The notes under the pieces were generated by a model. The model ran no database searches. It was not told the origin of the DNA and saw only the letters and a list, made by a program, of their open reading frames with translations. From a virus: a stretch of DNA of 35,024 bases. Every line of letters begins with the position of its first letter. Positions within the stretch are counted from its first letter, which is position 1. The DNA is taken from positions 1 to 35,024 of IMG/VR virus record IMGVR_UViG_3300019730_000007. One strand, written 5' to 3'. Shown piece by piece: positions 1 to 35,024 of this stretch. A program made the translations under genes and the position numbers.

Positions 1-260
1 CCTGTAACAACCAGCAGTTTGTTGCTTCTTTTGAACACTTTATCAATTTCAATAGCAGCATCATATGCTGATTTTTTTATACCCTTTTTAGACCAAAGAT
101 TGGCATTCTTGAACCAATCCTTAAATTCATTTGTTCCTGGAATAGATAGAAATTGATATCCTTCAAAATTCATCACATTATATTCAGTGGTGCCAAGATC
201 AACATTATGATCATAAGCATATTGAGTATAATAGGCAGATTTTAAATAAAGGTCATCCAT
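1..260 (-). CDS. Lipase-like (class 3 alpha/beta hydrolase) protein, N-terminal part
   Basis: The gene starts at ATG 258-260 and runs off the left edge, leaving 86 residues. The visible part contains SIPGTNEFKDWFKNANLW, which resembles the 'FRGTxxxxDWxxNL' strand-turn of class 3 lipases, and ends in KLLVVTG. In this family that strand is normally followed at once by the nucleophile elbow HSLGG, which would lie just outside the window. It follows the M15-like gene with one base between, so it belongs to the same minus-strand lysis/packaging operon. A role in host envelope breakdown or entry is inference. No signal peptide is visible at the N-terminus. Confidence 0.5.
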   Translation of the reverse strand, partial: MDDLYLKSAYYTQYAYDHNVDLGTTEYNVMNFEGYQFLSIPGTNEFKDWFKNANLWSKKGIKKSAYDAAIEIDKVFKRSNKLLVVT

Positions 261-261
261 T

Positions 262-585
262 TTAAATCCTCATTGTATTTGGATGGGTTTGTAAATGAAG
301 ATGTAATCCTGATCCTGTATCATGGCAAATACAACAATCCATATCAGGTCTTTCTGGATCATAAATCCATTTTGAATTAATATATTCAACTATAATATCC
401 CCAAGAATACTATATCTGCATCTGAAGTCTAAGCCTCTTAGTGGTAGAGAACCATGAACACCTAAATCACCATGTCTATAAAGACTTGTGATAGTAAGAT
501 CAATGCCAAAATGCTCTTCAACATCTATGGCCATTGCCCTGAGATCTAAGTCAATGAATTTGAGTTGTGCTAAATCAATTCTCAT
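262..585 (-). CDS. M15-like zinc peptidase (D-Ala-D-Ala carboxypeptidase fold)
   Basis: A 107-residue protein. The segment TSLYR...GVHGSLPLRGLDFRC matches the central strand and zinc ligands of the M15/VanY fold (His and the following Asp), and GLHLHLQ near the C-terminus supplies the last His ligand. In the family these residues bind zinc and cut peptide bonds in peptidoglycan stem peptides. The protein is short and has no separate wall-binding domain. Its ATG shares bases with the stop of the one-TM gene upstream (ATGA overlap), so the two are probably translationally coupled as a lysis pair. It could instead be an inactive relative; the HxnD...HxH pattern argues against that. Confidence 0.6.
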   Translation of the reverse strand: MRIDLAQLKFIDLDLRAMAIDVEEHFGIDLTITSLYRHGDLGVHGSLPLRGLDFRCRYSILGDIIVEYINSKWIYDPERPDMDCCICHDTGSGLHLHLQTHPNTMRI

Positions 586-869
586 TTTCTGTTATCCTTT
601 ATGGCCTTCATGATAACTGAAGTATTTTTTGGATTGACCTGAGCTTTCACATCTGGAGGATTATTTCCAGATAGAGCAACAACAAATCCAATTAGAATAA
701 TAGCACAAGCAGTATAAACCACTTTTTCTAATTTCTTCACTTTTTCACTGATGACATTACAAGGCAGACGTGCTTGTGCAACTTTAATTTCTGATATGTG
801 TTCTGCCTGGTTGTCAAGCTTCTTATGTATCCTTAAAAGAGACTCAAGCATCATATCCTCATTATTCAT
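582..869 (-). CDS. Small one-TM protein with N-terminal coiled coil; holin/XhlA-like candidate
   Basis: A 95-residue protein. ATG at 869 is chosen because GAGG lies five bases upstream; a TTG at 887 would overlap the terminase gene without a ribosome site. Residues about 5-50 are charged and heptad-like (LLRIHKKLDNQAEHISEIK), followed by one hydrophobic segment (VVYTACAIILIGFVVALSG) and a short polar tail. This layout resembles XhlA-type haemolysin/holin proteins. Its stop overlaps the start of the M15-like peptidase. Assignment rests on topology and context only, with no family motif seen. Confidence 0.4.
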   Translation of the reverse strand: MNNEDMMLESLLRIHKKLDNQAEHISEIKVAQARLPCNVISEKVKKLEKVVYTACAIILIGFVVALSGNNPPDVKAQVNPKNTSVIMKAIKDNRK

Positions 870-1404
870 CAATATCCTCAATATCAATTTTTGGAATTGG
901 GATGCCCTTTTCTTTTAGCATTTTCTCAGGATCAGTATTAATGCTATTATTATTAACAACAATTGTAGAGGGCTCATCTTTGATTCCATATACGTTTGCA
1001 GATAACAACTTGATTAATCCATTATTCACTTTTGCCGCTGGTTCAAAAGCGTGCTTGGCAATCTTATTTCTCCACTTAACTGCTCCAACTTCAAGACCTG
1101 TGCTCACTGCTATATTTAGCTCTTCATGCTCTGTCATCCATTTTAACAATGTAGCTTTTGAAATATGGAGTCTAGCACAAACATGGGATTTAGTCTTGGC
1201 ATTTGCCCCATTTGCCAGAGTATCATATGCAATCTTAGCATATTCATCTTTATAGTGCAATGTGCCATACTTAGCTAAACGCTTCTTTTCATTTGGGGAT
1301 AGTTTAAAAGAGAATTGTGGATGAGAAGTATCAATTTCAGGAACATATTGAGACTCTGCTTCTTCTCTTGAAGTGATATGATCTTTTATTTTTTCAGCAG
1401 CCAT
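862..1404 (-). CDS. Terminase small subunit (TerS-like)
   Basis: A 180-residue protein with a helix-turn-helix in the middle (KSHVCARLHISKATLLKW, residues about 72-89), followed by a helical segment ending NGLIKLLSANVYGIKDE. Both are typical of phage small terminase subunits, which recognise the packaging site and regulate the large subunit. The start is preceded by AAGGAG. The last bases run up to the start of the holin-like gene. The region directly upstream holds the densest repeats of the window, which could include the packaging site. The large subunit is not in the window and probably lies beyond the left edge. Confidence 0.7.
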   Translation of the reverse strand: MAAEKIKDHITSREEAESQYVPEIDTSHPQFSFKLSPNEKKRLAKYGTLHYKDEYAKIAYDTLANGANAKTKSHVCARLHISKATLLKWMTEHEELNIAVSTGLEVGAVKWRNKIAKHAFEPAAKVNNGLIKLLSANVYGIKDEPSTIVVNNNSINTDPEKMLKEKGIPIPKIDIEDIDE

Positions 1405-1440
1405 TAAAATATAACTCCTTAATTTAATACCCCTATATTA

Positions 1441-1456
1441 TCCTATATATATAGGA
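1441..1456. promoter_or_regulatory. 16-bp perfect palindrome upstream of the terminase gene
   Basis: TCCTATATATATAGGA reads the same on both strands and lies 37 bases upstream of the terminase start, next to a TAATAT that could serve as a -10 box on the minus strand. It could be an operator or simply AT-rich symmetry. Confidence 0.35.
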
Positions 1457-1490
1457 AAGTAAAATTGAATCTTTACTCTTTTATAAGTGC

Positions 1491-1626
1491 CTGGAATAAT
1501 TAAATAATCTCTAAAATAAATTTATAAAACACTGAAATCACTATATATTTTATTTCACTATCTTTTAACTATCTGGAATAATTAAGTAATTTCTTAACCT
1601 AAGAAATAACTGCCTGAAATAATTAG
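1491..1626. repeat. Iteron-like direct repeats, about 41-bp spacing
   Basis: A 13-bp unit of the type CTGGAATAATTAA occurs at 1491-1503 and 1573-1585 (identical), at 1614-1626 (CTGAAATAATTAG) and in weaker form at 1533-1545 (CTGAAATCACTAT). The copies start 42, 40 and 41 bases apart, close to four helical turns, so proteins bound to them would face the same side of the DNA. Such spacing fits a replication origin, a packaging site or an operator array. Confidence 0.55.
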
Positions 1627-1792
1627 AAATCACTGAAAATTTAGGTTTAACTAGGTTTCTCTTACTCCTATAGAATCTTAACTACTTAACTTCTAATATT
1701 TACTGTTTTAGATCTTCTCCGGCGTAGAAAAACCTAACTAAACCTAAAAAACTAATTTTATATAAGTATTTCAGTAAGTTATTTCTTAGGTT
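1596..1792. repeat. Nested inverted repeats in the non-coding block
   Basis: The outer arms are a perfect 16-bp inverted repeat, AACCTAAGAAATAACT at 1596-1611 and its complement at 1777-1792. The inner arms, about 22 bp with a few mismatches, are at 1640-1661 (TTTAGGTTTAACTAGG...) and 1727-1748 (...CCTAACTAAACCTAAA). Six copies of the heptamer AACCTAA or its complement TTAGGTT lie between 1596 and 1900. The whole 1405-1959 stretch has no credible gene. A role as origin, packaging site or regulatory region is possible. Confidence 0.6.
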
Positions 1793-1799
1793 TAGAAAG

Positions 1800-1821
1800 T
1801 CAATGATTTCAGCCAGTTATG
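1800..1821 (+). repeat. Repeat core copy A (TCAATGATTTCAGYCAGTWATG type)
   Basis: These 22 bases differ from the first 22 bases of the longer repeat at 6415 at only two positions. Similarity fades beyond that. Related cores lie at 6697-6712 and 20618-20639. All four are outside genes. Confidence 0.55.
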
Positions 1822-1959
1822 AAAATCCTTAATTATATTAGATACTTAAAAGCATGGGGTCATAAAAAACTATTTTTTTTTAAAAAGTGCAGGTTAGGTT
1901 AAATAAAATGGATAAAGGTCTAACCTTTAGATAAAAACTTCTGAAACACCCAAAAATTA

Positions 1960-2268
1960 TCACAATAGCCCATTTGTATAAAAATTTGAGTAATCCTCTT
2001 CTGTCCAAGATTCATCAAATGATTCTTTTGGTTCATCATATGTTTTCTGCCTTTTTAGACCTTGATCTGTGGATATGACACTCCATAATTCTTCATTTTC
2101 AAATAACCAACCTTCACTTTTTAATTCTATTTCCAGCACATCCCATGGCAACCCATTATTGGAAAATAGACACTGAGCAGATATTGGCAGCAATTTTATT
2201 TCACCTTTATATCTTTTCCAAGGTTTGCAAGATATTTTAATTGGTCTTATTCTCTGTCTTAGATTCAA
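1960..2268 (-). CDS. Hypothetical protein, 102 residues
   Basis: No family was recognised. The protein has a basic N-terminus (RQRIRPIKISCKPWKRYKGE) and an acidic, Trp-rich C-terminal third (FDESWTEEDYSNFY). There is no ATG near the front. A TTG at 2268 is chosen because AGGA sits seven bases upstream. It overlaps the end of the preceding zinc-ribbon gene by 32 bases in another frame, which suggests co-translation in the same small-gene cluster. Confidence 0.5.
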   Translation of the reverse strand: MNLRQRIRPIKISCKPWKRYKGEIKLLPISAQCLFSNNGLPWDVLEIELKSEGWLFENEELWSVISTDQGLKRQKTYDEPKESFDESWTEEDYSNFYTNGLL

Positions 2269-2389
2269 GCTCGCATCCTGGGCAATAACATTTTATACAC
2301 TTCCTCACCTTACAAGGTTTGCAATATCTTCTCTCTGAAAGCTTGATTTGACTGAGGCAATTAGGACATTGTATTTTCTTTTCACTCAT
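2237..2389 (-). CDS. Small Cys-rich zinc-ribbon protein, 50 residues
   Basis: Reading from ATG 2389 gives a 50-residue protein with eight cysteines in four paired knuckles: C8-C11, C23-C26, C31-C34 and C36-C39 (CPNC, CKPC, CIKC, CPGC). This pattern fits one or two zinc sites. Basic residues lie between the pairs, consistent with nucleic-acid binding or a protein adaptor role. Its ATG overlaps the TGA of the 58-residue gene upstream. The function is unknown. Confidence 0.6.
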   Translation of the reverse strand: MSEKKIQCPNCLSQIKLSERRYCKPCKVRKCIKCYCPGCELESKTENKTN

Positions 2390-2562
2390 CTCTCCACCAA
2401 TGTGATTGAAGGGTGATTCAAAGAGTGCCTCTGGAATCTATGACCAACTAAAGTCTTGCCAGGTCTGCACCAACCTTTATTAACATCATAACATACTGCC
2501 TTGTTTGGTATTTGCTCTCTGTTCTTTAAACTTCTTAAATTTGGATTTGTCATTAATTTCAT
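2386..2562 (-). CDS. Hypothetical small basic protein, 58 residues
   Basis: ATG 2562 is preceded by AAGGAG at five-base spacing, one of the best ribosome sites in this operon. The product is basic (KLMTNPNLRSLKNREQ...) with GWCRPGKTLVGHRFQRHSLNHP near the C-terminus in two short Arg/His-rich stretches. The stop overlaps the next gene's start (ATGA). No family was recognised. Confidence 0.55.
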   Translation of the reverse strand: MKLMTNPNLRSLKNREQIPNKAVCYDVNKGWCRPGKTLVGHRFQRHSLNHPSITLVER

Positions 2563-2575
2563 TTTGTCTCCTTAT

Positions 2576-3631
2576 TTAAAAATTTGCATTCAATCCTCTG
2601 TTTTTTCTTTTTGAAAGAATATCAGGATGTTTTTTTACCAAATAATCTGTTGTTGTTTCAGCATCATCATCACCTGCAAGCAGCAAACCTCCTGGTTGCC
2701 TTCTTTGGTGGTACAAATTTATTTTTTTTGATCCAAATAGTCTGTACCCTTCTCTTTTAATATTTACACTCAAATCTTGATCTTCTCTATATCTGAGGTT
2801 TTCATCCCAATGGCAACCTATTTTATTCAAAGCAGAAACTCTTATCAAAGCAAAATTAGCAGCAACTGCATTCTTTTCATAAAAGTCTGGTTTGTTTAAA
2901 GAAAATGATTTATTATCTGTTCCAATAATTCCAACATCATCATTACTATTCATAAAGCTGACAGCAATTTCTATTGCTTTTGGCCCAACTTTTGAATCAT
3001 CATCAATAGATAATATATAATCAGGAGAATATTCCAAAGCCTTATCTGTTGCTGTTTTTCTGGCTGCACCAACTCCTTTATTCTCTTGGTGGTGGATGCA
3101 TTCTATATTTTCAAGATTAAATTCATCACAAATCTGATTAACTGAATCAGCATCTCCAAAATCATTACAAATAACAATTCCCCATTCATGATTCATTTTA
3201 CTAAAAGATTCACAGATACTATTCAAGGCAATTCTTAAAAAATCACTTCTCTCATATGTTGGAATTATAACCCAAATTCTTTTACCTGAATTGCCACCAA
3301 TATTTAGTTTGTAATTTATTTCTGGTATTATAAATTTTTTACCAACTTTTATATAGCCACAACGATTGTGCATGTTTAAGATAAAATTATCAATTTGTTT
3401 TTTAGCACAAATAAAAATGGCTTGATCTTTGGAATCAGCATATTCACAGAATCTATCAGTCAATGAACCATCTGAAAATATTAGTCTACTTTCTTGAACA
3501 ATATCATTTACATCACTTATTAATTTTTCAAAATCCAAATTGTATAGTTTTTCAAGACTAAATTCAGTTTTTGAAAAAACACAATCAAAAATAATTCTAT
3601 TTACAGTATTACCTCTATATGGATTGTCCAT
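2576..3631 (-). CDS. Family 2 glycosyltransferase (GT-A fold)
   Basis: A 351-residue protein. The start at 3631 is chosen because AGGAG lies seven bases upstream and the ATG shares one base with the stop of the prim-pol gene. The catalytic part begins after about 115 residues of unassigned N-terminal sequence: VIIPTYERSDFLRIALNSI (about 121-139), the NKGVGAARK loop, SIDDDSK (metal-binding DxD near residue 210) and WDENLRYREDQDLSV (acceptor side). The family transfers sugars from nucleotide sugars. In phages such enzymes decorate host surface sugars or hypermodified DNA bases. Position between replication and packaging genes, and absence of membrane segments, leave DNA modification open but unproven. 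Confidence 0.75.
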   Translation of the reverse strand: MDNPYRGNTVNRIIFDCVFSKTEFSLEKLYNLDFEKLISDVNDIVQESRLIFSDGSLTDRFCEYADSKDQAIFICAKKQIDNFILNMHNRCGYIKVGKKFIIPEINYKLNIGGNSGKRIWVIIPTYERSDFLRIALNSICESFSKMNHEWGIVICNDFGDADSVNQICDEFNLENIECIHHQENKGVGAARKTATDKALEYSPDYILSIDDDSKVGPKAIEIAVSFMNSNDDVGIIGTDNKSFSLNKPDFYEKNAVAANFALIRVSALNKIGCHWDENLRYREDQDLSVNIKREGYRLFGSKKINLYHQRRQPGGLLLAGDDDAETTTDYLVKKHPDILSKRKNRGLNANF

Positions 3632-6306
3632 CATATCTCTCCTATTAACATTATCTTCCAATATACAACATTACTTGTCTCTTTACTCAACATTAGGCTG
3701 TGGAAAACAACATCTACCATTGTACTAAGATATCTGCCAAGAGTTCTGGTGCTCTTTCCCTTTTCACCTAATATATCATCAATTGCTTCGCTCAATGGAG
3801 TCTCACCACTTTCAAAAGCTCCATAAGCTTTCTTGATTATATCCTTCGTTGTGAACTTACTACTTCCAAATGTTTCCTTCAATTGATTTAAAAAGTGTGC
3901 TTTTCCAAGCTTAATTGGATCTTCTTGCTGATTCTTTTTAACAGCATCATTTATATCAATCCCAGCCACTTTCAATATTGGCCTTCTTACAAACTTGTCC
4001 CAACCTTTAAAGCGGGTTGAGTCTGGTGCTTGAACTCCCTTTCCTGCTATGATAATAGATAGTATAGCAGACATAGTCTTTTTGCGGTGGTCCATAGCCC
4101 ATTGGCCAATGTCTTCACGCTTAAATACCCTCACATTTGGATCTTCCATTTTTGCATTTATATTAATTGGATAAATCCTAGTAGCAAAATCACCAACAAA
4201 CTTAATCCCATTACCAGTAAACAACCAAACAACAGAGCTTGGAACCTCAACATTTTTATTTTCACCCAATTGCCTTCCTGAAAATAGATCATTTGACATA
4301 GCCCTCGATAAGACATTACTTGTCACAGTATCTCCTTGATCAATATTATCAAATAGAACACAGCTATGCCCTTCTTGTAATATGGCCAATAAATGCTTGC
4401 CTAGCTCCACTTCATCATCTGGTAGGGTAGTAGCAGCCACAGGCCTGTTAAACACACTATAAGAGATGAGCTGGGCCATAGTAGTCTTGCCAGAAGATTG
4501 AACAGGACTTACTATGCCATATCCAGGAAAGCCACTATCACCACAGATTGTTGGTCTTTGCACTGCTGTAAGCATAGCAGATACAGCAACAGCCCTATCT
4601 AAATCAGAAGAAAATGGAAATTCAGCAAACACTTCATTGGCCAAATATTCATAAGCTTTTTCTGGGTTCATTTTTGTTATTTTTAGCTTGTGGTGAAGTA
4701 CTGCATAAAGGCCAGTTGTATCATCATATCCTGTCTTTCTTATAAGCTTCCAACTTTCATCAATAAAAGGATTCTCAACAATTCCAGTCAAAGGCTTAAA
4801 ACAAGGGCTGGTTGCTTCTCCTATAACATTCAAGAAGGTTGATGGGGGCTCAATGTCCATACCCTTTTCATTCACAAGCATAACATCTTTCTTCATACGA
4901 TATGACAAGCTGGAATATGGTTTGACATATGGTTGGATAATAGGCATCTTTGGGTAATCTTTTCCAAGTAGAGCAGATTTATGACATTGCTGTATAGTTT
5001 TAGGATGCCCCATACCAACGCTGGCAAGCCTTCCACCTATTACAAATAGCTCAGGATGATGTGAAGATTTAGCAAGCACTTTGCAAACATTTTTACACAC
5101 ATCTCCGCTGTTTTCTACTGAGAGCTCAAACTCATATATGCCTCTTGATTCTCTTTCCTTTGATTTGGCTTCTTTAGCAGCTTCAGACTGTTTTATTTTG
5201 TATTCTTCTTCAGCAATTTTTATGGTCTTTTGAATATCTCTTGCCCCATATCCAATTTTCTTCATGATCTGGTGAATTGCTGTGGTTCTATCCATGGGGG
5301 ATAGAAGTATACATTTTTTGGCATATCCTGCTTTCACAGTCAATGTGTCCTCATCTTGTATCCATTCAAGCACTTCTTCAATAGTTGGCTCATTGACAAT
5401 ATTGAAAGCACTATCAACAGATCTGTCTATATCATCAAATCTGTCTTGCCATCTTTTATCTTTAATAGTAGCACTATTCATTGCTCCTTTGAGCATAGCC
5501 TTGACAGCACTTATTGGGACTTTCTGATTGGCTAAAGATAAAGCCAGACCATTTAATGCTGTGTGATAATCTTCAGCTGTTAAAACCTTCTCAACTGCAG
5601 AGGATAAGTCAAAATCTGTTTTAGATTTGGATTGATTTTTGCTTTGGTGGGACACTTCAGGTTTCCAATCAAGATAAGGATGACCATTATCAATATATCC
5701 AATGAAATCCTCTATAGGATCAGGAGCATTGAGGCAGATCCTTTTCTGTATATAAACAGGTTGGGCAGGAAGCAAAACTGCAGGGTCAATAGCTTTTATC
5801 CCATATCCTTTTATCCACTCTCTTATATCAAGGTTATGGGCTGGCTCTTTAAGCCAGAAAAATAGGTGGCACTTTAATTGGTTACTAGTTAAGCCATATG
5901 AGCTTGAATATTGATAAATATAATCACACTCTTGAAATGGCTCTGGCAGGGCTTTTATGAACTCTTTTATAGTACCATCCCAACCATCTACATCTAAACA
6001 AAAAAGGCTCAAATTCCTATCTGTAATAGTAGGTTTGAGCCCATCTGGATGATCAGATCTTTTACGCCTGACCATTTTTTCTTTGTTTGTTCCTTCTATT
6101 ATAGAACCATGAATCATAAAACAAGGATGATCCTGATTTTCTAATAAAATGTTATAAGCTTCTTGTAAATTATTTATGGGTGCCTCAAAACCCTTGAACC
6201 ATTTTCCTGATTTATAATTTTCTTTCAGCTCCCATTCATCATCTACCAACTCAAAACTTTTTGTGGCCACTCCTTTTAGTGGCATCAGAAAATTAAAATT
6301 ATGCAA
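3631..6306 (-). CDS. Primase-polymerase / SF3 helicase fusion
   Basis: A protein of about 891 residues that probably primes and unwinds DNA at the fork. The N-terminal archaeo-eukaryotic primase-like part shows LFCLDVDGWDG (metal-binding DxD near 105-107) and KCHLFFWL (His near 147). The C-terminal helicase has a Walker A at SPVQSSGKTT (about 600), Walker B SCVLFDNID (about 652), sensor LFTGNG and an arginine finger in FATRIYPINI. TTG 6306 is proposed as start because GAGG lies six bases upstream; GTG 6312 has the same motif too close. It heads the minus-strand operon, divergent from the other replication genes. Confidence 0.8.
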   Translation of the reverse strand: MHNFNFLMPLKGVATKSFELVDDEWELKENYKSGKWFKGFEAPINNLQEAYNILLENQDHPCFMIHGSIIEGTNKEKMVRRKRSDHPDGLKPTITDRNLSLFCLDVDGWDGTIKEFIKALPEPFQECDYIYQYSSSYGLTSNQLKCHLFFWLKEPAHNLDIREWIKGYGIKAIDPAVLLPAQPVYIQKRICLNAPDPIEDFIGYIDNGHPYLDWKPEVSHQSKNQSKSKTDFDLSSAVEKVLTAEDYHTALNGLALSLANQKVPISAVKAMLKGAMNSATIKDKRWQDRFDDIDRSVDSAFNIVNEPTIEEVLEWIQDEDTLTVKAGYAKKCILLSPMDRTTAIHQIMKKIGYGARDIQKTIKIAEEEYKIKQSEAAKEAKSKERESRGIYEFELSVENSGDVCKNVCKVLAKSSHHPELFVIGGRLASVGMGHPKTIQQCHKSALLGKDYPKMPIIQPYVKPYSSLSYRMKKDVMLVNEKGMDIEPPSTFLNVIGEATSPCFKPLTGIVENPFIDESWKLIRKTGYDDTTGLYAVLHHKLKITKMNPEKAYEYLANEVFAEFPFSSDLDRAVAVSAMLTAVQRPTICGDSGFPGYGIVSPVQSSGKTTMAQLISYSVFNRPVAATTLPDDEVELGKHLLAILQEGHSCVLFDNIDQGDTVTSNVLSRAMSNDLFSGRQLGENKNVEVPSSVVWLFTGNGIKFVGDFATRIYPININAKMEDPNVRVFKREDIGQWAMDHRKKTMSAILSIIIAGKGVQAPDSTRFKGWDKFVRRPILKVAGIDINDAVKKNQQEDPIKLGKAHFLNQLKETFGSSKFTTKDIIKKAYGAFESGETPLSEAIDDILGEKGKSTRTLGRYLSTMVDVVFHSLMLSKETSNVVYWKIMLIGEI

Positions 6307-6414
6307 GCTCACCTCATTGGTTAAAATATTAATGTTTAGTTTTACTTAGCTAAATATAACCTATTCTAACCTAAAAGGAAAGTTTTTTAAATATTCCAAT
6401 AGTGGTGGATATTT

Positions 6415-6502
6415 TCAATGATTTCAGTCAGTAATGGTTTTAGAATTTCTGAGGGTAAGTATACCAACCCCATACATACACCTCTTAAAACAGAAATTAA
6501 GG
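6415..6502 (+). repeat. 88-bp dispersed repeat, copy B, in the divergent control region
   Basis: This segment aligns without gaps to 20618-20705, with 63 of 88 positions identical by hand count. The conserved blocks are CAGTAATGGTTTTA, TGAGGGTAA and CTTAAAACA. CTGAGG followed by 17 bases and ATACAT gives a possible -35/-10 pair on the plus strand, matched by TTGAGG-17-TGATAT in the other copy. It may be a phage promoter or binding site for a phage regulator. Confidence 0.6.
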
Positions 6503-6520
6503 TGTGTATTTTTGATATTG

Positions 6521-6540
6521 ATAAAATCTATAGATTTTAT
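6521..6540. promoter_or_regulatory. 20-bp perfect palindrome, candidate operator
   Basis: ATAAAATCTATAGATTTTAT is fully self-complementary. It lies between the prim-pol operon and the plus-strand early genes, just after repeat copy B, where a dimeric repressor could control both directions. No repressor gene is visible in the window. Confidence 0.45.
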
Positions 6541-6655
6541 AGATCAGAGATAAAATCCAGCAATTCATGAAAACCTAAGTGAAATGAGTACAAAATTAAT
6601 AAATTGTTGTTATAATTGAATAAAATCAGCACTAAAAATAAAATATAAAAATAAA

Positions 6656-6685
6656 TTGATATTTTTTGATATTTTTTGATATTTT
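6656..6685 (+). repeat. Three perfect tandem copies of TTGATATTTT
   Basis: The 10-bp unit is repeated exactly three times within an AT-rich stretch of about 150 bases. The period is close to one helical turn. Such arrays are common in DNA-unwinding elements of origins and in curved DNA. The core repeat copy C (ATTTCAGCTAGTTATG, 6697-6712) follows directly. Confidence 0.6.
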
Positions 6686-6696
6686 TATTCATAATC

Positions 6697-6712
6697 ATTT
6701 CAGCTAGTTATG
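6697..6712 (+). repeat. Repeat core copy C
   Basis: ATTTCAGCTAGTTATG matches the core of copies A (1800), B (6415) and D (20618). The flanks do not match. Confidence 0.45.
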
Positions 6713-6757
6713 CACCAATTCCATATAAGTGTTTGATATCATTGATGATAAAAATTG

Positions 6758-6786
6758 TTTACTTTTGTGCCCAAATGGTTCATAAT
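6758..6786 (+). promoter_or_regulatory. Sigma70-like promoter for the structured RNA
   Basis: TTTACT (6758-6763), a 17-base spacer and CATAAT (6781-6786) match the consensus at 4/6 and 5/6 positions. Transcription would begin near 6793, exactly where the base composition changes from AT-rich to balanced and the structured RNA begins. Confidence 0.5.
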
Positions 6787-6792
6787 GAAGGT

Positions 6793-6996
6793 GAAGTTGA
6801 GGGCAGACTGGGAACAGGAGACGCTAAACCAAAACTTCAAGCCAGCAAAAAGAAATGCCATAGGCTGGACTGGTGAAACCCCAAGAACAAGTCGATGATC
6901 AGGGCAAGGCCAGAATTGAGGATGCCACTGCTACCTTATAAGGAGTGAACCTGCTAAGTAGCTCACAGGACAGTAAGCAAAATTGATTAAGTTATA
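6793..6996 (+). ncRNA. Structured non-coding RNA of unknown family, about 204 nt
   Basis: This stretch is richer in G and C than its flanks, has no credible reading frame, and holds several pairings: TGAAGTT/AACTTCA (6792-6798 with 6833-6839), CCAGC/GCTGG (6842-6846 with 6864-6868), CTGG/CCAG (6870-6873 with 6910-6913), and GCTAC/GTAGC (6930-6934 with 6958-6962). It also holds two CpGs while the 460 bases before it have none, suggesting constraint. A promoter sits just before it. A hammerhead follows whose cleavage would set the 3' end at 6996. I could not match it to a riboswitch, intron, RNase P, tmRNA or SRP RNA. It may be a free small RNA or a leader of the early operon. Confidence 0.5.
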
Positions 6997-7045
6997 TAAG
7001 GGTGTGCACCCTTACTGATGATTCAAAAATGATGAAATAACTTAA
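6987..7045 (+). ncRNA. Type III hammerhead ribozyme
   Basis: All hammerhead parts occur in order with no extra bases. Stem III 5' strand is TTAAGTTA 6987-6994, followed by T6995 and cleavage-site A6996 (triplet AUA). Stem I is a 7-bp hairpin TAAGGGT/ACCCTTA (6997-7003 with 7008-7014, loop GTGC). The core CTGATGA is 7015-7021. Stem II is short: 7023-7025 pair with 7030-7032 around an AAAA loop, with a T-T mismatch next to the core. GAAA is 7034-7037 and the stem III 3' strand TAACTTAA is 7038-7045. Predicted cleavage lies between 6996 and 6997. The next gene's ribosome site starts ten bases downstream. The weak stem II is the one departure from consensus. Confidence 0.75.
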
Positions 7046-7272
7046 CCTTTATATAGGAGATATCATGGCTACAGAAATAACAATAACAAAAGATGAGTTT
7101 AATAATAACTATATTGTTGAAATTGAAAATGGTGATTTTTCTCCTGCTTTCTGCAAAAATATAAATATGGCAAAAGAAGAAGCAGAATGGATGAGAGAGT
7201 GTTACTTTGATACTTATGGTCATGATAGTGACTGGATAGAAATAATTGAGAAATAACTTAACCTTTATATAG
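7034..7272 (+). repeat. 23-bp perfect direct repeat flanking a 63-residue gene
   Basis: The sequence GAAATAACTTAACC... through TATATAG occurs at 7034-7056 and 7250-7272. The first copy holds the GAAA box and 3' strand of hammerhead stem III; the second includes the stop codon of the gene between them. The intervening gene may have been gained or duplicated together with this segment. Confidence 0.65.
7065..7256 (+). CDS. Hypothetical small early protein, 63 residues
   Basis: ATG 7065 is preceded by AGGAG at five bases. The product is acidic, with no cysteine pairs or membrane segment (MATEITITKDEFNNNYIVEI...). Its pattern of alternating hydrophobic residues followed by an amphipathic helix suggests a small alpha/beta fold. 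It is the first gene after the hammerhead, so its transcript would carry a 5'-OH end after cleavage. No family was recognised. Confidence 0.6.
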   Translation: MATEITITKDEFNNNYIVEIENGDFSPAFCKNINMAKEEAEWMRECYFDTYGHDSDWIEIIEK

Positions 7273-7325
7273 AAGATAACCAAAAAGACCTGAGCAAGTC
7301 AATAAACTGCTTGAAAGGTTTTAAG

Positions 7326-7631
7326 ATGAAAGCAACCACAGATATTATAAAAGTTGATGGTGAATATCAAGTAAGACTATTTGAAGATGGGATCAGAAAT
7401 CATAATGCCACTTATTTTACAGATGATAAAGAAGATGCTCAAGAGACTGCCAAGGCAATGGTGAGAGATTATAAACCAACTGCTGAAAGTGCTTACAGAG
7501 AAGAACTGCTTGAGCAGATTGAAGGGTATTGTGGCAAGATGGAAAATCTTCACAGACTTGGCACAAATGAACTAGTCAAAATTAGAAATCTGGTTAGAGA
7601 TAGTAGAAAACTTGATGCTTTAATACCATAA
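7326..7631 (+). CDS. Hypothetical early protein, 101 residues
   Basis: ATG 7326 has AAAGG seven bases upstream and is preferred over an in-frame TTG at 7311. The N-terminal half resembles the preceding small protein in style: short strands (TDIIKVDGEYQVRLFEDGIRNHNATYF) followed by a helix (DAQETAKAMVRDY). The C-terminal half is helical (SAYREELLEQIEGYCGKMENLHRL). The two neighbours may be distant paralogues, but this is a pattern impression only. Confidence 0.6.
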   Translation: MKATTDIIKVDGEYQVRLFEDGIRNHNATYFTDDKEDAQETAKAMVRDYKPTAESAYREELLEQIEGYCGKMENLHRLGTNELVKIRNLVRDSRKLDALIP

Positions 7632-7640
7632 GGAGATACC

Positions 7641-8348
7641 ATGGACAAGAAAAAATTAATTGACAAAGTTGTAAAACTTTTAGCCCTGTCTGAAAATAAT
7701 TCTGAAACTGCTGAAGCCAAATCTGCTAAAGAAATGGCAGCCAAGCTTATGGCCAAGCATGATATTTCATATATTGAGACAAGAGAAAAGCCTGATTTTA
7801 AGACCTTTAATAAGGTACTGACTAGGCTATATCCTATTAAATATGATTCAACCTTAATAAATGTGATTTCAAGCTTTAATGGTGTTGGATACTTTATTAG
7901 AAGGGGTTTGAATCGTGGCCCAAATAAATGCCCAGGTGCAAATATTTTCTGTGGCAGAGAAGCAAACATTCAAGCTAATGATTATATGCTTGAAATTGTT
8001 TTTCAACAGAGACAGTCTGCTTGGAAAAGATATCTTGAAGAATATAAAGAAAAATGGTCTTTATCTCCTAAAGAAAAAGACAAAAAAGAATGGATGTTTG
8101 GCTTTATGTTTGGTGTTCAAGATAAGTTGAAAAGCTTGACCAAAATGAAAGATCAGAAAGTTCAGGAATATGGGCTTGTACCAGTAGATGAATCCAAACA
8201 AGCAATTGATTTTTATACTGCTGATAATGATGTTAGAAAAACCAAATCAAGATCAATTGGATATAATTCAGATGGCAGAGAAGCTGGTAAGAATGTTTCT
8301 ATTAATAAAGGAATAAAAACCCAGAAAATTAATTCTTTACTTGCTTAA
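7641..8348 (+). CDS. DUF2786-family protein
   Basis: A 235-residue protein. Residues 1-45 (KLIDKVVKLLALSENNSETAEAK..., AAKLMAKHDIS) match the DUF2786 signature of a 'KLLALA...EAxxAxxKAxxLMxxH' helical pair. A longer C-terminal part follows, with IFCGREANIQ and the helix MLEIVFQQRQSAWKRYLEEY. DUF2786 proteins are frequent in phages and plasmids, but their function is not settled. It follows the previous gene by nine bases with AAGGAG upstream. Confidence 0.65.
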   Translation: MDKKKLIDKVVKLLALSENNSETAEAKSAKEMAAKLMAKHDISYIETREKPDFKTFNKVLTRLYPIKYDSTLINVISSFNGVGYFIRRGLNRGPNKCPGANIFCGREANIQANDYMLEIVFQQRQSAWKRYLEEYKEKWSLSPKEKDKKEWMFGFMFGVQDKLKSLTKMKDQKVQEYGLVPVDESKQAIDFYTADNDVRKTKSRSIGYNSDGREAGKNVSINKGIKTQKINSLLA

Positions 8349-8396
8349 AATTAATTAGTATAATCATTAAAACTTAAAAATTTAGGAGCTTAAAAC

Positions 8397-9218
8397 ATGA
8401 CAACTTTAAAACTTACAAAACAGGAAATGGCAATTGCAATAATCAAAATTGATGAAGATTCAGATTATAAATCTTTGATGAGAATGTCAGAAGATGAGCT
8501 CACAAAAGAGTATTGCAAGATCACAGATATAAAAATCAGTAATCTTGCTGATAATATAATAAATGCAGTAAACCAAAAAAATGAGGAGAAAATCATGACT
8601 GAATTAAAAATGACAGAAGGTTTTGTAGTAGGTGCCAGAGATGCCAGATTGGTAATTGGAAACAACCGGAAAGCTAAACCTGCTGTTGAAGCAGTAAAAG
8701 CAGTTAAGGGTGTTGAAGCAGTTGAAGCTGTGAAAGCAGATAAAGAAAAAGGCATCAAAGCTGTTAAAGCAGTGGCAGAAGTCAAAGCTGTGAAAGCAGT
8801 TGAAGCCCAACCTGCAAAACCTGCAGAGCAGGAAGTCCATTTGGATTCTACTACTAAAGAAGTTGCTCAGGAAGTCAGAGCCAGAATGGCTGACCAAGGC
8901 TTTGAAGACAAATTTGATGGCCAACTTGTAGAGACCAAAGATGGTCGATTCAGATTGACATTTGTGGCAGAAACTGACAAACCTATCCGGGATGCTTTTA
9001 AAGCAGTTAAAAAGGCTGATGGCTATAACAAAGCTGGTCTGGATGCTGCTAAAGAAGAGAAAAAAGCAGCTGCCAAAGCTAAAAAGGCTGAAGAGAAGGC
9101 CAAAGCTGATGCTGCCAAAGAAAAAGAAAAACCAAAAGAAACTCCAAAATCTGAACCTGAAGATGACAACTCAGGAGATGATGAGGATGCCTGGCCTGGT
9201 GAAGATTTAGATGAATAA
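8397..9218 (+). CDS. Lys/Ala-rich low-complexity protein with acidic tail; in-frame internal start
   Basis: A 273-residue protein. Residues 1-66 form a helical head; about 93-140 are degenerate AVKAVEAVK repeats; about 215-250 are Lys/Ala/Glu-rich, like histone H1 tails; the end is strongly acidic with an aromatic residue (DDEDAWPGEDLDE), like the C-terminal tip of SSB proteins. A second ATG at 8595 (residue 67) has GAGGAG at seven to eight bases, so a shorter 207-residue form may also be made. It lies in the early operon before the recombination genes. A DNA-binding or SSB-like role is inference. Confidence 0.6.
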   Translation: MTTLKLTKQEMAIAIIKIDEDSDYKSLMRMSEDELTKEYCKITDIKISNLADNIINAVNQKNEEKIMTELKMTEGFVVGARDARLVIGNNRKAKPAVEAVKAVKGVEAVEAVKADKEKGIKAVKAVAEVKAVKAVEAQPAKPAEQEVHLDSTTKEVAQEVRARMADQGFEDKFDGQLVETKDGRFRLTFVAETDKPIRDAFKAVKKADGYNKAGLDAAKEEKKAAAKAKKAEEKAKADAAKEKEKPKETPKSEPEDDNSGDDEDAWPGEDLDE

Positions 9219-9230
9219 ACCTGGCCCAAT

Positions 9231-9255
9231 GTAAGGTATATGCCGGATACCTTAC
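9231..9255 (+). other. Hairpin after the Lys/Ala-rich gene
   Basis: GTAAGGTAT and ATACCTTAC form a perfect 9-bp stem around a seven-base loop. It lies directly before the terminator-like hairpin at 9261 and may protect the 3' end or pause RNA polymerase. Confidence 0.5.
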
Positions 9256-9260
9256 CTCCA

Positions 9261-9298
9261 AACCTACCCCAGAGCACCACTGGGGTAGGTTTTAAAAA
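9261..9298 (+). terminator. Rho-independent terminator
   Basis: AACCTACCCCAG and CTGGGGTAGGTT form a perfect 12-bp stem with a seven-base loop, followed by TTAAAAA. The T-run is short, so read-through is likely. It closes the first early sub-operon. Confidence 0.65.
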
Positions 9299-9364
9299 CT
9301 AGCTGAAAAATAAAAATTTAAAGCTCAAAAGCACAATAGGTACAATTTGTAGATGGATTAAGAT

Positions 9365-9449
9365 TTAGAGAAGCCAGCCACCAGTCCTAATTAGGTGGCC
9401 AAAGGTCTGGACAACCAGGGTCATTGATAAAGGTGGTTGGCTTGTCTAA
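9365..9449 (+). promoter_or_regulatory. Structured leader RNA with long closing stem, upstream of the 166-residue gene
   Basis: The closing stem pairs 9365-9382 with 9432-9449 (TTAGA/TCTAA, one mismatch, then AAGCCAGCCACC with GGTGGTTGGCTT, one G-U). Inside are a CCTAATTAGG palindrome (9386-9395) and the hairpin CTGG-ACAA-CCAG (9407-9418). This gives a three-way junction shape ending about 30 bases before the start codon. It could be a regulatory leader or a binding site for a phage protein. Confidence 0.45.
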
Positions 9450-9480
9450 GTTTTAATCAACCTTAACCAAAGGGGTCAAT

Positions 9481-9981
9481 ATGGAGAATCTAATTGGTAG
9501 AGTAGATATCTGTGATAAATGCACAAGGCTATCAGTTTGTAAAGACCAAGGCTTTGTAAATAATATTGGTGATATGGATTGTGATTATTTTAAACCATTA
9601 ACAAAAGGAGTCAATATGGAAGAAACTGTGAAAAAATGGATAGAGCAGAAAGAGATACTTACAAATGCTAAAGTCACTGAATTAGCTCTGAGGAATGAGA
9701 TAGCAGCACATATCCTTCAGGATAAGATAAAAGGAGCTAAAAAGGGTGTTATAGGGGCTTACAAGCTGACTGCTACTGCTAAGCTTAATGCTAAGATTGA
9801 CAAAGAAGCTCTCAAAGCTATCTGGAAAGATCTCAGCCCAGCAGAAAAGCAGGCAGTGAAATTTGATCCAAAGATTGTGGCTGCTAAATACAAGACTTTG
9901 GATGCCAAATGTATGATTCACCAAACCATAACCCATAAACCTGGCACACCAGGATTAGAATTGAAAGGAGTAATTGGATAA
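9481..9981 (+). CDS. Phage protein of unknown function with small Cys-rich head; possible gene fusion
   Basis: A 166-residue protein. Residues 10-36 (CDKCTRLSVCK...DCDYFKP) look like a small zinc-binding module. Residues 46-166 are a helical phage protein type often found before Sak4/SSB/nuclease sets (EQKEILTNAKVTELALRNEI...AKLNAKIDKEALKAIW). ATG 9616 (residue 46) has its own AAAGGAGTCAAT ribosome site, almost identical to the AAAGGGGTCAAT before ATG 9481. The two parts may therefore be recently fused genes, or two products may be made. The stop overlaps the next start (TAATG). Confidence 0.6.
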   Translation: MENLIGRVDICDKCTRLSVCKDQGFVNNIGDMDCDYFKPLTKGVNMEETVKKWIEQKEILTNAKVTELALRNEIAAHILQDKIKGAKKGVIGAYKLTATAKLNAKIDKEALKAIWKDLSPAEKQAVKFDPKIVAAKYKTLDAKCMIHQTITHKPGTPGLELKGVIG

Positions 9982-10697
9982 TGGCAATTAAATTTACAAC
10001 CACTAAAAAGGGTGGTGAATTTGTTAAGGTTTTGATCTATGGCCAATCAGGAGTTGGCAAAACAACCTTGGCTGCTACTGCCCCAAATCCCATTATCATC
10101 TCTTCTGAGAAGAAGCTGATCAGCCTTAAAGACTTCAACATCCCAGTCATACTTATTGAAGATCACAAAGACCTCAAAGAAGCATATGAGCTGGTATCTG
10201 GCTCAAAAGGTAAAAAATTTGATACTGTGGTAGTTGATTCAGTTTCTGATATTGCTGAGACTATTCTGGCCTATTTTAAAGAGAATCCAGTTGATGGCAA
10301 TACTCACCCTAAGGCAGCATATGGACATATGGCAGATCATCTTGGGCCATTGATCAAAAAATTCAGAGATATCCCTGGCAAGCACAACTATACCATTGCA
10401 AAATCAAAGATGATAGAAGATCAATACACAAATGTATCCATGTTCTCTCCATCTTTGCCTGGTAAAGTATTGCCTGGTAACATCTCATATGAATTTGACT
10501 ATGTTTTTGCCATGAGGATTGGAGAGACAGAAAGCGGGAAAAAATTCCGCTACCTTCAGACCCAGCCAGACATTCAATGGATGGCAAAAGGTGTTGAAAG
10601 TCTGAATGCTATTGAAAAACCAGACTTGACCAATATTTTCAATAAAATCTTAGGTAAGGTTGAAAAACCTGAAAAGGAGGCAGACACAAAAGAATAA
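9981..10697 (+). CDS. Sak4-like RecA-fold ATPase (single-strand annealing recombination)
   Basis: A 238-residue protein with Walker A GQSGVGKTT (about residues 21-29) and Walker B FDTVVVDSVSD (about 80-90). Size and layout match the phage AAA_24/Sak4 group, RecA-fold ATPases that promote single-strand annealing with a phage SSB. The SSB-like DUF669 gene and an exonuclease gene follow, which is the usual company. The start overlaps the preceding stop, with AAGGAG further upstream. Confidence 0.75.
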   Translation: MAIKFTTTKKGGEFVKVLIYGQSGVGKTTLAATAPNPIIISSEKKLISLKDFNIPVILIEDHKDLKEAYELVSGSKGKKFDTVVVDSVSDIAETILAYFKENPVDGNTHPKAAYGHMADHLGPLIKKFRDIPGKHNYTIAKSKMIEDQYTNVSMFSPSLPGKVLPGNISYEFDYVFAMRIGETESGKKFRYLQTQPDIQWMAKGVESLNAIEKPDLTNIFNKILGKVEKPEKEADTKE

Positions 10698-10756
10698 AGA
10701 TGTTTAATTATATGAGCAGTAATAGTTTTGAATCAATTTTAAATTAAGGAGTAAAA

Positions 10757-11269
10757 ATGGCACAACTAGGACAAGCATTTGATAGTGGACAGCATGATGA
10801 TATGAATAATTTTGATCCTATTCCTGCTGGGGAGTATGCAGTCAAGATTGTTGATTCAGATATCAAAAAAACAGCAGCAAAAACTGGCAAATATATCAAA
10901 TTTGAATTTGAAGTTATCAAAGGTGATTTCAAAGGCAGAAAAATCTGGACCAATTTAAATATTGTCAATCCCAGCCCTGTAGCAGTAGAAATTGCCCAGA
11001 AAGAATTGGCAACAATTTGCAGAGCAGTTGGCAAAGCAGTTATCCAGGACACCCAGCAACTTCATGGTATTCCTTTTCTCATGAAAGTCAGAATCAAACC
11101 AGCCAAAGGTGATTACCCAGCAGGAAATGCACCAACAGGATATAAACCCATTGGCACAGTTGGGGGCTTTGATCCTTCTGAAGAAACAGATGGCAAAAAG
11201 GCTGCTGAAAACTTCACTAAAGAAAGTGGAGCTGCTGAGGATGATGATCCACCTTGGGGTGATGAATAA
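10757..11269 (+). CDS. DUF669 SSB-like protein
   Basis: A 170-residue protein. The N-terminal pattern FDPIPAGEYAVKIVDSDIKKTAAKTGKYIKFEFEVI...GRKIW is typical of DUF669, an OB-fold-like family serving as phage single-strand binding protein. The tail AEDDDPPWGDE resembles the acidic protein-binding tip of bacterial SSB (DDDIPF), which recruits repair and replication proteins. It lies between the Sak4-like ATPase and the nuclease, as expected of an annealing partner. Confidence 0.7.
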   Translation: MAQLGQAFDSGQHDDMNNFDPIPAGEYAVKIVDSDIKKTAAKTGKYIKFEFEVIKGDFKGRKIWTNLNIVNPSPVAVEIAQKELATICRAVGKAVIQDTQQLHGIPFLMKVRIKPAKGDYPAGNAPTGYKPIGTVGGFDPSEETDGKKAAENFTKESGAAEDDDPPWGDE

Positions 11270-11280
11270 CATTTAATCTT

Positions 11281-11302
11281 AGGGGTGGGCAACCACCCCT
11301 TT
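11281..11302 (+). terminator. Terminator-like hairpin after the SSB-like gene
   Basis: AGGGGTGG, loop GCAA and CCACCCCT form a perfect 8-bp GNRA-capped hairpin, followed only by TTT. The next gene's AAAGGAG begins right after it, so it is more likely an attenuator or mRNA stabiliser than a full stop. Confidence 0.5.
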
Positions 11303-11313
11303 AAAGGAGTATT

Positions 11314-11505
11314 ATGAAACTCTTGGTTTATACAATCTTAATAATTGTTTTTATAGCTATTTTAGCTTGGTTCAATAAATGTGCTGATATACCTATAGTC
11401 TATTGGTCAAACTCTAAAAATGAGTGTGTTAAAGTAATTATAAAAGGGATAGATTGTGATTGTAAACAATTACCAGATAAATATGAAAGGATATGGGTGA
11501 AATGA
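11314..11505 (+). CDS. Small membrane-anchored or exported protein, 63 residues
   Basis: The N-terminus (MKLLVYTILIIVFIAILAWF) is one hydrophobic helix, a signal anchor or uncleaved signal. The remaining 40 residues contain four cysteines (CADIPIVYW..., ECVKV, DCDC) that could form disulphides outside the membrane. AAAGGAG precedes the ATG. The stop overlaps the next start. The function is unknown. Confidence 0.6.
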   Translation: MKLLVYTILIIVFIAILAWFNKCADIPIVYWSNSKNECVKVIIKGIDCDCKQLPDKYERIWVK

Positions 11506-11675
11506 GCAAACATATTGATTATATAATGAAGAAATACAGTTGTGGATTGAATGATGCAAGAAAAATATCAAAAAGGCAGGATATCAGGGCAAGGATTAAT
11601 GCTGCTGGATCTTGGAAGGATTTAAAACAGCAGATGCTTAGGTTGCTAGATTATATGGAAAAGGAGATGCTATGA
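11502..11675 (+). CDS. Hypothetical protein, 57 residues
   Basis: ATG 11502 overlaps the stop of the upstream gene (ATGA), and its own stop overlaps the nuclease start. It is basic and helical (MSKHIDYIMKKYSCGLNDARKISKRQDIRARINAAG...). ATG 11493 is a possible alternative but sits too close to its AAAGG. No family was recognised. Tight coupling to the nuclease suggests a role in the same complex. Confidence 0.55.
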   Translation: MSKHIDYIMKKYSCGLNDARKISKRQDIRARINAAGSWKDLKQQMLRLLDYMEKEML

Positions 11676-12502
11676 TGGCAAAATTACCTGTTGATACAAG
11701 ATTAAAGATAGAAAAAGCTATAGAAGATGGAATGGTTGTTCAGGCCTTTAGACCTTATCTGGGTTTGTCAGGGATTGGTGATAGTTGTTCAAGAAAATTA
11801 TGGTATGGTTTTAGGCTTTGTGCCGTGGTTCAAATTACCCAAAGACTCCACCGCTTGTTTCAAAGAGGACACAAAGAAGAACCAATCATACAAGCTGATC
11901 TGAGAAGGGCTGGAGCAGTGTGCCATGTAACTCAGGATAATCAACCAGAAGCAGTCTGTGGTAATGGTCATATAAAAGGTCATCTTGATGATGTTATCAC
12001 CAAATTGAAGGATGCTCCTAAAACTCCACACCTTGGTGAATACAAAACTCATAATGATAAATCTTTCAAAGATCTCCTAAAAAGAGGCATGAAGCTTTCC
12101 AAACCAGTTCATTATGCTCAAATGGTTTGCTATATGCATCTTTTCAAGCTAAAAAGGGGTTTGTATGTTGCAGTAAATAAAAATGATGATTCTCGATATT
12201 ATGAGAGGATTTCTGCTGACCCTGATAAGGCTAATGAGCTTATAAGCAAAGGTGAGGATATTATCAGCACAGAAATACCACCACAGAGAATTGGCAACTC
12301 AACTTGGTATGAATGCAAATGGTGTAATTATTATCAGATTTGCCATTTTGGTGAAGCCCCTTTGAAGAACTGCAGAACCTGTAAATTTGTAGATATTCAT
12401 GATGAAGGTAAATGGAGGTGTTCTGGGCTCAAAATTTGGTTGAGCTTTGAGCAACAACAATTAGGTTGTCAGAGACACAAATATTTGGAGGGATTGAGAT
12501 GA
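11672..12502 (+). CDS. PD-(D/E)XK exonuclease, Cas4/RecB-like
   Basis: A 276-residue protein. The nuclease core is visible as GHLDDVI (Asp, about residue 110), LGEYKT (E-x-K, about 125) and VHYAQMVCYMH (Gln, about 150), the order of RecB-type nucleases. The C-terminal third has clustered cysteines (ECKWCNYYQICHFG, NCRTCKF, RCSGLK, GCQRH) that may hold an iron-sulphur cluster or zinc, as in Cas4. It probably resects double-strand ends for the annealing proteins upstream. AAGGAG lies five bases before the ATG. Confidence 0.7.
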   Translation: MMAKLPVDTRLKIEKAIEDGMVVQAFRPYLGLSGIGDSCSRKLWYGFRLCAVVQITQRLHRLFQRGHKEEPIIQADLRRAGAVCHVTQDNQPEAVCGNGHIKGHLDDVITKLKDAPKTPHLGEYKTHNDKSFKDLLKRGMKLSKPVHYAQMVCYMHLFKLKRGLYVAVNKNDDSRYYERISADPDKANELISKGEDIISTEIPPQRIGNSTWYECKWCNYYQICHFGEAPLKNCRTCKFVDIHDEGKWRCSGLKIWLSFEQQQLGCQRHKYLEGLR

Positions 12503-12714
12503 TAAGTTTACCAACAGAAGGTGGAATATGCAAATCTTGTTCTGATAATGCTGATTGCCCTATGCCTGAGATTTTAAAGGAATGGAAAGATGTAAAAGAA
12601 TTATATAGCCCAAATGAAGTGCCAGATTATGTATTTGATGAATCTTATATTGATGAACCAGATTTTGAAAATGGATTTGTAATTTGGTGCCCTATGCATT
12701 TTGGAGAATCATAA
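12499..12714 (+). CDS. Hypothetical acidic protein with Cys cluster, 71 residues
   Basis: ATG 12499 overlaps the nuclease stop and has GGAGGG upstream. ICKSCSDNADCPMP near the N-terminus and WCPMHFG at the end give four cysteines and a His that could bind one zinc. The middle is very acidic and Tyr-rich (YVFDESYIDEPDFEN). Its stop overlaps the helicase start. Confidence 0.6.
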   Translation: MISLPTEGGICKSCSDNADCPMPEILKEWKDVKELYSPNEVPDYVFDESYIDEPDFENGFVIWCPMHFGES

Positions 12715-14258
12715 TGACTAAATTCACCCCATACAACTTCCAATCAGAAGCCATTCAATCAGTCTTCAATTATTTTTACAAGGGTGGAAAAGGCAACCCA
12801 TTAGTAGTTGCACCAACAGGCAGCGGCAAATCTGTTATTATAGCTTGCTTTTGTGAAGAAGTAGTCAGAAGGTGGTCAAGACAAAAAATTCTTGTTATAA
12901 GCCATGTAAAGGAGATACTGAGGCAGAACTATGAGGCAATCTGCAAACAGCTCCCTAACAAAGAAATAGGGTTATATTCAGCTGGTTTAAAGAGTAAGAT
13001 TATTAAAGATATTACTGTGGCAGGTATTCAGTCAATTTATAATAAGCCAGAATTGTTTGATTTATTTGATATCATTCTTGTTGATGAATGTCATACTATT
13101 CCTCATAAGAAAAATGGGATGTATCATAAATTTTTTGATCAAGTTGAAAAGCCAGTTATTGGTTTTACAGCTACACCTTTCAGACTTGGATATGGATATC
13201 TTCATTTAGGTGATTTTAAATTTTTTGATGATATTGTTTATACCATACCTATTAAAAAACTTCAAAGAGAAGGCTATCTATGCCAGCTTACTGCTAAAGG
13301 GACAAAGAGAAGATTGCAAGCAGATAAGATCAGGAAGCAAGGTGGCGATTATATTCTGAGTGAATTATCTCTTGCATTTGATAGGGATAGGATAACAAAG
13401 GATATAATATCTGAGCTTATTCTGTATAAAGAAATAAGGAAAAAATGGTTGTTATTTGCTATTGATATAGAGCATGCTGAACACATTACTCAAGAGTTGA
13501 TTAAAAATGATATAATGGCAAATTTTGTCCACTCTAAAATGATTCAGAATAGAGATGAAGTGATTCAAGATTTTAAAAAATCAAAATATCAAGCTTTGGT
13601 TTCTGTTGCTGTTCTCACAACTGGATTTGATGATCCTGAGATTGATTTGATAGGCTTATTAAGACCAACTGCCAGCCCAGTTCTTCATGTTCAGATTATT
13701 GGAAGGGGTTTGAGGATCTCTCCAAAAAAAGAAAATTGTTTGGTGCTTGATTTTGCAGGCAATCTTATGAGAAATGGCCCAATTGATGCTCCTGTTATAA
13801 AGCTAAAAGGGAAAGGCACTGGTGAACCAATAATGAAGGAGTGTGATAACTGTTGGGAAATAGTTCATGCTGCTGTTAGAATTTGCCCAGCTTGTGGTCA
13901 GAAATTTAAGTTCAAACACAAACTTTCAGCAACTGCTAAAGATAGGGAAGTTTTGACCTTTGAGGAATGGCATGAAGTAACAGATGTTAAATATTTCAAC
14001 TATACAGGGTCAAAGGATATCCCAATGCTCAAAGTATCATATTTCTGTGGGCTTAGAAGGTTTTCAGAATATGTTTGCTTACAGCATAATGGGTATGCTA
14101 AGCACAAAGCTCACCATTGGTGGATGAGAAGATCTCAAGAAGATCCACCAGAGACTGCTCAAGAAGCTTTGGAACTTTCACCTTTACTTATCAGGCCAAA
14201 AAGTATATTAGTAGATGAGTCAGGCAAATATGATAACATAAAAGAAATGAGGTTTTAA
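12714..14258 (+). CDS. SF2 DNA helicase (UvsW/RadD-like)
   Basis: A 514-residue protein. Motif I APTGSGKS (about residue 38), motif II DECH, motif III TATP and motif VI IGRGLRIS are all present. A zinc knuckle follows (CDNCWEIVHAAVRICPACGQKF), then an unassigned domain with YFNYTGSKDIPMLKVSYFCG. Enzymes of this layout remodel forks and branched DNA. GGAG stands eight bases before ATG 12714, which shares a base with the previous stop. It fits with the Sak4/SSB/nuclease set as the recombination helicase. Confidence 0.75.
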   Translation: MTKFTPYNFQSEAIQSVFNYFYKGGKGNPLVVAPTGSGKSVIIACFCEEVVRRWSRQKILVISHVKEILRQNYEAICKQLPNKEIGLYSAGLKSKIIKDITVAGIQSIYNKPELFDLFDIILVDECHTIPHKKNGMYHKFFDQVEKPVIGFTATPFRLGYGYLHLGDFKFFDDIVYTIPIKKLQREGYLCQLTAKGTKRRLQADKIRKQGGDYILSELSLAFDRDRITKDIISELILYKEIRKKWLLFAIDIEHAEHITQELIKNDIMANFVHSKMIQNRDEVIQDFKKSKYQALVSVAVLTTGFDDPEIDLIGLLRPTASPVLHVQIIGRGLRISPKKENCLVLDFAGNLMRNGPIDAPVIKLKGKGTGEPIMKECDNCWEIVHAAVRICPACGQKFKFKHKLSATAKDREVLTFEEWHEVTDVKYFNYTGSKDIPMLKVSYFCGLRRFSEYVCLQHNGYAKHKAHHWWMRRSQEDPPETAQEALELSPLLIRPKSILVDESGKYDNIKEMRF

Positions 14259-14267
14259 GGAGGCAAA

Positions 14268-15155
14268 ATGATTATTATTGGAGCAGGCATGTCAGGCCTT
14301 TTGTGTGGGGCTTTAAATCCAGGATCAACTATTTATGAAGCTGGTCCAGAAAGAGAATCAGATCACAAGGCATTGTTCCGCTGTAAATCTGATCAAATAG
14401 GAAAGGTGCTTGGAATACCTTTCAAAAAGGTTATGGTCTATAAGTCTATCTGGTTAGGTGAAACTGAAGTCCATTCAACTCCCAGGATAGCTCATATGTA
14501 TTCTCAGAAGGTTGCTGGAAAGATTTCTGGCAGATCAATAACCAATATTGAGTCTGGATACAGATATATTCCACCAGATGATTTTATTGATCAATTGAAA
14601 GAAAGGTGTGACATCAAATACAGATACAAATATGATTTTCTTTCTGATTCTGATGGCCCTGTTATATCAACTATTCCATTGTTTAAAGCAATGGATGCAT
14701 TTTTGATAGATGCACCTGAATTTTCTTTCAAACCAATCTATGTCAATAGAATAACAATACCAAATTGTGATTCTTATTGTACTGTTTATTATCCAGGTCA
14801 TAATGCAGCATACAGAGCAAGCCTGATAGGTGATACTCTTATAACAGAGGGTATGCACAAACTTCACCATAATGCTCTGGTTGAGATTTGCAAATCTCTT
14901 GGCATAAGATGGAATGAAAATTATCCAGAGCAGATAACAAACCATATCCAAAAAATGGGTAAAATCTCTGCCATTGATAATAAGATAAGACAGAAAGCCA
15001 TAACAGAATTGACCTTGAAATATGGCATCTATTCTTTAGGCAGATTTGCCACTTGGAGACCAAAAGTGATGCTTGATGATGTTTTGGAAGATATCTGGCA
15101 TATTAACCGATTGATTAAAGGTGGAGATTATGCTGCCATCAAGCATAATAATTGA
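14268..15155 (+). CDS. FAD-binding oxidoreductase-like protein (UDP-galactopyranose mutase-like ends)
   Basis: A 295-residue protein. It opens with a Rossmann dinucleotide-binding motif (MIIIGAGMSGLLCGAL) and IYEAG for the ribose-binding acid. The C-terminal GRFATWRPKVMLDDVLEDI resembles the FAD-contacting end of UDP-galactopyranose mutases and related amine-oxidase-fold proteins. It is shorter than both. The substrate is unknown. It lies next to the flavin-dependent ThyX-like gene, hinting at nucleotide or base chemistry, but the link is only by position. Confidence 0.6.
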   Translation: MIIIGAGMSGLLCGALNPGSTIYEAGPERESDHKALFRCKSDQIGKVLGIPFKKVMVYKSIWLGETEVHSTPRIAHMYSQKVAGKISGRSITNIESGYRYIPPDDFIDQLKERCDIKYRYKYDFLSDSDGPVISTIPLFKAMDAFLIDAPEFSFKPIYVNRITIPNCDSYCTVYYPGHNAAYRASLIGDTLITEGMHKLHHNALVEICKSLGIRWNENYPEQITNHIQKMGKISAIDNKIRQKAITELTLKYGIYSLGRFATWRPKVMLDDVLEDIWHINRLIKGGDYAAIKHNN

Positions 15156-15240
15156 TATTTTAATTGGATTTATAATCCTAATAATTGGCCAGGTAATTGG
15201 CTATAATTTAAATGAGGAGAAGAAAGATGACAACAAATAA
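15130..15240 (+). CDS. Small one-TM protein, 36 residues, overlapping two genes
   Basis: ATG 15130 follows GGTGGAG closely. The product is one hydrophobic helix (IIIDILIGFIILIIGQVIGY) and a charged tail (NLNEEKKDDNK). It starts inside the FAD-protein gene and ends inside the ThyX-like gene in a different frame. The ribosome site, hydrophobic content and use of the whole gap make it likely to be real. Its role is unknown. Confidence 0.55.
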   Translation: MLPSSIIIDILIGFIILIIGQVIGYNLNEEKKDDNK

Positions 15241-15991
15241 AGATGCAGCAAGAGTAGAATTAATCAATGTGACACAAAATGCCCTTGAGCTTTTGATTTT
15301 GACAAAATCAGGTAGACTTGCCACTGGCACAACTTTTCAGAAAATCATGAAATGGTCTTATGGGAAGAAAATGGAGCACCTGGGCTATATGATGGATACT
15401 ATTAAATCCAGCTTTGAATTTGTGGATTATGTATTCGAGATTAAAGATGTTTCCAGAGCTTTTACTCATCAGGTGGTTAGAACCAGAACAGCTTCATTTC
15501 AGCAACAAGCTATGAGAGTTGTTGATGCTAGAAATTTTAGTTATTTGAAATCAACAGACCACCCTTCATATAACAAAGCATTTGAGATCAGCCTTGAAGA
15601 ATATGGCAAAATGCTTGATGATGGAGTGCCAGTTCAAGATGCCAGAGGAGTTTTGGGAACAGGCATTCATACAGCCATCTTTGTAAAGGGCAATCTCAGA
15701 ACTCTTTCAAACATGGCAGAACTCCGCTTGTGTAAGCGGGCTGAAGGAGAATATCAATCTGTGTTCAAAAAGATGGTTGATCAGGTTCTGGAATTTCACC
15801 CTTGGGCTGAGCCACTATTGAAAGTTCATTGTATAAAATATGGTATCTGTGCATTTCCTAGGTATGATAAATGCCCAGTCCAGAAATTTTGCCTCAAGCC
15901 TGAGACTGTCAGACCAGTGATTGAAGATGCTTGGATCAAAAACCAGCATGTGGCCAATCCTGTGGCAAATAAGGATGGTATGACTATGTAG
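15227..15991 (+). CDS. Divergent ThyX-family flavin-dependent thymidylate synthase-like protein
   Basis: A 254-residue protein. ATG 15227 has GAGGAG upstream; ATG 15212 has none. Residues 85-97 read RTRTASFQQQAMR, aligned to the ThyX signature RHRxxSxxxxSxR. The two outer Arg, the central Arg and the first Ser are kept, but His is Thr and the second Ser is Ala; Gln replaces the Glu usual two residues before it. ThyX enzymes methylate dUMP with folate, FAD and NADPH. These losses suggest altered chemistry or substrate. Four cysteines in CIKYGIC...CPVQKFC near the C-terminus form an extra possible metal site. Confidence 0.7.
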   Translation: MTTNKDAARVELINVTQNALELLILTKSGRLATGTTFQKIMKWSYGKKMEHLGYMMDTIKSSFEFVDYVFEIKDVSRAFTHQVVRTRTASFQQQAMRVVDARNFSYLKSTDHPSYNKAFEISLEEYGKMLDDGVPVQDARGVLGTGIHTAIFVKGNLRTLSNMAELRLCKRAEGEYQSVFKKMVDQVLEFHPWAEPLLKVHCIKYGICAFPRYDKCPVQKFCLKPETVRPVIEDAWIKNQHVANPVANKDGMTM

Positions 15992-15996
15992 CATAC

Positions 15997-16037
15997 TAAG
16001 CCCTGTGTCAGTCTTTGAACAGGGCTTAAACAATAAA
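15997..16037 (+). terminator. Terminator-like hairpin after the ThyX-like gene
   Basis: TAAGCCCTGT (15997-16006) and ACAGGGCTTA (16019-16028) form a perfect 10-bp stem with a 12-base loop. The following AACAATAAA has no T-run, so termination is probably partial. Confidence 0.5.
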
Positions 16038-16060
16038 TTTTAACTGTTTAAGAGGTAAAT

Positions 16061-16858
16061 ATGAGTCATAATAAAGAAGATAAAAATAAACCTGATGCAA
16101 TAATCATTGATTTAGAAGGCACTTTGTCAGATCACTCTCACAGGAAGCATTTGTGGGAAGGGAAAAACTATCACCTGTATAATAAAAAGTTCATAGATGA
16201 TCCTGTGAATGAAAATTTTTTAGTGCATTTAAAAACTTGTGCAGGTATGGCAATCATTATTTGTACTGCCAAGAAAGCCAAATATCATGAAATAGTTTCT
16301 GAGTGGTTAATCAAAAATGAACTTGCTATTTTAATAAGTGATATCCATTATCGTGGTTCAAATGATGAAAGATCATCTGTTGAAGTCAAAAAATCTTTGC
16401 TGACAGAAGTTCAAAGCAAATATAATGTTGTTGCAACCTATGATGATAGAGAAGATATTTGCCAGATGTTTGCAGAGAATGGCATCAAATCTTATCTGGT
16501 TGATAAAGATGGCATTTATGAATATGAGATAGATATCGAAACAGTGAATATAAATTCAAACCAAGCACCCAGGCCTGATGAAATATTGATGAAAGCAGCT
16601 AAATTGTTCAAATCAAGGAATGTTGAATATGGAAATGGATATAAGGATTTTGGAAAAATTATGATGACCCTACTGCCTGATGGAGTTGAAATTAAAACTG
16701 CTGAAGATGCATCCCGATATGCCATCCTTAATATCATGATTGCTAAATTTGATCGATATTGCAAAAATTTTCACAAAGGTGGACACAAAGATAGTTTGAG
16801 AGATATACCTGTCTATTGTGCTATGCTCCAGGAGATTGATGATGATAACAATATTTGA
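16061..16858 (+). CDS. HAD phosphatase (Pnkp-type) fused to MazG-like/DUF6378-type domain
   Basis: A 265-residue protein. Residues 12-160 are HAD-like: nucleophile loop IIDLEGTLSD (Asp 17; the usual second Asp is Glu 19), IICTAKK (motif II Thr), EVKKSLL (motif III Lys) and TYDDRED (motif IV acids), in the style of the T4 polynucleotide kinase phosphatase half. Residues about 170-265 (ILMKAAKLFKSRNVEYGNGYKDF...ILNIMIAKFDRY...DIPVYCAMLQEI) resemble MazG-like nucleotide pyrophosphatase relatives of the DUF6378/DUF1599 type. Together they suggest processing of nucleotides or DNA ends. Its end overlaps the next gene. Confidence 0.6.
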   Translation: MSHNKEDKNKPDAIIIDLEGTLSDHSHRKHLWEGKNYHLYNKKFIDDPVNENFLVHLKTCAGMAIIICTAKKAKYHEIVSEWLIKNELAILISDIHYRGSNDERSSVEVKKSLLTEVQSKYNVVATYDDREDICQMFAENGIKSYLVDKDGIYEYEIDIETVNINSNQAPRPDEILMKAAKLFKSRNVEYGNGYKDFGKIMMTLLPDGVEIKTAEDASRYAILNIMIAKFDRYCKNFHKGGHKDSLRDIPVYCAMLQEIDDDNNI

Positions 16859-17375
16859 TCAAGAAACAACTGGGTTGATGAAGGCAAAAGGCTCAGACCA
16901 ACTTCATCAACCTCATCTGACTGAAATTTATGCTATGCAGGTTGATAATAATTTTAATTTTGTTAGGGATTTTGAATCTTTAATCAAACCCCCAATCCCC
17001 ATCCCAAGCTTTTTAGAAAAGCAAATTGGGATAACAAATCAAATGGTTGCAAATGCCCCCACATTCATTCAGGTATACAAACAAATCATTAATGTTTTCT
17101 TCAGATCTCATACTGTGGTTGCTCACAATCTTTCATTTGATGAAGGTGTATTGATTGGGGAGCTTAGAAGGATAGGAAAAGAACACCATTTTCCATATCC
17201 CCCAATCAAATATTGCACAGTTGAGCAAAGCATGCATATTAAGGGTCACCGCTTGAAGAATGATGAACTCTACAAGCTGGCCACTGGCAAAGAAATGGTT
17301 GGTGCTCATAGGGCTAAAGTGGATGTGATGGCAACCTTTGAAAGCTTCAAATGGTTGAAGGGATGGTGCAAATAA
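16842..17375 (+). CDS. DEDDh 3'-5' exonuclease (DnaQ-like proofreader)
   Basis: A 177-residue protein with motif I FDQETTGL (Asp and Glu), motif II HNLSFD and motif III HRAKVDVMAT (His and Asp), the four metal ligands plus the general base of DEDDh exonucleases. ATG 16842 is preferred because GGAG is seven bases upstream; 16839 is possible. It overlaps the end of the HAD/MazG-like gene. Two genes later comes the DnaE-type polymerase, so it very likely supplies proofreading in trans. Confidence 0.8.
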   Translation: MITIFDQETTGLMKAKGSDQLHQPHLTEIYAMQVDNNFNFVRDFESLIKPPIPIPSFLEKQIGITNQMVANAPTFIQVYKQIINVFFRSHTVVAHNLSFDEGVLIGELRRIGKEHHFPYPPIKYCTVEQSMHIKGHRLKNDELYKLATGKEMVGAHRAKVDVMATFESFKWLKGWCK

Positions 17376-17629
17376 TGGGAGTGATGCCAAGAACTGCATT
17401 ATTGCTGACAAGATATGGAATGGTCAAAGGTGAATTTGACAATTATTTTTTATTAGCAGTATCATTTGGATTATCAATAAAAGATGGAGTGATCACCTTT
17501 AATGGGAAAGAAAGAAATCCAACATATTTTGATGAATGGGATAGTGTGGATGCTATGAAAGATTGGGCTAAAAATTATGTGAAGAAAAATCTCACAAATG
17601 ATTATAAAATTTATAGATTTTTAATCTGA
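17375..17629 (+). CDS. Hypothetical protein, 84 residues
   Basis: The gene lies between the exonuclease and polymerase genes, starting on the exonuclease stop (TAATG). The start is uncertain, with ATG at 17351, 17363, 17375 and 17384 all in frame. The sequence has no recognised motif. The position suggests an accessory of the polymerase complex, which is inference only. Confidence 0.55.
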   Translation: MGVMPRTALLLTRYGMVKGEFDNYFLLAVSFGLSIKDGVITFNGKERNPTYFDEWDSVDAMKDWAKNYVKKNLTNDYKIYRFLI

Positions 17630-17648
17630 TGAAAGGAATAGGTGCCTG

Positions 17649-20471
17649 ATGTATCTTAATATAAAAACAGGCTATACTTTTAAACAAGTTTATGGCCATC
17701 TGGATAAGATTGCTGAGAAGTGTGCTAAACATGCTGATTTTGGAGGCATAGCTGACCTTGGGAATACCTTTGCTCACATACCCTGGAAGAAAGCTTGCAA
17801 AAAGGTTGGTATCAAGCCTATATATGGTGTTCAGCTTCCAGTCACAGAAGATCTTCAGAAAGGCATTAGGAGATACCCCTTTAATTGGATGACTCTAGTG
17901 GCTAAAAATCAAGAAGGATTACAGGAAATATATCAATTGGTTGATCTTTCTTTTCAACAATTCTATTACAGACAAAGGATAACATATGATCAAATCAATT
18001 CTTTATCTGATGGGGTATTTGTTTTATCTGGAGTTGCTCCCAGATATGATCTTCTTGAAAGAAAAGTATATCATGAATTGAGTCCAGCAACTCCTTTTGC
18101 CAATAGAAAGTTTGATGGATCAAAAATAACAGCTATAGCTTGTTGTGACAATTATTATCCTGACCCAGAAGATGATATGATCTATGAACCTTTTGCAGAT
18201 GAAAGATTGAGGGAAAGAAAGACCAGCCCCATACACATACCAACTTATGAAGAGTGGGACAGCATATATCCTGGATGCAAAATATGGAGAAAAAATCTGA
18301 ATTCAGTAGCATCAGTTTGCAATGTTGAATTGCCAAAAGCACCTATGGTCAAGTATATTGGCAAAGATAACATAGAAAAATGGTGTTTAAAAGGAGCTAA
18401 GATTAAAAAGCTTAATATTTCTAAGGGCTTATATGCTGATAGATATAAGAGGGAAATGAAACTCATTGAGGAAAAAGGCTATATAGACTATTTCCTTGTG
18501 GTAGCTGATCTTATCAAATATGCCAAGACTAAAATGGCTGTTGGCCCTGCTAGGGGCAGTGCTGCTGGTTCCTTAGTTTGTTATCTTATGGGCATAACTG
18601 AGATTGATCCTCTTGAATATGATCTTTATTTTGAAAGATTTATTGATGTGAATCGTTTTGACTTGCCTGATATAGACATTGACTTTCAGGATAACAAACG
18701 CCATCTATGCATCAAATATCTTGAAAGGAAATATGGCAGAGATAATGTTGCCCAAATTGGCAATATAAACCGGATGAAGCCAAAATCTGCCATAACCAGA
18801 TTTGCTCAATCTCTTGGTATACCCATAGATGATGTAGTTGAGTTAAAAGATGCCATTCAAGAAAGGTCTGGAGGAGATGCACGAGCCAATGCCTGTATGG
18901 AAGATACTTTCACAGATACTGATATTGGAAAGAAATTCCTTGAAAACCATCCATCTATGGAAGTTGTAAAGCATATTGAAGCTCATCCATCACACACAGG
19001 AATTCATGCTGCTGGTATTTTGGTCTGTAATGAACCTATCACACATTATTGTGGGATAAATAGCAGAGATAAAAAAAGAATTGGCATGCTTGATAAGAAA
19101 GATGCTGAAGCTGTTAATCTTCTTAAAATTGATGCTCTGGGCCTGAGAACATTAGCTATCATAGCGGATGTTTGTGATCAAGTTGGAAAGCATTATGAGT
19201 GGATGTATGAAATTCCAACTGATGATGAAGGAGCTTACAAAGTATTTAATGATGGCAGGTTTAATGGCATCTTTCAATTTGAAGGCCCAGCAGTTCAAGG
19301 CTTAGCAAAACAAATGCCTATTAATGATATGGAAGATGTTGCTGCCCTTGGTGCTCTTGGAAGACCTGGACCACTTATGTCTGGTGGTGCTAATTCTTTT
19401 ATTGGATATAGAAATAATCCTGAAAGCATAGAATATTTGAGCAATCACCAATCAGTTATTGATGCCACTAAAGGCACTTATGGAATTATCATTTATCAAG
19501 AGCAGATGCTTGCTATTGGTAGGAATTATGGGAAGTTATCTTGGGCTGATACTAGTGATTTGAGAAGGGCTGCAAGTAAAAGTCTTGGTGATGAATTTTT
19601 TGATAAATACAAAAAGAATTTTGTCAAAGGAGCTATGGAGCAAGGAGAAACAGAAGAGCAAGCACTCAAGGTCTGGAAGGCTATGCATAGTTTTGGCTCT
19701 TGGTCTTTTAATAAATCTCATGCTGTATCTTATGGCCTGATATCTTATCTTTGTGCATATATGAAAGCTCATCATCCTATGGAGTTTCTTGTTGCTAATC
19801 TTAATCATGCCAGAAATGATAGATCAGCTTTGAAGATTCTCAGAGATGCTGTTGAGAATGATGGCATCAAATATGAGTACTTTAATGCTAATAAATCAGA
19901 AGTTGATTGGTGTGTCAAGAATGATGTTCTTTATGGTGGATTTTCTACTCTCCATGGAATGGGGCCAGTAAAGGCCAGAAAAGCAGTGAAATTAAGACAA
20001 GAAAATACAAGGCCACCTAAAGGTATGCTCAAGACTATAAAACAAAAGATTTCACCCTTTAAATACTTGTATCCATCTAAAGAATTATATGGAGATTACT
20101 ATACTAAGCCTGAACAGCATAATCTTAATCATGGTGTGACTGAAATCATAAATACCCAAACTGATGGTACTTTTACAGTCATTGGTTGTATTATCAAGAA
20201 AAATCTAAGAGATAAAAATGAAGCTTGTTTTGTTTCTAAAAGAGATGGAAAATATTTGGATGGTCAAACATCTTGGTTAAATATTACCATTGAGGATGAT
20301 ACTGGATCAATGATGTGTAAAATCAAAACCCAAGATTATTTGAGATTTGGAAAAGAGATTGCTGAAACTGGAAAAGAGGACAAAGATTGGTATATGGTTC
20401 ATGGCCAAAAAATCAATGGCTGGAGCATAATGTTTGTGAATAATATTAAGAAAATAACAAGGAGCTTGTGA
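17649..20471 (+). CDS. dnaE-like: DNA polymerase III alpha-type (DnaE-like) replicative polymerase
   Basis: A 940-residue protein, shorter than the usual 1,100-1,200 of bacterial DnaE. The N-terminal PHP region is present (GIADLGNTFAHIPWKKACKKVGIKPIYG), but the HxH metal motif is replaced by YLNIKTGYT, so it should not bind metal. The catalytic palm shows GPARGSAAGSLV and LPDIDIDFQ (about residues 339-347), then HPSHTGIHAAGILV. An OB-fold-like part lies near the C-terminus (about 845-935). The tau-binding end seems absent, so it may work with the phage helicase instead of the host loader. Confidence 0.85.
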   Translation: MYLNIKTGYTFKQVYGHLDKIAEKCAKHADFGGIADLGNTFAHIPWKKACKKVGIKPIYGVQLPVTEDLQKGIRRYPFNWMTLVAKNQEGLQEIYQLVDLSFQQFYYRQRITYDQINSLSDGVFVLSGVAPRYDLLERKVYHELSPATPFANRKFDGSKITAIACCDNYYPDPEDDMIYEPFADERLRERKTSPIHIPTYEEWDSIYPGCKIWRKNLNSVASVCNVELPKAPMVKYIGKDNIEKWCLKGAKIKKLNISKGLYADRYKREMKLIEEKGYIDYFLVVADLIKYAKTKMAVGPARGSAAGSLVCYLMGITEIDPLEYDLYFERFIDVNRFDLPDIDIDFQDNKRHLCIKYLERKYGRDNVAQIGNINRMKPKSAITRFAQSLGIPIDDVVELKDAIQERSGGDARANACMEDTFTDTDIGKKFLENHPSMEVVKHIEAHPSHTGIHAAGILVCNEPITHYCGINSRDKKRIGMLDKKDAEAVNLLKIDALGLRTLAIIADVCDQVGKHYEWMYEIPTDDEGAYKVFNDGRFNGIFQFEGPAVQGLAKQMPINDMEDVAALGALGRPGPLMSGGANSFIGYRNNPESIEYLSNHQSVIDATKGTYGIIIYQEQMLAIGRNYGKLSWADTSDLRRAASKSLGDEFFDKYKKNFVKGAMEQGETEEQALKVWKAMHSFGSWSFNKSHAVSYGLISYLCAYMKAHHPMEFLVANLNHARNDRSALKILRDAVENDGIKYEYFNANKSEVDWCVKNDVLYGGFSTLHGMGPVKARKAVKLRQENTRPPKGMLKTIKQKISPFKYLYPSKELYGDYYTKPEQHNLNHGVTEIINTQTDGTFTVIGCIIKKNLRDKNEACFVSKRDGKYLDGQTSWLNITIEDDTGSMMCKIKTQDYLRFGKEIAETGKEDKDWYMVHGQKINGWSIMFVNNIKKITRSL

Positions 20472-20617
20472 TGAAAAAGAAAATAGCCAGAAGGTGGTTA
20501 AAAAGAAATAAGCACAGATTGGTGCAGCAAAGAGGATACTATTCCAATCAAGATAAAAAGATGATCAAGAAGTGTTTTGAAGCATTAAAAGATGAAAAAG
20601 GAATAGTCAAAATTTAG
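20471..20617 (+). CDS. Very basic small protein, 48 residues
   Basis: ATG 20471 overlaps the polymerase stop (TGATG) and follows AGGAG. The product has about 18 Lys/Arg residues out of 48 (MKKKIARRWLKRNKHRL...), and so is a likely nucleic-acid or polymerase-associated peptide. It is the last gene before the second copy of the 88-bp repeat. No family was recognised. Confidence 0.55.
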   Translation: MKKKIARRWLKRNKHRLVQQRGYYSNQDKKMIKKCFEALKDEKGIVKI

Positions 20618-20705
20618 TCAATAAATTCAACCAGTAATGGTTTTAACTTTTTTGAGGGTAATTATATGCTGAGTTGATATATGGCTCTTAAAACAAAAAT
20701 TATGG
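20618..20705 (+). repeat. 88-bp dispersed repeat, copy D, upstream of the ligase gene
   Basis: This is the gapless partner of 6415-6502. It contains TTGAGG, a 17-base spacer and TGATAT, which would serve as a promoter for the ligase gene starting at 20718. Conservation extends past the promoter-like boxes, to CTCTTAAAACA, so a protein-binding site or RNA element is also possible. Confidence 0.6.
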
Positions 20706-20717
20706 GGGTTTAAACAG

Positions 20718-22001
20718 ATGAGCATTCTAAGCCATATTGAAGAGATAAATCAAGCAATAGGCAATGAAAAAATTGATATTATGAAAAAATATTACTCTGA
20801 TAGGATGATACTTAAATATGCTTATGATCCTTTTAAAAAGTATCATATCACTAGTGAAAAATCTGGATTGGATTATTTACAGGGTTCACCAGATGGTTCA
20901 AATTTTACTACTAAAACAAAAACCATTCTTGATGATCTTTCATCCAGATCATTATCTGGTCAGGCAGCAATTGAAGCAGTTTGTGATCATATGGTTTCTT
21001 TAAATCCAGATTCAGCAGAATTATTTAAGCGGATTCTTAACAAAGATTTAAGGTGTGGTATAAATATCAAAACAATTAATAAAGCTTTTCCAGGTCTCAT
21101 ACCGCTTGTCTGGGATGGATCAAAGAAACCAGCATTTGCACTGTGTAAAACTTTTGATCCCAAAAAGATTAAATATCCTGTCCTTGCTGCAGTCAAGAAA
21201 GATGGGGTCAGAGCTCAGTATATTGATAAGATGATATCAAGGCAAGGCAAGCCATTAGTTGGGCACAACCATATAGAAGATCAATTCAATTTTCATGTAG
21301 ATGGTGAACTCTGTGTGCCTGGAGAAATATTTGATGTTGCATCTGGATTAATCAGGAATGATGATCCAACACCAAATTCTGTATTGTGGGTTTTTGATGC
21401 ACCTTCTCTGCCAGGGGTAAAAAGAGAAAGAATAAACTGGTTGAGAAGAAATTTGAAAGAATCAAATTCAGTTAAATTAATACACCACTATTGGATTGAA
21501 ACTGAATCTGATTTGACAAAGTTTTATCAATGGGCTCTAGTGGAAGGTGAAGAAGGTATTGTCATTTATGATCCTGATTCTGAATATGAAGATGGCAGAA
21601 TATGGTGGAGACTTGTTCCAATTAAATCTGCTGATTGCCATGTAATTGGCTTTTATGAAGGGAAAGGGAAGCATGCTGGAAGTCTTGGAGGGATCATTGT
21701 TGACTATAAAGGCCATGAAGTTAGGGTTGGAACTGGCTTTTCTGAAAAAGTGTCGAAAAGCCAGTTAAAACAGCTAGTTAGCTCTATTGATAAAAAGCTC
21801 CTTACCTTAGAAAGTAAAAAAATAGAGGGGTATAGTATAGAGGATATATCCCCGGTATGGCAAAAAATCAGGCAGTTTATATGGGATAATAAACCTCTGT
21901 TCTTGGAAGCTATTGCCAAGTGTGAATTCAAAGAAAAAACCAAAGCTGGCTCTATGAGACAACCAAGATTCAAAACATGGAGGTGGGATAAAAGTGTCTG
22001 A
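20718..22001 (+). CDS. ATP-dependent DNA ligase
   Basis: A 427-residue protein. Motif I is AVKKDGVRA (adenylated Lys near 159), followed by SRQGKPL (Ia/Ib), HVDGEL (III), EGEEGIVI (IV) and WWRLVPIK (V). A C-terminal OB-fold region (VRVGTGFSEKVSK) follows. Size and layout fit T4/T7-like phage ligases, which seal nicks during replication and recombination. The gene has its own repeat-borne promoter candidate. GGGGG nine bases upstream serves as ribosome site. Confidence 0.85.
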   Translation: MSILSHIEEINQAIGNEKIDIMKKYYSDRMILKYAYDPFKKYHITSEKSGLDYLQGSPDGSNFTTKTKTILDDLSSRSLSGQAAIEAVCDHMVSLNPDSAELFKRILNKDLRCGINIKTINKAFPGLIPLVWDGSKKPAFALCKTFDPKKIKYPVLAAVKKDGVRAQYIDKMISRQGKPLVGHNHIEDQFNFHVDGELCVPGEIFDVASGLIRNDDPTPNSVLWVFDAPSLPGVKRERINWLRRNLKESNSVKLIHHYWIETESDLTKFYQWALVEGEEGIVIYDPDSEYEDGRIWWRLVPIKSADCHVIGFYEGKGKHAGSLGGIIVDYKGHEVRVGTGFSEKVSKSQLKQLVSSIDKKLLTLESKKIEGYSIEDISPVWQKIRQFIWDNKPLFLEAIAKCEFKEKTKAGSMRQPRFKTWRWDKSV

Positions 22002-22344
22002 ATCAGATATACAGATAGAAGCTGTAAAATGGGCCAAAAGGCAGAGAAAGAGACACCCTGAGCTAAGATGGCTGCATCACATACCAAATGGTGGTAAAAG
22101 GGGTATAAGAACAGCCGTGAAATTAAAATTGGAAGGGGTTGAGGCAGGAGTACATGATTTATTCTTGCCTGTTGCAAGATGGAATAAACATGGACTCTAT
22201 ATTGAAGTGAAGTTTGGTAAGAATAAACTTACCAAACTTCAAAAAGAATTTAAAGCATTTGTTATAACACAAGGATATGCTACAGCAACATGCTATACAG
22301 CAGATGAAATTATTTCAACTCTCAAAAAATATTTAGGAATTTGA
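21994..22344 (+). CDS. VRR-NUC domain nuclease
   Basis: A 116-residue protein beginning at GTG 21994, which overlaps the ligase stop by eight bases and has GGAGG upstream. LHHIPNGGKR, AGVHDLFLPVA and GLYIEVKFGKNKLTKLQ are the characteristic blocks of stand-alone VRR-NUC proteins, a PD-(D/E)XK branch that cuts DNA junctions or flaps. Coupling to ligase suggests a cut-and-seal pair in replication or recombination. Confidence 0.8.
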   Translation: MSESDIQIEAVKWAKRQRKRHPELRWLHHIPNGGKRGIRTAVKLKLEGVEAGVHDLFLPVARWNKHGLYIEVKFGKNKLTKLQKEFKAFVITQGYATATCYTADEIISTLKKYLGI

Positions 22345-22347
22345 TTC

Positions 22348-22668
22348 TCATTCCAAGACATAAGGAATTATTTTTTTCAAAGCAATTACAGTAGCTGTTC
22401 TGAGTGCAGCTACTGTTGTTGCATTTTCAAATATTTCATCAATTTTATTATGTGCAGATTGAACAGAAATATTTTTCAATCCAGTTGTTGATTTCTCTTG
22501 ATTGATTTCTTTCTGCCTGTTTTTTTCTTGTGCTATTTTATCTTGCTTTTTTGTTTCATAATCAACTATTCTCTGGTCATCATCATCCATCTTAATTTGC
22601 TCAGCAGTCAGTCTATTTTTGCCATAACCAGTAACAACACCATCATGGTCTAAAGTACAATATTTCAT
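22348..22668 (-). CDS. Hypothetical protein following the tail fibre, 106 residues
   Basis: Last gene of the virion operon. The N-terminus (MKYCTLDHDGVVTGYGKN) looks like the short strand modules of fibre-associated proteins. The middle is a charged helix (QDKIAQEKNRQKEINQEK), and the C-terminus is helical. A fibre chaperone or tip accessory is likely by position. No family motif was seen. Confidence 0.45.
   Translation of the reverse strand: MKYCTLDHDGVVTGYGKNRLTAEQIKMDDDDQRIVDYETKKQDKIAQEKNRQKEINQEKSTTGLKNISVQSAHNKIDEIFENATTVAALRTATVIALKKIIPYVLE
22350..22377 (+). terminator. Weak rho-independent terminator between convergent operons
   Basis: ATTCC and GGAAT form a 5-bp stem with a nine-base loop, followed by TATTTTTTT. 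It stands just after the VRR-NUC stop and inside the 3' end of the minus-strand gene, ending the plus-strand replication transcript. Confidence 0.45.
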
Positions 22669-22670
22669 TT

Positions 22671-23564
22671 TTACATCCTTTCATTTACATAGCCATTTGT
22701 CAATATTGATATTGTTTCTGAGGAAAGTGATCTGATAGCTATTTTGGAATTTGCATCTGCTTGGACTGAAAAACCTGTAATAATATCTGAATCACTATCT
22801 TCATTTGTTGAACTTGGAACTGAATCTGTGAAAGATGTTGATCTGATCCATTTTTTTGCCCCCAAGCCAACCAGAACACCTTTTACAGTTGAGTTTGGCA
22901 TGGCAGATAGAACATATTCTACTCTTGCTGTGGTTGATGATATAGAAACATAGTCTGCCTGTGTTGCTTTCCATTCAACTTCTAATGCCCCACTGGCAGA
23001 TTCAAAAGCAGTAAAATTTTTGATATTTGCAGATCCATCTGTTTGATCCCAATGAACCATTCTATATGCACTCCAACCACTTGGTCTGTTTGCAGCAATT
23101 GGTGAAGTATCCCACCCAGCATCAATGGTTCCATCACTATCTTTTTCAATCAAGAAAAAATAATAATCTGTATCTGCTGAAACACTTCCTGCAAATAAGC
23201 CACCTGCATTGGTTCCTTCTGCCCAAGCAGCATCTATCTGCTTGGTCAATGCTGCAGATAATGTTAATATTTTGGTATTTGTTGAATCCAAACATTTACC
23301 TGCAGATAAAGTTATATCATGGTCAGAGTCAACAGAATTGCTTGGCACAAGACCATTTATGGTATTGTCTGGAAAGGCTGGATTTTCATCAAAATGTTTT
23401 ATCCATTTATAGACAAGATTCTGCCAAAAATTAAAATTTTCAAATGGTGGCTTTTCAGGAACTCCAGCGGGAGCCAACCACCCTTCTTGCTCTCTAGTTG
23501 ATCCTGGATCCACAGAATTTACTTCTGTTACATCCCATAATGGTAGTGCAGTTGGTTTTGACAT
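22671..23564 (-). CDS. Tail fibre / receptor-binding protein
   Basis: A 297-residue protein. The N-terminal segment LPLWDVTEV...GWLAPAGVPEKPPFENFNFWQNLVYKWIKHF is the type seen where fibres dock on small-myovirus baseplates. The rest is Ser/Thr/Asp-rich beta sequence without repeats. It follows the DUF2612 baseplate gene, the usual place for the fibre. AAGGAG precedes the ATG. The receptor cannot be inferred. Confidence 0.6.
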   Translation of the reverse strand: MSKPTALPLWDVTEVNSVDPGSTREQEGWLAPAGVPEKPPFENFNFWQNLVYKWIKHFDENPAFPDNTINGLVPSNSVDSDHDITLSAGKCLDSTNTKILTLSAALTKQIDAAWAEGTNAGGLFAGSVSADTDYYFFLIEKDSDGTIDAGWDTSPIAANRPSGWSAYRMVHWDQTDGSANIKNFTAFESASGALEVEWKATQADYVSISSTTARVEYVLSAMPNSTVKGVLVGLGAKKWIRSTSFTDSVPSSTNEDSDSDIITGFSVQADANSKIAIRSLSSETISILTNGYVNERM

Positions 23565-23576
23565 TTTATCTCCTTA

Positions 23577-24266
23577 TTATATTATTTGTGCAAAATTTCC
23601 ACCAATGGTTGAGTCTGCTATGGTGCTGAATCCTAGTGATTCATCATCCCCATCAAACCCAAATGGAGTAGTTTCAGAATGCATATGATATTCTACATTT
23701 TCAATTCCAATTAAAATAGGGAAATCTTCAACAAGACTTGCTTCAAACTGGTCCAATATTCTTCCAATATCATATGTTGGGTGCAGATTGCCTGCCAATA
23801 CATATCTAACACTAATTCCGCCATATGTGAAAGAAATTAATCTCAAAGTATCATCAACAGTCATGGCTGTCTGGTTTTTGATTATCTTGGCTCTAATCAA
23901 TAGCCTATATAAATTATCACCAATTGGAGTTGTAGATCCAACATCATAAATAGATACAAAATTCCCACCAGCATTTAAGTCTAGTATTGTTCCAAAACCT
24001 AATGCTGTTTGATCATCTAAAAAACCAAACACCCCAGCTTGATCAACTGGTTTTCCTGGTCTTGGCAATCCAACAATTTCACCAATTCCATCAAGTTGTA
24101 GCCCTATTGCAGTATCAAGATATCTTTCATTTAGCAGTTGTAAACCAGATATGTTTAATTCTTGAAATTCAGAAAGAAATGAAGTTATAAAATCCCTAAA
24201 TTTCTCACTTGTTTCAAACTGATATGCAAGCCTTGATAGTCCTTTTATAATAGCATCATCAGACAA
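23577..24266 (-). CDS. DUF2612-family baseplate protein
   Basis: A 229-residue protein. IGLQLDGIGEIVGLPR is the family signature. It links the wedge to the fibre, in the position of P2 gpI. Two similar glycine-rich stretches, one near residue 80 (GFLDDQTALGFGTILD...GGNF) and one at the C-terminus (GFDGDDESLGFSTIAD...GGNF), look like an internal duplication and may bind fibre subunits. The start is TTG 24266, with GGAGG seven bases upstream, overlapping the J-like gene by eight bases. Confidence 0.7.
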   Translation of the reverse strand: MSDDAIIKGLSRLAYQFETSEKFRDFITSFLSEFQELNISGLQLLNERYLDTAIGLQLDGIGEIVGLPRPGKPVDQAGVFGFLDDQTALGFGTILDLNAGGNFVSIYDVGSTTPIGDNLYRLLIRAKIIKNQTAMTVDDTLRLISFTYGGISVRYVLAGNLHPTYDIGRILDQFEASLVEDFPILIGIENVEYHMHSETTPFGFDGDDESLGFSTIADSTIGGNFAQII

Positions 24267-25413
24267 TATTCACCTCCACTCTTGTGGTATCATATCTTGA
24301 TACTTCATCAAGATCTATTATTAAGTTTGCTGTGCCAGTTGGAGAAGCACCCAATCCAATTCTAAGATCAATAGTTAAAATTCCTGGAACAGAATTTATT
24401 GGAGTATAAAATTCAGATAAGATTACATCATCTGATATTTTAAAATTTGCTAAACCATAGGCCACAATTGCATCTTTAATATCTGTTGAGCCACTTCCTG
24501 GAAATTCATCAGTATTAACAGTTATATCAACTTTTAAATAAATATTTACATCATCAGGTCTTGTAAATTTTACATCTTGTTTAAAACCTTGATCATCTGT
24601 TATTTCAACAGTAGTATCTCCATATGATGCTATTCCTTGTGGTGTGTTATCCCATATAGTATTAGCAATTTCATCATTATCCCCACCAAGGATGGAAGAT
24701 AAAAATTGGTGTGGTGGTATTCCATCAACAGTAGCATCTGTTCCATTGCTTATAACAACTGCATCTTCAACTCCATCTATATTGAGAAGCTGACCAAATA
24801 ATGAATCAACTAGATTTTGACCCAGTGCTTGTGTTGACTGTTCTCTCCTGATTCTGAGTTCTGCATCAGTTTCTTCATCTCTACCGATTGTTGCACTACT
24901 TGAATTTGTTATAGCAGACCACCCAAATATAGGAGTTTCAATAACAGTAAGAGTTCCTGTTGAAGCCTCAATTGATCCTGTTTCTTCACTCTGCATATCA
25001 ACTATAATAGATCCACCTGCTGGAATAATCACCTCTGAAAGAGTTATAAAAACATCATTTGTTGATGCTACACTAGCTTTGCTGCCTGCTGGTATGACTG
25101 TTCCTTCTGTGCCTGTTATTATTCCTGCAACTGTGGAATTAGTTGCATCTTGCCTTTCAATCCCATTATACATAACTACATTTGATAGTTGAATTCCTTG
25201 GGCAGTAGATGGATATTGAGAATTGTAAACATTTTCCTGACTTTCCCATTGATCTGATAATGCCTCAGATAGAATGCCTATAAATTGGCCAAAACCACTT
25301 TGTGGAGTTAGGTCAATATTATTCCCAAAAGCAATTTTTAATGCATCTTCAATATCTGTTTTAATATCAATTAATCTTTTCCTTTCAAAACCAGCTGCAC
25401 TTAATCCACTCAT
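24259..25413 (-). CDS. Baseplate J-like wedge protein
   Basis: A 384-residue protein of the Baseplate_J family: QLSNVVMYNGIERQDATNSTVAG near the front, then ...AGSKASVASTNDVFITLSEV, and the RDEETDAELRIRREQ helix typical of P2 gpJ/Mu gp47 relatives. It builds the inner wedge ring with the gp25-like protein, whose gene overlaps it by one codon (25410-25413). GGAGG precedes the ATG. Confidence 0.8.
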   Translation of the reverse strand: MSGLSAAGFERKRLIDIKTDIEDALKIAFGNNIDLTPQSGFGQFIGILSEALSDQWESQENVYNSQYPSTAQGIQLSNVVMYNGIERQDATNSTVAGIITGTEGTVIPAGSKASVASTNDVFITLSEVIIPAGGSIIVDMQSEETGSIEASTGTLTVIETPIFGWSAITNSSSATIGRDEETDAELRIRREQSTQALGQNLVDSLFGQLLNIDGVEDAVVISNGTDATVDGIPPHQFLSSILGGDNDEIANTIWDNTPQGIASYGDTTVEITDDQGFKQDVKFTRPDDVNIYLKVDITVNTDEFPGSGSTDIKDAIVAYGLANFKISDDVILSEFYTPINSVPGILTIDLRIGLGASPTGTANLIIDLDEVSRYDTTRVEVNIV

Positions 25414-25772
25414 ATTGTAACCTCCACAGAATCAGATATGACTCCATTATTGACTGAAAAATCCACTCTCAGTCCTTTATCAGAAGGAGTTGGTGTCAAA
25501 TCCAGGCTCACTATATTTTCAACACCTTCTGTGTCTTTGATCTCTTTTCTGAATAATTCATAAACATCTTCAATACTTGCACCTTGCTCCAGAATGAATT
25601 GAGTATATGGCAAGCCTGCTCTATTATCAAGAAACCATTCAGCAAGTAAAAACTGAAGCCTTATTGTTAGCCTTTGCTTAACAATATCAGGATCTGTAGC
25701 AAAAGCCAAATCAGATCCATCAAGAAAAAGGTCATGATTTTCATCATCAAAAGCTATATCAAATATTGTCAT
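25410..25772 (-). CDS. gp25-like / DUF2634-type baseplate protein
   Basis: A 120-residue protein with IVKQRLTIRLQFLLAEWFLDNRAGLPYTQFIL, the segment characteristic of gp25/gpW wedge proteins that start sheath assembly. It sits between spike and J-like genes, as in other contractile tails. AGGAG precedes the ATG. Confidence 0.75.
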   Translation of the reverse strand: MTIFDIAFDDENHDLFLDGSDLAFATDPDIVKQRLTIRLQFLLAEWFLDNRAGLPYTQFILEQGASIEDVYELFRKEIKDTEGVENIVSLDLTPTPSDKGLRVDFSVNNGVISDSVEVTI

Positions 25773-25780
25773 ATGTTCTC

Positions 25781-26395
25781 CTAAACTGGTGGGCTTGTTA
25801 TGCTTGCACCACCTGGGTCAGTCCAAGTATATGGGTGTCCATGAGCTGCACTATCAGAACCATTGAACACATTTGGTCCAGTTATGATTCCATCAACCAT
25901 ATTTATATCTCCATGAATATCTATTCCACCAGATTTCTTAATTACAATTTTGGTATCTCCATCATTATTTTTTATTTCTAAATTATCAGGATCAAAATCA
26001 GGTATTAAATCTTTTTGGTGATACATCATAGGAATAGCAAAAGCATCACTCAAAGTGTGCTTTCTGATATCAAATGGGTTTTGTATCCCACCTTCTGTTA
26101 ACCAAGTATCAATAGACCTTTCAGCAAAAAGAACCATCACATGATCACCAACTTCAATAGGTATAGTTATTGAAAATGTAGTTGATTTAAAGCATCTATA
26201 TGGCACACCAACTAAAAGTGGTAGATTGACTAATTCTCCAGCAAGTTTCCGCTTGATGGTGGGTTGACATTCTATGAGCTGTGTTGACTCATCAAAATCA
26301 GTTACAACAGCAGGCAAACAAGTGTGTAATTCTTTTAGTGCAGAATCAATTGCAGTTTGCACTACTGTTTCAAGTTGTGTTCTTTTATCAGCCAT
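25781..26395 (-). CDS. Baseplate spike protein (gp138/gpV-like) with HxH tip
   Basis: A 204-residue protein. The N-terminal OB-type domain (LPAVVTDFDESTQLIECQPTIKRKL, then IEVGDHVMVLFAERSIDTWL) matches the gp138 N-terminal family. A short beta-helix part follows (GDTKIVIKKSGGIDIHGDINM). The last 25 residues contain AAHGHPYTWTD; an HxH of this kind binds iron at the tip of P2 and phi92 spikes. It pierces the outer membrane in known relatives, mildly favouring a Gram-negative host. Confidence 0.75.
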   Translation of the reverse strand: MADKRTQLETVVQTAIDSALKELHTCLPAVVTDFDESTQLIECQPTIKRKLAGELVNLPLLVGVPYRCFKSTTFSITIPIEVGDHVMVLFAERSIDTWLTEGGIQNPFDIRKHTLSDAFAIPMMYHQKDLIPDFDPDNLEIKNNDGDTKIVIKKSGGIDIHGDINMVDGIITGPNVFNGSDSAAHGHPYTWTDPGGASITSPPV

Positions 26396-26396
26396 T

Positions 26397-27254
26397 TTAA
26401 AATACCCTTGCTTGTATCTTACTTTCCCAAGTATTATCTCTTGTATCCCCAGTGTGAATTATTTTGTCTATTCTATATACTCCCTCATTACGAACTGGCG
26501 GTATTTTCCTGAAAAACAAATTCCCTATGTTGATTTTTTCACTTATAGATTCTACTTTTATAGTTCTTCCAAGCTTTAATGCTGGCAGCAAAAAATTAGT
26601 GACATTTATACCAATTTCAGTTCTTTCAGGACTGCCAATCATACCATTGGCTTGATTTATTATTAATGGAGGCACATCACTAACAGGTTGCCCAGTAGGG
26701 AATGTTTCAATCACTCCATCATTTATAGAATATTCAAAACCACAATCTTTTGCTATTTTATCAAGCCAATCTTTTACATTTCCTGATAGTTGTAATTCTC
26801 TTAACAATGATCTTTTCCCAGATAGACAATTTTGAATGCCTTCTGTTATTCCTTTTGATATTCCTTGCATCTGCCCAAGCAATTCATTATAAATATCTTC
26901 AGTTGTTGCTCCTGCTGCTATGGTTTTATTAATAGTAGATTGACTCAGGATATTAACTCCATCAGCAGCAAATATTTCAGTTATCCAATCTGTTCCATTT
27001 TTAAGATGAACCACATTAATGATATCACCATCAAACACAAGTGGCACAGACTCATCTTCATATCCTGCAAAAAGTTGAACTCTCAAACTTTCTTCTTCAA
27101 TTTTATTCCTGCTGCTTTCTGATAAATTATATATTTTAATATTGCCAAGATTTGGATAACCAACAAGACTTTTTTCAATATTGAAAACAATCCTTAAATC
27201 AATTATTTCAAAATTGATATTTGGGATCAAAACTTTTGCTGATCTAATTAGCAT
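26397..27254 (-). CDS. Baseplate hub protein (gp27/gpD-like)
   Basis: A 285-residue protein between the plug-like and spike genes. GNIKIYNLSESSRNKIEE and the long stretch around NVKDWLDKIAKDCGFEYSINDGVIETFP are of the type seen in small-myovirus hub proteins. They form the trimeric ring that carries the spike and continues into the tail tube. The family call is by pattern and position. Confidence 0.65.
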   Translation of the reverse strand: MLIRSAKVLIPNINFEIIDLRIVFNIEKSLVGYPNLGNIKIYNLSESSRNKIEEESLRVQLFAGYEDESVPLVFDGDIINVVHLKNGTDWITEIFAADGVNILSQSTINKTIAAGATTEDIYNELLGQMQGISKGITEGIQNCLSGKRSLLRELQLSGNVKDWLDKIAKDCGFEYSINDGVIETFPTGQPVSDVPPLIINQANGMIGSPERTEIGINVTNFLLPALKLGRTIKVESISEKINIGNLFFRKIPPVRNEGVYRIDKIIHTGDTRDNTWESKIQARVF

Positions 27255-27531
27255 CTTTATTAAAAACCTCGATTATAAATTCATTCAGGTTGTTTCTACT
27301 AGGATCTATTTCAGTATCATTTTTCAAATCAAAAGGTATATCAGGATATTGCTCAAGCAGAAAAGCACCAGCAACAATTTTAACTCCATATACTAAAATA
27401 TTTTCATCAGAATCAGATATGTCTAAAGTCCAGAAACCATTTTCATTCCACAATTGCCTAAAAGAATAAACAATATTCAGAATTGATATATTAAATGTCT
27501 CTTCTGGATTATTTGTTAATGATAATATCAT
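27244..27531 (-). CDS. Baseplate plug-like protein (DUF6983 type)
   Basis: A 95-residue protein (SFRQLWNENGFWTLDISDSDENILVYGVKIVAGAFLLEQYPD). The segment LWNENGFWTLDI...VYGVKIVAG is the pattern of the small plug proteins in simple baseplates such as that of cyanophage Pam3. It overlaps both neighbours by a few bases, in the Dit-like/plug/hub order. Confidence 0.6.
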   Translation of the reverse strand: MILSLTNNPEETFNISILNIVYSFRQLWNENGFWTLDISDSDENILVYGVKIVAGAFLLEQYPDIPFDLKNDTEIDPSRNNLNEFIIEVFNKDAN

Positions 27532-28055
27532 GATAGTTGTTTTAACCCTCCGGCAGTTGCTGGAACCATTTTATCAGATATGTTAGAATCATTAAATTGA
27601 TCAGAAGTAACAATTTGTGATCCTACAAAAATTAATTCTTTCAAAGTGGCTGTAAAAAATAATCCATTTGAGGTGTCTTTGTTCTGATTTTCTGTGAGTG
27701 AAAGTATAACAACATTATCATATCTCCTAAGATTCTGCACAAGAGTAAATGGAGTTCTATCCACTTGCAATTCAAGTAATTGATCCCAAATTTCTTTACT
27801 CTTTGAAATATTGTTATTGAACACATTTTGATTTTTTGTTATTTGCCCAATAAAGCTTGTACTTGCATTGCTTACTACTCCTTCAACTATAAAAGTCATG
27901 GGTTCAATTATTATGTGATCATTTACATTTGCACCATTCTCAACTGGATTCTCAGTCAATCTTGCAGTTGCAGTTGCACCTTCTGTAATAATAATATCCA
28001 ATTCAATAGTGGATATGAAGTTGCCTTTTTTAAAAAATAGTTGAGCTATAGACAT
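27528..28055 (-). CDS. Dit-like baseplate protein
   Basis: A 175-residue protein with a beta-rich N-terminal domain (IELDIIITEGATATARLTENPVENGANVNDHII) typical of Dit-like proteins at the tube-baseplate junction. It directly follows the tape measure, as expected, and its end overlaps the plug-like gene start by four bases. Confidence 0.6.
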   Translation of the reverse strand: MSIAQLFFKKGNFISTIELDIIITEGATATARLTENPVENGANVNDHIIIEPMTFIVEGVVSNASTSFIGQITKNQNVFNNNISKSKEIWDQLLELQVDRTPFTLVQNLRRYDNVVILSLTENQNKDTSNGLFFTATLKELIFVGSQIVTSDQFNDSNISDKMVPATAGGLKQLS

Positions 28056-29525
28056 TTAATATTCCACCTGTGATTGAAGGTTGGTTTGAGCTCCGCTGTA
28101 TTCTTCTGACAGGGCATCTTTGACAGTTTGCTTTATTTTATCTGTGTCTCCACCATTGATGGTTATATTCACTGTTGGGCTGCTTGTGCTATTATTAGTG
28201 ATTGAACCTGCTCCTGGTGATCCAAATGATTGTGAACTTATTGCTCTGTTTGAAGGAGTCAATATTGGTGATTTAGCATCAATCTGTATTCCTGGCAATT
28301 TGCCAATCAGTTCTATCCCTTTATTCAGTGGTGCTAGAAAGAAATCTTTTATTGCTTTGCCAAGATCTTTCATCATCATTATAGCTCCTTCAATTGCTTC
28401 ATCACCTTCTGTGAATATTAATATCCACCCATCTCTTATCATCCCAAGCAGATTTAGTAAACCATTCACTGCAGTTTCAATGATTGGGAATTTTTCAGCC
28501 AAAGCACCAATAGCAGAGTCCCCACCTTCAGCAAAAGTGATAATATCTTCAAGAACAAGAAGAATAGCTGCACCAGCAGCTATTGCTAAAATCGGCATTA
28601 GCAAAGCAGAAGCATTCATGGTGAGTAATAATGCAGTAACAGCTATGATAGAATTTTTCCACCCACCCATTGCTGTAACCAAGCTTTTAACAATCCTAAC
28701 AACACGAGAAACAACAAATAATAATTTTTTGGTAGCTCCTATTGCTCTATCTAAAAACAAGCTTATATTCTGCTGAATAATTTGTTTATTTATTTTGTAC
28801 CAATCAACAAATACTTTGATCATTGGAGTTATTTGCTTCATTAATCTGGTACCAATGGCAGATGCAACCCCAGATATTATTTTTCTAAGCCTCAAAAATT
28901 CATCAACAAAATCAGCAGCAGCCTGAGCAGCATTCTGGTCAATCACAAAACCAAGCTCTCTGGCTTCTTGCCTCTGTCTTTTTATTGCTTCTGAACCTTG
29001 CTGAATGGCAATTAACAGATCTCCACTTATGCCAAGTTTTTGGGCAAATTCTAATTTCTCAGCTTGTGATCCCAATTTGGAAATAGCATCAGAAACATCA
29101 AGCAATAAATCATCAGCATCTTTTAATCTTCCATTTGCATCAGTTACAGATATCCCAAGTATACCAAATACCTCGATTCCAGCACCCAAACCTCTGGCAG
29201 CTTCTGAAGATATTCTGGCCAGATTCTCAAGTGATGAACTCATGGAATCAATAGAGCCACCATTCAATTCTGCAACAAAACCAAGCTCTTGAATAGCTTC
29301 AACATCCAAGCCTATCCTTTGAGCAAACTTGCCTAATTCATCATTTGATTCTGCTATAGATTTAGTAAATACAAAAACAGCAGTAGCAGCAGCAGTAGCA
29401 CCAGCAACCATAGCTGTCAGCCCTTTTACTGCCCCTTCAACCAGATCATCAAATTTCTCTAATTTGTCTTCATCAAAGTCAAAAGATAATTGTGTGATAA
29501 GATTTTCAATTATGGTATCAGCCAT
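28056..29525 (-). CDS. Tail tape measure protein
   Basis: A 489-residue, helix-rich protein with hydrophobic segments (AMVAGATAAATAVFVF, and ALLLTMNASALLMPILAIAAGAAILLVL in two blocks) and a polar Ser/Asn-rich end. Length, composition and position after the tail chaperone identify it. At about 1.5 angstrom per residue this predicts a short tail of roughly 70 nm. The ATG overlaps the end of the frameshifted chaperone frame. Confidence 0.8.
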   Translation of the reverse strand: MADTIIENLITQLSFDFDEDKLEKFDDLVEGAVKGLTAMVAGATAAATAVFVFTKSIAESNDELGKFAQRIGLDVEAIQELGFVAELNGGSIDSMSSSLENLARISSEAARGLGAGIEVFGILGISVTDANGRLKDADDLLLDVSDAISKLGSQAEKLEFAQKLGISGDLLIAIQQGSEAIKRQRQEARELGFVIDQNAAQAAADFVDEFLRLRKIISGVASAIGTRLMKQITPMIKVFVDWYKINKQIIQQNISLFLDRAIGATKKLLFVVSRVVRIVKSLVTAMGGWKNSIIAVTALLLTMNASALLMPILAIAAGAAILLVLEDIITFAEGGDSAIGALAEKFPIIETAVNGLLNLLGMIRDGWILIFTEGDEAIEGAIMMMKDLGKAIKDFFLAPLNKGIELIGKLPGIQIDAKSPILTPSNRAISSQSFGSPGAGSITNNSTSSPTVNITINGGDTDKIKQTVKDALSEEYSGAQTNLQSQVEY

Positions 29526-29699
29526 TTTGTTTCCTGCTTAAATATATTTGTTCTTCTTTTAAATCCAAAACTTCATCTAAATAATAAGCATCAGCCAAGC
29601 TATATTTTGTTTTCAATTCATATAGGGTTGCCATATCCCCATTTATTAATCTAGCAATAAATGGTGACACATTTAATTCTCTTTGTTCAACTGCCCCTT
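29518..29699 (-). CDS. Downstream half of tail assembly chaperone, reached by -1 frameshift
   Basis: This frame has no good start but codes VEQRELNVSPFIARL...MATLYELKTKYSLADAYYLDEVLDLKEEQIYLSRKQNG, a typical second half of tail chaperones. The upstream frame reaches A-AAG-GGG (29694-29700 on the minus strand), a canonical X-XXY-YYZ slip site. A -1 slip there leads straight into this frame, giving a fusion protein of about 190 residues. The frame ends eight bases inside the tape measure gene, as usual. Confidence 0.7.
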
Positions 29700-30092
29700 T
29701 TCTGTGGTGGGCAAATCTGACTTTTTTGGCATCCCCAAATTAAAATTTGCCTCCAATATAAAACCCACTACCTTCCACATCTCCATAGGCTTCCCAGCAA
29801 AGTGAGTTGCAAAGTCTAGCACTACTGGATCACCATTCTTTTTGATAAAAACATTTCTCTCAAACAATGATAGTACAAGAGAATTGATGATTTCATCATC
29901 AAAATTTTCCATCAAAGCAGGTATCATTTCACTCACTTTTTCAGCAGTATTTTTTCCATTTTTTCCAACCAGAGAAAAAATACCTGGCCCAATTATCTTA
30001 ATCAACTTTGTTTGAATTTTTAAAGCAGCAACAGCATCAAGCTGTGTCACTAAATAAGTGGTAGTTCCAATTGTTTTTTCTTTCTGTTCCAT
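29673..30092 (-). CDS. Tail assembly chaperone, zero-frame product
   Basis: A 139-residue protein from ATG 30092 with GAGG upstream (GTG 30098 is the alternative). It is helical and carries no catalytic motif. Position between tube and tape measure, and the -1 slip site near its end, match tail chaperones that coat the tape measure during tube assembly. The zero frame ends nine codons after the slip site. Confidence 0.7.
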   Translation of the reverse strand: MEQKEKTIGTTTYLVTQLDAVAALKIQTKLIKIIGPGIFSLVGKNGKNTAEKVSEMIPALMENFDDEIINSLVLSLFERNVFIKKNGDPVVLDFATHFAGKPMEMWKVVGFILEANFNLGMPKKSDLPTTEKGQLNKEN

Positions 30093-30119
30093 AATCACCT
30101 CATTGTCCTCATTTTAATA

Positions 30120-30182
30120 TTGCCACCAAGCAACCCCAATGAGGAAAGGCTGTCCAGTTTAAAACTGTTAGCTGGTGGCAAA
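30120..30182 (-). terminator. Long hairpin between tail tube and chaperone genes
   Basis: TTGCCACCA and TGGTGGCAA (30120-30128 and 30174-30182) form a perfect 9-bp stem around about 45 bases that include the smaller hairpin CAGTTT/AAACTG. It lies just after the tube gene stop. It probably lowers read-through from the abundant tube gene to the chaperone, or protects the tube mRNA. Confidence 0.5.
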
Positions 30183-30185
30183 TTA

Positions 30186-30608
30186 TTAAGCCATCAAAGG
30201 AGTAAGAAAATCACCCCTGAAAACCCATTCCATCATATTGACATTTTGCCCTCTAGTCACAGTTGGAAATTTTTGAATCCAAGCATTATTAATAGTAAAG
30301 ATTTCACCTGTTTCTTTATCATTTATAATCATTGGAAGAGCATTGGCTCCGCTGACTCTGTCTGCATTATAAAGGGCTGTCAATTCTTTGTTGGAGATTG
30401 ATGTCTGGAGAAGCTTCACAGTGACTGTACATCGATTATCATTTGATTGGCTTCTGACTACATCACCTTTAGCACCAGCAAGATCATTCCATTGATCCTC
30501 AGGCACTTCCAGATTTACAACATCATCTCCTTCAGCATATCCCACAAGCTCAAGTATGCCAAAAATAACATTTACATTTGTAAATGAAAAGTTTTTAAAA
30601 TCTGCCAT
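30186..30608 (-). CDS. Tail tube protein (DUF3277 type)
   Basis: A 140-residue protein beginning FSFTNVNVIFGILELVGYAEGDDVVNLEVPEDQW, with NMMEWVFRGDF near the end; this is the pattern of DUF3277 tail tube proteins of small myoviruses. It follows the sheath gene with 11 bases between. AAGGAG precedes the ATG. Many copies stack as hexamers inside the sheath. Confidence 0.75.
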   Translation of the reverse strand: MADFKNFSFTNVNVIFGILELVGYAEGDDVVNLEVPEDQWNDLAGAKGDVVRSQSNDNRCTVTVKLLQTSISNKELTALYNADRVSGANALPMIINDKETGEIFTINNAWIQKFPTVTRGQNVNMMEWVFRGDFLTPLMA

Positions 30609-30619
30609 GTCTTATCTCC

Positions 30620-32104
30620 TTATATGTAAACAGTTCCACGAACAATTACTGTGTTGATCCCACCCTGCAATTCTGCTGTGAAAGTCCCATCTGGCAGCAA
30701 TCTATCATCCCTATCAGTTTGTGAAACTTCTGATCTTTTTGGGAATGATGTCACAACAGTTCCTTCAACCAGGATGCCTTGCTTCACACCATATTGATCA
30801 AGCATACTTTTCAAGCGGTTGTCTATGGTGGTTATGCCTGCATTGGTGAATGGAATGATATCCTTTTCAAGAAGCAGATCCAGCAAACCTTCTTCAGTTC
30901 GTGCTTGAAGAAAATCAATATCTCTGATTATGTCGATGAATTCACCTTCTTTGTCTGGATTTTTTCCACCACCCATTGTGCCAAAATAAGTAAATTCAGC
31001 AGAAAGAGCAGCTGTATAAACATTGGAATTAACATCAAGTGCAGCATCTTTTTGGGATTCTGTTAAATCAACAGTAGGGATATCAGATTCAGCACCCTCA
31101 GCAATTCCTGATAAAGTTTTATAAGCCCAATTGGTTGAGCCAATGTCTTTAGGTAGTTGCTGGCCCATCCAAGACATATCAGGATAAAGAGTTGCATCAT
31201 CATGATAAATTGTAGCTGATCTTTTATAATTTGCATTTTTGAGATAATATGCAAAAGTTGAAGTGCTGCCAAGTACCACAGTATTGGCATCATTTGTTGC
31301 AATTAAAAACATTTTTCTTCTGCTTTCAATTTCATCTGCCATATCTTCTGTGACAGTATCATCTCTGAACACTGCTAAACCACTCATAGCATACCAATCA
31401 TTTTGGATATCTTCAATAGCTGATATAGCAGTTGCAAAAGTTTCAGCAATCTGTCCTTGGGATAGAATAGAGCCACCAGGATTTGATACAGATTTAGCAG
31501 CATCACCATCAAGAAAACCAGTTCCGCTTATATCTGTTCCAGCTGGTGCTGCTACTGTATCTAATACTGTGATAGTGGATGCTGCTCCTGTAGTCCCACT
31601 ATTGATATTAAATCTATTCACAAGATAATAGCAATCACCATTGGCTCCAAGGGCAGTATCAATAATTGTAGCAACATCATCAAGACTGGTAGCAGTTGAA
31701 AAATCAAGGGCAGTAAGCTCAACCAAACCACCATCAATTGTTACTGCAAATTCTCCATCTGTAATAGCTTTCCAGATATCCACATCAGTTTCAGGTGAAT
31801 CACCACACTCCAATAGTGCAGCTATGGGATCATTTACAAATCTGCCAAACTGGATCTCTTCTGGCTGTTCTTCCAAAAATGGATCTTGATAGAAAAAAGC
31901 ATCAGCTGCTTTATATTCTTCAGAGCTTAATCCAAAAAAATCACCAACTGATTCAGGGGTTGTAAACCTTCTCACCCTTCTTGTAGTAGAAAGAAGGTCA
32001 GAAGGAGTGATGACAAGTAAGATACCAAAACCAGCAGCAGATACCCTTGGAGCATCTTTTCTGATCTCAACATCAACAAATCTTTTAATTGGTCTTTGTG
32101 CCAT
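30620..32104 (-). CDS. Tail sheath protein (DUF3383 type)
   Basis: A 494-residue protein with N-terminal ISVDVEI-like strand (RFVDVEIRKDAPRVSAAGFGILLVI), FGRFVNDPIAALLE in the middle and a C-terminal domain (RLKSMLDQYGVKQGILVEGTVVTSFP). DUF3383 members are sheath proteins in small myoviruses. Their C-terminal arms link neighbouring subunits. The gene proves that the tail is contractile. Confidence 0.8.
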   Translation of the reverse strand: MAQRPIKRFVDVEIRKDAPRVSAAGFGILLVITPSDLLSTTRRVRRFTTPESVGDFFGLSSEEYKAADAFFYQDPFLEEQPEEIQFGRFVNDPIAALLECGDSPETDVDIWKAITDGEFAVTIDGGLVELTALDFSTATSLDDVATIIDTALGANGDCYYLVNRFNINSGTTGAASTITVLDTVAAPAGTDISGTGFLDGDAAKSVSNPGGSILSQGQIAETFATAISAIEDIQNDWYAMSGLAVFRDDTVTEDMADEIESRRKMFLIATNDANTVVLGSTSTFAYYLKNANYKRSATIYHDDATLYPDMSWMGQQLPKDIGSTNWAYKTLSGIAEGAESDIPTVDLTESQKDAALDVNSNVYTAALSAEFTYFGTMGGGKNPDKEGEFIDIIRDIDFLQARTEEGLLDLLLEKDIIPFTNAGITTIDNRLKSMLDQYGVKQGILVEGTVVTSFPKRSEVSQTDRDDRLLPDGTFTAELQGGINTVIVRGTVYI

Positions 32105-32115
32105 AATTTACTCCT

Positions 32116-32637
32116 TTATGGTTTTTCAATTATAACTGTATCACCATCATCATTGATGCTGTTGGTGACTTCAACTTTTTGTATTGTCTCAATATTCTCT
32201 TCATCAAGACTTCTAACTGAGAAGAAGCAATCAAATTGTGCTCTTTCTTCCCATTGCTTGTTTATTTCTTCAGGTATTTCTTGTATTGATGTAGCTCTTA
32301 AATAGCCCAATCCTGCAGCAAAAAGAGCATCTGTGATAGTTACCCTTGCCAAGCTATCTTTCAGTTTGGTAGCCAAAGAATAAGCACCTGAATAATAGGT
32401 ATTTATGCTCACAGATATTTCCTCAACATTAGAATAATCCATATCAACAGAGTCATCAGGAAGCAAATCTGCCTTGTATTCTGCCACACCTAATGGAGTA
32501 GTCAAGAAATAATTTATCAAGATATATTCTGATGTTGGTCTAGGGGCATTAGGGTGTGCAAATATTGCAGTTTTACTTGAAACTGCAGAAACCCATGCAT
32601 ATAAGGCATCTTCAATGTTTGATATATTTAGTGCCAT
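32116..32637 (-). CDS. Neck/tail terminator protein (LIC_12616-like)
   Basis: A 173-residue protein. The pattern IEDALYAWVSAVSSKTAIFAHPNAPRPTSEYILINYFLTTPLG is typical of the neck terminator (gp12-like/LIC_12616) family placed just before sheath genes. It caps the tail and joins it to the head. A 46-base gap follows on its upstream side, with a TATAAT on the minus strand but no clear -35. Confidence 0.65.
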   Translation of the reverse strand: MALNISNIEDALYAWVSAVSSKTAIFAHPNAPRPTSEYILINYFLTTPLGVAEYKADLLPDDSVDMDYSNVEEISVSINTYYSGAYSLATKLKDSLARVTITDALFAAGLGYLRATSIQEIPEEINKQWEERAQFDCFFSVRSLDEENIETIQKVEVTNSINDDGDTVIIEKP

Positions 32638-32683
32638 ATAAATTCCCTTATATTATACCCCATTAAAATTATAATTATTTACC

Positions 32684-33040
32684 CTAAGCTTGTTTAATAC
32701 AAAGAGCTTTGCTGTATCCACCTATAAATCGTTTTGCAATGTTGTGAACAAGCCAATTTTCACCCTTATAGATAATTGTATCACCATTTTGTGTTCCTTT
32801 TACTTGAACAATTAATGAAAACTCAGTATGAATTTTAATCACCTCTTCAGTTCTCATTCCCTCTTCAAGCACCTTTAAATCTTTTGGAGAAGCATTCTGT
32901 ACCACTCCTTGAAAGCTTAAAAGAACATCAGAACCATCAACCCATCTACCATCAACATATGATCCTGCTGATTTTCTTATCCCAGTTATAGTGCTTAACC
33001 AGCCATCAAATGCTTCTGTTACATCATTAAAATTATCCAT
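32684..33040 (-). CDS. Head-tail joining protein (stopper position)
   Basis: A 118-residue, beta-rich protein (DVLLSFQGVVQNASPKDLKVLEEGMRTEEVIKIHT, then YKGENWLVHNIAKRF). The latter pattern is frequent in head-closure and joining proteins. It shares one base with the gene upstream. The name rests on position between the HK97 gp10-like and terminator genes. Confidence 0.5.
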   Translation of the reverse strand: MDNFNDVTEAFDGWLSTITGIRKSAGSYVDGRWVDGSDVLLSFQGVVQNASPKDLKVLEEGMRTEEVIKIHTEFSLIVQVKGTQNGDTIIYKGENWLVHNIAKRFIGGYSKALCIKQA

Positions 33041-33492
33041 CAGTCATTCACCTCATATGTGATAGAATTTTTCATTTGGCTAGTATCAATAAGAGGATTA
33101 CTTGAACCTTTTGCAGATATTGTTTCAGGAGTGTTTGGTGGAGATTTTATGTTAACAATTTTCCTTCTTATCAAATCAGATACCAATTCACCAACCAAGC
33201 CTAAAGCTTTATCAATTTCAATAGTGCCATTTGATATCTGTTTGAGAAGCTTCTTTTGCAAAGAAATTATTTTTGCTTTGTTCTCTTTGGTGGTTGACCT
33301 CATAAATGATCTTTCAGGTAATGTAGCAGTACCAAATTCATGAGCAAAGCCAATCCCTGCTACTGTTATATCACCATCAAGATATTTGCCAGCATCAATA
33401 ATTCCAACATCAACTGTCCCAGGAGTTTTGACCCTTTTAACAAGAGCTTTCAATCCTCCCTTGTTTTTCTTTCTGGTAAATTTAGATGACAT
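33040..33492 (-). CDS. HK97 gp10-like / virion morphogenesis protein
   Basis: A 150-residue protein with basic N-terminus and VDVGIIDAG...AGIGFAHEFGTATLPERSFMRSTT, the 'NEFG...PxRPFxR' motif of gp10-like neck and tail completion proteins. NPLIDTSQMKNSITYEV at the end matches the family's C-terminal pattern. The start overlaps the DUF4054 gene end by 11 bases. Confidence 0.7.
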   Translation of the reverse strand: MSSKFTRKKNKGGLKALVKRVKTPGTVDVGIIDAGKYLDGDITVAGIGFAHEFGTATLPERSFMRSTTKENKAKIISLQKKLLKQISNGTIEIDKALGLVGELVSDLIRRKIVNIKSPPNTPETISAKGSSNPLIDTSQMKNSITYEVND

Positions 33493-33844
33493 AAGCTGGC
33501 ACCCCTAATGTCTTTCTCAAGGCCAGATATCTTTGCCCATAAGAAGTTGATGAATAATAAGCATCAGTTTGATCTTCTGGAGCGGGTGTTGCATAAGTAA
33601 TAGAAACACCATCCACAGCCCTATTTGAAATAGGGTTATTGCTGGCTGCTGATCCATTTTTGGTTTTTTCAGCAAGAGCAAGATAATGAGCAGCAAGATA
33701 ACAGATACCCATATCATATTTTTCACCCCAATAAGTTTCATTGAGGATGATTATTGCATCATCAATGAATATCTGTATTCTTGCCTCATCCAAACAGGCA
33801 AATTCACTGAAACGAGATTTGAATGTTTTAGGATCAGCAGCCAT
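33482..33844 (-). CDS. DUF4054 head-tail adaptor
   Basis: A 120-residue protein with RFSEFACLDEARIQIFIDDAIIILNETYWGEKYDMGICYLAAHYLAL, the signature of DUF4054 adaptor proteins that bind the portal ring. It opens the neck gene group. The ribosome site is weak, and three bases separate it from the previous stop. Confidence 0.75.
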   Translation of the reverse strand: MAADPKTFKSRFSEFACLDEARIQIFIDDAIIILNETYWGEKYDMGICYLAAHYLALAEKTKNGSAASNNPISNRAVDGVSITYATPAPEDQTDAYYSSTSYGQRYLALRKTLGVPAYVI

Positions 33845-33847
33845 GAT

Positions 33848-34300
33848 TTATTTATCCTTTTTCTTTTCTTTCTTCAATTCTGCCATTGATTTTTGAAGAT
33901 CAGCAATCAGATCACCTTGCTCTTTGATGGCTTTGCCTTGTGACTCTATGACATCAGATTGTTCTTCAATTGTCTTGGCCTGGGCTTTGATTTCATCTTT
34001 GCTTTTATCAATGATGGATTTTTGCTGTTTGATAACTCTCTGAGCTCTGTTCAAATCATCATTCTTCTCTTTGGCTCTTTGCGCTTCCTTTTCCTGAGCA
34101 GGAGTGAGCACATCACTTTCCACTGCTTTTAAACAGGCATCATCCCCGTCAAAAAGGGCTTTTGCAGCTGGATTTCCATTTAGATATCCTTTTGGATTTT
34201 TTACATCCACATAATTGAATCCAGGAAATAACCTGAGTGCTGGCATACCAGAAGCCTTTAAAACTTTTACTGATTTTGATTTATTTTCAATAACAACCAT
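33848..34300 (-). CDS. Coiled-coil virion-operon protein, 150 residues
   Basis: ATG 34300 has GAGGG at six to eight bases and is preferred over ATG 34342, which lies inside a hairpin. Residues 1-65 form a compact head (KVLKASGMPALRLFPGFNYVDV). Residues about 75-145 are a long coiled coil with repeated IEEQSDVIESQGKAIKEQ style heptads. The head part resembles small head-tail proteins after the capsid gene, but a head-decoration or scaffold role is open. Confidence 0.55.
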   Translation of the reverse strand: MVVIENKSKSVKVLKASGMPALRLFPGFNYVDVKNPKGYLNGNPAAKALFDGDDACLKAVESDVLTPAQEKEAQRAKEKNDDLNRAQRVIKQQKSIIDKSKDEIKAQAKTIEEQSDVIESQGKAIKEQGDLIADLQKSMAELKKEKKKDK

Positions 34301-34321
34301 ATCACCCTCATTTCTTTTGTT

Positions 34322-34343
34322 AGTGGGCCATTTCTGACCCACT
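34322..34343 (-). other. GNRA-capped hairpin after the major capsid gene
   Basis: On the minus-strand RNA, AGTGGGTCA, loop GAAA and TGGCCCACT form a fully paired 9-bp stem with one G-U. On the plus strand the same place has a C-A mismatch, so the structure suits the minus transcript. It stands 12 bases after the capsid stop with no U-run, and fits an attenuator or RNA stabiliser. Confidence 0.6.
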
Positions 34344-34355
34344 ATTCATTTCTAT

Positions 34356-35024
34356 TTAAATGCCATCAGCATACCTGGCAGAACCAGGATATCTGAATTC
34401 AACACCACCAATTTTAAACTCACCAGGCACTTCAAATCCTCTGCCTTTCCGCTGTGGTTCTGTGAACCTCAAAGGCATTGGAATGTGCATGACAACCTTA
34501 TCCATATCTTTGGTGTAAGCCATCATTCTGTCTGTACTGCCAGCACCAGCACCAGCCAATTCAGGAGTGGGGATGACATCTGCCATGGAATTAAGATAAG
34601 GGCTGTTTGCAACCAGCCATTGGAGGATAGTGGTATCACTGTTATCACTTCTTGGTGTTCCAGCAATATAGTTCCACTGAGAAGTTGGAAGCAATAGGGT
34701 ATCAGGCCTTTCAACCTGAAGAGTATCAACAAAAATATCCCCCATGAAATCATTTACATCAAAAAGGATCTGATTTGGGGTTTTATTTACCCATTCAGTA
34801 CCAGAGCCAGGATTGTTAACTGTGGCAGCTGTTACATTGGTGTTGTTTATAAAGCCAGGAAGATTGTGAGTTGCATCACCAACCATGCCAGTTCTTTGGG
34901 CAAGCTCTTCATAAGCCCTTCTGGCAGTATTTGCTTTAAGTTGTGGCAAAGGTCTTTGAAGCTGAATTGCCTGTCGCATTTCTTCATCAGAATATTCATA
35001 TCCAGTTGCACCAAGCTCAACAGG
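34356..35024 (-). CDS. Major capsid protein (DUF2184 type), C-terminal part
   Basis: The gene enters from the right edge, leaving 222 residues. ERPDTLLLPTSQWNYIAGT, ILQWLVANSPYLNS and MHIPMPLRFTEPQRKGRGFEVPGEF are typical of DUF2184 capsid proteins with an HK97 fold. In-frame reading continues past ATG 34979 to the window end (PVELGATGYEYSDEE), so that ATG is internal. It is the source of the shell; the highly expressed gene is followed by a hairpin. Confidence 0.75.
   Translation of the reverse strand, partial: PVELGATGYEYSDEEMRQAIQLQRPLPQLKANTARRAYEELAQRTGMVGDATHNLPGFINNTNVTAATVNNPGSGTEWVNKTPNQILFDVNDFMGDIFVDTLQVERPDTLLLPTSQWNYIAGTPRSDNSDTTILQWLVANSPYLNSMADVIPTPELAGAGAGSTDRMMAYTKDMDKVVMHIPMPLRFTEPQRKGRGFEVPGEFKIGGVEFRYPGSARYADGI

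Follow-up and report, generated by a model that had tools for sequence, protein, structure and literature searches.

A probable hammerhead ribozyme in the early operon of a phage

Hammerheads are known in some phages, as an earlier reading of the present locus from its sequence alone had noted, among them the haloviruses HF1 and HF2 and clusters carried by prophages (PMC3088659). The purpose of prokaryotic and phage hammerheads has been stated as an open question (PMC6155905). In HF1 and HF2, a hammerhead (HHphage) lies 13 nt ahead of the first early ORF, and the mapped 5′ end of the transcript lies no more than 3 nt from the point of cleavage (PMC3088659). In the prophage clusters, several hammerheads process polycistronic phage RNA (PMC3088659, Figure 3; compare Hammerhead_II, RF02276), and these clusters cleave both in vitro and in E. 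coli (PMC3088659). Matching the consensus is no guarantee of activity, as 4 of 18 consensus-matching hammerheads tested gave no cleavage in vitro (PMC3088659).

Here, we describe a putative hammerhead in a 35,024-nt stretch of DNA from an uncultured phage (IMG/VR record IMGVR_UViG_3300019730_000007; hereafter the window), whose replication module resembles that of Cronobacter phage Ss1 and whose tail genes, including sheath and baseplate, are myovirus-like. HF1/HF2 is the nearest precedent, as there, too, a hammerhead directly precedes the first early ORF on a polycistronic transcript of the phage; however, the core of HHphage contains insertions near C3 and its viruses infect high-salt hosts (PMC3088659), whereas the window has a consensus core except at positions 10.1/11.1 and a conserved RNA of about 200 nt upstream. 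The window differs from the prophage clusters in having the leader hammerhead only; the early operon of its relative, contig L007, is like them in carrying one type III and two type II copies. We consider it probable (about 0.83) that the early operon of the window has, within its 5′ leader, a genuine type III hammerhead, which would cut co-transcriptionally at 6996/6997 and free the leader from the early mRNA. Phage hammerheads, including those of early genes, are already known from HF1/HF2, but the leader RNA of the window matches no described family.

Anatomy of the candidate ribozyme

The 59 bases at 6987-7045 contain all elements of a type III hammerhead in order with zero spare bases, as read from the sequence:

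6987-6995, plus strand: stem III, 5′ strand, UUAAGUUAU, with 6995 as U16.1 (from the sequence and the listed pairs)
6994-6996, plus strand: cleavage triplet AUA, predicted cut at 6996/6997 (A6996/U6997), from the sequence and the NUH rule
6997-7014, plus strand: stem I, UAAGGGU (6997-7003) with ACCCUUA (7008-7014), 7 bp, loop GUGC (7004-7007)
7015-7021, plus strand: core box CUGAUGA (C3-A9), from the sequence and aligned by Rfam Hammerhead_3
7022-7033, plus strand: stem II, UCA (7023-7025) with UGA (7030-7032), 3 bp, loop AAAA
7022 and 7033, plus strand: U.U mismatch (10.1/11.1) at the base of stem II, also found in natural hammerheads (PMC3088659)
7034-7037, plus strand: core box GAAA (G12-A15.1), from the sequence
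7037-7045, plus strand: stem III, 3′ strand, AUAACUUAA, with 7037 as A15.1 (from the sequence and the listed pairs)

The arrangement is the type III circular permutation, with stems I and II closed and stem III open, the latter comprising 9 bp with the invariant U16.1-A15.1 pair among them. The sequence-only reading had given the same coordinates and predicted cleavage site, which proved correct on re-reading, and its description of elements following each other without an extra base was confirmed base for base.

The cleavage triplet is of the NUH type in both phages, AUA in the window and GUC in L007. AUA fits the NUH rule for hammerhead triplets, though it is not the best triplet. The G10.1-C11.1 pair, which is quasi-conserved and not strictly defining, is absent from the base of stem II and is replaced by U7022.U7033. 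This mismatch had been listed as an odd point of the site; it is indeed present, but it is natural and documented (PMC3088659). Because natural U10.1-U11.1 hammerheads exist and show more cleavage than those with any other mismatch at that position (PMC3088659), we do not regard it as an excluding feature. Between loop I (GUGC) and loop II (AAAA), no Watson-Crick match is seen in the sequence, Watson-Crick pairing being the only kind considered. The AUA triplet and the U.U mismatch each predict slower cleavage and, as there is also no visible Watson-Crick contact between loops I and II, the window ribozyme is expected to be active but slower.

Statistical, folding and Rfam support

An independent descriptor scan returned 6987-7045 as the one strong type III candidate in the whole window. 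To gauge chance, both strands of 1.34 Gb of simulated sequence, matched to the window in dinucleotide content, were scanned for exact boxes, a NUH triplet and correctly placed stems; a single case had 6 or more pairs in each of stems I and III, corresponding to 2.6e-5 per window, and no case had 7 or more in each. As a control, 60 scrambled versions of the core boxes were scanned against 1.41 Mb of sequence from phages and related contigs; a scrambled version found 0.017 structures on average (maximum 1), against two for the true boxes, namely the window site and its L007 counterpart. These figures bear out the earlier claim that a CUGAUGA flanked by perfectly placed stems is improbable. The folding energy of the 59-mer lies 3.0 SD below that of dinucleotide shuffles, and stems I and III are present in the minimum-energy fold of 285 nt; the unconstrained fold favours a different pairing of the core region by 1.2 kcal/mol.

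A search with the Rfam type III family had been proposed as a check. Hammerhead_3 (RF00008) is the best of 4227 Rfam families on a 71-base stretch and aligns in the correct register (18.4 bits, E 0.049, for this stretch only), but the score falls 30 bits short of the gathering score of 48.5 bits, which is a curation threshold and not a structural feature. The hammerhead is not listed in Rfam searches of 421 bases or of the whole window, and an annotation pipeline or Rfam alone would miss the site because it scores below the gathering cut-off. The window shares with RF00008 the circular permutation, the CUGAUGA and GAAA boxes, a NUH triplet and U16.1-A15.1, and differs in having U10.1-U11.1 rather than G-C, AUA rather than GUC, a 3-bp stem II, and 18.4 against 48.5 bits.

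Promoter, leader RNA and first early gene

The hammerhead is placed after an early promoter and a conserved noncoding leader, and before the ribosome-binding site of the first early gene:

6758-6786, plus strand: early promoter-like site TTTACT-N17-CATAAT, 9/12 sigma-70 consensus letters
6793-6996 (start approximate), plus strand: noncoding leader RNA of about 204 nt, which would be freed by cleavage
7055-7059, plus strand: ribosome-binding site AGGAG, with ATATAGGAGA at the corresponding place in L007
7065-7256, plus strand: first early ORF, 63 aa, no family match
7241-7278, plus strand: second copy of 7025-7062, a direct repeat of 38 bp (87%), with GAAA, the stem III 3′ strand and a ribosome-binding site

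Transcription probably starts at about 6793, since the promoter at 6758-6786 recurs in relatives, with the pattern TTTACT-N17-[CT]AT[AT][AC]T at the equivalent early leaders in L007, L053 and L050. The leader is purine-rich, with a GC content of about 48% against 25-30% around it, and the GC-richer stretch begins near 6793. The sequence-only reading had supposed a structured RNA here, a claim that stands in part: the leader is conserved in L007 at 1533-1788 (z 5.4, 0/400 shuffles), but its folding energy is no better than that of shuffles. A two-sequence consensus fold of the window and L007 leaders was likewise weak and not better than shuffles. The hairpin CCAGC..GCTGG of the window corresponds to CCGGT..ACCGG in L007, with two compensatory changes and the loop end CCATAG in both, and further motifs are shared in the same order; a structured RNA is plausible. 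Rfam scans of the window and leader gave no match at gathering score, and the leader matches no described RNA family. Other identities were tried for the leader and rejected: a protein-coding sequence (no convincing shared frame), an attenuator or terminator (no terminator-like site found) and a tRNA (none found). A freshwater-2 Rfam match in L007 was also rejected, as it reached 27 bits against a cut-off of 49.9 and overlaps the hammerhead and ribosome-binding site.

The 7241-7278 copy lacks CUGAUGA and is therefore not a ribozyme. The two repeats flank the first early ORF, and the 38-bp repeat may be a trace of how this small early gene was acquired. Further downstream, a nine-base tandem repeat at 8670-8805 encodes Lys/Glu-Ala-Val runs in the ORF at 8397-9218, and Ala/Lys-rich runs also occur in the matching ORFs of L007 and L050. 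Upstream, between the divergent primase-like gene and the early promoter, 6400-6640 is 72% identical to L007 1224-1448 (alignment z 11); this stretch adjoins a tract of 12% GC at 6600-6700, stops in L007 indicate that it is not coding, and it could be a replication origin or operator region. An ORF adjoining the primase-like gene (2576-3661, minus strand) is glycosyltransferase-like by eye.

A counterpart in a related phage

L007 (helicase 79% identical) is the closest relative found in helicase-based searches, which returned about a dozen relatives. Its arrangement of divergent primase-like gene, conserved noncoding stretch, promoter, leader RNA, hammerhead, AGGAG and first early ORF is that of the window, and its operon contains the following ribozymes:

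L007 1791-1845: type III hammerhead, AAGGU C GCAAGC UGAUCC GCUUGC CUGAUGA U GAUUC AUGGA GGAUC GAAA CCUU
L007 2150-2213 and 2708-2770: Hammerhead_II, 58.8 and 53.3 bits respectively (cut-off 37)

The type III copy is syntenic with the window site and follows the same leader. Compensatory changes in stems I and III had been named as a further check, and they are found in this one relative sequence: 8 of the 11 comparable pairs are changed on both sides, 3 are identical and none is single or broken, while CUGAUGA and GAAA are both kept. The L007 core has a GUC triplet, a G10.1-C11.1 pair after one extra U and a 5-bp stem II; the hammerhead fold is the minimum-energy fold of the site, and its loops could pair UCC with GGA in a possible loop contact. 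An extra nucleotide between A9 and G10.1 is also found in the plus-strand hammerhead of CChMVd, a viroid RNA of unrelated context, where it is an A whose change to U (A10 to U) raises trans-cleavage 3-4-fold (De la Pena and Flores 2001, as described in PMC3705267); in L007 it is a U. Each Hammerhead_II lies shortly 5′ of a ribosome-binding site, ahead of the next early genes. With one type III and two Hammerhead_II copies in L007, hammerheads recur in the early operon of this lineage. A Hammerhead_II search in the records of 18 relatives found L007 only.

Distribution among relatives

The equivalent early start is present in L053, L050, G002 (= L117) and G009 (= L123), but both the leader RNA and the hammerhead are absent there. 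Thus, among the 6 phages that could be judged, leader and hammerhead are both present in 2 and both absent in 4; this suggests that they form one module, although the number of phages is small. Because four relatives with a readable early leader have none, the hammerhead is not essential to the phage group. In the early region of L117, a tRNA-like sequence was noted (3731-3841, minus strand) with acceptor-like ends GAGGATA...TATCCTC and a T-arm-like ACAGGTTTGAATCCTGT, for which ARAGORN made no call.

A descriptor scan of a further 253 kb from the records of the same 18 relatives gave weak candidates only, with long spacers and poor stem II. Relative searches by the DUF2786 protein, the primase-like protein and the ribosome-binding-site repeat returned nothing useful, L002 being rejected as a chance match within a coding gene; a helicase search of genome contigs found only helicases about 33% identical, and DNA similarity to public phages was confined to chance-level pieces. 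Three patterns were searched in IMG/VR (CTGATGA...GAAA...TTTATATAGGAG; TAAACC...CCATAG...CCAAGAAC; CCTTATAA...ACAGGA...TAAG); the matches besides L007 look like chance, the other leader and hammerhead elements being absent.

Proposed mechanism and alternative explanations

It is envisaged that RNA polymerase starts near 6793 and transcribes the noncoding leader of about 204 nt followed by the ribozyme, whose anatomy suggests that the nascent RNA would fold and cut itself between A6996 and U6997. The 5′ product would be a discrete leader RNA of about 204 nt with a 2′,3′-cyclic phosphate end, and the 3′ product an early mRNA that has a 5′-OH, begins with the 7-bp stem I hairpin and carries its ribosome-binding site some 60 nt further on. 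A 5′-OH combined with a 5′-terminal hairpin is expected to resist 5′-monophosphate-dependent decay (RNase E). The likely gain would be a defined, 5′-protected early mRNA, the leader RNA as a separate molecule, or both.

A chance likeness in an A+T-rich leader, with a hairpin serving mRNA 5′ protection, translation control or attenuation, is very improbable. Such a reading would accommodate the weak single-genome Rfam score, the A+T-rich stems and the occurrence of the stem III 3′ half in a direct repeat that is also found without a hammerhead, but it conflicts with the simulated frequency of 2.6e-5 per window, the L007 hammerhead at the same place with compensatory stems, the strong Hammerhead_II copies in the same L007 operon and the lack of a terminator-like site. 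Decay of a ribozyme that was active in the ancestor and is intact in L007 is a better candidate, and still an unlikely one. The U.U mismatch, the AUA triplet and the lack of a loop-loop contact would have cost the site its useful activity, and stems I and III would persist as an ordinary hairpin in the leader; the better core of L007 (GUC, G10.1-C11.1, 5-bp stem II, possible loop contact) and the absence of the element from other relatives are in keeping with this. However, every invariant core letter and 16 stem I and III pairs are intact in the window, its stem III is longer than that of L007, and no mismatch at 10.1/11.1 is tolerated better than U.U (PMC3088659).

A different question is what the cut is for. 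The ribozyme could serve mainly to mature the 3′ end of a leader RNA that has a function of its own, whether as a phage regulator, as a decoy or in replication, any effect on the mRNA being secondary; this is compatible with the explanation favoured above, from which it differs only in the purpose of the cut, and we hold it as a tentative possibility. This noncoding leader, rich in GC and in purines, starts at the promoter, has a conserved counterpart in L007, and occurs together with the hammerhead in two phages while both are absent from four. Against this, the comparison comprises two sequences, with no consensus fold beating shuffles and no Rfam match, and coding genes flank the other L007 hammerheads, for which mRNA processing is the simpler account. 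A bolder version, which we regard as somewhat doubtful, is that the ribozyme releases and matures the 3′ end of a leader RNA of 200-260 nt that represents a new class of noncoding RNA in phages; it would be the first RNA transcribed in infection, would work in trans on functions of the host or the phage, and would be gained or lost as one unit among related phages.

Implications

A well-supported hammerhead with U10.1-U11.1 and AUA lies far under the Rfam cut-off, so that counts of ribozymes like this one in phage genomes are probably too low. No described family matches the conserved leader RNA that cleavage would release. A pair of phages with a hammerhead in the leader of the same operon, one of them with extra type II copies, makes a role in early-mRNA processing testable in a simple construct.
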